Below, piece by piece: positions 1-64,000 of a stretch of 64,000 bases of DNA. Below the pieces are notes generated by a model. That model had not been told where the DNA came from. It was given only the letters and a program-made list of their open reading frames with translations, and made no database searches. The stretch spans positions 4,979,001 through 5,043,000 of the forward strand of contig NZ_CP114909.1 in assembly GCF_027497355.1 (NCBI RefSeq), in the 5' to 3' direction. Every line of letters begins with the position of its first letter. Within the stretch, counting starts at the first letter, position 1. Origin of the DNA: Micromonospora sp. WMMA1947. Lineage in GTDB: Bacteria > Actinomycetota > Actinomycetes > Mycobacteriales > Micromonosporaceae. The position numbers and the translations under genes were made by a program.

Positions 1-537
1 GGCGACCGGCTCACGGTGGGTGTCATCTCCGCCCGGGGCGACGGCGACCGCACCCGCGCCTACCTGCGCGACTTCACCGCCCGGCTCGGCCTGTCCGGGG
101 TGACGCCGGAGCACGACTCCGGTCACCTGACCCGCTGCCGCACCGGGGACTCTCCGCTGCGCCACGGCCGGGTGCTGGTCGCCGGGGACGCCGCCGGGCT
201 GCTGGAACCGTGGAGCCGGGAGGGGATCAGCTACGCGCTGCGCTCGGGCCGGCTGGCCGGTGAGGCGGTGGCCGCCGGTGACCTCGACGCGTACGCCCGG
301 GAGGTCGACCGGCGGCTGGTACCCGAGATGCGCGCCGGGCACCGGCTGCTGGAGACGTTCGAGCGGCGGCCCGACGTGTTCCACGCGATGCTCGCGAGCC
401 CGCCCGGCTGGCGGATGTTCGTGCGGTTCTGCCAGGGGCGGGCGAGCTTCGCCGAGATGCTCGACCGGCGGCCCGTACGCGCCGGGCTGGCGCTGCTCGA
501 CCGCCTGCCCGCGAGGGCGCGGGCAACCGCCGGTTAG
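1..537 (+). CDS. Geranylgeranyl reductase family FAD oxidoreductase, C-terminal part (cut by window edge)
   Basis: The reading frame is already open at base 1, so the N-terminal FAD-binding Rossmann region lies outside the window. What remains shows the conserved second FAD motif of the family, VLVAGDAAGLLEP, followed by SREGISYALRSGRLAGEA. This matches geranylgeranyl reductase/menaquinone-type flavoproteins that reduce isoprenoid chains or act as general FAD monooxygenase-fold oxidoreductases. The stop TAG (535-537) overlaps the -10 box of the next gene. Family assignment is good; the substrate cannot be told from the fragment. Confidence 0.75.
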   Translation, partial: GDRLTVGVISARGDGDRTRAYLRDFTARLGLSGVTPEHDSGHLTRCRTGDSPLRHGRVLVAGDAAGLLEPWSREGISYALRSGRLAGEAVAAGDLDAYAREVDRRLVPEMRAGHRLLETFERRPDVFHAMLASPPGWRMFVRFCQGRASFAEMLDRRPVRAGLALLDRLPARARATAG

Positions 538-546
538 CCTGACCCG

Positions 547-1162
547 GTGACCGACTGGGATCTCGTCTGCGAGCGCGACTACGCGGTGCCGGACGGCCGC
601 GACCTGGACGACCTCGTCGCCGAACTCGCCGCCGCGCTGCGCGATCCCGACCCGGCGGTCCGGGACGGCGCACCGTACATGGTGCTGCGCACCTGGACAG
701 CCCGGGACGTCATCGACGCCGACCACCGGGCGAAGCTGGGCGCGATCATGGCCGAGCGGTTCACCGACCCGGAGATCCAGGCCCGCACGTTCGCGCCGCT
801 GGTGCTCGACATGATCGTCAGCCGGGGTGACCTCGATCCGGCCTGGCTCACCGCGTTCCGCGCCTGGTACCCGGCCGAGACGGACCTGCGCGGGTACGAC
901 GCGAAGCTCGGCTGGCTGCACGCGGTGGCCCACGGCGCCGACCTGCTGGCTGGACCCGGTCGCGGCGAGCTACGCCGCGCTGCCCCGGGGCACCACCCCG
1001 GCCCACGCCTCGAACAGCATGCGGACGCTGCGGGCGCTCTACGTGCTGCTGGACACCGGGATCGGGCTGCGCCGCCACGACGAGCCGCTGCCGCAGCCGC
1101 ACCGGGACGCGGTCAAGGCACGCCTGGCCGAGGTGCTCGCCCCGGTCTTCCAGCACGGCTGA
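547..1162 (+). pseudogene. DUF2785 family protein, interrupted by a frameshift
   Basis: The frame starting at GTG 547 gives a DUF2785-like helical protein up to HAVAHGADLL (about base 950). The frame then runs into low-complexity Arg/Ala/Pro sequence. The +1 frame continues sensibly with LDPVAASYAALPRGTTP and ends at TGA 1160-1162 after VLAPVFQHG. Removing one base near 950-958 restores one protein of about 205 residues. Either this is a pseudogene or the assembly has a one-base error; the two halves are otherwise well preserved. A TAGCCT -10 box at 535-540 with six bases to the GTG suggests a leaderless mRNA. Function of DUF2785 is unknown. Confidence 0.6.
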
Positions 1163-1172
1163 GGAGCCCCGG

Positions 1173-2207
1173 TCAGGGGACGATGACGGCCCGCCCGTGC
1201 ACGTCGCCCCGGCGCAGTGCCTCGTACGCCTGCGGCGCCTCGGCGAGGGGGAACGTCTGCACGTCGGCGCGCAGCCGGCCGTCGCGGGCCAGCGCGATCA
1301 CCTCCTGCAGTTCGGCCCGGGTGCCCCAGAACGGCACCACCACACCGGCCTCGAACGGCACCGGTGGCGGCTCGTCGGCGACCGGCCGTACCGGCAGCGT
1401 GCCGCCGGCCAGGCCCACCAGCAGGATCTGCCCGCCGGTGGCGACGACCTGACGGGCGGTGTCCAGTGTGGGCTGGGCGCCGACGAAGTCGAGGACCACG
1501 TCCGCGCCGTCCGGTGGCGGCCCGACCAGCTCGCGGATCTTGTCCACCGCGTCCGGGCCGGCCTGCACCGTGTGGTGGGCGCCGAGCCGGCCGGCCAGGT
1601 CCAGCGCCGCGGTGCTGGTGTCCACCGCGACGACCCGCACCGCGGTGGTGGCGAGCAGGATCTGCAACCCCATGTGCCCGAGCCCGCCGATGCCGATCAC
1701 CACGCAGGTCGTGCCGGGCCGCAGCCGGGGCCGGGCCAGCTCCACCGCGTGGTACGGGGTCAGCCCGGCGTCGGTCAGCGGCGCCGCCTGGGTCAGGTCC
1801 ATGTCGCCGATCGGCAGCAGCCGGGACACCGGCACCACCACGTACTCGGCCAGCCCGCCGTCGCGGCTGAGCCCGATGCCCCCGACCGGGGTGACCCGGC
1901 ACCGGTTCTCCTCACCCCGCAGGCAGGCCCGGCACCGGCCGCAGCCGATGATCCCGTAGACCGCGGCCCGGTCGCCGGGCGACCAGCCGTCCACCCCGGC
2001 GCCGATCGTGTCGACGGTGCCGGCGATCTCGTGTCCCAGCGTCATCGGGGTCGGGAACACCCCGGCCGGCGCCTCGAGGATGTGCAGGTCCGAATGGCAG
2101 GCCCCGACCGCGCCGACGCGCAGCAGCACCTCACCGGGGCCGGGCTGCGGTGTGGGCACCTCCGTGTGTTCCAGCACCCCGGGTGCGGTCATCCGTACTG
2201 CGCGCAT
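1173..2207 (-). CDS. Zinc-dependent alcohol dehydrogenase, NAD(P)-dependent
   Basis: A 344-aa medium-chain dehydrogenase. Visible are the catalytic zinc ligands (Cys37 in GACHSD, GHE at 58-60), the four structural-zinc cysteines (Cys89, 92, 95, 103) and the Rossmann motif GIGGLG near residue 172. It should oxidise primary or secondary alcohols, or reduce aldehydes, in the cytoplasm. ATG at 2207 is preferred because GGAGGAG lies seven bases upstream; the longer frame upstream is non-protein-like. It is divergent from the small gene at 2298 and leaves about 90 bp for both promoters. Substrate is unknown. Confidence 0.88.
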   Translation of the reverse strand: MRAVRMTAPGVLEHTEVPTPQPGPGEVLLRVGAVGACHSDLHILEAPAGVFPTPMTLGHEIAGTVDTIGAGVDGWSPGDRAAVYGIIGCGRCRACLRGEENRCRVTPVGGIGLSRDGGLAEYVVVPVSRLLPIGDMDLTQAAPLTDAGLTPYHAVELARPRLRPGTTCVVIGIGGLGHMGLQILLATTAVRVVAVDTSTAALDLAGRLGAHHTVQAGPDAVDKIRELVGPPPDGADVVLDFVGAQPTLDTARQVVATGGQILLVGLAGGTLPVRPVADEPPPVPFEAGVVVPFWGTRAELQEVIALARDGRLRADVQTFPLAEAPQAYEALRRGDVHGRAVIVP

Positions 2208-2297
2208 GTCTCCTCCACCTCGTCGGGTCGTCGCGGCGGCATACCCGTGCCGTGACGGTTGATGCGCTGACGGGAGGGGCGGGCGCACAATGCGGTC

Positions 2298-2483
2298 ATG
2301 ACCGAGCCGGCCGAGTCGTTCACCGACGAGGAGTACGCGTTCCTGCGGCACGTCCGCTTCGGCGAACTGCCGGCCCGGGTACGCCCGGACGACCTGACGG
2401 GGTCCGTGGAGACCGAGACCCCGCCGGACCGGCCGGACCCGGTCGGCGGGGAGTCGGAGTGGCACCTGCGCGCGGGCGGCTGA
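2298..2483 (+). CDS. Small acidic hypothetical protein (61 aa)
   Basis: A 61-residue acidic protein starting MTEPAESFTDEEYAFLRHVRFGELP, with no transmembrane segment or known domain. It has a CACAAT hexamer at 2286-2291, exactly six bases before the ATG, the spacing of a leaderless promoter. Codon use is that of a real gene (GC-rich third positions). It lies divergent to the alcohol dehydrogenase and convergent with the 5'-nucleotidase. I do not recognise a function. Confidence 0.6.
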   Translation: MTEPAESFTDEEYAFLRHVRFGELPARVRPDDLTGSVETETPPDRPDPVGGESEWHLRAGG

Positions 2484-2511
2484 CGGGGCCCGGGCACCCG
2501 CCCGGACCCCG
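2484..2511. terminator. GC-rich hairpin between convergent genes
   Basis: The short gap between the 61-aa gene and the convergent 5'-nucleotidase holds GGGG-C-CCGGG pairing with CCCGG-A-CCCC around a six-base loop. It lacks a U-tract, as is usual for actinobacterial terminators. It could serve both strands. Confidence 0.4.
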
Positions 2512-2523
2512 CCGCCCGCACGG

Positions 2524-4314
<1,791 letters not shown>

Positions 4315-4465
4315 GAGGTGCCTTTCCGAATGGGGGTACGCGCCTTGTGGGCGCCGTTGCGCACCATAACCACCACATGGCGCCTGCGCCACACCGGCCC
4401 GAATTGTTTCCCTTCCGGTCACACGCTGCTGTTTTCGCGCCGGTCACCGGGGTAGGGGCGCATCC

Positions 4466-5368
4466 ATGAGCGAGGACCAGTTCACCCAGCAGCACCCGGC
4501 CGAACAGTACGGACAGCGCGACGGGCAGCCGTCGCAACACCAGACGCCGCCCGGCAACGAGCAGGAGATGGGGCCGAAGCCCGACCACGGCGAGGAGTCG
4601 TACCGGGGCAGCGACCGGCTCAGCGGCAAGCGCGCGATCATCACCGGCGGTGACTCCGGCATCGGCCGGGCCGTCGCGATCGCCTTCGCCCGCGAGGGCG
4701 CCGACGTGCTCGTCACGTATCTCGCCGACGAGGAGGAGAAGGACGCCCAGGAGACGGTCGCCCTGATCGAGCAGGCCGGGCGCACCGGCGTCGCGGTGCG
4801 GTGCGACCTGCGCGAGGAGGCCAACTGCCGCGCCCTGGTCGACCAGGCGCTCCGCGACCTCGGCGGCGTCGACATCCTGGTCAACAACGCGGCGTACCAG
4901 ATGTCGCAGGACAACGGCCTGCTCGACATCACCACCGAGCAGTTCGACCGGGTCTTCAAGACCAACGTGTACGCCATGTTCTGGCTCTGCAAGTTCGCGG
5001 TGCCGCACATGAAGGAAGGCTCGACGATCATCAACACGTCGTCGATCCAGGCGTTCGACCCGTCGCCGCAGCTGCTCGACTACGCCACCACCAAGGCGGC
5101 CATCGCCAACTTCACGAAGGCGCTCGCGCAGAACCTCGCCGAGCGGGGCATCCGGGTCAACGCGGTCGCGCCCGGTCCGATCTGGACGCCGCTGATCCCG
5201 GCCACGATGCCGGAGGAGAAGGTGAAGCAGTTCGGGACCGACACGCCGCTGGGCCGTCCGGGTCAGCCGGCCGAGCTGGCGCCCGCGTACGTCTACTTCG
5301 CCTCGCAGGAGTCCAGCTACGTCACCGGCGAGATCCTCGGCGTGACGGGTGGCCGACCGACGAAGTGA
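4466..5368 (+). CDS. SDR family oxidoreductase, YghA/GSP39-like
   Basis: A 300-aa short-chain dehydrogenase with the roughly 50-residue hydrophilic N-terminal extension typical of the YghA / general-stress-protein-39 group (Gln/Pro-rich start, then GSDRLSGKRAIITGG). The cofactor motif TGGDSGIGR is near residue 60. NNAAYQ follows, and the catalytic Ser plus YxxxK appears as TSSIQ and DYATTKAA. Such enzymes reduce aldehydes or sugars with NAD(P)H and are often stress-induced. A TAGGGG box seven bases before the ATG is compatible with leaderless expression. Confidence 0.88.
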   Translation: MSEDQFTQQHPAEQYGQRDGQPSQHQTPPGNEQEMGPKPDHGEESYRGSDRLSGKRAIITGGDSGIGRAVAIAFAREGADVLVTYLADEEEKDAQETVALIEQAGRTGVAVRCDLREEANCRALVDQALRDLGGVDILVNNAAYQMSQDNGLLDITTEQFDRVFKTNVYAMFWLCKFAVPHMKEGSTIINTSSIQAFDPSPQLLDYATTKAAIANFTKALAQNLAERGIRVNAVAPGPIWTPLIPATMPEEKVKQFGTDTPLGRPGQPAELAPAYVYFASQESSYVTGEILGVTGGRPTK

Positions 5369-5412
5369 GCCAGCCCCGGCTGGTGCCGTCGTGGCCTTCC
5401 GGTCCCGCGCTC

Positions 5413-5450
5413 GGCCGCCTGGTTCCGCTGCTCAGCGGGGCCAGGCGGCC
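5413..5450. terminator. Hairpin at the convergent SDR / nucleotidyltransferase junction
   Basis: Perfect 10-bp arms, GGCCGCCTGG (5413-5422) and CCAGGCGGCC (5441-5450), with an inner CCGCTG/CAGCGG stem. The hairpin includes the last codons of the minus-strand gene ending at 5432. It is placed to stop transcripts from both directions. Confidence 0.6.
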
Positions 5451-6082
5451 ATCCGGCGGCGGACCTCGGCGATCTGCGGCGCGTCCAGGCCGTAGCGGGT
5501 GAACCGCCTGTCGGCCAGCCCGTCCAGATAGCGCCCCGCGGCGCGCACATCCTCGTCGTCCAGCGCCGGATCGACCTGCCGGGCCAGCTCCAGCAGCTCC
5601 GCCACGTTGTACCGGTCCAGTGCGGCGGAGACGTCGATGTAGTCGCGTACCTCCCGCCGGTTCACCAGCGCGGCGGTCTTGTTCGCGATCAGGTCCCGCA
5701 CGTCCATGACCGGGCCGAGGTCCATCACCACCGGGCTGCGGTGGCGGTCCAGGCGGGCCAGGCTCAGGCGGATCTGCCGGCCGTCCCGGCTCACCACGAA
5801 GTCCCGCAGGTCCCGCTCGAAACCGTCGAACACCTCGCCCAGCCCGCCCGGGTCCACCTCGGCCACCCGGTACCCGGCCCGTTCCAGCGCCGCGCGTACC
5901 CCGTCGGCCGCCGCCGCGGCGGCGCCCTCCACGTCGGCGAACAGGTCGACGTCCTCGGTGGGGCGGGTGACCAGTCCGTGCGCCGCCCAGGCGACGCCGC
6001 CGCCGAGCACGAAGCGGTGCGGGCCGGCCGCGGCCAGCGCCACCCGGGCCACCTGCCGGTAGAAGTCGTGCGGATGGGTCAC
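5432..6082 (-). CDS. AbiEii-like nucleotidyltransferase
   Basis: A 216-aa protein of the nucleotidyltransferase fold: LGGGVAWAAHGL followed by the catalytic-type acidic pair in RPTEDVDLFAD, as in AbiEii/AbiGii toxins and MNT-type enzymes. The GTG start (6082) overlaps the stop of the upstream gene as GTGA, so translation is probably coupled. The longer upstream frame is a shadow of that gene. Some relatives are toxins of type IV-like modules that modify tRNA or proteins. Others are plain nucleotidyltransferases, and nothing here shows which this is. Confidence 0.72.
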   Translation of the reverse strand: MTHPHDFYRQVARVALAAAGPHRFVLGGGVAWAAHGLVTRPTEDVDLFADVEGAAAAAADGVRAALERAGYRVAEVDPGGLGEVFDGFERDLRDFVVSRDGRQIRLSLARLDRHRSPVVMDLGPVMDVRDLIANKTAALVNRREVRDYIDVSAALDRYNVAELLELARQVDPALDDEDVRAAGRYLDGLADRRFTRYGLDAPQIAEVRRRMAAWPR

Positions 6083-6405
6083 GCGGCGCGCAGGCTCCGG
6101 TGCCGGCCCTCCCAGGCCAGGCGTACGCCCCGAGGCAGGTTGAGCAGCGGCCACAGCCGGCGCAACGTGCCCGCGTGGATCAGCTCGCGCAGGTCCTCCA
6201 CCCGGGTCGTCTCGCGCAGCACGTTCTCGTACATCCAGAGCAACTCGTCCGGGTCGCCCAGGTCGAAGGCGCGTTCGCTGCTCCACATCAGGCGTACCGG
6301 CAGCTCGACGATGCCGGTGGTGGGACCGGTCAGCTCGTCCAGGGTGCGCGCCACCACGGCGGGTCGCCCGGGACGGGCGAGGTACGCGTGCGCGCTGACC
6401 GACAT
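6079..6405 (-). CDS. Conserved hypothetical partner of the nucleotidyltransferase
   Basis: A 108-aa protein without membrane segments, starting MSVSAHAYLARPGRPAVVARTL and ending in a basic, Arg-rich tail. It lies immediately upstream of the nucleotidyltransferase, sharing four bases, so the pair forms one transcript. The position matches the antitoxin or partner slot of AbiE-like modules, but no HTH is visible, so antitoxin function is only inferred. TACCCT (minus strand, 6412-6417) sits six bases before the ATG, indicating a leaderless promoter. Confidence 0.6.
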   Translation of the reverse strand: MSVSAHAYLARPGRPAVVARTLDELTGPTTGIVELPVRLMWSSERAFDLGDPDELLWMYENVLRETTRVEDLRELIHAGTLRRLWPLLNLPRGVRLAWEGRHRSLRAA

Positions 6406-6485
6406 GGCATCAGGGTAACCCCAACCCGGCCCCTTCCCCGCGTCCCTTCCTCACCTCCCCCTCCGCGCCCCCCGCCCCTTGTCGC

Positions 6486-6546
6486 GTCGATCATGAAGTT
6501 GACGGCACGGGGTGTCCGTTTTGTCGCCGCCAACCTCATGATCGAC
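6486..6546 (-). repeat. Palindromic element family I, copy A
   Basis: A 61-bp element with imperfect 21-bp arms that begin GTCGATCATGAAGTTG and end CAACCTCATGATCGAC around a 19-bp centre. Read on the minus strand, the centre is nearly the same as in copy B (GACAAA-CGGACAC core). The two arm mismatches become G-U pairs in a minus-strand RNA, so orientation is given as minus. Confidence 0.85.
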
Positions 6547-6573
6547 CGCACGCTTGTCGACCGCGCTCCCGCC

Positions 6574-6626
6574 GGAGATCTTGGAAGATTTGGGCCCCAT
6601 GAGGGCCGTTTTCTTCCAAGATCTCC
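6574..6626. repeat. Palindromic element family II, copy E
   Basis: Perfect 15-bp arms, GGAGATCTTGGAAGA and its reverse complement TCTTCCAAGATCTCC, around a 23-bp centre that itself contains GGGCCCC and GGGCC. It shares the arm core AGATCTTGG and the centre signature GGGCCGTT with copy F. Confidence 0.8.
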
Positions 6627-6681
6627 GACGGTGGGTGGGTGCGCCGAGGCCTGCTCGCGTCGGTGCCCGCCCTGCCGGATG

Positions 6682-6733
6682 GAGATCTTGGTACGTCCTC
6701 GCCCCTGTGGGGGCCGTTCCGTACCAAGATCTC
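6682..6733. repeat. Palindromic element family II, copy F
   Basis: Thirteen-bp arms GAGATCTTGGTAC / GTACCAAGATCTC around a 26-bp centre with GCCCC-GGGGGCCGTT. The same centre signature and arm core as copy E, in the same orientation, with compensating changes in the arms (GAAGA/TCTTC in E, GTAC/GTAC here). This suggests the stem, not the sequence, is conserved. Confidence 0.8.
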
Positions 6734-6811
6734 TCGCGGGCGGGCCCTCCACCGAGATCGGCGACATCCGCTCGGGGCCGGCGGGTCTGCCGTCGGCCTC
6801 CTGACCTTGCA

Positions 6812-6872
6812 GTCGATCATGAGGTTGGCGGCGACAAACCGGACACGAGGTGCCGTCAACCTCATGATCGAC
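6812..6872 (+). repeat. Palindromic element family I, copy B
   Basis: A 61-bp element, arms beginning GTCGATCATGAGGTTGGCGGC and ending with its near-complement. The centre reads GACAAACCGGACACGAGGT. It is the inverted counterpart of copy A, and the two enclose both family II elements. In plus-strand RNA the single arm difference is a G-U pair. Confidence 0.85.
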
Positions 6873-7145
6873 CCCGCAGGGGTGGCCCGGGCGTTGGCGG
6901 GCGCGACGTGGGGCGGGATGCGGCGAGACGGGCGTGCGCGAGCGGCCGGTGGGTGCGTCGGTCGGAGTGGAGAGCGGGGCGTGTCCGTTGTGTGCCGGGT
7001 GCCGGGGACACCTTGCGCCGGGTGTCGGGATCTGGGGTGGTGGGGGACACCCGGGTGGCGGAATCCGGGGCGGGGCCGGGGCGTTATACCTGGTGAACGA
7101 CCGCAGCAGCACCCCCGGCGCCCCGGCAGGGGGGCGGCGGAACCC

Positions 7146-7172
7146 GGGAATGACCCCGGGCCGGCGGTCGTT
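7146..7172 (+). promoter_or_regulatory. Possible SigR/SigE-type ECF promoter
   Basis: GGGAAT (7146-7151), an 18-base spacer, then GTT (7170-7172) matches the GGAAT-N18-GTT consensus known for the Streptomyces SigR group. It would drive the secreted protein at 7341 with a leader of about 160 bases. This is a sequence match only; such matches also occur by chance. Confidence 0.3.
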
Positions 7173-7340
7173 GAACATGGCTCCGGCGCCGCCAGTGAGC
7201 CCCGTACGCCACCCCCCGGCGCGGGCCGCGTGAGCAGGACGCCGGAGATCCCCCCAAGAACCTCTCTTGAGCGCCTGACGGTGCTCGCACCCGCCCCGAA
7301 CCCCCTCGGCGCGGGCGTCGACCCCCGAACGGAGCCCACC

Positions 7341-7928
7341 ATGAACACGATCCTGCGCAAGAGCATCCTCGGTATCGCCGGTCTGACCGTCGCCGGTGGC
7401 CTCGCCGCCGGTCCTCTCAATCACGACGCCGGCACCCCGGTGCGCGACACGGCCGTGACCACCACCCAGGCCGCCGCGAAGCTGGACAGCGCCGCGCTGA
7501 TCCCGCACGGCGTGCAGGGCACCCAGTCCCACATCGACCTGAACGACGAGCAGACCGCCAACGTGAAGGCGATCATCGCGGCGACGAAGAAGGCCGGCAT
7601 GGACGAACGCGCCGCGGTCGTCTCCATCGCCACGGCGTTGCAGGAGTCGAAGCTGGAGAACCTCGGCCACCTGGGTGACCGTAACGACCACGACTCGCAG
7701 GGCCTGTTCCAGCAGCGTCCGTCCAGCGGCTGGGGCACGGTGGAGCAGATCACCGACCCCGAGTACTCCACCACCGCGTTCCTCAAGGGCCTGAAGCAGG
7801 TCGACGGCTGGAAGGACATGCCGCTGACCGTCGCCGCCCAGACCGTCCAGGTGTCCGCTTACCCGGACCACTACGCCCAGTGGGAGCAGCAGGCCGCCGA
7901 CCTGGTGGCCGAGCACTGGAACAGCTGA
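7341..7928 (+). CDS. Secreted lytic-transglycosylase-like protein
   Basis: A 195-aa protein with a Sec-type signal segment (ILRKSILGIAGLTVAGGLAAG). The conserved block follows: ATALQESKLENL, then DSQGLFQQRPSSGWGT, VEQITDP and FLKGL. This is the lysozyme/GH23-like motif set common in actinobacterial secreted cell-wall proteins, with Glu of LQES in the catalytic position. It probably acts on peptidoglycan outside the membrane. ATG 7341 follows an ACGGAGC Shine-Dalgarno-like sequence. The gene is monocistronic and ends in a strong hairpin. Confidence 0.75.
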   Translation: MNTILRKSILGIAGLTVAGGLAAGPLNHDAGTPVRDTAVTTTQAAAKLDSAALIPHGVQGTQSHIDLNDEQTANVKAIIAATKKAGMDERAAVVSIATALQESKLENLGHLGDRNDHDSQGLFQQRPSSGWGTVEQITDPEYSTTAFLKGLKQVDGWKDMPLTVAAQTVQVSAYPDHYAQWEQQAADLVAEHWNS

Positions 7929-7938
7929 CCCGGCGGTG

Positions 7939-7980
7939 ACCGGGGTCACGAGGAACGAGCGGAAGAACCGTGACCCCGGT
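7939..7980 (+). terminator. Hairpin terminator after the secreted protein gene
   Basis: Perfect 12-bp arms ACCGGGGTCACG (7939-7950) and CGTGACCCCGGT (7969-7980) with an 18-base loop, starting 11 bases after the stop codon. Confidence 0.7.
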
Positions 7981-8104
7981 ACCGTTGTGCAGAGCGTCGG
8001 TGTGTTCAGTGTCCCCGGGCCTCACCTAAATTGCCTTCGCGGAATACCGTTCGGCTGGAGCCGCGTCGCGCCACTCGCCGAGAGGCGACATGCACACCGA
8101 CGCC

Positions 8105-8140
8105 CACAGCCGCCCCGGCCACCCGGCCGGGGCGGCTGTG
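8105..8140. terminator. Very strong hairpin upstream of fdhA
   Basis: A perfect 16-bp stem, CACAGCCGCCCCGGCC with GGCCGGGGCGGCTGTG, closing a 4-base loop. It stands alone between the secreted protein and fdhA, about 40 bases before the fdhA -10 box. It may insulate the fdh operon from read-through, or be a further repeat. Confidence 0.5.
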
Positions 8141-8177
8141 TCTGTGGGCTCGAGTCGCACGCCCTGGTTCGCTGGCC

Positions 8178-8183
8178 TAGGGT
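8178..8183 (+). promoter_or_regulatory. Candidate -10 box of the fdh operon
   Basis: TAGGGT about 45 bases before the fdhA start is the best -10-like hexamer in the leader. No convincing -35 box is seen. The GGAGAGGGGG Shine-Dalgarno lies between it and ATG 8228. Confidence 0.35.
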
Positions 8184-8227
8184 TACAGGCAGAGGTGAGC
8201 CGTTCTCGACGGAGAGGGGGTGCGCGG

Positions 8228-11200
8228 ATGGGGTTCAAGACGTTCATCCAGGGGTGGCCGGTCTACCGGCAACTCACCGGCACCGACCCGCTCGGTCGCG
8301 GCGCCGCCGCCCAGTCGGCGCGCTCCGCCGAGTTGGCCCCCCGCACCGAGACCGCCGACGGCATGGCCCGCTCGGTCTGCCCGTACTGCGCGGTCGGCTG
8401 CGGGCAGCGGGTCTTCCACTCCGGCGGCAAGGTCACCCAGATCGAGGGCGACCCGGACAGCCCGATCTCGCGCGGCCGGCTCTGCCCGAAGGGCTCGGCC
8501 AGCAAGAGCCTGGTGACCAGCCCGCTGCGCCCGACCACGGTCCGCTACCGCCGGCCGTACGCGACCGAGTGGGAAGACCTCGACCTCGACGTCGCGCTCG
8601 ACATGATCGCCGACCGCATCCTCGCCGCCCGCGCGGAGACCTGGGAGGACGTCGACGACGAGGGCCGCCCGCTGAACCGGACGCTGGGCATCTCCAGCCT
8701 CGGCGGCGCGACGCTGGACAACGAGGAGAACTACCTCATCAAGAAGCTGTTCACGGCGATGGGGGCACTCCAGATCGAGAACCAGGCCCGTATTTGACAC
8801 TCCGCCACCGTCCCCGGTCTGGGGACCAGCTTCGGTCGCGGCGGGGCGACGGACTTCCAGCAGGACCTCGTCAACGCTGACGTCATCGTCATCCAGGGCT
8901 CGAACATGGCCGAGGCCCACCCGGTGGGCTTCCAGTGGGTGATGGAGGCGAAGAAGCGCGGCGCGAAGGTCTTCCACGTGGACCCGCGGTTCACGCGTAC
9001 CAGCGCGCTCGCCGACACGTACCTGCCGATCCGTGCGGGCACGGACATCGCGCTGCTCGGCGGCGTGGTGCGCTACATCCTGGAGAACGAGCTGGACTTC
9101 CGGGAGTACGTGCTGGCGTACACCAACGCGGCCAACATCGTCAGTGAGCAGTTCGCCGACACCGAGGACCTGGACGGCCTGTTCTCCGGCTACAACCCGG
9201 ACACCGGCTCGTACGACCACACGAGCTGGCAGTACGAGGGCCAGGAGGACAGCGCCCGGATCCGGGGCACCGGCAAGGAACGTGACTCGGCCTCCGGGCT
9301 GGAGCACGAGTCGCACGGCGAGCCGGTGCCGCCGCAGGCGCCACGGGACGAGACGTTGCAGCATCCGCGCTGCGTCTACCAGATCCTGAAGCGGCACTTC
9401 GCCCGCTACACCCCGGAGATGGTGGCCCGGGTGTGCGGCATCCCGGAGGAGAAGTTCCTGGAGCTGGCGCGCGCCTGGACGGAGAACTCGGGCCGGGAAC
9501 GCACCGGCGCGCTCGTCTACTCCGTCGGCTGGACCCAGCACAGCGTCGGCGTGCAGTACATCCGCACCGGCTCGATCATCCAGACGCTGCTGGGCAACAT
9601 GGGCCGCCCGGGTGGTGGCATCCTGGCGCTGCGCGGGCACGCCAGCATCCAGGGCTCCACCGACATCCCGACGCTGTTCAACCTGCTGCCCGGCTACCTG
9701 CCGATGCCGCACCACGCCGACCACCCGACGTTCGACGAGTGGGTGGACAGCATCCGGCGCCCGGGCCAGAAGGGCTTCTGGGGCAACTCGCGTGCGTTCG
9801 CGGCGAGCCTGCTGAAGGCGTACTGGGGTGACGCGGCGACGCCGGAGAACGACTTCTGCTACGGCTACATGCCCCGGATGACCGGCGACCACGGCACGTA
9901 CCAGCAGGTCCTGAACATGATCGACGGCAAGGTGAAGGGCTACTTCCTGCTCGGCCAGAACCCGGCGGTCGGCTCGGCGCACGGCCGGGCCCAGCGTCTC
10001 GGCATGGCCAACCTCGACTGGCTCGTCGTCCGCGACCTGTTCATGATCGAGAGCGCCACGTTCTGGAAGAACAGCCCGGAGGTCGCCACCGGCGAGATCG
10101 TGCCGGAGGAGTGCCGCACCGAGGTGTTCTTCCTGCCGGCGGCCTCGCACGTGGAGAAGGAGGGCACGTTCACGCAGACGCAGCGGCTGCTGCAGTGGCG
10201 AGAGAAGGCCGTCGACCCGCCGGGCGACGCCCGCTCCGAGCTGTGGTTCTTCTACCACCTGGGCCGCGTGCTGCGGGAGAAGCTGGCCGGCTCCACCGAG
10301 CGTCGCGACCGCGCGCTGCTGGACCTGGCCTGGGACTACCCCACGCACGGTCCGCACGCGGAGCCGAGCGCCGAGGCGGTGCTGAAGGAGATCAACGGGT
10401 ACGAGGTGGCCACCGGTCGCCCGCTCAACGCGTTCGGCGAGGCCCGCGACGACGGCTCCACGGCGATCGGCTGCTGGATCTACTCCGGCGTCTACGCCGA
10501 CGGGGTGAACCAGGCGGCCCGCCGCCGGTCCCGGCACGAGCAGGACTGGGTGGCGGCCGAGTGGGGCTGGGCGTGGCCGGCGAACCGCCGCACGCTGTAC
10601 AACCGCGCCTCCGCCGACCCGGAGGGCCGGCCGTGGAGCGAGCGCAAGAAGTACGTCTGGTGGGACCCGGAGGCCGGCGAGTGGACCGGCTACGACGTGC
10701 CGGACTTCGAGAAGACGAAGCCGCCGTCGTACCGGCCGCCCGAGGGTGCCTCCGGTCCGGCCGGGCTCGCCGGTGACGACGCGTTCGTCATGCAGGGCGA
10801 CGGCAAGGCGTGGCTGTACGCGCCGACCGGTGTCCTGGACGGCCCGCTGCCGACGCACTACGAGCCGGCCGAGTCGCCGATGCGCAACCCGCTCTACGGT
10901 CAGCAGGCCAACCCGACCCGCAAGATCTACGAGCACCCGGTCAACCGGATGAACCCGAGCCCGCCGGAGCCGCACAGCCAGGTCTTCCCGTACGTGTTCA
11001 CGGTCAGCCGCCTCACCGAGCACCACACGGCCGGTGGGATGAGCCGTACCGTGCCGCGCCTGGCGGAGCTGCAACCGGAGATGTTCGTCGAGGTGTCCCC
11101 GGAACTGGCCGGCGAGATCGGCCTGGACCACCTGGGCTGGGCGCACCTGATCAGCGGCCGCGCGGTGATCGAGGCGCGGGTGCTGGTCACCGACCGGCTC

Positions 11201-11551
11201 ACCCCGCTGCGGGTGGACGGCCGGATCATCCACCAGGTCTGGCTGCCGTACCACTTCGGCACCGAGGGTCTGGTCACCGGCGACTCGGCGAACGACCTGT
11301 TCGGCATCACGCTGGACCCGAACGTCCTCATCCAGGAGAGCAAGGTCGGCACCTGCGACATCCGGCCCGGCCGTCGTCCCACCGGCCCGCCGCTGCTCGA
11401 CCTGGTCGGCGACTACCAGCGGCGGGCCGGGATGACGCCGGACCGGAAGATCCCCGTGGTGACCACCGACGCCGGCGGCGGGGACGACGCCGCCGGCAGC
11501 ACCGACGAGCGGTCGCCCGCCGCGCACCAGGACGGGGAACCGGATGCCTGA
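8228..11551 (+). CDS. fdhA: Formate dehydrogenase alpha subunit, selenocysteine-containing (TGA 8795-8797 read as Sec)
   Basis: One 1107-residue protein if the in-frame TGA is read as selenocysteine (residue 190). It oxidises formate to CO2 at a molybdopterin (Mo or W bis-MGD) centre. The N-terminal 4Fe-4S ligands are Cys51, Cys54, Cys58 (CPYCAVGC) and Cys86 (CPKG). The Sec site reads NQARI-U-HSATVPGLGTSFGRG, collinear with E. coli FdnG and FdhF around their Sec residue. AEAHPVGFQWVMEAK and VDPRFTRTSA follow at family spacing. The C-terminal molybdopterin dinucleotide-binding domain ends near residue 1060, with an acidic tail after it. No twin-arginine signal precedes Cys51, unlike FdnG, so the subunit is probably cytoplasmic. 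The stop overlaps fdhB by 8 bases. Confidence 0.93.
8795..8826 (+). promoter_or_regulatory. SECIS-like hairpin with the Sec UGA codon
   Basis: Starting 12 bases after the UGA (8795-8797), GTCCCC (8810-8815) pairs with GGGGAC (8821-8826) around the loop GGTCT. The bacterial SECIS of E. coli fdhF has the same GGUCU apical loop, which SelB domain IV binds, at a similar distance from the UGA. Together with tRNA-Sec, selA and selB downstream this makes UGA recoding very likely. Confidence 0.85.
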
Positions 11552-12587
11552 CGCCAACAGCCTGTACGGCCCGCTCGACCCGGCCCCGGACGCGGGCTGG
11601 GTCGACGCGCCGCCCCGGATGGGCTTCTTCACCGACACCAGCGTCTGCATCGGCTGCAAGGCGTGCGAGGTGGCCTGCAAGGAGTGGAACGGCGTCCCGG
11701 ACTCCGGTTTCGACCTGCTCGGCATGTCGTACGACAACACCGGCGCGCTGACCGCGAACTCGTGGCGGCACGTCGCGTTCATCGAGCAGCCCCGCCCGGC
11801 CGGGCACCGCACGCCGCCGTTCGCCGGCGACCCGACCGGCCCGGCGGTCAGCCCCGCGTCGGCGTCGGTCGGCGCGGGCACGGCCCCCGACACCGGTACG
11901 AACCCGGGCCTGCCGCCGGGACAGCCGGAGGCGGCGGCGCGGATGGCCGCCGGTCCGGAGTTCCTCGGCATGCCCGGCACCCAGCCGCCCGGGCGGGCCA
12001 CCGGCGTGGAGAGCCGCACCGACTTCCGCTGGCTGATGATGTCCGACGTGTGCAAGCACTGCACGCACGCGGCCTGCCTGGACGTGTGCCCGACCGGTTC
12101 GCTGTTCCGCACCGAGTTCGGCACGGTGGTGGTGCAGGAGGACATCTGCAACGGCTGCGGCTACTGCATCTCCGCCTGCCCGTACGGCGTGATCGACCAG
12201 CGCAAGGGTGACGGCCGGGCGTGGAAGTGCACGCTGTGCTACGACCGGATGGGCGCGGGCATGACACCCGCCTGCGCGCAGGCCTGCCCGACCGAGTCCA
12301 TCCAGTACGGCCCGCTCGACGAGCTGCGGGAACGCGCCGCCACGCGGGTCGCCGCGCTGCACGAGCGGGGTGTGCCGGAGGCACGTCTCTACGGCCACGA
12401 CCCGACCGACGGCGTGGGCGGGGACGGCGCGTTCTTCCTGCTGCTCGACGAGCCGGAGGTCTACGGGCTGCCGCCGGACCCGGTGGTCACCACCCGGGAC
12501 CTGCCGAAGATGTGGAAGCGGGCCGGGCTGGCCGCGCTGACCATGGCGGCGGCCGCCGTCGCCGCGTTCGTCGGAGGATCGTCGTGA
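11544..12587 (+). CDS. fdhB: Formate dehydrogenase beta subunit (four 4Fe-4S ferredoxin-type)
   Basis: A 347-aa electron-transfer subunit. Four cysteine clusters are seen in order: CIGCKACEVAC, CKHCTHAACLDVC, CNGCGYCISAC and CTLCYDRMGAGMTPAC plus AQAC. That suits four 4Fe-4S clusters, as in FdnH. A Pro/Gly/Ala-rich insertion of about 60 residues separates the first two clusters. The C-terminus has one hydrophobic segment (LAALTMAAAAVAAFVGG) that could anchor it to the membrane. The start lies inside the end of fdhA and the stop overlaps the next start as GTGA, so the three subunits are co-translated. Confidence 0.92.
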   Translation: MPDANSLYGPLDPAPDAGWVDAPPRMGFFTDTSVCIGCKACEVACKEWNGVPDSGFDLLGMSYDNTGALTANSWRHVAFIEQPRPAGHRTPPFAGDPTGPAVSPASASVGAGTAPDTGTNPGLPPGQPEAAARMAAGPEFLGMPGTQPPGRATGVESRTDFRWLMMSDVCKHCTHAACLDVCPTGSLFRTEFGTVVVQEDICNGCGYCISACPYGVIDQRKGDGRAWKCTLCYDRMGAGMTPACAQACPTESIQYGPLDELRERAATRVAALHERGVPEARLYGHDPTDGVGGDGAFFLLLDEPEVYGLPPDPVVTTRDLPKMWKRAGLAALTMAAAAVAAFVGGSS

Positions 12588-13804
12588 GCCCGGACCGCCC
12601 GGTCGGTGACCTGTTCCGCCGTTTCCGCGAGCGCCTGTCCGCCGAACGCCCCGCCGGGCCGCACGGCGGTCTCGAGCGGCTGAGCGCGGGCCGCGGCAGC
12701 GCCGCCGAGCGGGAGAACGGCAGCCGGGCCACCGCGCCCGGTCCCGGGATGGGCCGCACCGACGCGGGCTCCCGCGACGCCGGCCTGCCCCCGCACCCGC
12801 CCCGCGACGCGGCACCCCGCCGACGCCGCGGCAAGGGCGGCAAGGGCGGCGGGGAGCAGCTCACCGTGCCGCCGGCCGAGTTCACCTCCTACTACGGCCG
12901 ACCCGTCCTCAAGCCGCCGGTGTGGCGGTGGGACATCGCCGCGTACCTGTTCACCGGCGGCCTCGCCGCCGGCTCGTCGCTGCTGGCCGCGGGCGGGCAG
13001 CTCACCGGCCGCCCGGCGTTGCGCCGCGCCGGCCGGGTCGCCGCGCTGGCCGGGGTCGGCGCGAGCACCTACTTCCTGATCAACGACCTGGGCCGGCCGT
13101 CGCGCTTCCACCACATGCTGCGGGTGGCGAAGGTGACCTCGCCGATGTCGGTGGGCACCTGGATCCTCAGCGTGTTCGGCCCGGCCGCCGGGGCCGCCGC
13201 GGTCGCCGAGGTGGCCCCGCTGCTGCCCGAGCACGGCGTGCTGGGGCTCGGCCGCCGGCTGCTGCCCCCGGCCGGGCACGCCGCCGGTGTGGTCGCCGCC
13301 GTCACCGCGCCGGCGCTCGCCACGTACACCGGGGTGCTGCTGGCGGACACGGCGGTGCCGTCGTGGCACGAGGCGTACCCGGAACTGCCCGCCATCTTCG
13401 CGGGCAGCGCGCTGGCCAGCGGTGCCGGTGTAGGGCTGGTGGCCGCGCCCTGCGCGCAGGCCGGCCCGGCGCGGCGTCTCGCGGTCGCGGGCGCGGCGAT
13501 GGAGCTGTGGGGTTCGCACCGGGTGGAGAACCGGCTCGGGCTGCTCAGCGAGCCCTACACGCAGGGCACACCCGGCAAGCTGCTGCGCGCGGGCCGCGCG
13601 CTGACCGCCGCCGGTGTGGTCGGCGCGCTGGTCGGTCGCCGCAGCCGGGTGCTGTCCGCGCTGTCCGGCGGCGCGCTGATCGCCGCGTCGGTGTGCACCC
13701 GGTTCGGGATCTTCCACGGCGGCGTCGCCTCGGCACGCGATCCGCGGTACACGGTGGTGCCGCAGCGCGAACGCGCCGACCGGCGGGCCGCCGACCAGGT
13801 CTGA
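12584..13804 (+). CDS. NrfD/PsrC-type membrane subunit of formate dehydrogenase
   Basis: A 406-aa protein. A cytoplasmic Arg/Gly-rich N-terminus of about 110 residues is followed by roughly eight hydrophobic helices. Family features include WDIAAYLFTGGLAAGSSLLAAGG, LINDLGRPSRFHHMLRV and the MSVGTWIL block. NrfD-type subunits pass electrons to menaquinone, replacing the cytochrome b gamma subunit of FdnGHI. GTG 12584 overlaps the fdhB stop and GGAGGATC precedes it. No haem ligands are expected in this family. Confidence 0.85.
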   Translation: MSPDRPVGDLFRRFRERLSAERPAGPHGGLERLSAGRGSAAERENGSRATAPGPGMGRTDAGSRDAGLPPHPPRDAAPRRRRGKGGKGGGEQLTVPPAEFTSYYGRPVLKPPVWRWDIAAYLFTGGLAAGSSLLAAGGQLTGRPALRRAGRVAALAGVGASTYFLINDLGRPSRFHHMLRVAKVTSPMSVGTWILSVFGPAAGAAAVAEVAPLLPEHGVLGLGRRLLPPAGHAAGVVAAVTAPALATYTGVLLADTAVPSWHEAYPELPAIFAGSALASGAGVGLVAAPCAQAGPARRLAVAGAAMELWGSHRVENRLGLLSEPYTQGTPGKLLRAGRALTAAGVVGALVGRRSRVLSALSGGALIAASVCTRFGIFHGGVASARDPRYTVVPQRERADRRAADQV

Positions 13805-13849
13805 CACCTCCCCGGGCGGCCGCGCGGCGGCTGTGGTTGACTGCTGCGT

Positions 13850-13945
13850 GGAGGCGTTCAGGCGGCTGGTGCCCCTCCCGGTCTTCAAAACCGGTGTGGT
13901 CCGGGACCCGGGCCAGGCGGGTTCGATTCCCGTCCGTCTCCGCCA
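13850..13945 (+). tRNA. selC: tRNA-Sec (anticodon TCA)
   Basis: A 96-base tRNA with an encoded CCA end (13943-13945). The anticodon stem CCGGT/ACCGG closes the loop CTTCAAA with anticodon TCA at 13885-13887. A long variable arm built on GGTCCGGGACC follows, then the T arm GCGGG-TTCGATT-CCCGT. The acceptor strands GGAGGCG and CGTCTCC pair over seven bp with one G-U; the eighth pair expected in bacterial tRNA-Sec is a T-C mismatch. Length, anticodon and variable arm identify it as tRNA-Sec. It lies 22 bases upstream of selA. Confidence 0.93.
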
Positions 13946-13967
13946 AACCGTTCCCGGGAGTGCACCG

Positions 13968-15260
13968 ATGCGTGAGGTCGACCCGCGACGGCGGGTGCCG
14001 CGCACCGACGCGCTGCTCGCCGACCCCGCGCTGGCCGCCGCCGCCGCGACGCTCGGCCGCGACCGGGTCAAGGCCGCGATCGTCCGCGCGCAGGACCGCG
14101 CCCGCCGGGGCGAGCTGACCCCCGATCAGGTACGCGACGCGGCGCTCGCCGACCTGCCCGGCCGTACGCCACGCGCGGTGCTCAACGCCACCGGTGTCGT
14201 GCTGCACACCAACCTGGGCCGCGCCCCGCTCGCCCCGTCGGCGGTGGACGCGCTGGTCGCCGCCGCCGGGCACACCGACGTGGAGCTGGACCTGCGGACC
14301 GGGCGGCGGGCCCGGCGCGGCCGGGAGGCGCTGGACGCGCTCGCCGCCGCGGTGCCCGACGCCGGGGCGGTGCACGTGGTGAACAACGGCGCGGCGGCGC
14401 TGGTGCTGGCCGCGACCGCGCTGGCCGCCGGCCGGGAGATCGTGGTGAGCCGCGGTGAGCTGGTCGAGATCGGCGACGGGTTCCGCCTGCCCGACCTGCT
14501 GGCCAGCACCGGCGCGCGGCTGCGCGAGGTGGGCACCACCAACCGCACCACCCGCGCCGACTACGAGGCGGCGATCGGCGAGCGGACCGGCTTCGTGCTC
14601 AAGGTGCACCCGTCGAACTTCGTGGTCTCCGGCTTCACGTCGGCGGTGCCGGTGGCCGAGCTGGCCACGCTCGGCGTACCGGTGGTGGTCGACATCGGGT
14701 CCGGGCTGCTCGCGCCGGACCCGCTGCTGCCCGCCGAGCCGGACGCCGCCACCACACTGCGCGCGGGCGCGCACCTCGTCACCGCCAGCGGCGACAAGCT
14801 GCTCGGCGGACCGCAGGCCGGTCTGCTGCTCGGCGACGCCGACCTGGTGCAGCGGCTGCGCCGGCACCCGCTCGCGCGGGCGCTGCGGGTCGACAAGCTC
14901 ACCCTCTCCGCGCTCGCCGCCACCCTGTACGCGCCCACCACACCCACCCGGGACGCGCTGCACGCCGACCCGGTCCGGCTGCGGGACCGGCTGGAGCGGC
15001 TGCGGGACCGGCTCGGCGAAGACGGCTGCAAGGCCGAGGTGGTGCCCAGCGCCGCGGTGGTCGGCGGCGGCGGGGCGCCTGGCGTGGAGCTGGACTCGTG
15101 GGCGCTGAGCCTGCCCGAGCGGTACGCCGAGCCGCTGCGCACCGGCGAGCCGGCGGTCCTCGGGCGGGTGCTGCAGGGCCGGCTGCTGCTGGACCTGCGC
15201 GCCGTGCCGGAGGACGCCGACGACCGGGTCCGCGCGGCCGTGCTGAGCGTGGAGGACTGA
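13968..15260 (+). CDS. selA: L-seryl-tRNA(Sec) selenium transferase
   Basis: A 430-aa PLP enzyme that converts Ser-tRNA(Sec) to Sec-tRNA(Sec) using selenophosphate. Family blocks are clear: VLNATGVVLHTNLGRAPL, VNNGAAALVLA, SRGELVEIGDGFRLP, EVGTTNRT, and SGDKLLGGPQAGLL with the PLP lysine. The length is normal for bacterial SelA. ATG 13968 is chosen because the upstream open frame is the tRNA-Sec gene itself. selB follows after five bases, so tRNA-Sec, selA and selB form one unit behind the formate dehydrogenase genes. Confidence 0.95.
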   Translation: MREVDPRRRVPRTDALLADPALAAAAATLGRDRVKAAIVRAQDRARRGELTPDQVRDAALADLPGRTPRAVLNATGVVLHTNLGRAPLAPSAVDALVAAAGHTDVELDLRTGRRARRGREALDALAAAVPDAGAVHVVNNGAAALVLAATALAAGREIVVSRGELVEIGDGFRLPDLLASTGARLREVGTTNRTTRADYEAAIGERTGFVLKVHPSNFVVSGFTSAVPVAELATLGVPVVVDIGSGLLAPDPLLPAEPDAATTLRAGAHLVTASGDKLLGGPQAGLLLGDADLVQRLRRHPLARALRVDKLTLSALAATLYAPTTPTRDALHADPVRLRDRLERLRDRLGEDGCKAEVVPSAAVVGGGGAPGVELDSWALSLPERYAEPLRTGEPAVLGRVLQGRLLLDLRAVPEDADDRVRAAVLSVED

Positions 15261-15265
15261 CCGGC

Positions 15266-17029
15266 ATGTGGGTGGTGGCGACCGCCGGGCACGTCGACCA
15301 CGGCAAGTCGACGCTGGTGCGGGCGCTGACCGGGATGGAACCGGACCGGTGGGCGGAGGAACGCCGCCGCGGCATGACCATCGACCTCGGCTTCGCCTGG
15401 ACCACACTGCCGTCCGGCGGCACGATCGCCTTCGTCGACGTACCCGGGCACGAGCGGTTCGTGCCGAACATGCTCGCCGGTGTCGGCCCGGTCCCGGCCG
15501 CGCTGATCGTCGTGGCCGCCGACGAGGGCTGGATGCCGCAGTCCGCCGAGCACCTGGCCGCGCTGGACGCGCTGGGTGTGTCGTACGGGCTGCTCGCGGT
15601 CACCCGCGCGGACCTGGCCGACCCCGGGCCGGCGACGGCACGCGCCCGCAAGGAGATCGCCGCGACCTCGCTCGGTGAGGTGGAGGCGGTGCCCGTCTCC
15701 GCGGTCACCGGCGCCGGGCTGCCCGAGCTGCGCGCCGCCCTGGACCGCCTGACCGCCCGGCTGCCCGGCCCGGCCGCCGACGCGCCGGTGCGGCTCTGGG
15801 TGGACCGCGCGTTCACCGTGCGCGGCAGCGGCACGGTGGTCACCGGCACGCTCGGCGGTGGCCGGCTGCGCGTCGGCGACGAGCTGGAACTGGCCGCCAC
15901 CGGGGAGACGGTGCGGGTACGCGGACTGCACTCCCTCGGTGTCGCGCATGCCGAGGTCGAGGCGGTGGCCCGGGTCGCGGTGAACCTGCGCGGCCTGTCC
16001 CGGGACCGGGTCGGGCGCGGCGACGCGCTGCTCACCCCGGGCCGGTTCGGGCGCACCGACCTGCTCGACGTGCGGCTGTCCGGCGACCCGGCCGCCGACC
16101 TCCCGGCCACGCTCACCCTGCACGCCGGTTCGGCGGCGGTGCCCGCCCGGGTCCGGCCGCTGGGCCCGGACACGGTACGGCTGCGCCTGGACCGCCCGCT
16201 GCCGCTGCTGATCGGGGACCGGGCGCTGCTGCGCGACCCCGGCCGGCACCACGTCGCGGGCGGCGTGACAGTGCTGGACGTGGACCCGCCGCCGCTGCGC
16301 CGCCGGGGTGCGGCGGCCGCCCGTGCCGCGGTGCTGGCCGGCCTGGACGGACGGCCGGACCTGGCCGGGGAGCTGCGCCGGCGGCGGCTCGTCCGCGCCG
16401 GTGACCTGACCCGGATGGGCGTGCCACCGACCGCGACCCCGGTGACCGGGCAGTGGCTGGCCGACCCCGAACACTGGCGGGACCTGGGCCGCCGCCTCAC
16501 CGAGGAGGTCACCCGGTACGCCGCCGAGCATCCGCTCGCCGCGGGCGTACCCGTCGACGTGCTGCGCCACCGCCTCGACCTGCCCGACCGTGCCCTGGTC
16601 ACGGCGCTGCTGCGCCCACCGCTGCGGCTGCGCGACGGCCTGGTCACCGCCGCCGGGCAGCACACCCTGCCGGACCCGGTGGCCCGGGCGGTGGACCGGG
16701 TCCGGGCCGAGTACGGCGACCGCCCGTTCCAGGCCCCCGAGGCGCACCACCTGGCCGACCTCGGACTGGGCCCCCGCGAGATCGGCGCCGCGGTACGCGC
16801 CGGCGCGCTGCTGAAGCTCGCCGAGAACGTGGTGCTGCTGCCCGGCGCCCCGGACGACGCGGTACGCGTGCTCGCCGGGCTGCCGCAGCCGTTCACGCTC
16901 AGCGCCGCCCGGCAGGCGCTCGGCACCACCCGCCGGGTGGCGGTGCCGCTGCTGGAACTGCTGGACCGGCGCGGCGCCACCCGGCGGCTGCCCGACGACG
17001 CCCGCGAGGTGGTCCGCCCGCCGGGCTGA
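15266..17029 (+). CDS. selB: Selenocysteine-specific elongation factor
   Basis: A 587-aa GTPase that carries Sec-tRNA(Sec) to the ribosome at SECIS-marked UGA codons. It begins MWVVATAGHVDHGKST (P-loop), then GMTIDLGFAW, DVPGHERFVPNML and VTRADL in the NKxD position. EF-Tu-like domains 2 and 3 follow (GSGTVVTGTL, RGLSRDRVGRGD). The C-terminal third is the winged-helix SECIS-binding domain. selD (selenophosphate synthase) is not in the window and must lie elsewhere. Confidence 0.95.
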   Translation: MWVVATAGHVDHGKSTLVRALTGMEPDRWAEERRRGMTIDLGFAWTTLPSGGTIAFVDVPGHERFVPNMLAGVGPVPAALIVVAADEGWMPQSAEHLAALDALGVSYGLLAVTRADLADPGPATARARKEIAATSLGEVEAVPVSAVTGAGLPELRAALDRLTARLPGPAADAPVRLWVDRAFTVRGSGTVVTGTLGGGRLRVGDELELAATGETVRVRGLHSLGVAHAEVEAVARVAVNLRGLSRDRVGRGDALLTPGRFGRTDLLDVRLSGDPAADLPATLTLHAGSAAVPARVRPLGPDTVRLRLDRPLPLLIGDRALLRDPGRHHVAGGVTVLDVDPPPLRRRGAAAARAAVLAGLDGRPDLAGELRRRRLVRAGDLTRMGVPPTATPVTGQWLADPEHWRDLGRRLTEEVTRYAAEHPLAAGVPVDVLRHRLDLPDRALVTALLRPPLRLRDGLVTAAGQHTLPDPVARAVDRVRAEYGDRPFQAPEAHHLADLGLGPREIGAAVRAGALLKLAENVVLLPGAPDDAVRVLAGLPQPFTLSAARQALGTTRRVAVPLLELLDRRGATRRLPDDAREVVRPPG

Positions 17030-17073
17030 GCCATCCGGCGCCACCGGCCCGAGCCGTCACCTACCGTGACGCC

Positions 17074-17271
17074 ATGGACCCTTCCGCAGTCTGGCGGGAC
17101 AAGAACCACAAGTGGCGGATCGAGGCGTACCGGGCACCGGACCTGCGGTTCGCCATCTACGCCACGAACGGCCCGACCGAGTCGGCGCCGCTGTGGCTGT
17201 TCGGGATGGCCGCGCTGGCCCGCTGGCTGATGACCCACGCGATCTCGCTGGACGACCTGGAGACGGACTGA
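17074..17271 (+). CDS. Small conserved hypothetical protein (65 aa)
   Basis: A 65-aa soluble protein, MDPSAVWRDKNHKWRIEAYRAP and so on, with a Trp/Arg-rich start and no recognised domain. TACCGT (17062-17067) six bases before the ATG marks a leaderless promoter. The stop and the ATG of the CBS-domain gene overlap by one base (TGATG), so the two are probably co-translated. No function can be assigned. Confidence 0.65.
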   Translation: MDPSAVWRDKNHKWRIEAYRAPDLRFAIYATNGPTESAPLWLFGMAALARWLMTHAISLDDLETD

Positions 17272-18548
17272 TGGGTGTCCAGGTCGCGCTGGTGCTGGTG
17301 CTGATCCTCGTCAACGCCGCCCTGTCCGGCAGCGAGATGGCGCTGGTGAGCCTGCGGGAGGGGCAGTTGCGCCGGCTGGCGCGCTCCGGGCGGGCCGGTG
17401 CGCGGCTGAGCCGGCTCACCCGCGAACCCAACCGCTACCTGGCCACCATCCAGCTCGGCATCACGCTCGCCGGGTTCCTCGCCTCGGCCGCCGCCGCGGT
17501 GACGCTCGCCGAGCCGCTCGTCGGCCCGCTGGGGTTCCTCGGCGGGGCGGCCCGCCCGGTGGCGGTGTTCCTGGTGACGCTGCTGCTGACGTTCCTCACC
17601 CTGGTGGTGGGGGAGCTGGCACCCAAGCGGCTCGCCATGCAGACCGCGGAACGGTGGGCGCTGATCAGCGCCGGGCCGCTGGACCTGCTGGCGCGGCTGT
17701 CCCGGCCGGCGGTGTGGCTGCTCGGCCGCTCCACCGACCTGCTGGTCCGGCTCGCCGGTGGCGACCCGCGCGCCAGCCGGCAGGAGGTGACCGAGGAGGA
17801 GCTGCGGGAGATGCTGGTCAGCCAGCGCGGCCTGTCCGCCCAGCAGCGGGAGATCCTCGCCGGAGCCTTCGACATCGCCGGCCGTACGCTGCGGGAGATC
17901 CTCGTCGCGCGCCGCGACGTGACCACGTTGCCCGCCGACCTGCCGGCGGCCGACGCGATGCGGCGGCTCGCGGCCACCGGCCGGTCCCGGGCGCCGGTGA
18001 TCGGACCCGGCGGGCTCGACGACGTGTGCGGCACCGTGCACATCCGCGACCTGGTGGACGCCGACGGGGCGCGCGTCGGCGACCGGGCCCGCCCGCCGGT
18101 GCTGCTGCCGGGCACGTTGCCGGTGGCCGACGCGATGCGGCAGCTGCGCCAGCGGCACGAGCAGCTCGCGCTGGTGGTCGACGAGTACGGCGGCGTGGAC
18201 GGCCTGGTCACCATGGAGGACCTGCTCGAGGAGGTCGTCGGCGAGCTGTACGACGAGACCGACCGGGACGTGCGCCGCGCCGTGCGGGAGCCGGACGGCG
18301 CGCTGCTCCTGCCCGGCGACTTCCCGCTGCACGACCTGCCCGACGTGGGCGTACGGGTCACGTTCCCGCTGTCGCGCGAGTACACCACGGTGGCCGGGCT
18401 GGTGCTGGCCGGTCTGGGCCGGCTGCCCGAGGGCCCGGGGGAGCGGGTCCGGCTGCCCGGCCTCACCGTCGAGGTGGTCGAGGTGGCCGGACGGGCGATC
18501 CGCCGGGTCCGGCTGCGCGGCCCCGCCGTCGGGCGCACCCCGGACTGA
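17271..18548 (+). CDS. Hemolysin-family CNNM/CorC-type protein with CBS domains
   Basis: A 425-aa membrane protein. Residues 1-190 form the DUF21/CNNM domain with three to four helices (VALVLVLILVNAALSGSEMALVSL, LGITLAGFLASAAAAV, LVTLLLTFLTLVVGELAPKRLA). Two CBS domains follow at about 210-330 (ILVARRDVTTLP, LALVVDEYGGVDGLVTMEDLLEEVVGE). The CorC/HlyC C-terminal domain is at about 345-420. Relatives bind adenine nucleotides and are linked to Mg2+/Co2+ efflux; calling them hemolysins is historical. Confidence 0.85.
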   Translation: MGVQVALVLVLILVNAALSGSEMALVSLREGQLRRLARSGRAGARLSRLTREPNRYLATIQLGITLAGFLASAAAAVTLAEPLVGPLGFLGGAARPVAVFLVTLLLTFLTLVVGELAPKRLAMQTAERWALISAGPLDLLARLSRPAVWLLGRSTDLLVRLAGGDPRASRQEVTEEELREMLVSQRGLSAQQREILAGAFDIAGRTLREILVARRDVTTLPADLPAADAMRRLAATGRSRAPVIGPGGLDDVCGTVHIRDLVDADGARVGDRARPPVLLPGTLPVADAMRQLRQRHEQLALVVDEYGGVDGLVTMEDLLEEVVGELYDETDRDVRRAVREPDGALLLPGDFPLHDLPDVGVRVTFPLSREYTTVAGLVLAGLGRLPEGPGERVRLPGLTVEVVEVAGRAIRRVRLRGPAVGRTPD

Positions 18549-18614
18549 CACCCGGACGGGGGACAACCGCCCGATCCGCGTCCCGGCCCGCGCCGCCGGT
18601 CGTACGGTGCGGGC

Positions 18615-18797
18615 GTGAAGGACCGAGGAATGCGGACGTTCATCACCGTGCTGGCCGGGCTGGCCGTGATCTACTTCGGCTTCACCGGAAGCCGCGACAG
18701 TGGCGGTGAGGGTGGCGTCTCCGGCGGCGTGGTGCTGCTCGCGCTGCTCGCCTCGCTGCTGGCCTGGAACCTGACGAAGCCCGGCCCGGCCAAGTAG
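18615..18797 (+). CDS. Small membrane protein (60 aa)
   Basis: A 60-aa protein with two hydrophobic stretches (FITVLAGLAVIYFGF and VVLLALLASLLAWNL) joined by a Gly-rich loop. GTG 18615 is chosen because TACGGT lies exactly six bases upstream, the leaderless spacing seen in neighbours. The later ATG 18630 has GAGGA too close to serve it. Its role is unknown. Confidence 0.6.
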   Translation: MKDRGMRTFITVLAGLAVIYFGFTGSRDSGGEGGVSGGVVLLALLASLLAWNLTKPGPAK

Positions 18798-19454
18798 TCA
18801 CCGGGCCGTGGCGGCGCTGCGGCTCACCTCGCCCGCCGACTCCTCGCCCAGGGCCACCCGCACCAGCGCCGACGCGAGCCGGCCGAAGTCGGCCTCGCCG
18901 ACCAGGCCGACCAGGTCGCCGGGGCTCGCCGGCAGGCCCAGCCGCTTCGCCCCGGCCAGCGTGCGCCGGTCGGCGTACGGGCACACGTCCGGCCACACCG
19001 ACTGCGCCTCGCGCAGGAAGATGTCCGCCCCGGTGGGGCCGATGCCGGGGAACTCGGTGAGCAGCCGGCGCAGCACGGCCCGGTCGGCGCCGGCCTCCTT
19101 GTGCAGCCGCCGCAGGTCGCCGTGCCAGCGGTCCAGGCAGAGGCGGGCGCCGGTGCCGAGCATGGTCGCGGTCCGCTCGTCGTAGCGCCGGTAGTGGCCC
19201 CGGCCCAGCGCGTCGACCCGGTCCTGCCAGCTCGCCGCCTCCATCGCCTGCGGGGTGCGGTAGCCGGCCGCGAACAGCTCCCGGGCGGCGGCCACCGCCA
19301 CCGAGGCCCGGATCCGGGTGCTCAGCAGCGTGGTGAGCACCAGCAACTGGTAGAGCGGGCCGGGCCGGTCCGCGAGGGCGATGCCGGCCTCCTCCGCGTA
19401 CGTGCGGGACTGCCGGTCCAGCAGGGCCCGTGCGACGTTGCGATCGTCTGGCAT
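18798..19454 (-). CDS. HhH-GPD family DNA glycosylase / endonuclease III-like protein
   Basis: A 218-aa protein with the helix-hairpin-helix LLTEFPGIGPTGADIFLREA and a downstream Asp in the catalytic region (PYADRRTLAGAKRLGLP). It lacks the C-terminal four-cysteine iron-sulfur loop of EndoIII and the conserved catalytic Lys is not obvious. That makes it one of the short actinobacterial members thought to excise damaged bases. TAATCC six bases before the ATG suggests a leaderless promoter. Confidence 0.75.
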   Translation of the reverse strand: MPDDRNVARALLDRQSRTYAEEAGIALADRPGPLYQLLVLTTLLSTRIRASVAVAAARELFAAGYRTPQAMEAASWQDRVDALGRGHYRRYDERTATMLGTGARLCLDRWHGDLRRLHKEAGADRAVLRRLLTEFPGIGPTGADIFLREAQSVWPDVCPYADRRTLAGAKRLGLPASPGDLVGLVGEADFGRLASALVRVALGEESAGEVSRSAATAR

Positions 19455-19580
19455 CCACCCGGATTACCCGCCCCGGCCCCGGCCAGACCCCCGGGCCCGT
19501 CCGGAATGCGCGAGCCGGCGGCGGGTACGCGGGCCGGGTGCGCGGTCGACGGCCGTGCGCCCCACCGGAAGGAGAGACCC

Positions 19581-19781
19581 GTGGTCAAGCCGCAGCAGGA
19601 GGAACTGCGCCGGAACGACCTCGGCGCCACCAGCCAGGACAGCCGCAAGACGGCCACCCGGGCGGGCGGCCGTTCGCGGAGCCGGGGCACGTCGAACGCG
19701 GATGCGGGACGGCCCGTCCCCAGGGGACAGGTGTCGCCGTACGGCCCGGCCGGTGAGCCGGTCGCCGACGACGAGAGCTAA
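19581..19781 (+). CDS. Small basic/hydrophilic hypothetical protein (66 aa)
   Basis: A 66-aa, charge-rich and probably disordered protein (MVKPQQEELRRNDLGATSQ, then Arg/Ser/Gly-rich). The GTG start has an excellent Shine-Dalgarno (GGAAGGAG) and codon use is normal, so it is probably expressed. Its last four bases overlap the end of the convergent membrane-protein gene. No function recognised. Confidence 0.6.
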   Translation: MVKPQQEELRRNDLGATSQDSRKTATRAGGRSRSRGTSNADAGRPVPRGQVSPYGPAGEPVADDES

Positions 19782-20251
19782 CCGCGAGCCGTTGTCGGCC
19801 GCAGCCGCCGCCAGGTGGCTGCGGCCGACAGCCCGTACGCCAGGTGCGGGATCAGGTCGGAGACCCAGTCGGTGCGGCGCCACGTGCGCGGGTCGGTCAC
19901 GCCGAGCACCGTCATCGAGCCGTCCGAGGTGGCCATCACGCCGCCGCCGAGCAGCACCGTGGCCACCGGCAACGGAATCCGCCGACTCGCCGCGACCACG
20001 CCGAACGCGGCGCCGGCGGCGATGCCGGTGGCGTACCCGAGCAGTGGTCCCAGACCGGAGCGGCGGTTCGCCGCCTCGTCGCCGGGGCCCAGGTCGACGT
20101 GCGTGACGTCGGCCAGCCGTCCGGCGACCGATTCCGGGGTGCTGCTGGCCGGCCGGGCCCGCAACGCCATGTCGAGGTACGAGACCGCGTTGAGGACGGC
20201 GCTGCCGACGGCGCCCGCGATGGCGCCGTCGACAACCGCTGCCGTCCTCAC
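19778..20251 (-). CDS. Hypothetical membrane protein (157 aa)
   Basis: A 157-aa protein with two or three Gly/Ala-rich hydrophobic segments (GAIAGAVGSAVLNAVSYLDMAL, GYATGIAAGAAFGVVAA, PVATVLLGGGVMA). These resemble the glycine-zipper proteins of actinobacterial stress islands. Its GTG start overlaps the stop of the upstream small gene (GTGA), so the two are coupled. Function unknown. Confidence 0.65.
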   Translation of the reverse strand: MRTAAVVDGAIAGAVGSAVLNAVSYLDMALRARPASSTPESVAGRLADVTHVDLGPGDEAANRRSGLGPLLGYATGIAAGAAFGVVAASRRIPLPVATVLLGGGVMATSDGSMTVLGVTDPRTWRRTDWVSDLIPHLAYGLSAAATWRRLRPTTARG

Positions 20252-20457
20252 TTCGGGTCACCCGGTTCCCGGTTGCCCTTGGGGCCGTAGGTCCGTTCGC
20301 CCCGGACCACGCCGCGTTGCCCCCTGTCGTCCTGGAGGATCCGGTTCGCGACCTGGTTCGCCTCCTTGTCGGACGCCCGTCCGGACTGCTCGACGAGGTC
20401 GCGAAGGCGTGCCCGCTGCTTGTCGTACGCGTTGCTGCCCGGCCGTGGTCCTGGCAT
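20248..20457 (-). CDS. Small hydrophilic protein, plasmid-stabilisation-like (69 aa)
   Basis: A 69-aa highly charged protein (NAYDKQRARLRDLVEQSGRA, then DKEANQVANRILQDDRGQR). It resembles the short actinobacterial proteins often labelled plasmid stabilisation or Rho-N-like, which pair with stress genes. The label has little experimental basis. It is the first gene of a two-gene unit with the membrane protein at 19778. Confidence 0.6.
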   Translation of the reverse strand: MPGPRPGSNAYDKQRARLRDLVEQSGRASDKEANQVANRILQDDRGQRGVVRGERTYGPKGNREPGDPK

Positions 20458-20565
20458 CTCTGCCTCCTCCGGATCGCTGTCGGCTGACTCAGGCGTCTAC
20501 CCGCCCGGGCCGGGACCAACCGTTGCGGGCGGACCCGCCGCTCGGCCGGCCGGCGGGTCCGCCGC

Positions 20566-21411
20566 TCAGTCCGGGGCCCGGACCACCGCTACCGGGCAGG
20601 CGGAGCGGTGCAGGATCCCCTGGCTCACCGAGCCCAGCAGCAGCCCGCCCAGCTCGCCCCGGCCCTGCCGGCCCACCACGACGAGCTGGGCCCCGGCCGA
20701 CGCCGCGGTCAGCGCCGCGACCGGCTTGGCGCGTACCGCCTCGGTGCGTACCGGCAGGTCCGGCCACCGCTCGCCGATCCCGGCGAGCGCCTCGGCGAGC
20801 ACCCGCTCGCCCTCCTCGGCCTCGTCGTCGCGCCCGCGCCTCGCCGGGCGGGCGTGCACCACGTGCAGCGCGGCGCCGCGCGCGGACGCGGTCTCCGCGG
20901 CGAACTCGACGGCGGCGCGCGACAGCGTGGAGCCGTCCACGCCGACCACCACCGGGCCGCCCTCGTGGTCCGTGCCGCGCGCGATCAGGACCGGGCAGTC
21001 GGCGTACGAGGCGACCTGCACCGCCACCGACCCGACCACGAGCGCGGCGAATCCGCCCAGGCCCCGGTCGCCGAGCACGACCACGGCGGCGGTGGGGGAC
21101 TCGCCGAGCAGCACCGCTGCCGCCTCCCCGTCGATGATCTCGCCGGTGATGCGCAGCCCGGGCGACTCGGCCTCGGCCGCCGCGACCGCGTCGGAGACCA
21201 GTTGCTCGGCCTGGTTGCGCAGGCCGGCGCCGGGTGGTGACCCGGCCGGCGCGGAGACCGGTACGCGCAGCAACGGCCAGATGAAACCGTGCACCACCCG
21301 CAGCGGGCGGTTACGCCGCCGGGCCTCCCGGGCCGCCAGGCGCACCGCCCGGGTCGCCGGTTCGGAGCCGTCCACCCCGACCACCACCGCGGCCCCGTTC
21401 GCCGAGTTCAC
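20566..21411 (-). CDS. Universal stress protein with two UspA domains
   Basis: A 281-aa protein with tandem UspA domains. Domain 1 (about 8-148) begins VVVGVDGSEPATRAV and ends with the ATP-loop-like GDRGLGGFAALVVGSVAVQVA. Domain 2 (about 153-280) begins VVVGVDGSTLSRAAV and ends GRQGRGELGGLLLGSVSQGIL. Both G-2x-G-9x-G(S/T) ATP-binding signatures are kept. Such proteins respond to hypoxia or starvation in actinobacteria. GTG 21411 has AGGAGG upstream. Confidence 0.9.
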   Translation of the reverse strand: MNSANGAAVVVGVDGSEPATRAVRLAAREARRRNRPLRVVHGFIWPLLRVPVSAPAGSPPGAGLRNQAEQLVSDAVAAAEAESPGLRITGEIIDGEAAAVLLGESPTAAVVVLGDRGLGGFAALVVGSVAVQVASYADCPVLIARGTDHEGGPVVVGVDGSTLSRAAVEFAAETASARGAALHVVHARPARRGRDDEAEEGERVLAEALAGIGERWPDLPVRTEAVRAKPVAALTAASAGAQLVVVGRQGRGELGGLLLGSVSQGILHRSACPVAVVRAPD

Positions 21412-21540
21412 CCGTACCTCCTCGTGGCCGGCGCTCCCGCGGCCAGTATCGCGGCCCGGGTGGCCGGCCCGGGGCGATACCGCGCGGGGTCGCCCGGTGG
21501 GTACGCTCGGGTGCAGCGCCCAGGGGAGGGAGCCCCGTCG

Positions 21541-22287
21541 ATGGATCAGCCGGACGGACCGAGCACCGCCCGCATGATCGACTACTGGCTCGGCGGCCGG
21601 CACCACCGCCCGGTGGACGTGGCGGCGGCCGCCGCGTTCGAGGCGGCGTACGGGCCCTGTGCGGCGATCTTCCGGTCGTTGCGCGGCTTTCTCGGCCGTA
21701 CCGTGCGGGCGATGGCGGCCGACGGGGTGAACGGCTTCCTGGTCTTCGGCGCGGGCGCCCCCACCTGCGGCAACGTGCACGAGGTCGCGCCGGAGGCGAC
21801 GGTCCTCTACACCGACGTGGACCCGGAGACGGTCCGGCTGGGCCGGAGTCTGCTCGCCGGCAGCGACCGGGCCGGGTACGGCTACGGCGACGCCACCGAC
21901 ATCGGGACCGTCGACCGGGCGCTGCTGCACCGTTTCGTCCCGGGCTGGGGGAGACGGCCGGTGGGCGTGGTCTTCCTCGGGCTGGCGGCGTTCCTGGACG
22001 ACGAGACGCTCGCGCGTACGCTCGACGAGCTGTACCAGGCGGTGGCGCCGGGCAGCCGGCTCGCGATCGACTTCGACACCGAGGAGCTGGCCGGGCACCC
22101 CGAGGCGCTGGCGATGATGGGTCCGGCGTTCCGGATGCGGGCGCCCGAGCGGTTCGCGCCGCTGCTGGGCCGCTGGCAGCCGACCGGCGACGGCATCGTG
22201 CCGGTGGCGCGGTGGCGGCCGGCGGGTGAGCCGGAGCCGGTGCCGGACGCGTTCCACGGCGCGCTGGCGTTGCGCGAGGCCGGCTGA
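21541..22287 (+). CDS. SAM-dependent methyltransferase (PF04672/DUF574 type)
   Basis: A 248-aa protein of the large actinobacterial S-adenosylmethionine methyltransferase group. It has STARMIDYWLGGRHHRPVD at the start and FGAGAPTCGNVHEVA at the SAM-binding loop. VLYTDVDPETVRLGRSLL has the acidic ribose-binding residue, and VVFLGLAAFLDDE follows. The family loop usually reads LGTGxPT; here it is FGAGAPT. The substrate is unknown. GGAGGGAG precedes ATG 21541. Confidence 0.8.
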   Translation: MDQPDGPSTARMIDYWLGGRHHRPVDVAAAAAFEAAYGPCAAIFRSLRGFLGRTVRAMAADGVNGFLVFGAGAPTCGNVHEVAPEATVLYTDVDPETVRLGRSLLAGSDRAGYGYGDATDIGTVDRALLHRFVPGWGRRPVGVVFLGLAAFLDDETLARTLDELYQAVAPGSRLAIDFDTEELAGHPEALAMMGPAFRMRAPERFAPLLGRWQPTGDGIVPVARWRPAGEPEPVPDAFHGALALREAG

Positions 22288-22394
22288 GCCGGCTGAGCCG
22301 GTCGGGTCACGCGCGGCCGAGGCGGGGCGTTCACCGTTCGGGCACCTTCGTATGATGTTTGCCCTGTAGCAATAGTCGTCATCGGAGGATGAGC

Positions 22395-23582
22395 ATGCCG
22401 GAGGCGTCCGGATCGGTGTCGCGTGCCCTGCGCACGGCGTCACCCGACCAGCTGGCGGAGACCGCGGACGCGGTGCTGCGCCAGACGCTCGGGGCCGCGC
22501 GGGCGGAGGTGTTCGTCGCCGACTACCGCGCCAGCGGGCTCTGGCCGGTGCTCGACCCGGACGTGCCCGACGGCGGCCCGCTGCTGGCCCACAGCGTGGC
22601 GCAGCGCTGTTTCAGCAGCCAGGAGCCGGTGCTGGACGTCGTCGAGGACGGCCGCTGCCGCGCCTACCTGCCGCTGTCGGTGTGGGGGGAGCGGCTCGGC
22701 GTGCTGATGGTGGATCTGCCCGGCGACCCGGACGCGGCCACTGTGGAGGCGGCCCGCGACGCCGCGGGGGAGCTGGCCGTGGCGATCCGGGCGGCCGACC
22801 GGGAGACCGACCGCTACCGGCGCGCCCGGCGGCGGGAGCGGCTGAGCATGGCCGCCGAGATGCAGTGGGATCTGCTGCCGGGGCGCAGCGTACGGATCGG
22901 CGACGCGCTGCTCGCCGGGCAGCTCGAACCGGCGTACACGGTGGGCGGCGACCACTTCGACTGGTCGGTGGACGGCGACCGGCTCACCCTCACCGTGCTC
23001 AACGGCACCGGCATCGGGCTGGCCGCGTCGATGCTCACGGCGATGACGGTGAACGCCATGCGCAACGCCAGGCGTTCCGGCGGCAGCCTGGTGGAGCAGG
23101 CGGAGCTGGCTTCGGACACCATCTACTACCAGCACCGGGGCAGCCGGCACGTGGCCACGCTGCTGCTGGAGCTGGACAGCCGCCGGGGCGTGATGCGGGC
23201 GGTGGACGCCGGTTCACCGCAACTGCTGCGGCTGCGCGGGGGCCGCGTCACGCCGATCGCGCTGGAGCAGCAGCTGCCGCTGGGCATGTTCGCCGAGACG
23301 CGTTACGACGTGCAGGAGTTCACTCTGGAGCCGGGCGATCGTCTCTTCGTCGTCAGCGACGGGGTGTACGCGGCGGAGCCCGACGACCAGGAGCCGTACG
23401 GTGTGCGGGCGATGGCGCGCGCGATGCGGTCGACTCGGCTGCAGCCGGCGACCGAGGCAGTTGGTACGGTGATGCGCGAACTGCATGCGTACCATGCCGA
23501 CGCGGACCTCCGTGACGACGCGGTCGTCGTCTGCCTGGACTGGCGCGGCTCCAGCCGGTCCGGCGACGTGACGGGGCAGTGA
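22395..23582 (+). CDS. PP2C-type (SpoIIE) phosphatase with GAF-like sensor
   Basis: A 395-aa protein. The N-terminal 140 residues look like a GAF domain. A helical linker (RYRRARRRERLSMAAEMQWDLLPG) follows, then the SpoIIE/PPM catalytic domain. Metal-binding acidic residues are in VGGDHFDW, FVVSDGVYAAE and DLRDDAVVVCLD. Enzymes of this type dephosphorylate anti-anti-sigma factors and so set alternative sigma factor activity. ATG 22395 gives proper spacing from GGAGG; the ATG six bases earlier is too close. Confidence 0.85.
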   Translation: MPEASGSVSRALRTASPDQLAETADAVLRQTLGAARAEVFVADYRASGLWPVLDPDVPDGGPLLAHSVAQRCFSSQEPVLDVVEDGRCRAYLPLSVWGERLGVLMVDLPGDPDAATVEAARDAAGELAVAIRAADRETDRYRRARRRERLSMAAEMQWDLLPGRSVRIGDALLAGQLEPAYTVGGDHFDWSVDGDRLTLTVLNGTGIGLAASMLTAMTVNAMRNARRSGGSLVEQAELASDTIYYQHRGSRHVATLLLELDSRRGVMRAVDAGSPQLLRLRGGRVTPIALEQQLPLGMFAETRYDVQEFTLEPGDRLFVVSDGVYAAEPDDQEPYGVRAMARAMRSTRLQPATEAVGTVMRELHAYHADADLRDDAVVVCLDWRGSSRSGDVTGQ

Positions 23583-23630
23583 CGGGGGCGGCGGAGCGGA
23601 CACGAGCGGGACGATCGCAGGGGACAGCGA

Positions 23631-24101
23631 GTGGAGCGACCTCCGAATCTTGCCGCGGCCATCGAATCGGCTGCGGAGGCGCTCATCGGTGTGCTCGACT
23701 CCGCGACGTCCCGGCACACCGTCAGCGTCTCGCCCACGCAGCTGCGGGTGCTGTCGCTGATCGTGTCGCATCCGGACACCAACGTGAACCGGCTGGCCGA
23801 GCTGCTGGACGTGGTCCCGTCGTCGGCGAGCCGGCTCTGCGACCGCCTGGAGGCGGTCGGCCTGCTGCGCCGGGTGGCGGACCCGCGCGACCGGCGGGAG
23901 GTGCGGCTGATCCCCACCGCGGCGGCGGAGACGCTGCTGCGCGACCTCCAGGACCGGCGGCACCGGGCGGTGCAGGCCGTGCTGGACCGGATGCCCAACC
24001 GGGTGCAGCACGAGCTGCTGCTGGCCCTGGTGGCGTTCAGCCAGGCCGCGACGATGACCACCCCGCAGGCCGGCTCGGACTCGACCGCCCGCTCCGCCTG
24101 A
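23631..24101 (+). CDS. MarR family transcriptional regulator
   Basis: A 156-aa winged-helix protein. The recognition region is TNVNRLAELLDVVPSSASRLCDRLEAVGLLRR, and the wing VADPRDRREVRLIPT has the Asp-Arg-Arg of MarR proteins. The GTG start lies 49 bases after the phosphatase stop, so it may be co-transcribed. Its target and ligand are unknown. Confidence 0.85.
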   Translation: MERPPNLAAAIESAAEALIGVLDSATSRHTVSVSPTQLRVLSLIVSHPDTNVNRLAELLDVVPSSASRLCDRLEAVGLLRRVADPRDRREVRLIPTAAAETLLRDLQDRRHRAVQAVLDRMPNRVQHELLLALVAFSQAATMTTPQAGSDSTARSA

Positions 24102-24409
24102 CCTCACACCCCGCCACGCGCACCGTCCCCAGCTGCTCGACTAGTGTCCTAGGATGCCCTAGCGGGTGTGACGGTCCCCACCGTGACACCCCTGAGCAAC
24201 GACGCAGCACGGCACCCGGGGGAGAAGGGCGAGCCCGATATAGTGGCAGCGCACCTGGGCGGCCCGTGATCACCACGAGGGCGGGCCGCGTCGGGGAGGT
24301 CCCAGCCCGGGATCACAGAGGGCGCCGGCGTCTGACCGGCCGGCAACGCGCACGTCCCTCCAGCGGCCGTTCATCCGGCTGCCGGACCGTGCTGCGAAGG
24401 GAGGGTTCG
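24102..24409. other. Intergenic leader upstream of the pgsA-like gene
   Basis: A 308-bp gap with no gene. It contains the partial dyad CTAG-TGTCCTAGGATGCC-CTAG near 24141-24162 and a TATAGT hexamer (24239-24244), a reasonable -10 box. The remaining 165 bases would form a long leader with several GC-rich stems. I see no known riboswitch. Confidence 0.4.
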
Positions 24410-25036
24410 GTGTCGCGTCGGCCGGCTCCAGCGGAGCAACCGGATTCCGGGACCACTGTCGTGGGAGACCGCGTCCTCACGCTGCCCAACCTGATCAGCT
24501 TCGTCCGGCTCGTCGGCGTGCCGATCTTCCTCTACCTGTTCCTCGTGGTCCGGGCCGACGTCGCCGCCATCGCGGTGCTCGCCGTCGGCGGCACCAGCGA
24601 CTGGGTGGACGGCTGGATCGCCCGCCGCCTGGGACAGGTGAGCCGGCTCGGCGAGCTGCTCGACCCGCTGGCCGACCGCCTCTACATCCTCGCCACGCTG
24701 CTCGCGTTCACCGCCCGCGAGGTGGTGCCGTGGCAGTTCACCGGGGCGCTGCTGGCCCGGGAACTGCTGCTGCTGGTGTCCCTCGGGGTGCTGCGCCGCT
24801 ACGGCTACGGCCCGCCGCCGGTGCACTACGTGGGCAAGACCGCGACGTTCCTGCTGCTGGCGGCGTTCCCGATCCTGCTGCTGGCCGACGCGGTGCCGGA
24901 CGCCGGCACCGCCGCCGGGGCGATCGGCTGGGGGCTGGCGTGGTGGGGCCTCGTCCTCTACTGGGTCGCCGGCGCGATGTACGTGGTGCAGGCCGCTCGC
25001 CTCGTGCGGGCGCAGCGCGCGGAGGCGGCGGCATGA
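24410..25036 (+). CDS. CDP-alcohol phosphatidyltransferase family protein
   Basis: A 208-aa integral membrane enzyme. The CDP-OH-P signature is intact as SDWVDGWIARRLGQ followed by GELLDPLADR, giving the D-DG-AR-G-D-D pattern. Several membrane helices follow. Members make phosphatidylglycerophosphate, cardiolipin or phosphatidylinositol precursors from CDP-diacylglycerol; the exact acceptor cannot be told. It starts at GTG 24410 behind GAAGGGAGG and its stop overlaps the next start (ATGA), forming an operon with the DUF881 genes. Confidence 0.85.
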   Translation: MSRRPAPAEQPDSGTTVVGDRVLTLPNLISFVRLVGVPIFLYLFLVVRADVAAIAVLAVGGTSDWVDGWIARRLGQVSRLGELLDPLADRLYILATLLAFTAREVVPWQFTGALLARELLLLVSLGVLRRYGYGPPPVHYVGKTATFLLLAAFPILLLADAVPDAGTAAGAIGWGLAWWGLVLYWVAGAMYVVQAARLVRAQRAEAAA

Positions 25037-26001
25037 CCACTCCGCCGTCGCGGGACGGGGACAAGGAGCGCGACCCGTCCACCCGGGTGTACGCGCCGGA
25101 CTTCCTGACCGAGCTGTTCCGCAATCCGCTGGACCCCGGGTACGGGGACGCGGCGGCGCGCCGGGCGACGGGCTCGGTGTCGCGGGTGCGGCAGGTGCTG
25201 GGCCGGCCGGTGAGCCTGGTGGTGCTGGCGGTGATCGGGTTCCTGTTCGCGGTGGCGTACCGGGAGACGGTGGCGGAGGAGCCGAGCCGCGCGACGGCGC
25301 GGGCAGGGCTGGTCGCCGAGATCAAGGGCCGGGAGGCGGAGACCGACCGGTTGACCGAGCGCGCCGAGCAGTTGCGTGAGGAGGTCGGGCGGCAGCGGGA
25401 CGCCACGTTGAGCGGTTCGCAGGCGTCCCGGTTGCGCACGCTGGAGGCGGGTACCGGCCTGGCCCGGGTGCGCGGGGACGGCGTGGTGGTGCGGCTGGCC
25501 GACGCGGCGGCGGATCAGGACGGGGTGACCACCGGTGACGCGGGTCCGTCCCGGGTGCTGTATTCGGATCTGCAGAAGGTCGCGAACGCGTTGTGGGCGG
25601 CGGGTGCCGAGGCGGTGGCGGTGAACGGCCAGCGGTTGACGGCGACGTCGACGATCCGGTCGGCGGGTGAGGCGATCCTGGTGGACTACCGGCCGGTGAC
25701 GGGTCCGTACGAGGTGCAGGCGATCGGGCCGCGGTCGATGCGGGACCGGTTCGACCAGAGCCGGGCGGCGGCGTTGATGCGTGAGGTGGCGCGGACGACG
25801 GGTCTGTCGTTCGGGGTGAAGCGGGCCGACGACCTCACCCTGCCGGCGGCGCCGCAGCCGCGGCTACGCTACGCCGAGCCTCCGGCGACCCCGAGTCCGA
25901 GCGCGAGTGCGCGTCCCTCGGGTTCGGGTGCCGCCGGTTCGTCGAGTCCCGGGTCGTCCGGCCCGGGTGGTTCTTCCAGCCCCTCGGGAGGTGGCCGATG
26001 A
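25033..26001 (+). CDS. DUF881 family membrane protein 1
   Basis: A 322-aa protein. A cytoplasmic N-terminus of about 60 residues precedes one transmembrane helix (PVSLVVLAVIGFLFAVAY). A coiled-coil-like stretch (AEIKGREAETDRLTERAEQL) and the DUF881 domain (DLQKVANALWAAGAEAVAVNGQRL) follow, with a Ser/Pro/Gly-rich tail of about 50 residues. DUF881 proteins (YlxW/YlxX in Bacillus) lie near division or septation genes. The domain is probably outside the membrane. It overlaps both neighbours. Confidence 0.82.
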   Translation: MTTPPSRDGDKERDPSTRVYAPDFLTELFRNPLDPGYGDAAARRATGSVSRVRQVLGRPVSLVVLAVIGFLFAVAYRETVAEEPSRATARAGLVAEIKGREAETDRLTERAEQLREEVGRQRDATLSGSQASRLRTLEAGTGLARVRGDGVVVRLADAAADQDGVTTGDAGPSRVLYSDLQKVANALWAAGAEAVAVNGQRLTATSTIRSAGEAILVDYRPVTGPYEVQAIGPRSMRDRFDQSRAAALMREVARTTGLSFGVKRADDLTLPAAPQPRLRYAEPPATPSPSASARPSGSGAAGSSSPGSSGPGGSSSPSGGGR

Positions 26002-26330
26002 TCGCGGTGCTGGCGTTGCTCGCCGGTGTGGTGCTCGGGGTGTATCTGGACCCCACGGTGCCGGCGGCGTTGCAGCCGTATCTGCCGATTGCGGTGGTGG
26101 CCGCGTTGGACGCGGTGTTCGGTGGGGTGCGGGCGAAGCTGGACCGGATCTTCGACGACAAGCAGTTCGTGGTGTCGTTCATCTCGAACGTGCTGGTGGC
26201 GGGGCTGATCGTGTATCTGGGTGACCAGTTGGGCGTGGGCGGTCAGTTGTCCACCGGTGTGGTGGTCGTGCTCGGGGTGCGCATCTTCGGAAATGTGGCG
26301 GCGATCCGCCGGCACCTGTTCCGGGCGTAG
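25998..26330 (+). CDS. sbp: Small basic protein (DUF1290/Sbp family)
   Basis: A 110-aa protein with three hydrophobic helices (IAVLALLAGVVLGVYL, LPIAVVAALDAVFGG, FISNVLVAGLIVYLG). It matches the short Sbp family found next to ftsZ in Bacillus and between two DUF881 genes in actinobacteria. The conserved block DAVFGGVRAKLDRIFDDKQF is present. Its four-base overlap with the preceding DUF881 gene indicates coupling. Function is unproven. Confidence 0.85.
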   Translation: MIAVLALLAGVVLGVYLDPTVPAALQPYLPIAVVAALDAVFGGVRAKLDRIFDDKQFVVSFISNVLVAGLIVYLGDQLGVGGQLSTGVVVVLGVRIFGNVAAIRRHLFRA

Positions 26331-26340
26331 GTTTGTGGCG

Positions 26341-27279
26341 ATGAGCGAGGAACACAGGGAGACGGGTACGGGGTGGCCGCGGCCGGGGGAGCCGGCGCGG
26401 CCGTCGGGTCCGGCCGGTGAGCCGGATCCGCGCCCGGACGCGCCCGATCCGGACGAGTTGAGCCCGTTGGCGCCGGTGGAGCCGGTGCCGGACGAGGCGG
26501 TGGAGCCCGCGGAGCGGGAGGCGGTGCCGGAGTCCGAGCCGGAGCCGGGTGCGTCGGCCGGGGCGGCGGCGCCGTCGGCGGCGCGGCGGTTCTCGTCGGC
26601 GGGCGCGATGATCGCGGTGTTGCTGGCGTTGCTGGGTTTCACGCTGGTGGTGCAGTTCAAGACGACGTCGACGGATCCGACGCTCGCGGCGACGCGGGAG
26701 GAGGACCTGGTGCGGATCTCGTCTGATCTGGATTCGCGGGAGCGGCGGCTGCGCCAGGAGATCGAGTTGCTGGAGGAGAGCCAGCGGCAGTTGCGCTCGG
26801 GTGAGCAGGGCCGGCAGGCGGCGCTGGAGGAGGCGACGCGGCGGGCGGACGAGCTGGGCATCCTGGCGGGTACGTTGCCGGCGGTGGGTCCGGGTCTTGA
26901 GGTGCGGTTCACGGGGCCGGCGAAGGCGGTGTCGTCGACGCGGATCCTGGACGCGGTGCAGGAGCTGCGGGGTGCGGGCGCGGAGGCGATGCAGATCCAG
27001 GGTGCGGACGGTACGGCGGCGCGGATCATCGCGTCGACGTATTTCGTGGACGGGCCGGACGGTGCGCTGGTGGTGGACGGGCGGCGGTTGACGGGTCCGT
27101 TCACGATCATGGTGATCGGTGATCCGGCGACGATGCGTACGGCGTTGAACATTCCCGGCGGGGTGGTCGCATCGGTGCGGGACGGCGGCGGTAACGTGAC
27201 GTCCGAGGATCGTGAGGTTGTGGAGGTTTCGCAGCTGCACGCGCCGATCAAGCTGGACCACGCCCGGCCGGTCTCCTGA
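26341..27279 (+). CDS. DUF881 family membrane protein 2
   Basis: A 312-aa protein with an unusually long acidic, Pro/Glu-rich cytoplasmic N-terminus (about 80 residues). One helix (AMIAVLLALLGFTLVVQF), a coiled coil (SRERRLRQEIELLEESQRQL) and a DUF881 domain (ILDAVQELRGAGAEAMQIQG) follow. It shares architecture with the gene at 25033, and the pair flanks Sbp, so the three may form one membrane assembly. That is inference from gene order. Confidence 0.8.
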   Translation: MSEEHRETGTGWPRPGEPARPSGPAGEPDPRPDAPDPDELSPLAPVEPVPDEAVEPAEREAVPESEPEPGASAGAAAPSAARRFSSAGAMIAVLLALLGFTLVVQFKTTSTDPTLAATREEDLVRISSDLDSRERRLRQEIELLEESQRQLRSGEQGRQAALEEATRRADELGILAGTLPAVGPGLEVRFTGPAKAVSSTRILDAVQELRGAGAEAMQIQGADGTAARIIASTYFVDGPDGALVVDGRRLTGPFTIMVIGDPATMRTALNIPGGVVASVRDGGGNVTSEDREVVEVSQLHAPIKLDHARPVS

Positions 27280-27333
27280 CCGGTCGCGGCCGCGCCGGTT
27301 TCTCCGGTGCACCGATGACGAAGGACGCAGTTG

Positions 27334-27714
27334 GTGATTCCTGAGGATCTGCGGTACACCGCCGAGCACGAGTGGGTGGTCGGTGGTGACGGTGGTGTCG
27401 TCCGCGTCGGTATCACGCACTTCGCGCAGGACGCCCTGGGTGACATCGTGTTCGTGCAGCTGCCGGAAGCCGGTGCGGTGGTGGCGGCGGGTGAGTCGCT
27501 GGGCGAGATCGAGTCGACGAAGAGCGTGTCGGAGATCTACGCGCCGTTGAGTGGCACGGTGGCGGCGCGCAACGAGGCGCTGGCCGACACCCCTGAGGTG
27601 ATCAACACGGATCCGTACGGTGCGGGGTGGTTGGTGGAGATCACTCCGGACGATCCGGCGGCGGTCGAGGGTTTGCTGACCGCCGATGCGTACCGCGAGC
27701 TCACCGAGAGCTGA
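27334..27714 (+). CDS. gcvH: Glycine cleavage system H protein
   Basis: A 126-aa lipoyl carrier that shuttles the aminomethyl group between the P, T and L proteins. The lipoylation site is ESTKSVSEIYAP. The start YTAEHEWV and the VFVQLPEAG block are typical. GTG 27334 is preferred over TTG 27331 because the protein then begins MIPEDLRYT and AAGGA is nine bases upstream. It is separated from gcvP (35234) by about 7.5 kb; gcvT is not in the window. Confidence 0.95.
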   Translation: MIPEDLRYTAEHEWVVGGDGGVVRVGITHFAQDALGDIVFVQLPEAGAVVAAGESLGEIESTKSVSEIYAPLSGTVAARNEALADTPEVINTDPYGAGWLVEITPDDPAAVEGLLTADAYRELTES

Positions 27715-27851
27715 GTTCGTGCTGTTCCGGGCGGCGGCGCGGTTCCGCGCGTCCGGTTGCCCTGCATTTCGGCGCTGGCTAGGCTCGCCCAGTCGACCGA
27801 GAACCAACAGTTTGAGCGTTGCGGAATGCGCCTTCCCGGGCACGGGGAGCC

Positions 27852-27877
27852 AGCCGCCGGGTGTGGTGTTGCCCGGC
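27852..27877 (+). promoter_or_regulatory. Leader hairpin before the FHA gene
   Basis: CCGCCGGG and CCCGGCGG form an 8-bp stem with a 10-base loop in the 216-bp gap between gcvH and the FHA gene. It could be the gcvH terminator or a leader structure. A TAGGCT -10-like hexamer lies upstream at about 27779. Confidence 0.35.
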
Positions 27878-27930
27878 GGCCAGTCCCGCCATTCCCTGAC
27901 GCCGACCGAACAGATCCGTGAGGTGGTCCC

Positions 27931-28383
27931 ATGACGCGCCCAGACGACGAGTTCCCCCCGCTCGACGTCACTTCGACGCTCAATCTCGGTTCGCTCGACG
28001 AAGTGCTGGAGGGGCCGGACACCGATGTGGTGCCGAGCCGGATGTCCGGTTCGTTGCCGCCGGGTATGGCGTTGCTGGTGGTTCGCCGGGGTCCGAATGC
28101 GGGTGCCCGGTTCCTGTTGGACCACGATGTGACGACGAGTGGGCGGCACCCGGACAGTGACATCTTCCTGGACGACGTGACGGTGTCGCGGCGGCACGCG
28201 GAGTTCCACCGTGACGGTGGGACGTTCACGGTGCGGGATGTGGGCAGCCTGAACGGCACGTACGTGAATCGTGAGCGGGTCGAGGCGGCGACGTTGAGCA
28301 ACGGTGACGAGGTGCAAATCGGCAAGTTCCGGGTGGTGTTCATCGCCGGTCCGCGCCCGGAGGAGGAGGCCGGCCGGGGGTGA
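27931..28383 (+). CDS. garA: FHA-domain protein, GarA/OdhI-like
   Basis: A 150-aa protein. The FHA domain occupies about residues 45-140 with the phosphopeptide-binding residues in GRHPDSDIFLDDVTVSRRHAEF and VRDVGSLNGTYVN. Threonines near the N-terminus (VTST at 13-16) occupy the position phosphorylated by PknB/PknG in mycobacterial GarA and corynebacterial OdhI. However the surrounding ETTS motif is not kept exactly. GarA-type proteins inhibit 2-oxoglutarate dehydrogenase and control glutamate metabolism. The location between gcvH and the ftsR-like gene is the conserved actinobacterial one. Confidence 0.85.
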   Translation: MTRPDDEFPPLDVTSTLNLGSLDEVLEGPDTDVVPSRMSGSLPPGMALLVVRRGPNAGARFLLDHDVTTSGRHPDSDIFLDDVTVSRRHAEFHRDGGTFTVRDVGSLNGTYVNRERVEAATLSNGDEVQIGKFRVVFIAGPRPEEEAGRG

Positions 28384-29135
28384 ACGAGCCTGCGGCTTCG
28401 ACGCCGTCCGGGGCGGCGCGTGCGCCTGCGCTGATGAGTATCGGCGAGGTGCTGGCGCAGTTGCGGCCGGAGTTTCCGGACGTCACGATCTCGAAGTTGC
28501 GGTTTCTGGAGGCCGAGGGCCTGGTGGAGCCGCAGCGGACGCCGTCGGGTTATCGGAAGTACGGCTGGGACGACGTGGCGCGGTTGCGGTTCGTATTGAC
28601 CGCGCAGCGGGATCAGTACCTGCCGTTGCGGGTGATCCGGGAGCAGTTGGCCGAGTGGGACGGGTCTGGTCCGTCGCCGGGGCGGGGGCGGCCGAATCTG
28701 GTGGCTGTGGGTCCGGGTGGTGAGGTTCCGGGCCGGGAGCCGGCGGAGTCGGCCGAGTCGTCGGAGGTGCGGCTGGACCGGGCGGGTCTGATCGCTCGTA
28801 GTGGTGTGGACGAGTCGACGCTCGCGGAGTTGGAGCGGCTGGGTGTGCTGGTGCCGGATCCGCCGGGGTGGTACGACGCGGATGCGTTGATCATCGCGAG
28901 TGCGGTGGCGGGTCTGGCGGCGTACGGGTTGGAGCCTCGGCATCTGCGGGCGTTCCGGTCGGCGGCGGATCGTGAGGTCGGGTTGTTCGCGCAGCTTGTG
29001 GCGCCGTTGGCGCGGCAGAGCGATCCGGCGGCGCGGGCGCGGGCGGCGGAGACGGCGCGGGAGTTGGTGGCGTTGTCGCAGCGGTTGCACGCGGCGTTGG
29101 TGCGGGTGGGGCTGCGGTCGACGTTGGGCCGGTGA
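28380..29135 (+). CDS. MerR family regulator, FtsR-like
   Basis: A 251-aa protein whose N-terminal MerR helix-turn-helix reads MSIGEVLAQLRPEFPDVTIS, with the second helix LRFLEAEGLVEPQRTPSGYRKY. A second MerR-like region begins DRAGLIARSGVDESTLAELERLG. This two-part layout and the position directly after garA match FtsR, which activates ftsZ in Corynebacterium. The GTG start overlaps the garA stop. No metal-binding cysteines are present, so it is not a metal sensor. Confidence 0.82.
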   Translation: MNEPAASTPSGAARAPALMSIGEVLAQLRPEFPDVTISKLRFLEAEGLVEPQRTPSGYRKYGWDDVARLRFVLTAQRDQYLPLRVIREQLAEWDGSGPSPGRGRPNLVAVGPGGEVPGREPAESAESSEVRLDRAGLIARSGVDESTLAELERLGVLVPDPPGWYDADALIIASAVAGLAAYGLEPRHLRAFRSAADREVGLFAQLVAPLARQSDPAARARAAETARELVALSQRLHAALVRVGLRSTLGR

Positions 29136-29147
29136 GGTCGGTGCGAG

Positions 29148-29174
29148 GGGCCGGGTGCTGTGGGCGCCCGGCCC
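29148..29174 (+). terminator. Hairpin terminator after the ftsR-like gene
   Basis: GGGCCGGG (29148-29155) pairs with CCCGGCCC (29167-29174), followed by TTCGTC. It lies 13 bases after the stop and separates this operon from the DUF151 gene. Confidence 0.6.
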
Positions 29175-29345
29175 TTCGTCGTGGGTGGCGCGGAAAGATC
29201 TGGTCGGCGGAGCGTGTCGTAGGCTTGCCGGGGTATGCCCGTCCGGCGAGGCGTGGTGCACGTAGCGCGTGGGACTCCCGTGTCCTGGTCCGTGTACCGT
29301 GCAGGGACGGGCGCGGTGCAAGGTGACGACGACACGGAGGCGGCG

Positions 29346-29810
29346 GTGCGCGAGCTGAGCGTGGTCGGAGTTCGGGTGGAGTTGCCCAGCAACCAGCCGA
29401 TCGTCCTGCTGCGGGAGGTCGAGGGGGACCGCTATCTGCCGATCTGGATCGGCGCGGTCGAGGCGACGGCGATCGCTTACGAGCAGCAGGGGGTCAAGCC
29501 GGCCCGGCCTTTGACGCACGATCTTCTGCGGGATGTGCTGGCGGCGTTGCAGGCGCCGTTGCGGGCGGTGGAGATCACCGAGTTGAAGGAGAACGTGTTC
29601 TACGCGGATCTTCTCCTCGGTGACGGTGTGCGGGTGTCGGCGCGGCCGAGTGACTCCATCGCGTTGGCGTTGCGGGTGGGTGCTCCGATTCGTTGTGCGG
29701 AGCAGGTCCTCAGTGAGGCGGGGATCGTAATCCCGGACGAGCAGGAGGACGAGGTGGAGAAGTTCCGGGAGTTCCTGGAGCAGGTGCGTCCGGAGGACTT
29801 CGCGGGTTGA
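29346..29810 (+). CDS. Bifunctional nuclease family protein (DUF151)
   Basis: A 154-aa protein with the DUF151 core: QPIVLLREVEGDRYLPIWIG, EATAIAYEQQG, LTHDLLRDVL and SARPSDSIALALRVGAPI. Some relatives show DNase and RNase activity; the physiological role is unclear. GTG 29346 is chosen because GGAGG lies just upstream and the preceding 37 codons do not resemble the family. It lies in the garA-ftsR-DUF151-MerR order conserved in actinobacteria. Confidence 0.85.
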   Translation: MRELSVVGVRVELPSNQPIVLLREVEGDRYLPIWIGAVEATAIAYEQQGVKPARPLTHDLLRDVLAALQAPLRAVEITELKENVFYADLLLGDGVRVSARPSDSIALALRVGAPIRCAEQVLSEAGIVIPDEQEDEVEKFREFLEQVRPEDFAG

Positions 29811-29954
29811 GGTGTCCCGCCGCGGTGGTGGCGCGGCGTGTCGCGGTGTTTCCTGCGGGTGAAGTCCGGGGGGCGGCGTTAGGGTTGCCGTGTCGAGTGG
29901 TGCGCGTACGGGGAATCGACGCGGCACCGCCACGGGCGCGGGGAGGTTGGTCCG

Positions 29955-30542
29955 ATGCACGAGCCGCGGGATTCTGGTCCGGGTGCGGAACGGCAGGCGG
30001 GTGTGGGGGCCGATCCGGCCGGTGACGGCGAGGTCGGTTACCGGGGTGTGACCGCGTGTTCGGCGGTGGGGATCAGTTACCGGCAGCTCGACTACTGGGC
30101 GCGTACGGCGCTGGTGGTGCCGAGTGTGCGCGACGCGTCGGGTTCGGGGACGTCGCGGTTGTACTCGTTCCGCGACCTGGTGGTGTTGAAGGTCGTGAAG
30201 CGGCTGCTGGACGCCGGGGTGTCGCTGCAGAACATCCGTAGGGCGATCGAGGCGTTGCGGTCGCGTGGGGTGGACGATCTGGCGGGCATCACGTTGATCT
30301 CCGACGGGACGACCGTGTACGAGTGCCGGTCGCCGGAGGAGGTGGTCGACCTGTTGCAGGGTGGCCAGGGCGTGTTCGGCATCGCGATCGGTGGCGCGTT
30401 CAAGGAGATCCAGGGTTCGTTGTCGCATCTGCCGGCGGAGCCGGTGGGCGGGCAGGAGCCGGCCGTGCCGGCGGTGGAGCCGGAGCCGGAGTCGGTGGGG
30501 GACGAGCTGGCGGCGCGCCGGGCGCGGCGCCGGGCCGGGTGA
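29955..30542 (+). CDS. Second MerR family regulator of the cluster
   Basis: A 195-aa protein with one MerR HTH: VTACSAVGISYRQLDYWART, then VVPSVRDASGSGTSRLYSF and LVVLKVVKRLLDAGVSLQNI. The C-terminus holds a small domain (GTTVYECRSPEEVVDLLQGG) and an acidic/Pro tail. Its place after DUF151 is the same as in mycobacteria and corynebacteria, where the pair of MerR proteins brackets the nuclease gene. Ligand unknown. Confidence 0.82.
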   Translation: MHEPRDSGPGAERQAGVGADPAGDGEVGYRGVTACSAVGISYRQLDYWARTALVVPSVRDASGSGTSRLYSFRDLVVLKVVKRLLDAGVSLQNIRRAIEALRSRGVDDLAGITLISDGTTVYECRSPEEVVDLLQGGQGVFGIAIGGAFKEIQGSLSHLPAEPVGGQEPAVPAVEPEPESVGDELAARRARRRAG

Positions 30543-30978
30543 CCTGCGTCGCGTCTCGTTGACGGGATCGCGCCGCGCCCGAAAAAGGGTGCGGTGCGAT
30601 TCGTGTTTTGGTGACGGGGTGTGGTCCTCCGCCCTGGGCCGGGGCCGGCGGGGAAAGCGGTTCGGGGTGGCCGGGAATGTGCGCAGGTCACGGCATGCGC
30701 GCGGGCGATGTCCGAAAAGGACCGTACGCCGTTCGCGATGACGGTTCGTGTCCGGTCTGCCGCGATACGTCAATCGGCTTCGGCCGTTTTGCTCACTGTC
30801 CGTGGTTGACAGTTGTCGGGATCCGGACAGGGCGGGCGTGAAGTGCCGTGGCGGGCGCGCTATGGTCCGTTCCGGTCGTCGGCGTGTCGGGATCACGGCG
30901 GAACGCTGTGTGACGCCGCGCCGGACGGCGAGCCCCTGCCGCGGCGCTGCCCGCGGACCCCTGGTGGAAGGACCGAGC
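30543..30978. other. Intergenic region before the truncated haemoglobin
   Basis: A 436-bp gap without a gene. It contains the hairpin CGCCC-GAAAAA-GGGTGCG near 30576-30593 (probably the MerR terminator). It also contains an inverted repeat CTGTCCG/CGGACAG (about 30798-30832) enclosing a TTGACA hexamer, and a TATGGT hexamer near 30862. The dyad around the TTGACA may bind a regulator of the globin pair. Confidence 0.4.
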
Positions 30979-31368
30979 ATGACGGTGACGAGCGAGACCA
31001 CCCCGATCTCCCACTACGAGCGCATCGGCGGCGCGGCGGCGGTCAAGGCCGCGGTGGAGCTGTTCTACGACAAGATGCTGGCCGATCCGGATCTGGCCGG
31101 CTACTTCTCCGACGTGGACATGGTGGAGCAGCGGCGGCACCTGGCGCTGATGCTGGCGGTGGTGCTGGGTGGTCCGAACGAGTACGCGGGCCGTGGGCTG
31201 GCCGAGGCGCATCAGCCGTTGCGCATCACCGGGGAGCACTACACGAAGGTCGGTGAGCACCTGACCGCGACGCTGGTCGAGCTGGGTGTGCCGGCGGACG
31301 TGATCGCTGACGTGCAGGTCGTGCTCGGGCAGGTGCGGGAGCAGGTCGTGTCGGCGGGAGACGCCTGA
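30979..31368 (+). CDS. glbN: Group I truncated haemoglobin
   Basis: A 129-aa 2-on-2 globin. The start ISHYERIGGAAAVKAAVELFYDKM, the F-E region VDMVEQRRHLALML and GLAEAHQPLRITGEHYTKV (proximal His) match GlbN/trHbN. These proteins oxidise NO to nitrate with bound O2. GGAAGGA precedes the ATG. The stop is two bases before the start of the flavohaemoglobin-like gene, so the two are one operon. Confidence 0.85.
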   Translation: MTVTSETTPISHYERIGGAAAVKAAVELFYDKMLADPDLAGYFSDVDMVEQRRHLALMLAVVLGGPNEYAGRGLAEAHQPLRITGEHYTKVGEHLTATLVELGVPADVIADVQVVLGQVREQVVSAGDA

Positions 31369-31370
31369 GC

Positions 31371-32546
31371 GTGGACGTCGCACGGCTCAAGCAGAGCTGG
31401 TCCCTGGTCGCCGCGCACGGCGACCAGGTGCCGCTCTACTTCTATTCGACGCTGTTCCTGGCGCATCCGGAGACCCGGCAGATGTTCCCCACGAACATGG
31501 CCGGGCAGCGGGACCGTCTGGTGGCGGCGCTGGGGCACGTGGTGTCCCACGTGGACCAGGTTGACCGGCTCGTCGGGTTCCTGCGGGACCTGGGCGCGGA
31601 TCACCGCAAGTTCGCGGTGCGCGCCGAGCACTACCCGGCGGTCGGTGAGGCGCTGCTGGCCACGTTGCGGCACTTCTGCGGTGACGCGTGGACCGAGGAG
31701 CTGGCCGCCGACTGGACCGCGGCGTACGGGCTCGTGGCGCAGGTGATGACCGAGGGTGCGCAGGCCGCGGAGTCGCAGTCACCGCCGTGGTGGGTGGCGG
31801 AGGTGCTGACGCACGAGCAGCGCACGTTCGACGTGGCGGTGCTGACGGTGCGTCCGCAGTACCTGTTGCCGTTCACGGCGGGCCAGTCGATCGGGGTGTC
31901 GCATCCGGCGGTGCGGTCGTGGCGGTACTACTCGCCGGCGAACGCGCCGCGCCCGGACGGCACGGTGGAGCTGCACGTGCGGGCCGCGCCGGGTGGTGTG
32001 GTGTCGTCGCGTCTGGTGTACGGGTGCGCGGCCGGTGACCAGCTGCACCTGGCGTCGCCGGTGGGGGACCGGTTGACGTTGTGGCAGGCCGGGTCGTCGG
32101 ATCTGCTGCTGCTGGCCGCTGGTACCGGCTGGGGGCCGGTGAAGGCGCTGGTGGAGCAGGTCGCGGCGGAGGGCTCGGGGCGGCGGGTGGACCTGTATGT
32201 GGGTGCCCGTTCGCGGGCGGAGTTCTACGACAGCGAGGCGATCGACAAGCTGGCGGCGACGCATCCGTGGCTGCGGGTGTCGTACGTGGCGGGTGCGGAT
32301 CCGGCCCGGCCGGGGGAGTCGGTGCGGATCGCCGACCGGGTGCTCGCCGACGGGGACTGGCGGTCGCGGCACGTGTACGTGTGCGGGTCCGACGAAATGG
32401 TGGCTCATTCGGTGGCGGCGTTCACCGGCGCCGGCTACCAGCCGGGCCAGGTGCATCACGAGGGCTACGGCAAGCACTGGTACGGCCCGGCGTGGCGGAC
32501 GATGACCGGCGCCGAGGGGCCGGGAACAACGGAGGTGGGCCGGTGA
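31371..32546 (+). CDS. Flavohaemoglobin-like protein (globin plus FAD/NAD reductase)
   Basis: A 391-aa protein. Residues 1-135 form a globin domain (LKQSWSLVAAHGDQVPLYFY, MFPTN, DHRKFAVRAEHYPAVGEALL with the proximal His). A ferredoxin-reductase-like FAD domain follows (WRYYSPAN), then the NAD domain (LLLLAAGTGWGPVKALVEQ, HVYVCGSDEMV). It fits the actinobacterial globin-reductase type, an NO dioxygenase that uses NAD(P)H. Together with the adjacent truncated globin it suggests NO detoxification. Confidence 0.85.
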   Translation: MDVARLKQSWSLVAAHGDQVPLYFYSTLFLAHPETRQMFPTNMAGQRDRLVAALGHVVSHVDQVDRLVGFLRDLGADHRKFAVRAEHYPAVGEALLATLRHFCGDAWTEELAADWTAAYGLVAQVMTEGAQAAESQSPPWWVAEVLTHEQRTFDVAVLTVRPQYLLPFTAGQSIGVSHPAVRSWRYYSPANAPRPDGTVELHVRAAPGGVVSSRLVYGCAAGDQLHLASPVGDRLTLWQAGSSDLLLLAAGTGWGPVKALVEQVAAEGSGRRVDLYVGARSRAEFYDSEAIDKLAATHPWLRVSYVAGADPARPGESVRIADRVLADGDWRSRHVYVCGSDEMVAHSVAAFTGAGYQPGQVHHEGYGKHWYGPAWRTMTGAEGPGTTEVGR

Positions 32547-32605
32547 GCGCGAGGAGTGAGCCGGTGTTGCGAGCCCCGCAGCCGCGAACGGAGGTGGACC
32601 GGTGA
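32543..32605 (+). other. Micro-ORF (20 codons) between the flavohaemoglobin-like and DivIVA genes
   Basis: A 20-codon frame from GTG 32543 to TGA 32603-32605. It overlaps the stop of the gene before it and the start of the gene after it, both as GTGA. The sequence around both junctions is nearly identical: ACGGAGGTGG-CCGGTGAGCGCG occurs at 32529-32550 and again at 32588-32609. It is either a duplicated translation start or an inserted short repeat. It has its own GGAGG. Confidence 0.4.
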
Positions 32606-33282
32606 GCGCGGGTCCGATCAGCAGTTACGACGCGCAGCAGGTGTCCGGTCCGGTGCAGGTGCGGTTGACCTCGGACCGGGTCCGGCGGTGGGAGTTCGGG
32701 TCGGCGGCGTTCACCCGGCGCGGCTACGACCAGACCGACGTGGACCGGTTCCGGTTGCAGGTGGCCGACGAGCTGGATCTGCTGGCGGCGCAGGTGGCGA
32801 ACCTGCGGGCGGAGAACGAGCGGCTCAACGACCATCTGGAGCTGCATCGGCACGGGGTGATTCCGAGCGCCGAGGCGGCGGTGGCGCCGGCGGCGAAGGA
32901 GGTCAACCTGTTGTCGGCGGCGCAGCGGGAGGCCGAGCAGATCATCGCGCAGGCCCACGACTACGCCCGCCGGGTCGCCGAGTACGCCCGTACCCAGTAC
33001 GAGAGTTACATGCGGGCGGCGGCGGAGGAGGCGAAGCGGGAGGCCGAGCGGGCGGTGACGGAGTACCGCAGCGCCGCCGGCAGCGGCTTCGACGACTCGG
33101 TGGCGACGCGTGAGGCGTTGCGGATCTTCGGCGAGATGATGATCTCGCACATGCAGGCGGCCGCCCGGCACCTCGACGACGGCAGTGAGCAGTTGTCGCG
33201 CACGATGGAGCGGATCGCCCGGGAGTTGCCGCAGGGCGGCGGGGGCGCGCCGCAGCCGGCGTTGTCGCGCCACCAGCGCTGA
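32602..33282 (+). CDS. DivIVA-domain protein
   Basis: A 226-aa coiled-coil protein. A DivIVA-type motif (FTRRGYDQTDVDRFRLQVADEL) at about 37-60 leads into a coiled coil (LRAENERLNDHLELHRH). A second helix (SAAQREAEQIIAQAHDYARRVAEYA) follows, then an Ala/Glu/Arg-rich helix to about 195. Relatives such as Wag31 mark cell poles and guide cell-wall growth; this one is shorter and the role is inferred. GTG 32602 follows GGAGGTGGACC. Confidence 0.8.
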   Translation: MSAGPISSYDAQQVSGPVQVRLTSDRVRRWEFGSAAFTRRGYDQTDVDRFRLQVADELDLLAAQVANLRAENERLNDHLELHRHGVIPSAEAAVAPAAKEVNLLSAAQREAEQIIAQAHDYARRVAEYARTQYESYMRAAAEEAKREAERAVTEYRSAAGSGFDDSVATREALRIFGEMMISHMQAAARHLDDGSEQLSRTMERIARELPQGGGGAPQPALSRHQR

Positions 33283-33288
33283 TCCGGT

Positions 33289-33323
33289 GTCCCGGTCCGC
33301 CGCGGCGGCGGGCGGGCCGGGAC
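33289..33323. terminator. Bidirectional hairpin terminator
   Basis: GTCCCGGTCCGCC (33289-33301) pairs with GGCGGGCCGGGAC (33311-33323) with one G-T pair and a 9-base loop. It lies between the convergent DivIVA and NAD(P)-binding genes. Confidence 0.75.
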
Positions 33324-33335
33324 GTACCCGGTGGG

Positions 33336-33992
33336 TCAGGCGTCGACCGCGGCGACCGCTTCGGCGATGGGGGTGTCTCCGCCGACGAGTTCCAGGGTGT
33401 GTCCGGCGGTGGCCGGGGCGTACAGCAGGGCGAGCAGCACCCGGGCCACGTCGGCGCGGCTGATCGCGCCCGATCCGGCGTGCCGGGTCAGGGTGATGCG
33501 GCCTTCGGGTTCGTCGTCGGTGAGCCGGCCGGGCCGCAGGACCGTCACGTCGAGGTCCCGCGCGGTGACGTCGTCCTCGGCGGCCTTCTTGGCGCGCAGG
33601 TACGCCGCCCACACGTCGTCGGTGCCCTCGGCGGGTGCGTTGTCCACGCCCATGGAGGAGACCAGCAGGTAGCGGCGTACCCCGGCGCGGACGGCGGCGT
33701 CGGCGAGCAGCACGGCGGCGCCGCGGTCGACGGTGTCCTTGCGGGCGGCGCCGCTGCCGGGTCCGGCGCCGGCGGCGAACACGACCGCGTCGGCGCCGGT
33801 GAGGTGGCCGGCGAGGGTGGCGACGTCGGTGTGTTCCAGGTCGCAGACGACCGGTTCGGCGCCGGCGGCGCGCAGCGCGGCGGCGTGGTCGGGGTTGCGG
33901 ATCAGTCCGAGCGCGGTGTCGCCGCGTCCGGCCAGTTCCCGCTCCAGCAGTTTGGCGATCTTCCCGTGCCCTCCGGCAATCACGACGCGCAT
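33336..33992 (-). CDS. NAD(P)-binding protein, atypical SDR
   Basis: A 218-aa protein beginning MRVVIAGGHGKIAKLL, a GxxGxxG-type dinucleotide loop. VVFAAGAGPGSG and YLLVSSMGVDN follow. It matches the YwnB/YhfK-like atypical SDR group, which often lacks the catalytic Tyr-Lys pair and may act as a redox sensor or as a flavin/quinone reductase. A TAGGTT box with a six-base gap before ATG 33992 marks a leaderless start. Confidence 0.8.
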   Translation of the reverse strand: MRVVIAGGHGKIAKLLERELAGRGDTALGLIRNPDHAAALRAAGAEPVVCDLEHTDVATLAGHLTGADAVVFAAGAGPGSGAARKDTVDRGAAVLLADAAVRAGVRRYLLVSSMGVDNAPAEGTDDVWAAYLRAKKAAEDDVTARDLDVTVLRPGRLTDDEPEGRITLTRHAGSGAISRADVARVLLALLYAPATAGHTLELVGGDTPIAEAVAAVDA

Positions 33993-34038
33993 GCGCTCAA
34001 CCTAGCCCGGGCCCGGCGGCCTCGCCGGGCGACGGGCC

Positions 34039-34100
34039 GCCGATCATGAGGTTGGCGGTACGACACGCCGGGCCGGACCGCCGCCAACCTCATGATCGAC
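34039..34100. repeat. Palindromic element family I, copy D
   Basis: A 62-bp element between the divergent NAD(P)-binding and sirtuin genes. The arms (GATCATGAGGTTGGCGG and its complement) are intact. The first base pair (T to C) and the centre have diverged: the GACAAA-CGGACAC core is replaced by ACGACACGCCGGGCCGGACC. It lies 47 bases before the NAD gene start and about 68 before sirtuin. Confidence 0.8.
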
Positions 34101-34168
34101 GGCACCGGGCGGGCGAGCGGTCGGGTGAGCGGGTGGGAGGCGCGGGGCCGGCGAGGGACCATGGACGG

Positions 34169-35011
34169 GTGAGTGAGGCGTTCGAGGAGTTGACACGGCT
34201 GGTGGCCGCCGGTGACGTGGTGGTGCTCAGCGGCGCGGGCCTGTCCACCGAGTCGGGCATCCCGGACTACCGGGGGCCCAGCGGCGCGGCCCGCCGGCAC
34301 ACCCCGATGACGTACCAGGAGTTCACCCGGGATCCGCTGGCGCGGCGGCGGTACTGGGCACGCAGCCACCTGGGCTGGCAGATGATCGCCCGGGCGGAGC
34401 CGAACGACGGGCACCGGGCGGTGGCCCGGTTGCAGGCGGCCGGGCTGCTCGGCGGCATCATCACCCAGAACGTCGACGGGCTGCACACCGCCGCCGGCGC
34501 CACCGGTGTGATCGAGCTGCACGGCCGCCTCGACGAGGTGACGTGCCTGGACTGCGGCAACGCCACCGGCCGCGACGAGCTGCACCGGCGCCTGTCGGAG
34601 GCGAACCCGGGATTCGACGCGCGGGTGGCGCGTGTCAACCCCGACGGCGACGTGGACCTGCCCGACGAGGCGGTGACCGGGTTCCGCACCGCCGACTGCG
34701 GCCTGTGCGGCACCGGCATGCTGAAACCGGACGTGGTGTTCTTCGGCGAGACGGTCCCCGCGCCGCGGGTCGCCGACTGTTTCGCGCTGGTCGAACGGGC
34801 CCGGGCGCTGCTGGTGCTCGGGTCGTCGTTGACGGTGATGTCGGGGCGGCGGTTCGTGCTGCGCGCGGCCCGCCACGGCATCCCGGTGGCGATCGTCAAC
34901 CAGGGCGTCACCCGCGGCGACGGGTACGCGGCGCTGCGCCTGGACGCGCCGCTGGGCGCCACCCTGCGGGCGCTGGCCGACCGGTGCGCGGCGGCCCCGG
35001 CGCCGGTGTGA
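34169..35011 (+). CDS. SIR2 family NAD-dependent deacylase (class II-like)
   Basis: A 280-aa sirtuin. NAD-binding motifs GAGLSTESGIPDYRG and TQNVDGLH, the catalytic His in ELHGRLDEV, and zinc ligands CLDC and CGLC are present. The two Cys pairs are separated by an insertion of about 48 residues containing NPDGDVDLP, a hallmark of class II (SIRT4-like) sirtuins. Lysine deacylation or lipoamidase-like activity is possible; it lies directly upstream of gcvP, which works with a lipoylated carrier. GACCAT six bases before GTG 34169 supports leaderless start. Confidence 0.88.
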   Translation: MSEAFEELTRLVAAGDVVVLSGAGLSTESGIPDYRGPSGAARRHTPMTYQEFTRDPLARRRYWARSHLGWQMIARAEPNDGHRAVARLQAAGLLGGIITQNVDGLHTAAGATGVIELHGRLDEVTCLDCGNATGRDELHRRLSEANPGFDARVARVNPDGDVDLPDEAVTGFRTADCGLCGTGMLKPDVVFFGETVPAPRVADCFALVERARALLVLGSSLTVMSGRRFVLRAARHGIPVAIVNQGVTRGDGYAALRLDAPLGATLRALADRCAAAPAPV

Positions 35012-35072
35012 TCAACCCCCGGGACATGAGCCGGAAACACGCCCGCTGGTAGCGTTGGGGGTGCCGGTACCA

Positions 35073-35155
35073 CCCACGTGGGAGAGACCGTCGATTCGAC
35101 GGCGCCGAAGGGGCAGATTCTCCCCGGAACCTCTCAGGCAAAAGGACCACGTGGG
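35073..35155 (+). promoter_or_regulatory. Glycine riboswitch (single aptamer)
   Basis: The aptamer starts CACGTGGGAGAGACC and ends CTCTCAGGCAAAAGGACC. It contains GGCGCCGAAGGGGCAG, the known consensus blocks of the glycine riboswitch. P1 is formed by CACGTG-type strands at 35076-35080 and 35148-35153. I see only one aptamer. Downstream, GCGCTG/CAGCGC and GGGGGAGG/CCTCGCCCCC hairpins (about 35160-35216) lie just before the gcvP Shine-Dalgarno and form a likely expression platform. Glycine should raise gcvP expression. Confidence 0.9.
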
Positions 35156-35233
35156 CAGGCGCTGTGGAGCGCGTCAGCGCGACTCAGGGGGAGGCCGACC
35201 CGTCGACCTCGCCCCCATCAAGGAGCGCAGCGC

Positions 35234-38056
<2,823 letters not shown>

Positions 38057-38065
38057 GCGGCGGAC

Positions 38066-38095
38066 GCCGGGGCGGTGGGCTGTCGCCGCCCCGGC
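38066..38095 (+). terminator. gcvP terminator hairpin
   Basis: Perfect 10-bp arms GCCGGGGCGG (38066-38075) and CCGCCCCGGC (38086-38095), ten bases after the gcvP stop. Confidence 0.75.
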
Positions 38096-38102
38096 CGGTG
38101 CG

Positions 38103-38124
38103 CGCGCCGGTCATGACCGGCGCG
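38103..38124. repeat. 22-bp perfect palindrome without loop
   Basis: A fully symmetric 22-bp palindrome centred on TCATGA with CGCGCCGG on the left and its complement on the right. It lies between the gcvP terminator and the end of the convergent DUF5999 gene. It may be that gene's terminator, though the absence of a loop is more like a protein-binding dyad. Confidence 0.6.
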
Positions 38125-38150
38125 TACGCTCACTGACGCTGCGTGATCGC

Positions 38151-38351
38151 TCAGGCGACGAGGGCGTGGCGGGCCGGACCCCGGTGCGGGGCGATGGTGC
38201 GCCCGTCGGGGAGCAGCTCACCGGTGTCCTCGAAGACGATGACACCGTTGCAGAGCAGGCTCCAGCCCTGCTCAGGGAAGCAGGCGAGGACGCGGGCGGC
38301 CTCTCGGTCGGTCGCGTCGGCGGAGGGGCAGGTGGGCTGGTGCTGACACAT
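38151..38351 (-). CDS. DUF5999 family small protein
   Basis: A 66-aa protein MCQHQPTCPSADATDREAARV and so on, ending DGRTIAPHRGPARHALVA, matching the DUF5999 family of actinobacteria. The N-terminal Cys-His pattern (CQHQPTC) could bind metal. ATG 38351 is chosen over 38384 because GGAGAA lies six bases upstream and the family begins MCQHQP. Function unknown. Confidence 0.8.
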   Translation of the reverse strand: MCQHQPTCPSADATDREAARVLACFPEQGWSLLCNGVIVFEDTGELLPDGRTIAPHRGPARHALVA

Positions 38352-38373
38352 CGGGTTCTCCGGACTGTGGGGG

Positions 38374-38401
38374 CACTGTGTCATGGTTCACATGACCAGT
38401 G
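38374..38401. promoter_or_regulatory. Operator-like inverted repeat between DUF5999 and pabB-like gene
   Basis: GTCATG-GTTCA-CATGAC (38380-38396) is perfect. It extends outward as CACTG-T on the left and CAGTG on the right, giving arms of 11-12 bases with a single bulge. It is centred in the divergent promoter region. A repressor or activator dimer could control both genes. Confidence 0.5.
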
Positions 38402-38474
38402 ACGCACAGTACCAAGGAAAACTGAGCGGCAACGAGCAAGGATGCGTCTTGTTCACCCAGAATGGGCTGAACGG

Positions 38475-39668
38475 ATGACCCGTAACCGCCCGGACGTCGT
38501 GGAAGCGCTCCCACTGGTGGAGGTCGATGCTCCCGGCGCGCCTCCCGGATGCCGCCGGCGGCTCGTCGAGACCGCCCGGCTGCACTGGTCGATCGGCGAC
38601 GGGGGCGACCCCGCCGACCTGGCACAACGCTTCCTCGCCGCGCACGGCGTCGACCGCGTCGACCTCGCCCGGCCCGGTCGCCACGACCCGGACGCCGCGG
38701 TGTGCGGTGCCGCGCTGTACCTGTCCGCCGCCGCCGGCGCGTACGCCATCGGCGTGTCGCCCGGCGCGCCGAGTCCCGCGCCGGCGCTGCCCGACCTGGT
38801 CGTGGTCGTCTACCACCACACCGACATGCCCGCTGCGCCCCGGCCGGCGGCCCCGGCGCCGTGTCGGCTCGGGCCCTGGCGCGACAGCTGGACCCCGGCC
38901 GCGCACGCCGACGCCGTCGGCGCGGTCCGCGCCGCCATCGCCCGCGGCGACGTCTACCAGGTCAACGTCGTCGGCCACGCCGCCGCCGGCTACCGCGGCG
39001 ACCCGCGCCCCGCGCTGGCCCGCCTCGCCGCGCTACCCGGCGCCCGCTACGGCGGCACCCTGCACGGCCCCGGCTGGGCGCTCGGCTGCGCCTCCCCGGA
39101 GACCCTCATCGCCGTCGAGCACGGCCGGCTGGTCACCCGCCCGATCAAGGGCACCCGCCCGGCCACCGCCGCCGGACGCCGCGACCTGCTCGCCTCGGCC
39201 AAGGAACGCGCCGAACACGTCATGATCGTCGACCTGGAACGCAACGACCTGGCCCGGGTGGCCCGTACCGGCTCGGTGCGCGTCGACGAGCTGTTCGCCG
39301 TACGCCGCTGGTGTGACCTGTGGCAGGCGGAGTCCACGGTGTCGGCGGCGCCCGCCGACGGCCTGGGCCTGGCCGACCTGCTGCGCGCGGTGTGCCCCGG
39401 CGGGTCGGTCACCGGCGCACCCAAACGCGCCGCCCTGGCCCGCATCGCCGCGCTCGAGCCCGTCGGACGCGGCGCGAGCATGGGCGCGCTCGGCTGGGTC
39501 GGCCCCGACCGCCTCGACCTGGGCCTGACCATCCGCACCGCCGCCGCCGACGGTGACCTGCTGCACCTGTGGGCCGGCGGCGGCATCACCTGGGACAGTG
39601 ACCCGGCCGCCGAGGTCGCCGAGGCCGCCGCCAAGGCCGCCCCGATCCGCGCCCTGCTCGCCGGCTGA
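38475..39668 (+). CDS. pabB: Chorismate-binding enzyme, aminodeoxychorismate synthase component I-like
   Basis: A 397-aa chorismate-utilising enzyme. Family blocks are present: YQVNVVGHA, PIKGTRPATAAG, AEHVMIVDLERNDLARV, GGSVTGAPKRAAL and LWAGGGITWDSDPAAE. The PIKGT motif, with Lys in the position used by PabB-type enzymes, favours aminodeoxychorismate synthase for folate over anthranilate or isochorismate enzymes. The N-terminal region is less conserved. ATG 38475 is a choice; ATG 38442 in frame is also possible but has AAGG too close. No aminotransferase class IV partner (pabC) is adjacent. Confidence 0.82.
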   Translation: MTRNRPDVVEALPLVEVDAPGAPPGCRRRLVETARLHWSIGDGGDPADLAQRFLAAHGVDRVDLARPGRHDPDAAVCGAALYLSAAAGAYAIGVSPGAPSPAPALPDLVVVVYHHTDMPAAPRPAAPAPCRLGPWRDSWTPAAHADAVGAVRAAIARGDVYQVNVVGHAAAGYRGDPRPALARLAALPGARYGGTLHGPGWALGCASPETLIAVEHGRLVTRPIKGTRPATAAGRRDLLASAKERAEHVMIVDLERNDLARVARTGSVRVDELFAVRRWCDLWQAESTVSAAPADGLGLADLLRAVCPGGSVTGAPKRAALARIAALEPVGRGASMGALGWVGPDRLDLGLTIRTAAADGDLLHLWAGGGITWDSDPAAEVAEAAAKAAPIRALLAG

Positions 39669-39731
39669 CGGGCCGCCCGGGCGCCGGCGGGCCGCGCGCG
39701 GCGGCTCGGGAGCTGGCGGCCGCGCGGCGGC

Positions 39732-40682
39732 TCAGCCCGCGGCGGCGAAGGAGTCCAGGGCGGCGACCACGCGCTCGCTGATGCCGTGCCCGCCGCCGTG
39801 GCCGCCGGACTCCACGATCTCCAGCCGCGCGTCCGGCCAGTCCCGGGTCAGCTGCCAGGCGATGTCCGGCGGACCGCTGACGTCCAGCCGGCCCTGCACC
39901 AGCACCCCCGGAATGCCGGCGAGGCGGCCCGCCTCGCGCAGCAGCTGCCCGTCGGGCAGGAAACCCCGGTTGGCGAAGTAGTGCGTCACCAGCCGGGTGA
40001 ACCCGTACCGGAAGACCGGGTCGGCGAACCGGGGACTCGGCGCGTACCCGCCGGCCAGGGACACGTGCACGTCCTCCCAGTCGCACCAGTCCCGCGCCGC
40101 CCGGTCCCGCACGGCCGGGTCCGGGTCGGCGACCAGCCGGGCGTACGCGGCGGACAGGTCACCGTCGCGGTCGGCCTCGGGCACGCCGTCGCGGAACCGC
40201 GCCCACTCCTGCGGGAAGACCCGGCCCATGTCCCGGGTCACCCACTCGATCTCGCGGCTGGTGTTGGCGACCACGCTGAACAGCACCAGCGCGCTGACGC
40301 GATCCGGGTGCCGCTGCGCGTACGCCAGGGCAAGGGACGACCCCCACGACGCGCCGCACAGCAGCCACCTGTCGATCCCCAGGTGTACGCGCAGCGCCTC
40401 CATGTCGGCCAGCAGATGCGCGGTGGTGTTCACCGACAGGTCGGTGGCCGGATCCGACGCCGGGGGAGTGCTGCGCCCGCAGCCACGCTGGTCGAACAGC
40501 ACGATCCGGTAGGCGGCCGGGTCGAACAGCCGCCGCCAGGACGCGCCCGCCCCGGAGCCGGGCCCGCCGTGCACCACGAGCGCCGGCCGCCCGTCCGGGT
40601 TGCCGCACGTCTCCCAGTACACGTGCTGCCCGTCGCCGGCGTCCAACATGCCGTGGGCGTACGGCTCGATCGGTGGATACAT
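39732..40682 (-). CDS. pip: Proline iminopeptidase
   Basis: A 316-aa alpha/beta hydrolase (peptidase family S33) that removes N-terminal proline. The oxyanion block LVVHGGPGSG, the FDQRGCGRSTP motif, the nucleophile elbow GASWGSSLAL, the acid in VQGRLDVSGPP and the His in SGGHGGGH form the full set. ATG 40682 follows GGGGAGG by eight bases. It is divergent from a MarR gene that probably regulates it. Confidence 0.92.
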   Translation of the reverse strand: MYPPIEPYAHGMLDAGDGQHVYWETCGNPDGRPALVVHGGPGSGAGASWRRLFDPAAYRIVLFDQRGCGRSTPPASDPATDLSVNTTAHLLADMEALRVHLGIDRWLLCGASWGSSLALAYAQRHPDRVSALVLFSVVANTSREIEWVTRDMGRVFPQEWARFRDGVPEADRDGDLSAAYARLVADPDPAVRDRAARDWCDWEDVHVSLAGGYAPSPRFADPVFRYGFTRLVTHYFANRGFLPDGQLLREAGRLAGIPGVLVQGRLDVSGPPDIAWQLTRDWPDARLEIVESGGHGGGHGISERVVAALDSFAAAG

Positions 40683-40706
40683 CAGTGGCCTCCCCGAGTC
40701 AGATAC

Positions 40707-40718
40707 AACAGCGCTGTT
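40707..40718. promoter_or_regulatory. MarR-type operator in the pip/marR divergent promoter
   Basis: AACAGCGCTGTT is a perfect 12-bp palindrome in an AT-richer stretch (ATACAACAGCGCTGTTACAT). It abuts a TACATT -10 box (40718-40723) seven bases before the marR GTG at 40731. Binding here would block both promoters. Confidence 0.55.
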
Positions 40719-40730
40719 ACATTAGTGGAC

Positions 40731-41228
40731 GTGACCGCCCCCGACCGCGACGCCCTCGGCACCCTGCTACGCCACGTCCTGGACGTCCTCGACGGCGACG
40801 TCGCCGCCGTCCACGACCGGCTCGGCCTCACCGACTACCGGCCCCGCTACTCACCAGTCGTGCGCGCGCTCGTCGCCGACGGCCCGCTGCCCATCCGCGA
40901 CCTCGCCGCCCGCGTCGGCGTCACCCACTCCGCCGCCAGCCAGACCGTCGCCCAGATGCGCCGCGCCGGCCTCGTCGACCTGCGCCCCGGCACCGACGCC
41001 CGGCACCGCATCGTCACCCTCACCGACCGCGCCCGCGCCCTGCTGCCCGCCGTCGAAGCCGAATGGGCCGCCACCACCGCCGCCGTACGTCACCTCGACA
41101 CCGAACTGCCCGTGCCGCTCGCCGACGAGCTGTACGCCGTCCTCGACGCCCTGCGCCGCCGCCCCCTGCGCGACCGCATCGCCGACACCGGCCTGCTCGA
41201 CACCGCAGCGGACACCCGGAACCGGTAA
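40731..41228 (+). CDS. MarR family transcriptional regulator
   Basis: A 165-aa MarR protein. The HTH is PIRDLAARVGVTHSAASQTVAQMRRAGLVDLR and the wing is PGTDARHRIVTLT. It is divergently transcribed from the proline iminopeptidase with a shared operator, so autoregulation and control of pip are likely. GTG 40731 fits a leaderless start; GTG 40725 in frame is also possible. Confidence 0.82.
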   Translation: MTAPDRDALGTLLRHVLDVLDGDVAAVHDRLGLTDYRPRYSPVVRALVADGPLPIRDLAARVGVTHSAASQTVAQMRRAGLVDLRPGTDARHRIVTLTDRARALLPAVEAEWAATTAAVRHLDTELPVPLADELYAVLDALRRRPLRDRIADTGLLDTAADTRNR

Positions 41229-41249
41229 GCAACGGATAGCCTTCCGGAC

Positions 41250-41759
41250 ATGACTATGCGCCCGATCCGGATCATCGGCGACCCCGTGCTGCGCACCCCC
41301 AGCGAACCCGTCACCGCCTTCGACGCCGAACTGCGGGCCCTCGTCACCGACCTGATGGACACGCTGCTCGGCGCACCCGGCCGCGCCGGCGTCGCCGCAC
41401 CCCAGATCGGCGTCAACGCCCAGGTGTTCGTCTACGACGCCGACGGTCACCGCGGCCACATGGTCAACCCCACCCTGGAGGTGTCCGACGAACTCCAGGA
41501 CGACGAGGAAGGCTGCCTGTCCATCCCCGGCCTGTACTTCCCGACGCCCCGCGCGCTGCACGCCACCGTCCACGGCTACGACCAGCACGGCGAACCGCTC
41601 ACCGTCACCGGCAGCGGCTTCCTCGCCCGCGCCCTGCAACACGAGACCGACCACCTGCGCGGACGCCTCTACGTCGACACGCTGCGCGGCGACACCCGCC
41701 GCCGCGCCCTGCGCGAGATCCGCGCCGGCCGATTCGACTCACCCAGCCGCGGCCGCTGA
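41250..41759 (+). CDS. def: Peptide deformylase
   Basis: A 169-aa Fe/Zn deformylase that removes the formyl group from new proteins. Motif 1 GVAAPQIGVN, motif 2 EGCLSIPG (Cys ligand) and motif 3 QHETDHLRG (two His ligands and the catalytic Glu) are intact. TAGCCT seven bases before the ATG suggests a leaderless transcript. The end overlaps the convergent GNAT gene by 21 bases. Confidence 0.95.
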   Translation: MTMRPIRIIGDPVLRTPSEPVTAFDAELRALVTDLMDTLLGAPGRAGVAAPQIGVNAQVFVYDADGHRGHMVNPTLEVSDELQDDEEGCLSIPGLYFPTPRALHATVHGYDQHGEPLTVTGSGFLARALQHETDHLRGRLYVDTLRGDTRRRALREIRAGRFDSPSRGR

Positions 41760-42542
41760 CGTCAACGCGCACTCGGTGAACCCGGCCACCCGGGAGAACC
41801 CCAACCGCTCGTACAGCCGCACCGCCGCCGCGTTGTCCGCCCGCACGTTCAACGTCACGTGATCCACCGACGCGCGCAGCCGGGCGCACAACGCCGCCAC
41901 CACACCCGCACCCAGACCCCGGCCCCGCACATCCGGATGCGTCGTCACGTTCCCCAGCGCCGCCACCCGCCACCGCGGCGAGAACACGTGCACCCCCGCC
42001 ACCGCCACCAGCCGGCCACGCTCCCGCACACCCACGTACTGGCCCGTCTCCAGCATCCGCGCGTCGAACCAGTTCCCCGGATACGCCACCGCGTACAACC
42101 CGGAAAGCTCCGCCGCGTCCGCCGGACCCAACGGCTCACCCACCGCCGGCACCGCCGCCAGCCGCCCCGGATCCGTCAGCACCATCCGGTGATGCGCCGC
42201 CGCCTCCGACACCACGAACCAGCGCGACACCACCGCCTCCAGCCCGGGGGACAGGTGCGCCCACATCCGCGCCGGCAACACCGGCGCCGCCTCCGCCAGC
42301 AACCCCGCCAGCCCCGCCACCCGATCCGGCGCCGTGAACGCCAGCAACGTCGGCAACTCCACCCCGTGATACAGCAGCACCACCTGGTCGTCACGCCGGA
42401 ACCACGACGTGTACGGCCAGAAGAAATCGTCCAGATCACCCAACTGGTACGCGTGCAGCACCGGATCCCGGCCCAGCAGACCCGCCAGCACCGCCCGGTC
42501 GTGCTCCGCCCGCACCGCCACCGCGATCAGCCCGCCATCCAC
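41739..42542 (-). CDS. GNAT family N-acetyltransferase (DUF4081-like N-terminus)
   Basis: A protein of about 267 aa. The C-terminal GNAT domain has the acetyl-CoA loop VTTHPDVRGRGLGAGVVAALCARL, with LNVRADNAAAVRLYERLGF at the end. The N-terminal half (LLGRDPVLHAYQLGDLDDFFWPYTSWF) resembles the actinobacterial DUF4081/FeeM-like region. GTG 42542 overlaps the upstream exporter gene by 16 bases; GTG 42521 is an alternative. Substrate unknown. Confidence 0.8.
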   Translation of the reverse strand: MDGGLIAVAVRAEHDRAVLAGLLGRDPVLHAYQLGDLDDFFWPYTSWFRRDDQVVLLYHGVELPTLLAFTAPDRVAGLAGLLAEAAPVLPARMWAHLSPGLEAVVSRWFVVSEAAAHHRMVLTDPGRLAAVPAVGEPLGPADAAELSGLYAVAYPGNWFDARMLETGQYVGVRERGRLVAVAGVHVFSPRWRVAALGNVTTHPDVRGRGLGAGVVAALCARLRASVDHVTLNVRADNAAAVRLYERLGFSRVAGFTECALTSAAAAG

Positions 42543-43300
42543 TGGTCGTAACCCAGCCGGGCCACCAGCGCCAGCACCACCACCAGCAGCACCACCCGCA
42601 CGAACCCGGCACCGCGCCGCAACGCCATCCGCGCGCCCACCGCCGCCCCCACCACGTTGCACAACGCCATCGCCGCGCCCAACGCCCACCACACGTGCCC
42701 GGTCAACCCGAACACCACCAGCGCACCCAGATTCGTGCCCGCGTTCACGACCTTCGCCATCGCGGAGGCGTGCACGAAATCCGAACCCAGAATCGCCGTG
42801 AACGCCAGCACCAGAAACGTCCCCGTACCCGGCCCGATCAACCCGTCGTACAGGGCGATGCCCACACCGGCCACCGCCACCGCCACCACCACCCGCTTCG
42901 GGGTCCGCCGCTGCGGCGACGCCACCACACCCAGCGACGGCCGCGCCAGCACGAACACCGCCACCGCCACCAGCACCACGAGCACCACCGGCCGGTACGC
43001 GCTACCCGGCACCGCACCCGCCAACGCCGCACCCAGGCCCGCCGTCAACACCGCCAACCCGGCCGCCGGACCCGCCACCGCCCAGTCCAGCTTCGTCCGC
43101 CGCGCATACGTCACCGCCGCCGTCGACGTACCGAAGATCGCCGCCAGCTTGTTCGTGCCCAACGCCGTCGCCACCGGCACACCCGGCGCCGCCACCAGCA
43201 ACGCCGGCAACAACAACAGACCGCCGCCACCCACCACCGCGTCCACCCACCCGGCCAGCAGGGCAGCGCTCAGCAACGTCGTCAACGACAGGGCATCCAC
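42527..43300 (-). CDS. TauE/SafE (TSUP) family membrane exporter
   Basis: A 257-aa protein with about eight hydrophobic helices. The TSUP signatures are GGGGLLLLPALL near the start, ALGTNKLAAIFGT, and GPGTGTFLVLAF in the second half. The family moves sulfite, sulfoacetate or other anions. CAGAAT six bases before the GTG is compatible with leaderless expression. It is followed by and overlaps the GNAT gene. Confidence 0.88.
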   Translation of the reverse strand: MDALSLTTLLSAALLAGWVDAVVGGGGLLLLPALLVAAPGVPVATALGTNKLAAIFGTSTAAVTYARRTKLDWAVAGPAAGLAVLTAGLGAALAGAVPGSAYRPVVLVVLVAVAVFVLARPSLGVVASPQRRTPKRVVVAVAVAGVGIALYDGLIGPGTGTFLVLAFTAILGSDFVHASAMAKVVNAGTNLGALVVFGLTGHVWWALGAAMALCNVVGAAVGARMALRRGAGFVRVVLLVVVLALVARLGYDQWMAG

Positions 43301-43474
43301 CGCCGCATTCTGCCCACGCCACCACCAGCCACGACGCCGCCTGTGGCCAGCCTCACCGCCCCCGGCGACGCCGTAACCACACCCCCACCGAGCCCACCGC
43401 CACGAACACCAGCATCGAACAGCACAACAGTTTCAGCACCCGGCAAGACTCCCACGACGACGTAGGGTGTCCAG

Positions 43475-44254
43475 GTGCGCCTGGCCACCTTCAACCTGCT
43501 GCACGGCCGATCCCTCACCGACGGGCTCGTCGACCCCGACCGGCTCACCGCCGCCGTCACCGACCTCGACGCCGACGTCCTCGCCCTGCAGGAAGTCGAC
43601 CGCGACCAGACCCGCAGCGGCAAACTCGACCTCACCGCGGTGGCCGCCCGCGCCCTGCACGCCGACCACCACCGCTTCGCCGCCGCCGTCGTCGGCACCC
43701 CCGGCGAACAGTTCCGCCCCCTCACCCACGACGACGACGGCCACGGCGAACCCCTCTACGGCATCGGCCTGATCAGCCGCCACCCCGTCCGCTCCTGGCA
43801 GGTCACCCGGCTGCGCGCCGCCCCCGTCCGCTCACCCATCTACGCACCCGGCCCCGGCGGCGGACTCGTCCTGCTCCGCGACGAACCCCGCGTCGTACTC
43901 GCCGCCGTCCTCGACACCCCCCACGGCCCGCTCACCGTCGCCGCCACCCACCTGTCCTTCGTGCCCGGCTGGAACGTCTGGCAGCTACGCCGCGTCGTCC
44001 GCGTCCTGCGCACCCTGCCCGCACCCCGGATCCTGCTCGGCGACCTCAACCTGCCCGCCGGGCCCGCCGCCGCGATCAGCCGCTGGCAGCCCCTCGCGCG
44101 GCGCCCCACCTACCCGGCCGGGCAACCCCGCGTCCAACTCGACCACATCCTCGCCGACCGGCACGCCCTCGACCGGCTACCGGCCGTCACCGCCGTCCAC
44201 ACCCCGCTGGCCACCATCTCCGACCACCGGCCCCTCGTCGTCGACCTCGGCTGA
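43475..44254 (+). CDS. Endonuclease/exonuclease/phosphatase family hydrolase
   Basis: A 259-aa EEP-fold protein. Motifs: LATFNLLHG, LALQEVDRDQTRSG (metal-binding Glu), AATHLSF, ILLGDLNLPAG (Asp/Asn) and ISDHRPLVVDL (catalytic His). Members cleave nucleic acids, phospholipids or phosphoesters; nothing points to one. No signal peptide is present. TAGGGT six bases before GTG 43475 indicates a leaderless mRNA. Confidence 0.85.
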   Translation: MRLATFNLLHGRSLTDGLVDPDRLTAAVTDLDADVLALQEVDRDQTRSGKLDLTAVAARALHADHHRFAAAVVGTPGEQFRPLTHDDDGHGEPLYGIGLISRHPVRSWQVTRLRAAPVRSPIYAPGPGGGLVLLRDEPRVVLAAVLDTPHGPLTVAATHLSFVPGWNVWQLRRVVRVLRTLPAPRILLGDLNLPAGPAAAISRWQPLARRPTYPAGQPRVQLDHILADRHALDRLPAVTAVHTPLATISDHRPLVVDLG

Positions 44255-44258
44255 CCAC

Positions 44259-45125
44259 TCAGCCCAGACCACTCTGCCGCCGCGCCGCCTCCACCGCGTT
44301 ACGGAACAACATCGCCACCGTCGTCGGACCCACCCCGCCCACACGCGGCGTGATCGCCCCCGCCACCTCCGCGCACGACTCGTCCACATCCGGCAGCAGC
44401 CGCCGCCCCTCGTACCGCACCCCGCCGCCGACCACCACCGCACCCGGACGCACATGCTCCGGCCGCACGATCCCCGGCACCCCCGCCGCCGCGATCAGGA
44501 TCTCCGCCCGCCGCGTGTACCGCGGCCAGTCCGCCACCCCCGTGTGCACCACCGTCACCGCCGCGTTCGCCGTCGGCCGCTTCTGCGCCAGCAACATCGC
44601 CAACGGCCGCCCCAACGTCGCACCCCGGCCCAGGATCACCACCTCCCGGCCCGCCACCGGCACACCGTGGAACGCCAGCAACGCCTCGATCCCCGCCGGC
44701 GTACACGGCAACGGACCCGGCAACCCCAACGCCAGCCGACCCATGTTCACCGGGTGCATCCCGTCCACGTCCTTGTCCGGATCCAGCACCGCCAACGCCC
44801 GGTCGTAGTCCAGATGACCCGGGATCGGATACTGCACCAGCACCCCGTGCACCGTGGCGTCCGCGTTGAAATCCGCCAGCACCGCATGCAGATCCGCCTG
44901 CGACGCCGACGCCGGCAGATGCACGTGCGGCGACACGAAACCCAGCTCCGCCGCCTGACGCTGCTTGATCCGGATGTAACCCGCGCTCGCGTCGTCGTCA
45001 CCCACCAGCACCGTCGCCAGCGCCGGCGTCACCCCCGCCGCACACAGCTCCGCAACCGACGCGGCGACCTCCGACAACACCCGCTCCGCCACCGGAGCAC
45101 CCGGCAACAACCGCGCAGAAGACAT
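44259..45125 (-). CDS. folD: Methylenetetrahydrofolate dehydrogenase / cyclohydrolase
   Basis: A 288-aa bifunctional enzyme of one-carbon metabolism. Catalytic region SAGYIRIKQRQAAELGF (Lys of the KxxxxxxLG type), then HGVLVQYPIPGHLD, DKDVDGMHPVNMGRL and the NADP loop ILGRGATLGRPLAMLL. RPGAVVVGGGVRYEG and VGGVGPTTVAMLFRNAVEA end it. ATG 45125 is chosen over the longer frame because the upstream part is a structured RNA leader. GAGGTG precedes the start and can be hidden by that leader. Confidence 0.95.
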   Translation of the reverse strand: MSSARLLPGAPVAERVLSEVAASVAELCAAGVTPALATVLVGDDDASAGYIRIKQRQAAELGFVSPHVHLPASASQADLHAVLADFNADATVHGVLVQYPIPGHLDYDRALAVLDPDKDVDGMHPVNMGRLALGLPGPLPCTPAGIEALLAFHGVPVAGREVVILGRGATLGRPLAMLLAQKRPTANAAVTVVHTGVADWPRYTRRAEILIAAAGVPGIVRPEHVRPGAVVVGGGVRYEGRRLLPDVDESCAEVAGAITPRVGGVGPTTVAMLFRNAVEAARRQSGLG

Positions 45126-45139
45126 ACGACACCTCGCCC

Positions 45140-45200
45140 GCGGAGGCCCAGGCGGTCGACCCCCACGACGAGCTCCCCGATGGTTCACCCATCCCCGTGC
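45140..45200 (-). promoter_or_regulatory. ZTP (pfl-motif) riboswitch-like leader of folD
   Basis: On the minus strand the leader reads GATGG-GTGAA-CCATC closing a hairpin, then CGGGGAGC, a variable GTC-rich arm, and CCGCCTGGGC. The CCGGGGAGC-like and CGCCTGGGC blocks are the conserved halves of the pfl/ZTP riboswitch. folD is a known target class. Next, CCTC in GCCTCCGCGGGCGAGGTG can pair with the folD Shine-Dalgarno GAGG, a simple translational switch. A covariance-model search would settle it. Confidence 0.75.
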
Positions 45201-45218
45201 CGCCAGTCGCGTTGCCCC

Positions 45219-46238
45219 TCAGCCTGCCACAGCCTCCGCCGCCACCGCATCCACCACCGCCTGCCACCCCGGCAACGCCGCCAGCACCGCGTCCGCCCGC
45301 CGCCGCCGATCCGCCGCCGACGCCACCCCCAGATCCGCCAGCACCGCCCCGAACGCCCGCTCCCGCTCCGGTGCCACCGCCCCCAACACCACATGACACC
45401 GCGCGTACGTCACCAGCACCCAGAACATCGCCTCCCGATGCCGGCCCGCCGCGATCAGCTCAGCCGCACCGTCGAACACCACCGGCCGGCCCGCCGCACC
45501 CAGATCCGCCCCGAACGCGAACCCCTCCCGCGGCAACCGCGACGCCTCGTCGAACACCACCGCCAGCCCGTCCAGGTGCTCCCGCACCCGCGACGCGTCC
45601 ACACCCGCCCCGCCGCCGTCGAGCGTGTCCAGCAACCCCGCATACCGATCCGCGAACCCGAACCGCGACAACACCCGATCCGCCCGCACGTACCGCCGCC
45701 GCACCGTCGGATCCGCCAGCCCCGCCACCGCCGGCCACACCGCCAGCAACGACGTCGGAAACACCCACGCCAACACCTGCTCCGCGGTCGACCGCTCGGC
45801 GTCGACCGCCCGCAACCCGCCCTCGATCCGCCGCCGCACACCCGCACAACGCGCCCGCACCCACACCGGATCCGCGAACCCCGCCGCCACCCGCTCCCGC
45901 ACCGCACCCAGCCGGCCCGACGGATCCGCGATCACCCCATCGGTACGGAACATCGGCGCGAACACCCACGACCCCAGCACATCCTCCGGGCCGCCCAACT
46001 CCTCCCACGTGACCGTGCTGACCTCCAGCAGCACCCCCCGGTGCACGAACTTGCCCACCTTCACACCGGGCTCCCGGCGCACCAGCAACACGTCCACGTC
46101 CGACCACACCGGCAGCAGCGCGTCGCCCGGCAACCCCACAGTCGACCCGCTGAACAACGCCCCCTCGATCGACGGATCCGCCCGCATCCGCTCCCGCACC
46201 CACCCGACCGCCACCGCACGCGCCGCATCCACCCGCAT
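45219..46238 (-). CDS. Nucleotidyltransferase-fold protein of unknown role
   Basis: A 339-aa protein. The N-terminal 70 residues show a polymerase-beta-like site: GALFSGSTVGLPGD followed by SDVDVLLV. The remaining 270 residues are helical with several Arg-rich stretches. The layout recalls aminoglycoside adenylyltransferase-type or DUF4037-type proteins, but substrate residues cannot be read. CAGGAT seven bases before the ATG suggests leaderless transcription. It lies between folD and the recombinase, both on the same strand. Confidence 0.6.
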   Translation of the reverse strand: MRVDAARAVAVGWVRERMRADPSIEGALFSGSTVGLPGDALLPVWSDVDVLLVRREPGVKVGKFVHRGVLLEVSTVTWEELGGPEDVLGSWVFAPMFRTDGVIADPSGRLGAVRERVAAGFADPVWVRARCAGVRRRIEGGLRAVDAERSTAEQVLAWVFPTSLLAVWPAVAGLADPTVRRRYVRADRVLSRFGFADRYAGLLDTLDGGGAGVDASRVREHLDGLAVVFDEASRLPREGFAFGADLGAAGRPVVFDGAAELIAAGRHREAMFWVLVTYARCHVVLGAVAPERERAFGAVLADLGVASAADRRRRADAVLAALPGWQAVVDAVAAEAVAG

Positions 46239-46278
46239 CCGGCCGATCCTGCCAGCGCACCACCCCTCGCGCCGACCG

Positions 46279-47277
46279 TCACCGCCGCGGCGCCAACCCC
46301 GACAACGCCCGATTGGTACGGTTCGCCGCCACCGCCGCCCGCTGCTGACCCGCCGTCACCTCGATGTACGTCTGCGACGACGCCAACGACGCATGCCCCA
46401 GCAACCGCATGATCTCCGCCGCGCTCGCCCCGTCCTCCGCCAACCGCGTCGCGAACGTGTGCCGCAACGCGTGCAACCGCGCACCCCGCGGCACCCGGTC
46501 ACCAATGCCCGCCCGCCGGTAACACGACTCCACCAGGTACTGCAGACCGCCCCGCCGCAACGCCTCACCCTGACGGTCCACCAGCAACGGCGAGTCCGGC
46601 CGCACACTGCGCGACCCGAACCGGTGCCGCCGGCTGTCCAGGTAACCCACCAGCACCCGGTCCACGGCGTCGTCGATCGGCACCGTACGCGGCCGCCCAC
46701 CCTTACCCGCCACGTCCACCCGCCGCTCACCGTCGCGCCCGGCCACCGACGACACCCGCAGCGCCAGCAGCTCCGACAGCCGCAATCCCGCGCACAACGC
46801 CAGCGCCAGCACCGCCAGGTCGCGCTCCGGCCACGGATCGCGCTGCCGGCCCTCCGCGCGCGCCACCGCCGACAGCAGCTCCTCCGGGGTGTCCTCGCCC
46901 CGCAGCGGCTTGGGCCGGGGGAGAGGCGTGCGGGGCCGCCCCACCGCCGGCATCGGATTTCCCGGTACGACACCCTCGGCCACCAGGAACGTGAAGAAGC
47001 TGTTCCATGTCGACCAGGCGCGGTGGACCGACGCGGCGGCGCGGGGAGCGGCGAACCGCGCGAACGCCGCGCGCATCACGCGGGGGGAGAGGGCGCTGAC
47101 CGCCAGCCGGTCCAGGGGGAGGGGAGTGGTGTCACCGTCCGCCGCGACCAGCTCGGCCACCGTGGTCAGATCCCTGCGGTACGCGGCCAGGGTGTGCGGG
47201 GAGGGCTTCCGGGTGGCCCGGGCGGTCAGGAACTCCTCGATCAGAGCACTTACCGTTTCGTCCGGTTTGTCATGCAT
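46279..47277 (-). CDS. Tyrosine recombinase, XerC/XerD-like
   Basis: A 332-aa site-specific recombinase. The core-binding domain occupies residues 1-105 (PSPHTLAAYRRDL, WSTWNSFFTFLVAEG). The catalytic domain keeps Arg in CAGLRLSELLAL, Lys in VAGKGGRPRTVPI, HxxR in LHALRHTFATRLAEDG, and His/Tyr in LLGHASLASSQTYIEV. It is slightly longer than XerC or XerD. Its ATG (47275-47277) lies inside a Xer-type inverted repeat, and a dif-like site lies 0.45 kb upstream. It is either a chromosome-dimer resolvase or a recombinase with its own target next to it. Confidence 0.9.
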   Translation of the reverse strand: MHDKPDETVSALIEEFLTARATRKPSPHTLAAYRRDLTTVAELVAADGDTTPLPLDRLAVSALSPRVMRAAFARFAAPRAAASVHRAWSTWNSFFTFLVAEGVVPGNPMPAVGRPRTPLPRPKPLRGEDTPEELLSAVARAEGRQRDPWPERDLAVLALALCAGLRLSELLALRVSSVAGRDGERRVDVAGKGGRPRTVPIDDAVDRVLVGYLDSRRHRFGSRSVRPDSPLLVDRQGEALRRGGLQYLVESCYRRAGIGDRVPRGARLHALRHTFATRLAEDGASAAEIMRLLGHASLASSQTYIEVTAGQQRAAVAANRTNRALSGLAPRR

Positions 47278-47295
47278 AAGGGATATTATGCATGA
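47270..47295. other. Xer-type inverted repeat overlapping the recombinase start
   Basis: Perfect 10-bp arms TCATGCATAA (47270-47279) and TTATGCATGA (47286-47295) around the 6-base centre GGGATA. This is the CATAA-N6-TTATG layout of Xer sites, AT-rich in a GC-rich region. It includes the recombinase start codon and a TAATAT -10-like hexamer on the minus strand (five bases before the ATG), so recombinase binding could shut its own promoter. Confidence 0.6.
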
Positions 47296-47746
47296 TTCTC
47301 GCGTTCCCGCCAGAAGTGGCCGCCGGGGGAGAGTGGCCCAATCCCGCCTTCGAGTCGACGCGCCCGTTCGGTGTCCGCAAGGGGAGGTGGGGACTCCATT
47401 GCGGGCGGTCGCGCAGACAGTGCCCGGACCAGCGTCGACCCGGCACCCGCCTCGCCGGCTCGCCCGACTCGTCGATCATGAAGTTGGCGGCGACAAAGTG
47501 GACGCCGACTGCCGCCAACCTCATGATCGACGAGGCGTGGGGGCGTGTGAGTGGCATGCCGGCTGCGGTGCGCGTGACCGAGCCCGACGCGTGGTTCGTG
47601 CTGCGACAGCGCTACGAGCGCGCCAGCGGCTCGACGTCGCCGGTCGGCCACACGTCGGTCCGGGTGTCCCTGCGCCGACGGCTTGCGTTCGCCGCGGTCG
47701 GCGGTCGCATGCTCCGGGTGCGCCCGGGGAGGCCCTTACCCGGGTT
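47296..47746. other. Non-coding spacer between the two Xer-type sites
   Basis: About 450 bp with no credible gene. It holds palindromic element copy C and nothing else that I recognise. Base composition is more balanced between strands than in the flanking regions. Confidence 0.5.
47471..47531 (+). repeat. Palindromic element family I, copy C
   Basis: A 61-bp element, arms GTCGATCATGAAGTTGGCGGC and near-complement, centre GACAAAGTGGACGCCGACT. It has the same orientation and the GACAAA-GGAC core of copy B. It lies between the two Xer-type sites. Confidence 0.85.
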
Positions 47747-47774
47747 ACTTGACATAATGTACATTATCGAACCC
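47747..47774 (-). other. dif: Probable dif site (Xer recombination site)
   Basis: A 28-bp site with 11-6-11 layout: ACTTGACATAA, TGTACA, TTATCGAACCC (plus strand). Read on the minus strand, it matches E. coli dif at 20 of 28 positions by eye. The XerD-type arm TTATGTCAAGT differs from TTATGTTAAAT at only two of eleven. The inner 14 bp (47754-47767) are a perfect palindrome. A tyrosine recombinase gene lies 0.47 kb away, which supports function. Confidence 0.7.
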
Positions 47775-47789
47775 GGACGCCGGAGGGGA

Positions 47790-48526
47790 TCAGGAGTGCT
47801 TGGCGTCCTCGTCCGTGGCGCTGAGAGCGTCCGATATCGCTTTGAGGACGTCGTCCAGTCGGGGCTCGCCGTCTCCGGCCGGCGCTGCGGGCCGTCGTCG
47901 CGCGAGTGCCGCGTCGACCTCTGCCTTGAGCGCCTGCCGCTGCGACGCGTCGCCCGAGTCGAGCGCCTTCTGCGCTCGCGGCATCAGCTCGGCCAACACG
48001 TTCAGCCCATCCAGGTCCGGCGCGTCGTGCCGGTGCGGAACTTGCTGCCGCGCGTCGGTGAAGCGGCTTCCCCCGAAGTGGGCCAGGGCGGCTGCCACCT
48101 CACCCGGCGGCTGCCGCACCTGGTCGGGAGATGGATGAGCACCAGGGCCGGCCGGCCGTCGACGGGGCTGCGGCCGGTGAGCCTGCGGTCGATGGTCGAT
48201 GCGGTGGCCGGCACCAGCAACACCGATGCGGCTCTCTGTTTCCGGCCACCGGACGGCAGCGGCTGGTCGAGGACGACCGAGTCGATCTCGGCCCACGCCA
48301 CCAGCCGGTTGAGCCCGGCGACGCGCAGGTCCAGTCCGTCGGCTCCGATGCGGAACCGGAACGGCCTGAGCTGGTAGGCGACGAACACGCCGGCCGCCAG
48401 CAGCCAGAGAAGGACGAGAACCCACCTCACGGTTGACGAGGGCGTCAGGTACAGCAGCGGGGCCACGCCGACGGCGAAGATCGCGAGGCCGCTCCACAGC
48501 GTCTGTCGGGTCTTGCGCAGCTCCAT
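47790..48526 (-). pseudogene. PH-like membrane protein, interrupted by a frameshift
   Basis: From ATG 48526 the frame gives MELRKTRQTLWSGLAIF, two transmembrane helices (SGLAIFAVGVAPLLYL, WVLVLLWLLAAGVFVAYQL) and a PH-like region (FRFRIGADGLDLRVAGLNRLVAWAEIDSVVL). This runs to LVLIHLPT near base 48125. The sense then passes to the frame that continues DQVRQPPGEVAAALAHFGG and ends DALSATDEDAKHS at 47790. One missing base in a CCC run explains it. Joined, it would be about 245 residues. Pseudogene, sequence error or recoding cannot be separated here. Confidence 0.6.
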
Positions 48527-48717
48527 GCCGGACCTCATCCCTTGTGGCCGGTGACGGGAAGGGCCCTACATGGTGGCACGGGCGCCGTGTTCTGGTGATC
48601 ATCCGAACGTCCCGGCGCGGTTCGGAGGAACAGAACCGGCGTCTCTCCCCTCCTCCCCCTCCCGGGCGTCCTCGACCGACCGCAGGTCCGGCATGGCGTG
48701 CACGGCGGGCGCGGTGG

Positions 48718-51093
<2,376 letters not shown>

Positions 51094-51119
51094 GGTGTCT
51101 CCGTCCGGTGTTGCGGGTG

Positions 51120-51569
51120 TCAGTCGAGCCAGCGGCCGTCGCGCATCAGGGTGCGGCCGGGCAGCTCGTCGGCTTCGCGCCAGGCCTGGATGCGGCGTGG
51201 CGTGACGCGGTACCAGCGGTAGGGCGTGGTCAGGGTACGGGGATCGAAGCCGGTCCGGGTGGCGAAGCGGTCCCCTCGTTCGGTGGGCAGGGCGTCGATG
51301 GCGAGGGTTTCCACGTCGCCGTCGATCATGGTGACGTCGCGGGTGGGGCCGATGCCGATGCGGACGCGGCCGGTGGCGAGGTTACGGCCGGTGGGGCTGT
51401 CGGCCGGGGTGGCGACCAGCAGCGTGTCGCCGTCCCAGTCGAACGACAGCGGCACGAGGTACGGGGTGCCGTCGGGGTCGGCGGTGGCGACCCAGCAGTC
51501 GACGTCGTGGTCGAGGCGGTGGGTGGTGTCCTTGCGGCGCTGGGCGCGGGGGCGGGGTGCGTCGGTCAT
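51120..51569 (-). CDS. Pyridoxamine 5'-phosphate oxidase-fold (FMN/F420 split barrel) protein
   Basis: A 149-aa split-barrel protein with DCWVATADPDGTPYLVPLSF, then GDTLLVATPADSPTGRNLATGRVRIGIG and YRWYRVTPRRIQAW. It belongs to the actinobacterial PNPOx-like group, many members of which use F420 or FMN as a reductase. It starts three bases after the VOC gene, so they are translated together. The reaction is unknown. Confidence 0.8.
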   Translation of the reverse strand: MTDAPRPRAQRRKDTTHRLDHDVDCWVATADPDGTPYLVPLSFDWDGDTLLVATPADSPTGRNLATGRVRIGIGPTRDVTMIDGDVETLAIDALPTERGDRFATRTGFDPRTLTTPYRWYRVTPRRIQAWREADELPGRTLMRDGRWLD

Positions 51570-51572
51570 GGT

Positions 51573-51983
51573 TCAGCGCAGCTCGTTGATGCGGATGAGG
51601 TTGCCGGTGGGGTCGCGGAAGGCGCAGTCGCGGACACCGTAGGGCTGTTCGGTGGGTTCCTGCACGACGTCGGCGCCGCTTGCCTGGAGGCGGTCGAACA
51701 GGCTGTCGAGGTCGTCGGTGGCGAGGGTGAGCGCGCCGTAGCTGCCCTTGGCGATGAGTTCGAGGATGGTGCGGCGTTCGTCGTCGGTGATGCCGGGGTC
51801 GGCGGCCGGCGGGTGCAGGACGATGCTGGTCCCGGGCTGGTCGGGTGGGCCGACGGTGAGCCAGCGCATGTCCTGGTAGCCGACGTCGTTGCGCAGTTCG
51901 AAGCCGAGGACGTCGCGGTAGAAGGCGAGGGCGTCGTCGGCGCCTGTGTGTGGCAGGAACGCGTAGTGGATGGTGATCGTCAT
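51573..51983 (-). CDS. VOC (glyoxalase/bleomycin-resistance) family protein
   Basis: A 136-aa protein with a double beta-alpha-beta-beta-beta fold: ALAFYRDVLGFELRNDVGYQDMRWLTVG, YGALTLATDDLDSLFDRLQASGADVV and the end FRDPTGNLIRINEL. The group includes drug-binding resistance proteins and dioxygenases. It sits five bases after the AraC gene in an operon with a UvrA2-like gene, which suggests drug protection. TAGCGT seven bases before ATG 51983 may add an internal leaderless promoter. Confidence 0.85.
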   Translation of the reverse strand: MTITIHYAFLPHTGADDALAFYRDVLGFELRNDVGYQDMRWLTVGPPDQPGTSIVLHPPAADPGITDDERRTILELIAKGSYGALTLATDDLDSLFDRLQASGADVVQEPTEQPYGVRDCAFRDPTGNLIRINELR

Positions 51984-51988
51984 GGTGG

Positions 51989-52453
<465 letters not shown>

Positions 52454-52563
52454 GTCCGCATCTTGCCTGCTCGCCGGTGGGGTCGTCCACCTGTTCGAGC
52501 GGCGAGTCGCCGCCGGGTGCACCCGGCGGCGTCGCGGCGACGGCGGGTGCACCCGGACCGGGG

Positions 52564-53415
52564 TCAGCGCAGCCGGCGGGCGGTGAAGCGGGTGGGCGGG
52601 TCGGCGATGGCGTCCTGGGTGGCGACGAGTTGCAGTTCGCGGGTGCCGGCTTCGAGGGTCGCCTCGAGTACCGCGTAGATCGAGTTGGTGGTGCGTTCCA
52701 GCGCGGTCGGGGGTGAGCCGGTGGTGGCGAGGTGGGCGAGGTAGAGCGCGGCGGTGACGTCGCCGCCGCCGTTGGGGGCGATGGGCAGCAGCGGGGTGGT
52801 GACGGCCCAGGCGCCGTCGTCGGAGACGGCGACGACTTCCAGGTGCCCGGCGGGCAGGTCGCCGTGCAGGACGCTGGTGACCAGGACGTGGCGGGGGCCG
52901 GTGGCGCGCACGGTGTCGACGGCGGCGAGCAGGTCGTCCAGGGTGTCGGTGGTGCGGCCGGCGAGGAACTCCAGCTCGAACTGGTTGGGGGTGACGATGT
53001 CGGCGTGCGGGACGACGGTGTCGCGCAGGTACTCGGGGATGCCGGGGCGGACGAACATGCCGCGGCCGACGTCGCCCATGACCGGGTCGCAGCAGTAGAC
53101 GGCGGCCGGGTTGGCGGCCTTGACCTGGGCGACGGCGTCGAGGATGACGGCGCCGACGGCGGGGTCGCCCTGGTAGCCGGAGAGCACGGCGTCGGCGGTG
53201 CCGAGCACCCCGCGGTCGGCGATGCCGGCGATGACGTCGGCGACGTCGGTGGGGGCGAGCAGGGGGCCGCGCCAGGCGCCGTAGCCGGTGTGGTTGGAGA
53301 AGTGCACGGTCAGTACCGGCCAGACCTCGTGTCGGAGGCGTTGCAGCGGGAACACGGCGGCGGAGTTGCCGACGTGGCCGTAGGCGACCGACGACTGGAT
53401 GGACAGGATCTTCAC
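52564..53415 (-). CDS. pdxY: Pyridoxal kinase
   Basis: A 283-aa ribokinase-fold vitamin B6 kinase. It begins VKILSIQSSVAYGHVGNSAAVFPLQ, with HFSNHTGYGAWRG, YCCDPVMGD, TPNQFELEFLAG and the anion-hole GGGDVTAALYLAHL. PdxY makes pyridoxal phosphate for enzymes such as GcvP and SelA in this window. GTG 53415 has GACGAT six bases upstream, so it is probably leaderless. Confidence 0.92.
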   Translation of the reverse strand: MKILSIQSSVAYGHVGNSAAVFPLQRLRHEVWPVLTVHFSNHTGYGAWRGPLLAPTDVADVIAGIADRGVLGTADAVLSGYQGDPAVGAVILDAVAQVKAANPAAVYCCDPVMGDVGRGMFVRPGIPEYLRDTVVPHADIVTPNQFELEFLAGRTTDTLDDLLAAVDTVRATGPRHVLVTSVLHGDLPAGHLEVVAVSDDGAWAVTTPLLPIAPNGGGDVTAALYLAHLATTGSPPTALERTTNSIYAVLEATLEAGTRELQLVATQDAIADPPTRFTARRLR

Positions 53416-53593
53416 CCGGTCATCGTCGCATCTCCCGGTGTGGTGACGGGTAGTCGTGGTGCGATGACGGGCGGGCGCGGCGGTGACCGTTCGGCTCACG
53501 GTTCCGACCGCCGGGCGCGGGGCGGGTTTGGGCGCAGCGTGTGGTGGGGGCATGAACTCCGGTGGTCTCGCCTTCTGGACGGAGGAAGCAACG

Positions 53594-55003
53594 ATGCTTT
53601 CCGCACTCGATCGTCGGCACACCGTCGCGCCGCCGGGGTACAGCCGCTGGCTGATCCCCCCGGCGGCGCTGGCGATCCATTTGTGCATCGGGCAGGTGTA
53701 CGCGACGAGCGTGTACAAGAACTCCCTTATCGCGCATTTCGACACGAGTCAGACGGCGATCGGGGTCATCTTCAGCATCGCGATCGTGATGCTGGGGCTT
53801 TCGGCCGCGGTGGCCGGTACGTGGGTGGAGGCGAACGGGCCGCGTAAGGCCATGTTCGTCTCGGCGTGTTTCTGGGCGGCGGGGTTCCTGGTCGGGGCGC
53901 TGGGCATCGCGACCGGGCAGCTGTGGCTGCTGTACCTGGGGTACGGGGTGCTGGGCGGGGTCGGTCTGGGGATCGGGTACATCTCCCCCGTCTCCACGTT
54001 GATCAAGTGGTTCCCGGACCGGCCGGGTCTGGCGACCGGGTTGGCGATCATGGGGTTCGGTGGCGGGGCGATGGTGGCCTCTCCCCTGTCCCGGCAGCTG
54101 TTGTCGTTCTTCGACTCGGGTTACGACCCGTCGAACAGCGGTTCCACGGCGTCGGGGTCGGCGCTGGTGTGGCTGTTCGTCACGCTCGGCATCGGCTACT
54201 TCGTGATCATGATGTTCGGGGTGTTCAACGTGCGGGTGCCGGCGCCGGACTGGCGCCCGGCCGGGTTCGACCCGTCGCAGGTGGCGGAGAAGCCGCTGGT
54301 GACCACGGCGAACGTGTCGGCGGCCAACGCGGTGAAGACGCGGTCGTTCTGGCTGCTGTGGGTGGTGCTGTTCTGCAACGTGACGGCCGGCATCGGCATC
54401 CTGGAGCAGGCCAGCCCGATGATCCAGGACTTCTTCCGGGACAACGGGACCTCGGCGGTGTCGGTGGCGGCGGCCGGCGGGTTCGTGGGGCTGCTGTCGC
54501 TGTTCAACATGGCGGGCCGGTTCGTGTGGTCGTCCACGTCGGACGTGATCGGCCGCAAGCCGATCTACATGGTGTATCTGGGTGTGGGCATGGTGCTGTA
54601 CCTGCTGCTGGCCCTGGTGGGGCAGACCGCGACGGCGTTGTTCGTGCTGCTGGCGTCCGTGATCCTGTCGTTCTACGGCGGTGGGTTCGCGACGATTCCG
54701 GCGTACCTGCGGGACCTGTTCGGCACGTTTGAGGTGGGCGCGATCCACGGCCGGCTGCTGACCGCGTGGTCGGCGGCGGGGGTGGCCGGGCCGCTGATCG
54801 TCAACGGGTTCCTCGACGCGCAGGGTGAGCCGGGCACGTTGACCGCGGCGGCGTACCGGCCGGCGCTGTTCACGATGGTCGGCGTGCTGGCGGTGGGGCT
54901 GGTGGCGAACGTGCTGGTGCGGCCGGTGCCGGAGCGCTACCACGAGCCGGCGTCGGGTCGGGACGGAACAGCACCGGGTGCGACGGAGAGGAGCGGATCG
55001 TGA
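53594..55003 (+). CDS. OFA-family MFS transporter (oxalate/formate antiporter-like)
   Basis: A 469-aa carrier with 12 hydrophobic helices. OFA features: HLCIGQVYATSVYKNSL in helix 1, GPRKAMFVSACFWAAGFLVGALG, GIGYISPVSTLIKWFPDRPGLATGLAIMGFGGGA, and SSTSDVIGRKPIYMVYLGVG. It begins behind GGAGGAAGC. Members exchange oxalate for formate or import other carboxylates. Its stop overlaps a tiny gene (GTGA) for a small membrane partner. Confidence 0.88.
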   Translation: MLSALDRRHTVAPPGYSRWLIPPAALAIHLCIGQVYATSVYKNSLIAHFDTSQTAIGVIFSIAIVMLGLSAAVAGTWVEANGPRKAMFVSACFWAAGFLVGALGIATGQLWLLYLGYGVLGGVGLGIGYISPVSTLIKWFPDRPGLATGLAIMGFGGGAMVASPLSRQLLSFFDSGYDPSNSGSTASGSALVWLFVTLGIGYFVIMMFGVFNVRVPAPDWRPAGFDPSQVAEKPLVTTANVSAANAVKTRSFWLLWVVLFCNVTAGIGILEQASPMIQDFFRDNGTSAVSVAAAGGFVGLLSLFNMAGRFVWSSTSDVIGRKPIYMVYLGVGMVLYLLLALVGQTATALFVLLASVILSFYGGGFATIPAYLRDLFGTFEVGAIHGRLLTAWSAAGVAGPLIVNGFLDAQGEPGTLTAAAYRPALFTMVGVLAVGLVANVLVRPVPERYHEPASGRDGTAPGATERSGS

Positions 55004-55125
55004 ACGAGCACAGCGGTGGCGGGCAGCTGGTTCGCCTGGTGGTGTCGTGGCTGGTGGTGTCGGTGCTGCTGGGCTACGGCGTGGTGCAGACGGTGATCAC
55101 GGCGGCGAAGCTGTTCACCGACTAG
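55000..55125 (+). CDS. MFS transporter small subunit (41 aa)
   Basis: A 41-aa single-helix protein: a short charged start (MNEHSGGGQLVRL), one hydrophobic helix (VVSWLVVSVLLGYGVVQTV), then ITAAKLFTD. Its GTG overlaps the stop of the OFA carrier. It fits the small OFA-associated MFS partner family known from actinobacteria and proteobacteria, by size, helix and position. It probably binds and stabilises the carrier. Confidence 0.78.
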   Translation: MNEHSGGGQLVRLVVSWLVVSVLLGYGVVQTVITAAKLFTD

Positions 55126-55136
55126 GAGACGCGACG

Positions 55137-55169
55137 CGGCGGCCCGGGGGCGGAACCCCCGGGCCGCCG
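55137..55169. terminator. Strong bidirectional terminator
   Basis: Perfect 14-bp arms CGGCGGCCCGGGGG (55137-55150) and CCCCCGGGCCGCCG (55156-55169) around the loop CGGAA. It lies between the convergent carrier operon and the SDR gene, whose stop is at 55175. Confidence 0.85.
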
Positions 55170-55174
55170 TCGTG

Positions 55175-55903
55175 TCAGAGGCCGCCGCCGACGCGCAGGA
55201 CCGCGCCGGTGGTGTACGAGGCGTCCGGGCCGAGCAGGTACGCGATCGCGCCGGCGACCTCCTCGGGTTCCCCGGCGCGGCCCATCGGGATCCGGCCGGC
55301 GGCGGTGTCGGGGCGGTCGGGCGCGCCGGAGCGGGCGTGGATGGTGGTGCGGATGATGCCGGGGGCGACGGCATTGACGCGGATGCCGCGCGGCGCGAGT
55401 TCCTTGGCGAGCCCGACGGTGAGGGTGTCGGTGGCGGCCTTGACGGCGGCGTAGTGGACGTACTCGCCGGGTGAGCCGAGCGTGGCGGCCACCGAGGAGA
55501 CGTTGACGATGGCGCCGCCGTCGGTGAGCCGCCGGGCCGCCTGCTGGGCGCACAGCACGTACCCGATGAGGTTGACGTCGACGACGTCGCGCAGGTCGTC
55601 GACGCGCAGGTCGGTGAACGGGCCGATCGGGCTGGTGACGCCGGCGTTGTTGACCAGGCCGGTGAGCGGACCGAGCCGGTCGGCGGCGTCGAAGATGCGG
55701 CGTACCTGCTCGGGGTCGCATGTGTCGGCGGCGACGGTGACCGCGCGGCGGCCGGCGGCGCGCACGTCGGCGGCCACGGATTCGGCGGCGGTGTGATCGG
55801 TGCGGTAGCCGATGACCAGGTCGTGCCCGTCGGCGGCGAGCCGGCGGGCGGTGGCCGCGCCGATGCCGCGCCCTCCCCCGGTGACGATGGTGACGGAGGT
55901 CAA
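55175..55903 (-). CDS. SDR family oxidoreductase (FabG-like)
   Basis: A 242-aa classical SDR: TIVTGGGRGIGAATARRL, NNAGVTSPIGPF, catalytic Ser in NVSSVAATLGSPGEYVHYAAVKAAT with YxxxK, and APGIIRTTIHA. The start is probably TTG 55903 (LTSVTIV), with GAAGG four bases upstream; no ATG or GTG fits better. Substrate unknown. It is divergent from the patatin-like gene with about 75 bp between them. Confidence 0.85.
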   Translation of the reverse strand: MTSVTIVTGGGRGIGAATARRLAADGHDLVIGYRTDHTAAESVAADVRAAGRRAVTVAADTCDPEQVRRIFDAADRLGPLTGLVNNAGVTSPIGPFTDLRVDDLRDVVDVNLIGYVLCAQQAARRLTDGGAIVNVSSVAATLGSPGEYVHYAAVKAATDTLTVGLAKELAPRGIRVNAVAPGIIRTTIHARSGAPDRPDTAAGRIPMGRAGEPEEVAGAIAYLLGPDASYTTGAVLRVGGGL

Positions 55904-55978
55904 TGCCCTTCTCCCCTGCCTGGCGGTGGGGGCGACGTTACCGTGGGCGGGACCATCCGGGGTGGAGAGGACTGTCAC

Positions 55979-56812
55979 ATGGGGCGCGCGTTGGTGCTGG
56001 GTGGCGGCGGGGTGACCGGGGTGGCCTGGGAGCTGGGTCTGCTGGCCGGGCTCGCCGGGCACGGGCTGCCGTTGGACGAGGCGGATCTGGTGGTGGGCAC
56101 GTCGGCCGGGTCGGTGGTCGGGGCGCAGGTGCGTTCGGGTACGCCGGTGGCGGAGTTGTACGCGGCGCAGTTGCGGCCGCCGCGCGACGAGGTGCCGGCC
56201 CGGCTCGGGGCGGGGGTGCTGTTGCGCTGGGCGTGGGCCGGTGGGCGGGGCCGGGACGCGGCGCGGGCCCGGGCGCGTATCGGCGCGATGGCGTTGTCGG
56301 CGCGTACCCCGTCGGAGCAGTCGCGGCGGGCGGTGATCGCGGCCCGGTTGCCGTCGCCGCAGTGGCCGGCGGCGCGGCTGCTGGTCACCGCCGTGGACGC
56401 GGCGTCGGGTGAGTTCGTGGTGTTCGACGCGGACAGCGGGGTGCCGCTCGTGGACGCGGTCGGCGCCAGTTGCGCGGTGCCGGGGGTGTGGCCGCCGGTC
56501 ACCGTCGGCGGCCGGCGTTACGTCGACGGCGGGGTCCGCTCGCCGGTGAACGCGGACCTGGCGGCCGGGTGCGATCGGGTGGTGGTGCTGGCGCCGACGA
56601 GCGCGGCGGTGGGTCCGATGCCGCGGCTGTCGGCGCAGGTGGCGGCGTTGCGGGAGGCGGGGGCGCGGGTGGCGGTGGTGGCGCCGGATCGGGCGGCGCG
56701 GACGGCGATCGGCCGCAACGTGCTGGATCCGGCGCGGCGGGCGGCGTCGGCGCGGGCGGGTTTCGCGCAGGCCGACGCGGTGGCCGCCGAGGTGGCCGGG
56801 GTGTGGCGGTGA
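55979..56812 (+). CDS. Patatin-like phospholipase
   Basis: A 277-aa patatin-fold lipid hydrolase. Oxyanion loop ALVLGGGGVTGVAWELGLL, nucleophile VGTSAGSVVGAQ (GxSxG) and the catalytic Asp in YVDGGVRSP are all present. No signal peptide is seen, so it is probably cytoplasmic or membrane-associated. GGAGAGG precedes ATG 55979. Confidence 0.88.
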   Translation: MGRALVLGGGGVTGVAWELGLLAGLAGHGLPLDEADLVVGTSAGSVVGAQVRSGTPVAELYAAQLRPPRDEVPARLGAGVLLRWAWAGGRGRDAARARARIGAMALSARTPSEQSRRAVIAARLPSPQWPAARLLVTAVDAASGEFVVFDADSGVPLVDAVGASCAVPGVWPPVTVGGRRYVDGGVRSPVNADLAAGCDRVVVLAPTSAAVGPMPRLSAQVAALREAGARVAVVAPDRAARTAIGRNVLDPARRAASARAGFAQADAVAAEVAGVWR

Positions 56813-56818
56813 CCGCGA

Positions 56819-58039
56819 TCAGGAGCCGGTCAGGCGCGCCAGCCGCCGGTTGAGGTAGCGCTGTTCGGGCAGGCTGCCGGTCAGCCGCGCGGCCAGCCGG
56901 TAGTGCTCGGCGGCGGCCTGCGCGTCGCCGTCGAGTTCGAGCAGGTGGGCGCGCACGGCGTGCAGCCGGTGGTGGCGGCGCATCGCCGGGTCGGCCAGCA
57001 GCGGTTCGAGCAGCGCCAGCCCGACGTCGGGGCCGTGCGCCATGGCCACGGCGACGGCCTGGTTGAGCGTGACGAAGGAGCTGGGGGCGACCCGGCTCAG
57101 CATGTCGTAGAGGACGCTGATCTGCAGCCAGTCGGTGTCGCCGAAGGCCGGTGCCTCGGCGTGCACGGCGGCGATGGCCGCCTGGAGCTGGTAGCGGCCC
57201 ACCGGGCCGTGGGGCAGGGCCCGGCCGAGCAGCGTGACGCCCTCTTCGATGAGGTCACGCCGCCAGCGGGCGCGGTCCTGGTCGGCCAGCGGCACGAGGT
57301 CACCGGCGGCGTCGGTACGGGTGGGTGAGCGGGCGTGGGTGAGCAGCATCAGCGCCAGCGCGCCGGTGACCTCGTGGTGGTCGGGCAGCGCGGCGTGGAC
57401 CTGCCGGGTGAGGCGGATCGCCTCCTCGGCGAGTTCCACGTCGACGAGCTGGTCACCGGAGGTGCGGGTGTAGCCCTCGCTGAACACCAGGTGGCACACG
57501 TCGAGCACGGCTGCCACCCGGTCGGGCAGCGCGTCCGGTGGCGGCATCGTGAACCGGGCGCCCGCCTCCCGCAGCGTCGCGCGGGCCCGGCTCAGCCGCT
57601 GGGTCATGGTCCGGGCCGGCACCAGGTAGGCGGCGGCGATCTGCTCCACCCGCAGTCCCGCCACCGCGCGCAGGGTCAACGCGACCTGGGAGGGGCGGCT
57701 CAGCGCCGGGTGGCAGCACAGGAACAGCAGCCGCAACATGTCGTCGGCGCCGGTCACGGGCGTGTCGTCGTCGACGGGTGGTACGACGCCGGCGCCGGGT
57801 TGCCGGACCGCGTCGAGCCGCTCGCGGCGGGTCCGGGCCTCCTCGGCGCGCATCCGGTCGATCAGGCGCCGTGCGGCGACCTGGATGAGCCAGGCGCGGG
57901 GTTCGTCGGGGACGCCGGTGAGCGGCCACCGGGCGGCTGCGGCCTCCGCCGCGTCCTGGACGGCGTCCTCGCAGGCGTCGGGTTGCCCGTATCGGCGCAG
58001 CAGCGCGGCGCGGACGTGCGACGCCTCCCGGCGCCACAC
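56819..58039 (-). CDS. ECF sigma factor, ECF42-like with C-terminal extension
   Basis: A 406-aa sigma factor. Sigma region 2 spans about 5-70 (LLRRYGQPDACEDAVQDAAEAAAARWP, DEPRAWLIQVAARRLIDRMR) and region 4 about 105-160 (LTLRAVAGLRVEQIAAAYLVPARTMTQRLSRAR). A helical C-terminal extension of about 230 residues ends YRLAARLTGSLPEQRYLNRRLARL. This is the DUF6596/ECF42 layout, and the partner gene encodes a YCII/DGPF protein as usual for ECF42. No anti-sigma factor is nearby. GTG 58039 may not be the true start; ECF42 proteins usually start about 10 codons earlier, where no standard start codon is seen. Confidence 0.85.
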   Translation of the reverse strand: MWRREASHVRAALLRRYGQPDACEDAVQDAAEAAAARWPLTGVPDEPRAWLIQVAARRLIDRMRAEEARTRRERLDAVRQPGAGVVPPVDDDTPVTGADDMLRLLFLCCHPALSRPSQVALTLRAVAGLRVEQIAAAYLVPARTMTQRLSRARATLREAGARFTMPPPDALPDRVAAVLDVCHLVFSEGYTRTSGDQLVDVELAEEAIRLTRQVHAALPDHHEVTGALALMLLTHARSPTRTDAAGDLVPLADQDRARWRRDLIEEGVTLLGRALPHGPVGRYQLQAAIAAVHAEAPAFGDTDWLQISVLYDMLSRVAPSSFVTLNQAVAVAMAHGPDVGLALLEPLLADPAMRRHHRLHAVRAHLLELDGDAQAAAEHYRLAARLTGSLPEQRYLNRRLARLTGS

Positions 58040-58058
58040 GTCCGCGAGCGCCGCGGAC

Positions 58059-58451
58059 TCACTGATCGGAGCCGCCCGGCCACATCAGGGGCCGCAGCTC
58101 GACCGTCTCGCCCGGGCCGGCGAACTTCGCGGCGACGGCCTCCGCGCGGGCCTGGTCCTCGACGTCGATCAGGAAGAAACCGGCGAGGTGTTCCTTCGCC
58201 TCGGAGTACGGGCCGTCGGTGGCCAGCGGTGCGCCGTCGGCCCACCGGTAGAGCCGCGCGGTACGGGGGTCGGCGAGCGCCTCGCCGACGACCAGTTCCC
58301 CGTTGGCGTGCAGCTCGGTCATCACCTGCTCGAAGTCGGCGTTGAGCCGGTCGCGTACCTCGGCGGGCAGCTCCTGGTGGGCGGCGAGGTATTCGGAGGT
58401 GGGGTGGCCCCACGGCTCCGGGTTGGAGTGGATCATGATCACGTACTTCAC
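58059..58451 (-). CDS. YCII-related (DGPF) protein
   Basis: A 130-aa protein with the DGPF-type core ATDGPYSEAKEHLAGFFLIDVEDQARAEAVAAKF and the start KYVIMIHSNPEPWG. This family accompanies ECF42 sigma factors and is thought to be under their control or to sense their signal. GTG 58451 follows GAAGGA. It is the first gene of the pair; the sigma factor follows after 19 bases. Confidence 0.85.
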   Translation of the reverse strand: MKYVIMIHSNPEPWGHPTSEYLAAHQELPAEVRDRLNADFEQVMTELHANGELVVGEALADPRTARLYRWADGAPLATDGPYSEAKEHLAGFFLIDVEDQARAEAVAAKFAGPGETVELRPLMWPGGSDQ

Positions 58452-58541
58452 TGTCTGTCCTTCGCGTCGTGCGGCGGTGCCTCCCCGCCGCTCGCCAGGT
58501 ACGACGGAGCGGGATCGCCGATGTCTACATATCCTCACGTC

Positions 58542-59006
58542 ATGAGTGACGCGGTGGGTGTCGGTGACCTGGTCGAGGATTTCACGCTGCCGGACGAAAC
58601 GGGCACGCCGCGGCGGCTGTCGGAGTTCCTGGCCGCCGGGCCGGTGGTGCTGTTCTTCTACCCGGCGGCGATGACGCGGGGCTGCACGGCGCAGAGCTGC
58701 CACTTCCGGGACCTGGCGGCGGAGTTCGCGGCGGTGGGCGCGCAGCGCGTGGGGATCAGCCGGGATCCGGTGCAGCGGCAGGCCGAGTTCGCCCGCCGGC
58801 ACGGGTTCGACTACCCGCTGCTGTCCGACGCCGACGGGTCGGTGGCGCGGGCGTTCGGGGTGCGGCGGCGGCTGCCGCTGGGCGCGCTGAGCACCCGGCG
58901 GATGACGTTCGTGATCGGCACCGACCGGCGGGTCCTCGCCGTGGTGCACAACGAGCTGAACATGAACGAGCACGCCGACGCGGCGCTGCGGGCCCTCGGG
59001 GGCTGA
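58542..59006 (+). CDS. bcp: Peroxiredoxin, Bcp/PrxQ-like
   Basis: A 154-aa thiol peroxidase. Peroxidatic and resolving cysteines are in FYPAAMTRGCTAQSCHFRD, the five-residue spacing of PrxQ/Bcp. ISRDPVQRQAEFARRHGFDYPLLSDADG and RMTFVIGTDRRV follow. It reduces hydroperoxides using thioredoxin. TATCCT six bases before ATG 58542 marks a leaderless start; the earlier ATG 58521 is less likely. Confidence 0.88.
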   Translation: MSDAVGVGDLVEDFTLPDETGTPRRLSEFLAAGPVVLFFYPAAMTRGCTAQSCHFRDLAAEFAAVGAQRVGISRDPVQRQAEFARRHGFDYPLLSDADGSVARAFGVRRRLPLGALSTRRMTFVIGTDRRVLAVVHNELNMNEHADAALRALGG

Positions 59007-59071
59007 TCATCGAGGTGTCGCAGCCGGCTGGTATCAAGGCTGCGTCAGACAGGTGTACGGAAGAGGGCGTG

Positions 59072-59758
59072 ATGGCGGGTCAGGGTTTGTCCACTGACGA
59101 GGTTCAGGGAATCCGGGAGGCCCTTGCGGCGGGCCGCAAGCCCCGGGTGGTGTTCACCGAGGCGGCCGGGCAGATGGCCGGGCAGCTCGGGCAGGTGGTG
59201 GAGCTGACCGACCCGGAGGCGTCGGAGGAGTTCGTGGTGGTGCGGTTCGGCCGCGACGAGCTGCCGTTCTCCCCCGCCGACGTGGCGATCGCCCCCAAGG
59301 GCGCCGGGCGGCGGCCGGCCACCGAGGCGAAGCCGGAACCGGAGCAGCCGCCGGCCGCGCCGGAGCCCGCGTTCGTGCTGGACACCCCGCGGGTGCCGGC
59401 GCCGCGGCGGGAGGAGCCGAAGACCGAGGCGCCGCCGGCGGAGCCGAAGCCGGCGAAGCGGGCGGTGAAGGCCGCCAAGCCGAAGACGCCGCCGGGGCTG
59501 ACCGTGACGCTCGCGTACGCCGAGGGCGAGTGGACGGTGGCCGCGCAGCAGGGCGCGAAGGCGCTGGCCCGGCCGTACGTGGTGAAGCCGGCCGAGGCGC
59601 TGCGGATGGTGGCGCTGGTGGACGTACCGGGGGTGCAGGAGGCGGTGGAGCAGATCCTGGCCGCCGAGCGGGCCGAGGCCGAGCAGCAGGCGGAGAAGCT
59701 GCGCGCCGAGCTGGCCGAGATCGAGGCGCGACTGGCGGAACTGCGCGAGGCGCGCTGA
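59072..59758 (+). CDS. Conserved actinobacterial hypothetical protein with C-terminal coiled coil
   Basis: A 228-aa protein in three parts: a folded N-terminal domain (LSTDEVQGIREALAAGRKPRV, EEFVVVRFGRDELPFSPADV), a Pro/Glu/Lys/Ala-rich linker of about 80 residues, and a C-terminal domain ending in a coiled coil (ILAAERAEAEQQAEKLRAEL). No known catalytic motif. ATG 59072 follows GGAAGAGGG. Function unknown; the charged linker suggests nucleic-acid or protein binding. Confidence 0.7.
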   Translation: MAGQGLSTDEVQGIREALAAGRKPRVVFTEAAGQMAGQLGQVVELTDPEASEEFVVVRFGRDELPFSPADVAIAPKGAGRRPATEAKPEPEQPPAAPEPAFVLDTPRVPAPRREEPKTEAPPAEPKPAKRAVKAAKPKTPPGLTVTLAYAEGEWTVAAQQGAKALARPYVVKPAEALRMVALVDVPGVQEAVEQILAAERAEAEQQAEKLRAELAEIEARLAELREAR

Positions 59759-59765
59759 ACGCCCC

Positions 59766-59800
59766 GCGGGGCCGGTGCGACCCCCTCGCACCGGCCCCGC
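59766..59800. terminator. Bidirectional terminator before cydB
   Basis: Perfect 15-bp arms GCGGGGCCGGTGCGA (59766-59780) and TCGCACCGGCCCCGC (59786-59800) closing a CCCCC loop. It lies between the convergent coiled-coil protein gene and the cydAB operon. Confidence 0.85.
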
Positions 59801-59823
59801 GTACCCCTGCGCCCACAGGTCGA

Positions 59824-60822
59824 TCAGTGTTGCGGAATGTTCTGTACCCCGATTCGGCGGCGGAACACCCAGTACGTCCAACCCTGGTACGCCAGCACGA
59901 TCGGCGTGAAGATCACCGCCACCCAGGTCATGATCTTCAAGGTGTACGGGGTGGACGCCGCGTTGGTGGCCGTCAGCGTGCCGGCCGCGTCCAGGGTGGA
60001 CGGCATCACGTTCGGGAACAGCGCGGCGAACAGCGTCGCCACGGCCAGCGCGATCGCCACGGCGGTGCCGGTGAACGCCCAGCCCTCCCGGCGTACCTTG
60101 GCCGCGGCCAGACCGCCGAGCAGGGCGAGGGCGGCGCCGACGGCGAGCACGACGGCGGCGGCGCTGGAGCGGATGGTCAGCGACCAGCTCAGGAACGCCA
60201 CGGCGGCCACGGCGGTGCCGACACCGAGCTTGACGGCGAGGGCGCCGGCGCGCTCCCGGATGTCACCGGTGGTCTTGAGCGCCAGGAACACCGCGCCGTG
60301 GGTGAGGAACAGCCCCAGCGTGGTCAGGCCGCCGAGCAGCGCGTACGGGTTGAGCAGGTCGACCAGGCCGCCGACGTACTCGTGGTCGGCGTCCAGCGGC
60401 ACGCCGCGGAAGATGTTGGCGAACGCCACGCCCCACAGCACCGCCGGGATCGCCGAGCCCCAGAAGATGGCCTGGTCCCAGCGGCGCTTCCAGGACGCCT
60501 CGGGCCGCTTGTGGCGGTACTCGAAGGCGACACCGCGGGCGATCAGGGCCAGCAGGATCAGCAGCAGCGGCAGGTAGAAGCCGGAGAACAGGGTGGCGTA
60601 CCACTCGGGGAAGGCGGCGAACATGGCGCCGCCGGCGGTGATCAGCCACACCTCGTTGCCGTCCCAGACCGGGCCGATGGTGTTGATCAGGACGCGGCGC
60701 TGCCGGTCGTCGCGGCCGAGCACCGGCAGCAGCATCCCGACGCCGAAGTCGAAGCCTTCGAGGATGAAGTAGCCGGTGAAGAGCACTGCTACGAGGAGAA
60801 ACCAGACGGTAGTCAGTTCCAC
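59824..60822 (-). CDS. cydB: Cytochrome bd oxidase subunit II
   Basis: A 332-aa membrane subunit with about eight helices. CydB features: TVWFLLVAVLFTGYFILEGFDFGVGML, INTIGPVWDGNEVWLITAGGAMFAAFPEWYATLFSGFYLPL, RGVAFEYRHKRPE, and the end KIMTWVAVIFTPIVLAYQGWTYWVF. It supports the haem-bearing CydA. GTG 60822 has GGAG upstream and the gene follows cydA after 17 bases. cydCD is not in the window. Confidence 0.95.
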   Translation of the reverse strand: MELTTVWFLLVAVLFTGYFILEGFDFGVGMLLPVLGRDDRQRRVLINTIGPVWDGNEVWLITAGGAMFAAFPEWYATLFSGFYLPLLLILLALIARGVAFEYRHKRPEASWKRRWDQAIFWGSAIPAVLWGVAFANIFRGVPLDADHEYVGGLVDLLNPYALLGGLTTLGLFLTHGAVFLALKTTGDIRERAGALAVKLGVGTAVAAVAFLSWSLTIRSSAAAVVLAVGAALALLGGLAAAKVRREGWAFTGTAVAIALAVATLFAALFPNVMPSTLDAAGTLTATNAASTPYTLKIMTWVAVIFTPIVLAYQGWTYWVFRRRIGVQNIPQH

Positions 60823-60839
60823 GGTTGGGCTCCGGGGTG

Positions 60840-62249
60840 TCAGTAGGCGAACGCCAGCGGGCGCTCGGCGTCGTCGGTGTCGTCGTCGGTCTGCGGGGTG
60901 ACGTCCGGGACGCCGGCGCGGGCGTAGCGGACCAGCAGTTTGAACTCGACCACCGCGAGGACGGCGTAGATGAGCGTGAACGCGGTGAAGGAGGTGAGCA
61001 CCTCGGTCAGGGAGACGCTGCGGGACACGCCGTCACGGGTGAGCATCTCGCCGAAGACGATCCACGGCTGACGGCCCATCTCGGTGAAGATCCAGCCGAA
61101 GGAGTTCGCGAGCAGCGGCAGCACGGGCATGACCAGGCCGGCGCGCAGCAGCCACTTGCTGGTGGGGGTGCGGCCCTTGCGCTGGCTCCACAGCACCAGC
61201 AGCGCGATCGCGGCGGCGGCCAGCCCGAAGGCGATCATGAACCGGAAGCTCCAGTAGGTGACCGGGATGATCGGGGCGTAGTTGCCGGGGCCGTACTGGC
61301 TGGCGTACTGGGCCTGCAGGTCGTTGATGCCCTGCACGGTGCCGTTGGGGTCGCCGGTGCCGAGGAACGACAGCAGGTACGGGATCTTGATGGCGAACAG
61401 CTCGCGGCTGCCGTCGAGGCTGCCGACGGTGAGCACGGAGAACGAGGCGGGGCTCTCGGTGGTGTAGAGGCCCTCCGCGGCCGCCATCTTCATCGGCTGC
61501 ACCTCGGTCATGATCTTGCCCTGGATGTCGCCGGTGAGGATCACCAGCGCCGAGGAGACCAGGACCGTCCAGGAGCCGAGCTTGGTGGCGAAGCGGTACG
61601 CGCCGGTGTCGGCGCTGTCGCGGTTGCGCATCACGTGCCACAGGCCCACGGTCACCATCAGCGACCCGGCGACCAGGAACGCGCCGGCCAGGGTGTGCGG
61701 GAAGGTCACCAGGGCGACCTTGTTGGTGAGCACGGCGACGAAATCGGTCAGCTCGGCGCGGCCGCTCTCCGGGTTGATCCGGAAGCCGACCGGGTTCTGC
61801 ATGAACGAGTTCGCGGCGAGGATGAAGTACGCCGACAGGTTGGTGCCGATCGCGGCGGCCCAGATCGAGGCCAGGTGCAGGCGCTTGGGCAGCCGGTCCC
61901 AGCCGAAGATCCACAGGCCGATGAACGTGGATTCGAGGAAGAACGCGACAAGGGCCTCGATGGCCAGCGGCGCCCCGAAGATGTCGCCGACGAAGCGGGA
62001 GTAGTCGCTCCAGTTCATGCCGAACTGGAACTCCTGCACGATGCCGGTGACCACACCCATCGCGAAGTTGATCAGGAACAGCTTGCCGTAGAACTTGGTG
62101 AGTTTGAGGTACCGCTCGTTGCCGGTGCGGTGCCACATGGTCTGGAGGATCGCCACCAGCACGGACAGGCCGATGGTCAACGGCACGAACAAGAAGTGGT
62201 AGACGGTGGTGACACCGAACTGCCAGCGGGCGACGTCCAACGCGTCCAC
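60840..62249 (-). CDS. cydA: Cytochrome bd oxidase subunit I
   Basis: A 469-aa quinol oxidase subunit that reduces O2 to water with high affinity. Haem ligand His near residue 19 (VTTVYHFLFVPLTIGL), WSDYSRFVGDIFGAPLAIEALVAFFLES, and the conserved GWIFTEMGRQPW block with the Met region. The length indicates the short Q-loop type usual in actinobacteria. It begins at GTG 62249 just downstream of an operator-like palindrome. Confidence 0.95.
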   Translation of the reverse strand: MDALDVARWQFGVTTVYHFLFVPLTIGLSVLVAILQTMWHRTGNERYLKLTKFYGKLFLINFAMGVVTGIVQEFQFGMNWSDYSRFVGDIFGAPLAIEALVAFFLESTFIGLWIFGWDRLPKRLHLASIWAAAIGTNLSAYFILAANSFMQNPVGFRINPESGRAELTDFVAVLTNKVALVTFPHTLAGAFLVAGSLMVTVGLWHVMRNRDSADTGAYRFATKLGSWTVLVSSALVILTGDIQGKIMTEVQPMKMAAAEGLYTTESPASFSVLTVGSLDGSRELFAIKIPYLLSFLGTGDPNGTVQGINDLQAQYASQYGPGNYAPIIPVTYWSFRFMIAFGLAAAAIALLVLWSQRKGRTPTSKWLLRAGLVMPVLPLLANSFGWIFTEMGRQPWIVFGEMLTRDGVSRSVSLTEVLTSFTAFTLIYAVLAVVEFKLLVRYARAGVPDVTPQTDDDTDDAERPLAFAY

Positions 62250-62270
62250 CAGAAAACCCCCAGCTGTGCA

Positions 62271-62307
62271 TACTACGAGACGTAGTAGATACTACTCGTC
62301 GTCGTAG
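62271..62307. promoter_or_regulatory. BlaI/MecI-type operator upstream of cydA
   Basis: TACTACG-AGA-CGTAGTA (62271-62287) is a perfect 7-bp dyad. A second TACTAC at 62290 pairs imperfectly with CGTAG at 62303-62307, giving two adjacent half-site pairs. The TACTAC/GTAGTA half-site resembles operators of the BlaI/MecI family. It lies 22 bases upstream of the cydA GTG, so a bound repressor would block cydAB. No blaI gene is in the window. Confidence 0.55.
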
Positions 62308-62444
62308 AGAAAGCAGCAGGGCCGCAGGGCCCCACCCGGCCCGGGACCAATGACCCTGATCACCCTTGCCGGAGGACCTGCCGGTCCCGGGATCACCGTG
62401 GCGGGTGCCCGGGTCGCTGCGGCTCGTGCGACCATCCAGCACTG

Positions 62445-63215
62445 ATGAACAGCACCCTCTGGCGCGCGCCGCTGCTGTGGCGGGGCGCGCAGACGCTCGC
62501 CCGCGCCGCCGTCGGGCTGGTCGGCCGGCTGGAGGTCACCGGCGACGTGCCCGACGCGCTGCGCCACGGCCCGCTGGTCCTGGCCGCCAACCACATCAGC
62601 CCCTTCGACCCGGTCGTACTCGCCGCCGCCTGCCGGGTCCGGCGCGTCGCGCCCCGGATCATGGCCACCGGCGGACTGTTCCGCGCCCCGGTCATCGGCG
62701 CGCTGATGCGCCGTGCCGGGCACATCCGCGTCGACCGGGGCACCGCCGCGGTGCACCGCTCCCTGGAGGTCGCCGCCCAGGCCGTGGCCGGCGGCTCGGT
62801 GGTGCTCGTCTACCCGGAGGGACGCATCGGGCTCGACCCCGGCATGTGGCCCGAGCGGGGCAAGACCGGCACGGCCCGGCTCGCGTTCGCCAGCGGCGCC
62901 GCCGTCGTACCGGTCGCCCAGTGGGGCTCGCACGAGGTGCTGCCGTACCGCGCGCCCAAGGGAATGCTGCGCGGCGTGGCGCGGGCGCTCGTGCGCCGGC
63001 CCGTCATCCGGGTGCACTTCGGCGCCCCGGTGGCGATCGACGACCTGCGGTCGGGCTCCCCCGGCGCGGCCCGGCAGGCCACCGACCGGATCATCGACGC
63101 GATCACCGAGGACCTGGTCCCGCTGCGCCCCGACGAGCCGGACCTGCCACGTCACGTCGACCCCGGGCGGCCGGTCGACACCGCACGGGCGCACCGCCGC
63201 CACCGCGCCGGCTGA
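62445..63215 (+). CDS. 1-acylglycerol-3-phosphate acyltransferase family protein (PlsC-like)
   Basis: A 256-aa acyltransferase: motif I ANHISPFDPVVL (NHxSxxD variant), motif II near RAGHIRVDRG, motif III LVYPEGRIGLDP, then KTGTARLAFASGAAVVPVAQWG. It transfers acyl groups to lysophosphatidic acid or related acceptors at the membrane. No long transmembrane helix is seen. Start ATG 62445 has no clear Shine-Dalgarno. Confidence 0.88.
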   Translation: MNSTLWRAPLLWRGAQTLARAAVGLVGRLEVTGDVPDALRHGPLVLAANHISPFDPVVLAAACRVRRVAPRIMATGGLFRAPVIGALMRRAGHIRVDRGTAAVHRSLEVAAQAVAGGSVVLVYPEGRIGLDPGMWPERGKTGTARLAFASGAAVVPVAQWGSHEVLPYRAPKGMLRGVARALVRRPVIRVHFGAPVAIDDLRSGSPGAARQATDRIIDAITEDLVPLRPDEPDLPRHVDPGRPVDTARAHRRHRAG

Positions 63216-63278
63216 CGCATCCCGGCCCCGGTCGCGGGTATCAAGTCCCCGCACTCCCGAGGCGGAGAGGACCCGGCT

Positions 63279-63929
63279 ATGACCGCTGTTCGCGCACTCG
63301 TACTCAACTGCACCCTGAAGCGTTCCCCGGCGACGTCCAGTTCGCAGGTGCTCGGTCAGGAGGTGCTCGACGCACTGGCCGATCAGGGCGTCGACGGCGA
63401 GATCGTCCGGGTGGTCGACCACGACGTGCGTTTCGGGGTCTCCGTCGACGAGGGCGACGGCGACGGCTGGCCCGCCATCCGCGCCAAGTTGCTCGCCGCC
63501 CAGATTCTGATCATCGCCACGCCGATCTGGCTCGGCCAGCCCGCGTCGGTGACCAAGATGGTCCTCGAACGGTTGGACGCCGAGCTGTCCGAGACCGACG
63601 AGCAGGGCCGCCTGCGCACCTACGGCAAGGTCGCCGGGGTGGCGGTGGTCGGCAACGAGGACGGCGCGCACCACACCATCGCCGAGGTGCAGCAGGCGCT
63701 CAACGAGGTGGGGTTCACCTGCCCGGCCGCCGGGGCGACCTACTGGGTCGGGGAGGCGCTGCACAAGACCGACTACGTCGACGCCCGCCCCAAGCCCGAC
63801 ACGACCGGCCGCACCACCGCCGCGCTGGCGCTCAACAGCGCCCACCTGGCCCGGCTGCTCGCGGAGCGCCCCTACCCGCCGCCCGGAACCCGCGACGCGG
63901 CCGTCGGCCCCAGCGCCCAGCCCGGCTGA
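63279..63929 (+). CDS. NADPH-dependent FMN reductase / flavodoxin-fold protein
   Basis: A 216-aa flavodoxin-fold protein beginning ALVLNCTLKRSPATSSSQVL, the phosphate-binding loop of the NADPH:FMN reductase family. ATPIWLGQPASVTKMVLERLD and VAVVGNEDGAHHTIAEVQQAL follow. It probably reduces quinones, azo dyes or flavins. GGCGGAGAGG precedes the ATG. Confidence 0.85.
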   Translation: MTAVRALVLNCTLKRSPATSSSQVLGQEVLDALADQGVDGEIVRVVDHDVRFGVSVDEGDGDGWPAIRAKLLAAQILIIATPIWLGQPASVTKMVLERLDAELSETDEQGRLRTYGKVAGVAVVGNEDGAHHTIAEVQQALNEVGFTCPAAGATYWVGEALHKTDYVDARPKPDTTGRTTAALALNSAHLARLLAERPYPPPGTRDAAVGPSAQPG

Positions 63930-63970
63930 CCCCGCGCCCCGACCGCGCCGACCGCGCCCGCTGGCCGCCG

Positions 63971-64000
63971 CTGATCTTGCACTCGGTGCCCGGGCAAACC
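63971..64000. repeat. Possible left arm of another palindromic element, cut by window end
   Basis: The last 30 bases begin TGATCTTGCACTCGG and end GGGCAAACC, non-coding and similar in style to the GATCTTGG arm of family II. The other arm would lie beyond the window. Confidence 0.3.

Follow-up and report, generated by a model that had tools for sequence, protein, structure and literature searches.

The window analysed here is a stretch of 64,000 nucleotides from Micromonospora sp. WMMA1947 (positions 4979001-5043000 of a genome contig of 6,311,079 bases). It contains a tyrosine recombinase gene beside two short palindromic sites. The outer site had been named in a preliminary description of this DNA; the second palindrome, here called P, lies between the outer site and the gene and was absent from that description. 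The features of the locus are:

46279..47277, minus strand: third Xer-like tyrosine recombinase, 332 aa, below the NCBIfam XerC and XerD cut-offs
47270..47295, no strand assigned: P site, TCATGCATAA-GGGATA-TTATGCATGA, perfect 10-bp inverted arms and an asymmetric 6-bp spacer
47440..47562, no strand assigned: dispersed REP-like hairpin repeat in the interval from P to dif
47747..47774, minus strand: canonical actinobacterial dif, presumed target of XerC/XerD

The 28-mer at 47747-47774 reads ACTTGACATAATGTACATTATCGAACCC on the plus strand and GGGTTCGATAATGTACATTATGTCAAGT on the minus strand, with an 11-6-11 layout near the group consensus, and its inner 14 bp form a palindrome as previously described. 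The earlier figures of 20/28 matches to E. coli dif and 9/11 in the XerD-type arm agree with a by-eye comparison with E. coli dif. Compared with the Frankia alni dif sequence printed in PMC3025954, the 28-mer matches at 22/28 positions and at 22 of the last 23 bases; five of the six differing positions are the outermost five of the left arm. Whole-genome search with a pattern of 20 specified bases (≤3 mismatches) returned this site as the sole match in the one-contig genome, with 0 matches for the reversed control pattern at the same threshold. The dnaA gene was located at 1.981 Mb; dif lies 3.046 Mb away, 48.3% of the way round the 6.311-Mb circle and 110 kb from the dnaA antipode, which fits the proposed placement of the window at the replication terminus. 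The skew check that had been suggested agreed in part: mean GC skew was of opposite sign in the two arms (+0.008 and -0.009; 10 samples of 20 kb per arm), but the skew was weak and the expected sign was seen in only 6/10 and 7/10 samples. With one copy near the terminus of a chromosome that also encodes XerC and XerD, the 28-mer is, judged by sequence and position, a genuine chromosomal dimer-resolution site dif. The REP-like hairpin between P and dif is probably incidental to the locus: its 18-mer gave 31 matches (≤2 mismatches) when 860 kb of the window genome were searched, and REP-like hairpins are also found at 6489-6869 and 34042-34097 of the window.

The 332-aa protein encoded beside these sites scored 164 bits against the NCBIfam XerC model (cut-off 335) and 144 bits against the XerD model (cut-off 330), and thus is not XerC or XerD proper by the curated cut-offs, under which the host genome's own XerC and XerD also fall (294 and 306 bits). 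Searching the genome gave 10 Phage_integrase matches and two matches to the XerC/XerD-subfamily model NF001399, at 540836-541855 (267 bits, just under the cut-off of 279) and 5876518-5877450 (354 bits). Because its scores on the XerC and XerD models are far lower, we regard the 332-aa protein as a third Xer-like enzyme. Its closest solved structure by sequence is XerD (1a0p), and the fold of its structural model resembles mycobacteriophage integrase, XerA and XerH; since the model has a pLDDT of 82 and TM-scores were <0.6, only the superfamily is secure. The catalytic residues R166, K192, H269, R272, H295 and Y304 are invariant across 14 family members. A median dN/dS of 0.25 (0.09-0.44) was obtained for 171 pairs of 19 Micromonospora genes, hand-chosen among the fetched loci, and by this measure the enzyme is under purifying selection.

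It had been proposed that this enzyme alone resolves dimers at the 28-bp dif. In favour of this, the gene starts 470 bp from dif and the linkage of gene and site is conserved in relatives (below). Against it, the search for other xerC and xerD genes found the two XerC/XerD-subfamily genes elsewhere in the genome, and such genes are retained more widely: two XerC/XerD-type matches were present in 33/33 P-bearing genomes tested (the second partial in G209, G371 and G379) and also in 7 genomes without a nearby pair of P and dif. Across the same 397 genomes of the order, dif was detected in 370 (≤2 mismatches) and the recombinase family (E≤1e-45) in 125, among which a divergent group of family f15 is counted, so most scanned genomes have dif without this enzyme; dif is therefore independent of the 332-aa recombinase. 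The enzyme is probably not the sole enzyme of dif, and its acting there alone is very unlikely. As a proposal, the single-recombinase idea survives for P, which tracks the recombinase. Within the window's own family, five tested genomes of genus g19 (G093, G125, G139, G189 and G221) lacked XerC/XerD-type matches, dif (≤2 mismatches) and the P enzyme alike; their chromosomes are possibly linear.

P has the arm-6-arm geometry of a Xer core, shares ATAA-N6-TTAT with dif and overlaps the start codon of the recombinase gene. A pattern search of the window gave 2 matches, a number that was reached by 16/100 shuffles, and the pattern alone is therefore not significant. The P core, TGCATAA-N6-TTATGCA, has one copy in the genome at ≤2 mismatches; because the reversed control pattern also matched once, rarity alone proves little, and the case for P therefore rests on conservation. 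To assess this, we collected 80 Micromonosporaceae loci (the best 80 of 102 relatives), whose named genomes are mostly Micromonospora and also include Verrucosispora, Salinispora, Planosporangium, Plantactinospora, Catenuloplanes and Paractinoplanes. Both P and dif lie upstream of the gene in 79/80 loci; in the 80th (L079) the contig starts inside the gene. Of these 79 loci, 78 carry the exact P core and 1 a core with a single mismatch; dif has 0-2 mismatches. One of the six peptide patterns used for locus finding overlaps the right arm of P, a small bias that is absent from the later searches. Conservation was 1.78 bits per column in the P arms and 1.54 in the P spacer, against 0.54 in 40 upstream columns and 1.23 in downstream coding columns. 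Whole-genome scans found both P and dif at 49/49 gene-anchored loci (window included, some genomes represented twice, genomes partly overlapping with the 80-locus set), and the exact core was found in 70/160 Micromonosporaceae genomes, as a single copy in each and with no control match among those listed. The core copy in G177 has a self-complementary spacer and lies 1.7 Mb from the gene hit of that genome; it may be a chance match. Part of the conservation in Micromonospora could be regulatory, because P overlaps the start codon there. An artefact of the start codon was rejected as the source of P, because in other families the site is upstream of the gene and separated from it by tens to hundreds of bases.

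For family f15, we retrieved every one of the 50 genomes that had a gene hit, and dif (≤2 mismatches) and P (≤3 mismatches) were found together at 31/50 gene loci, 261-1045 bp apart and with the orientation of dif relative to the gene reversed. At the other 19/50 fetched loci, neither dif nor P was found near the relative of the gene; in a tree that included 14 of these 19 unlinked genes, 13 formed one clade and the remaining gene (L166) fell among the dif-linked f15 genes. Family f9 contributed one genome with both P and dif (L227). The P arms change in step at some loci (L115 and L118), with TTATGCA becoming TTATCCA on both sides. Strict arm covariation is not claimed; mixed arms occur (L192, L197, L209, L217 and L218), and the consensus of P is accordingly written as TSATGSATAA-N6-TTATSCATSA.

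P was then searched without the use of the gene (≤1 mismatch) in the 251 genomes of family f8, which include Mycobacterium- and Rhodococcus-type genomes, and was found in 31 of them. At 25 of the 30 P loci fetched, a dif or dif-like site (≤2 mismatches) was present at a distance of 302-1117 bp. The remaining five comprise one locus on a 199-kb plasmid (L279), one on a 191-kb contig (L282), one on an 18-kb contig with nothing near P (L281), and two at which a dif-like site was found once the spacer was left free (L285 and L287, 3 and 1 mismatches). The enzyme (E≤1e-50, hand-counted, with seven weaker XerD-like matches dropped) was present in 46/251 genomes, namely 29/31 with P and 17/220 without P (Fisher’s exact test, p = 8.5e-24, shared ancestry ignored). 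This corresponds to 29 genomes with both, 2 with P in which no enzyme was detected, 17 with the enzyme only and 203 with neither. A single genus (g129) accounts for 14 of the 17 enzyme-only genomes; on inspection of 13 of its gene loci, three showed P with one altered arm (ATAT), dif being included in the same 4 kb of sequence for two of them, and no P lay within 1.5 kb of the gene at the remaining 10.

Where P and the gene lie on one contig, as in 22 f8 genomes (a list from which G031 and G150 were left out as plasmid-borne pairs <100 bp apart), the distance between them ranges from 46 bp to 75 kb, with a median of 8.4 kb. The P locus was fetched for 20 of the 22, and dif is beside P in all 20, including all four genomes with the gene >50 kb away; for the other two (G694 and G702) a different P copy was fetched. 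In G203, P is 0.8 kb from dif and the enzyme was not detected in the genome; on the G150 chromosome, P is 0.9 kb from dif and the gene is on a 191-kb contig. That P stays near dif with the gene up to 75 kb off is the strongest argument for P as a site of the terminus and not simply the operator of the gene.

Homologues of the recombinase with ~38-42% identity are encoded on mycobacterial and rhodococcal plasmids. P is found near the gene on plasmids L124, L126 and L127, the fetched stretches of which have no dif-like site; the palindrome of L128 differs in its arms, that of L125 is imperfect, and no P was found on L129 and L130. When searched whole, 3/7 plasmid records (L128, L129 and L130) had no P at ≤3 mismatches. 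Near P on two mycobacterial plasmids (L269 and L270) are toxin-antitoxin genes annotated as Phd/RelE and PIN. One mycobacterial chromosomal gene (L180, genome G295) has dif next to it, together with a degenerate P that departs from the consensus at 4 positions, and is nested among plasmid genes in the tree (SH-aLRT 96 with L126; a quick tree, for which the program warned of long branches meeting). Because of this nesting, the recombinase has probably arrived at dif more than once. By eye, MazF- and VapC-like ORFs were seen at the terminus of the same genome (L276). Among five named Rhodococcus plasmids, chosen for their similarity to P-bearing loci, four (L336, L337, L338 and L340) carry P and a dif-like site ~0.3-1.1 kb apart, the latter with 0-1 arm mismatch and other spacers, and one (L339) carries P alone. 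A search of 796 kb of the window genome found one such dif-like site (≤3 mismatches).

Spacers were compared between P copies in g76, a Rhodococcus-type group. The spacer TCACC[G/A] occurs exactly once in each of 18 genomes, and in the 11 multi-copy genomes the remaining P copies all carry other spacers. All 14 of the 18 TCACC[G/A] copies that were fetched lie 361-455 bp from dif, and we infer that the four others are chromosomal too. None of 35 spacers in the g76 set is self-complementary, and one g76 genome includes a contig stretch with 99.9% identity to a plasmid of Rhodococcus pyridinivorans. A strict rule of a single P per replicon does not hold, because some replicons have two P copies with different spacers and G669 has one non-TCACC[G/A] spacer on three contigs. 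Tyrosine recombinases generally need matching spacers, and the spacer differences therefore fit recombination of P within, not between, replicons. For the same reason recombination between P and dif is unlikely at the window locus, where the spacers are GGGATA and TGTACA, respectively.

The pairing of P with the recombinase across several actinobacterial families and plasmids suggests an additional system by which circular DNA molecules would be separated, and the 332-aa recombinase probably has P as its own site. We consider a twin-site model fairly likely, in which two resolution systems lie side by side at the replication terminus: XerCD/dif, and P with its own single recombinase. Under this model, dif at 47747-47774 would serve as an ordinary XerC/XerD dimer-resolution site and P at 47270-47295 as a second Xer-type core of different specificity, bound by the adjacent third recombinase. 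Given the near-identical arms of P, one recombinase could fill both half-sites and act as a homotetramer at two synapsed sites, with the asymmetric 6-bp spacer giving direction. When a dimer forms, two P sites in direct repeat would be recombined to yield monomers, beside and in addition to the action of XerCD at dif. On plasmids, P occurs with the same enzyme family, and different spacers on different replicons would prevent their fusion. The binding, cleavage and resolution steps at P, as well as a benefit of the terminus location, are predicted from sequence comparison. Counting against the model are the 19 f15 genomes with neither site near the gene, the two P-bearing f8 genomes in which the enzyme was not detected, the three plasmid records lacking P, and the replicons with more than one P. 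Dimer resolution is usually pictured with a single site per chromosome, served by one or two Xer recombinases; at this locus, dif has a conserved neighbouring site that is paired with a recombinase of its own. The two coexist in several actinobacterial families that retain XerC/XerD, which raises the question of why two resolution systems should be adjacent, and the P spacers may be read as a code that tells which replicons can recombine. An extension that we hold only tentatively is that dif and P form a composite heterotypic locus on which three recombinases act, the P enzyme along with XerC and XerD, that chromosomes and plasmids inherit and transfer the two sites together, and that the spacers of both are specific to the replicon; if so, each replicon would resolve only with itself.

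Other explanations were weighed against the twin-site model. P could be a cis-acting partner of dif at which the bound recombinase aids XerCD synapsis or directionality with little or no strand exchange, by analogy with the accessory sequences at cer and psi. The presence of P near dif even with the gene far away and the joint occurrence of dif-like sites and P on Rhodococcus plasmids would agree with such a role, but the catalytic residues are invariant in the 14 members, the stretches from mycobacterial plasmids L124, L126 and L127 contain P and the gene but no dif-like site, and most f8 genomes covered by both scans have dif without detected P; we judge this explanation unlikely. Slightly less probable still is the descent of the recombinase and P from a plasmid or integrative element that reached the terminus and was domesticated there, with P as its attachment site and the linkage to dif as a relic of integration. 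Plasmid homologues with P, the chromosomal copy nested among plasmid genes, and G150, in which two P copies lie 6.2 kb apart beside dif with the gene absent there, point in that direction. An IMEX or pdif mobile module would place an element between two site copies. In the window genome, dif and P are each present once; the two P copies on the G150 chromosome are an exception. The relic reading is opposed by the findings that the exact core is present as one copy only in the 70 Micromonosporaceae genomes (160 scanned) that carry it, that the recombinase is under purifying selection, that the position of P is kept while the gene moves, and that viral contigs had no exact match to two full-length P patterns. 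On the G150 chromosome (L272, 5186-12371), the two P sites have different spacers, and the ORFs between them include, by eye, one like a Doc-type protein and one like a KAP-type NTPase.

The overlap of P with the start codon in Micromonospora would be expected if P were only an autoregulatory operator or promoter of the recombinase gene and the enzyme acted on dif. This explanation is rejected as highly improbable, since gene and P can be as much as 75 kb apart in f8 with P still beside dif, P is beside dif without the gene there in G150 and without a detected gene in the genome of G203, and spacers differ between copies in one genome.

Xer-type plasmid resolution sites such as cer, psi and pdif have varied spacers; in comparison, the plasmids described here can hold two kinds of site with different arms, one of them matched to a third recombinase. 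Relative to the XerC/XerD-dif system as presented by Kono et al. 2011 (PMC3025954), dif in the window is canonical, and P resembles it in the arm-6-bp-arm layout and the ATAA-N6-TTAT core but has near-symmetric arms of different sequence and, judged by co-occurrence, its own recombinase. XerS/difSL and XerH/difH are described in a review (PMC5357621) as alternatives to XerCD, with xerS immediately adjacent to difSL. Like the P module they use a single recombinase; unlike them, the P module, with its Xer-like enzyme, intact catalytic residues and own dif-like site linked to the gene at the terminus, is co-resident with XerCD/dif in one genome, ~0.5 kb from dif, and did not replace XerCD in any of the 33 P-bearing genomes tested. 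The central region of difSL is given there as 11 bp, compared with 6 bp in the P spacer. Two Xer systems within a single genome have a precedent in print, Lactobacillus helveticus DPC 4571, for which PMC3025954 gives XerS beside xerC and xerD genes, with xerS near the skew shift-point and no dif of either kind found; Kono et al. read it as a possible evolutionary intermediate. That precedent is one strain, whereas the pair of sites described here is widespread. In Legionellales, for which PMC9765430 states that no dif or xer homologues had been identified before XerL/dif, a single recombinase is likewise used, and in Coxiella the xerL gene is plasmid-borne, which also seems to hold for the G150 gene on its 191-kb contig. 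The best reading is that the P module works like a single-recombinase module yet does not replace XerCD. No prior description of this recombinase or of P was found among the records listed in searches of open-access literature.

Two further observations concern the surroundings of the locus. A fourth Xer-like recombinase (L003, G000:C1:5048831-5049661), 32% identical, is encoded just past the window, ~22 kb from dif. A P-like site for it was sought in its upstream stretch, in which no comparable palindrome was found. Matches like it occur at a similar position in further genomes of the genus Micromonospora (e.g., G018, G019 and G021). Within the window, ARAGORN identified a selenocysteine tRNA at 13850-13945.
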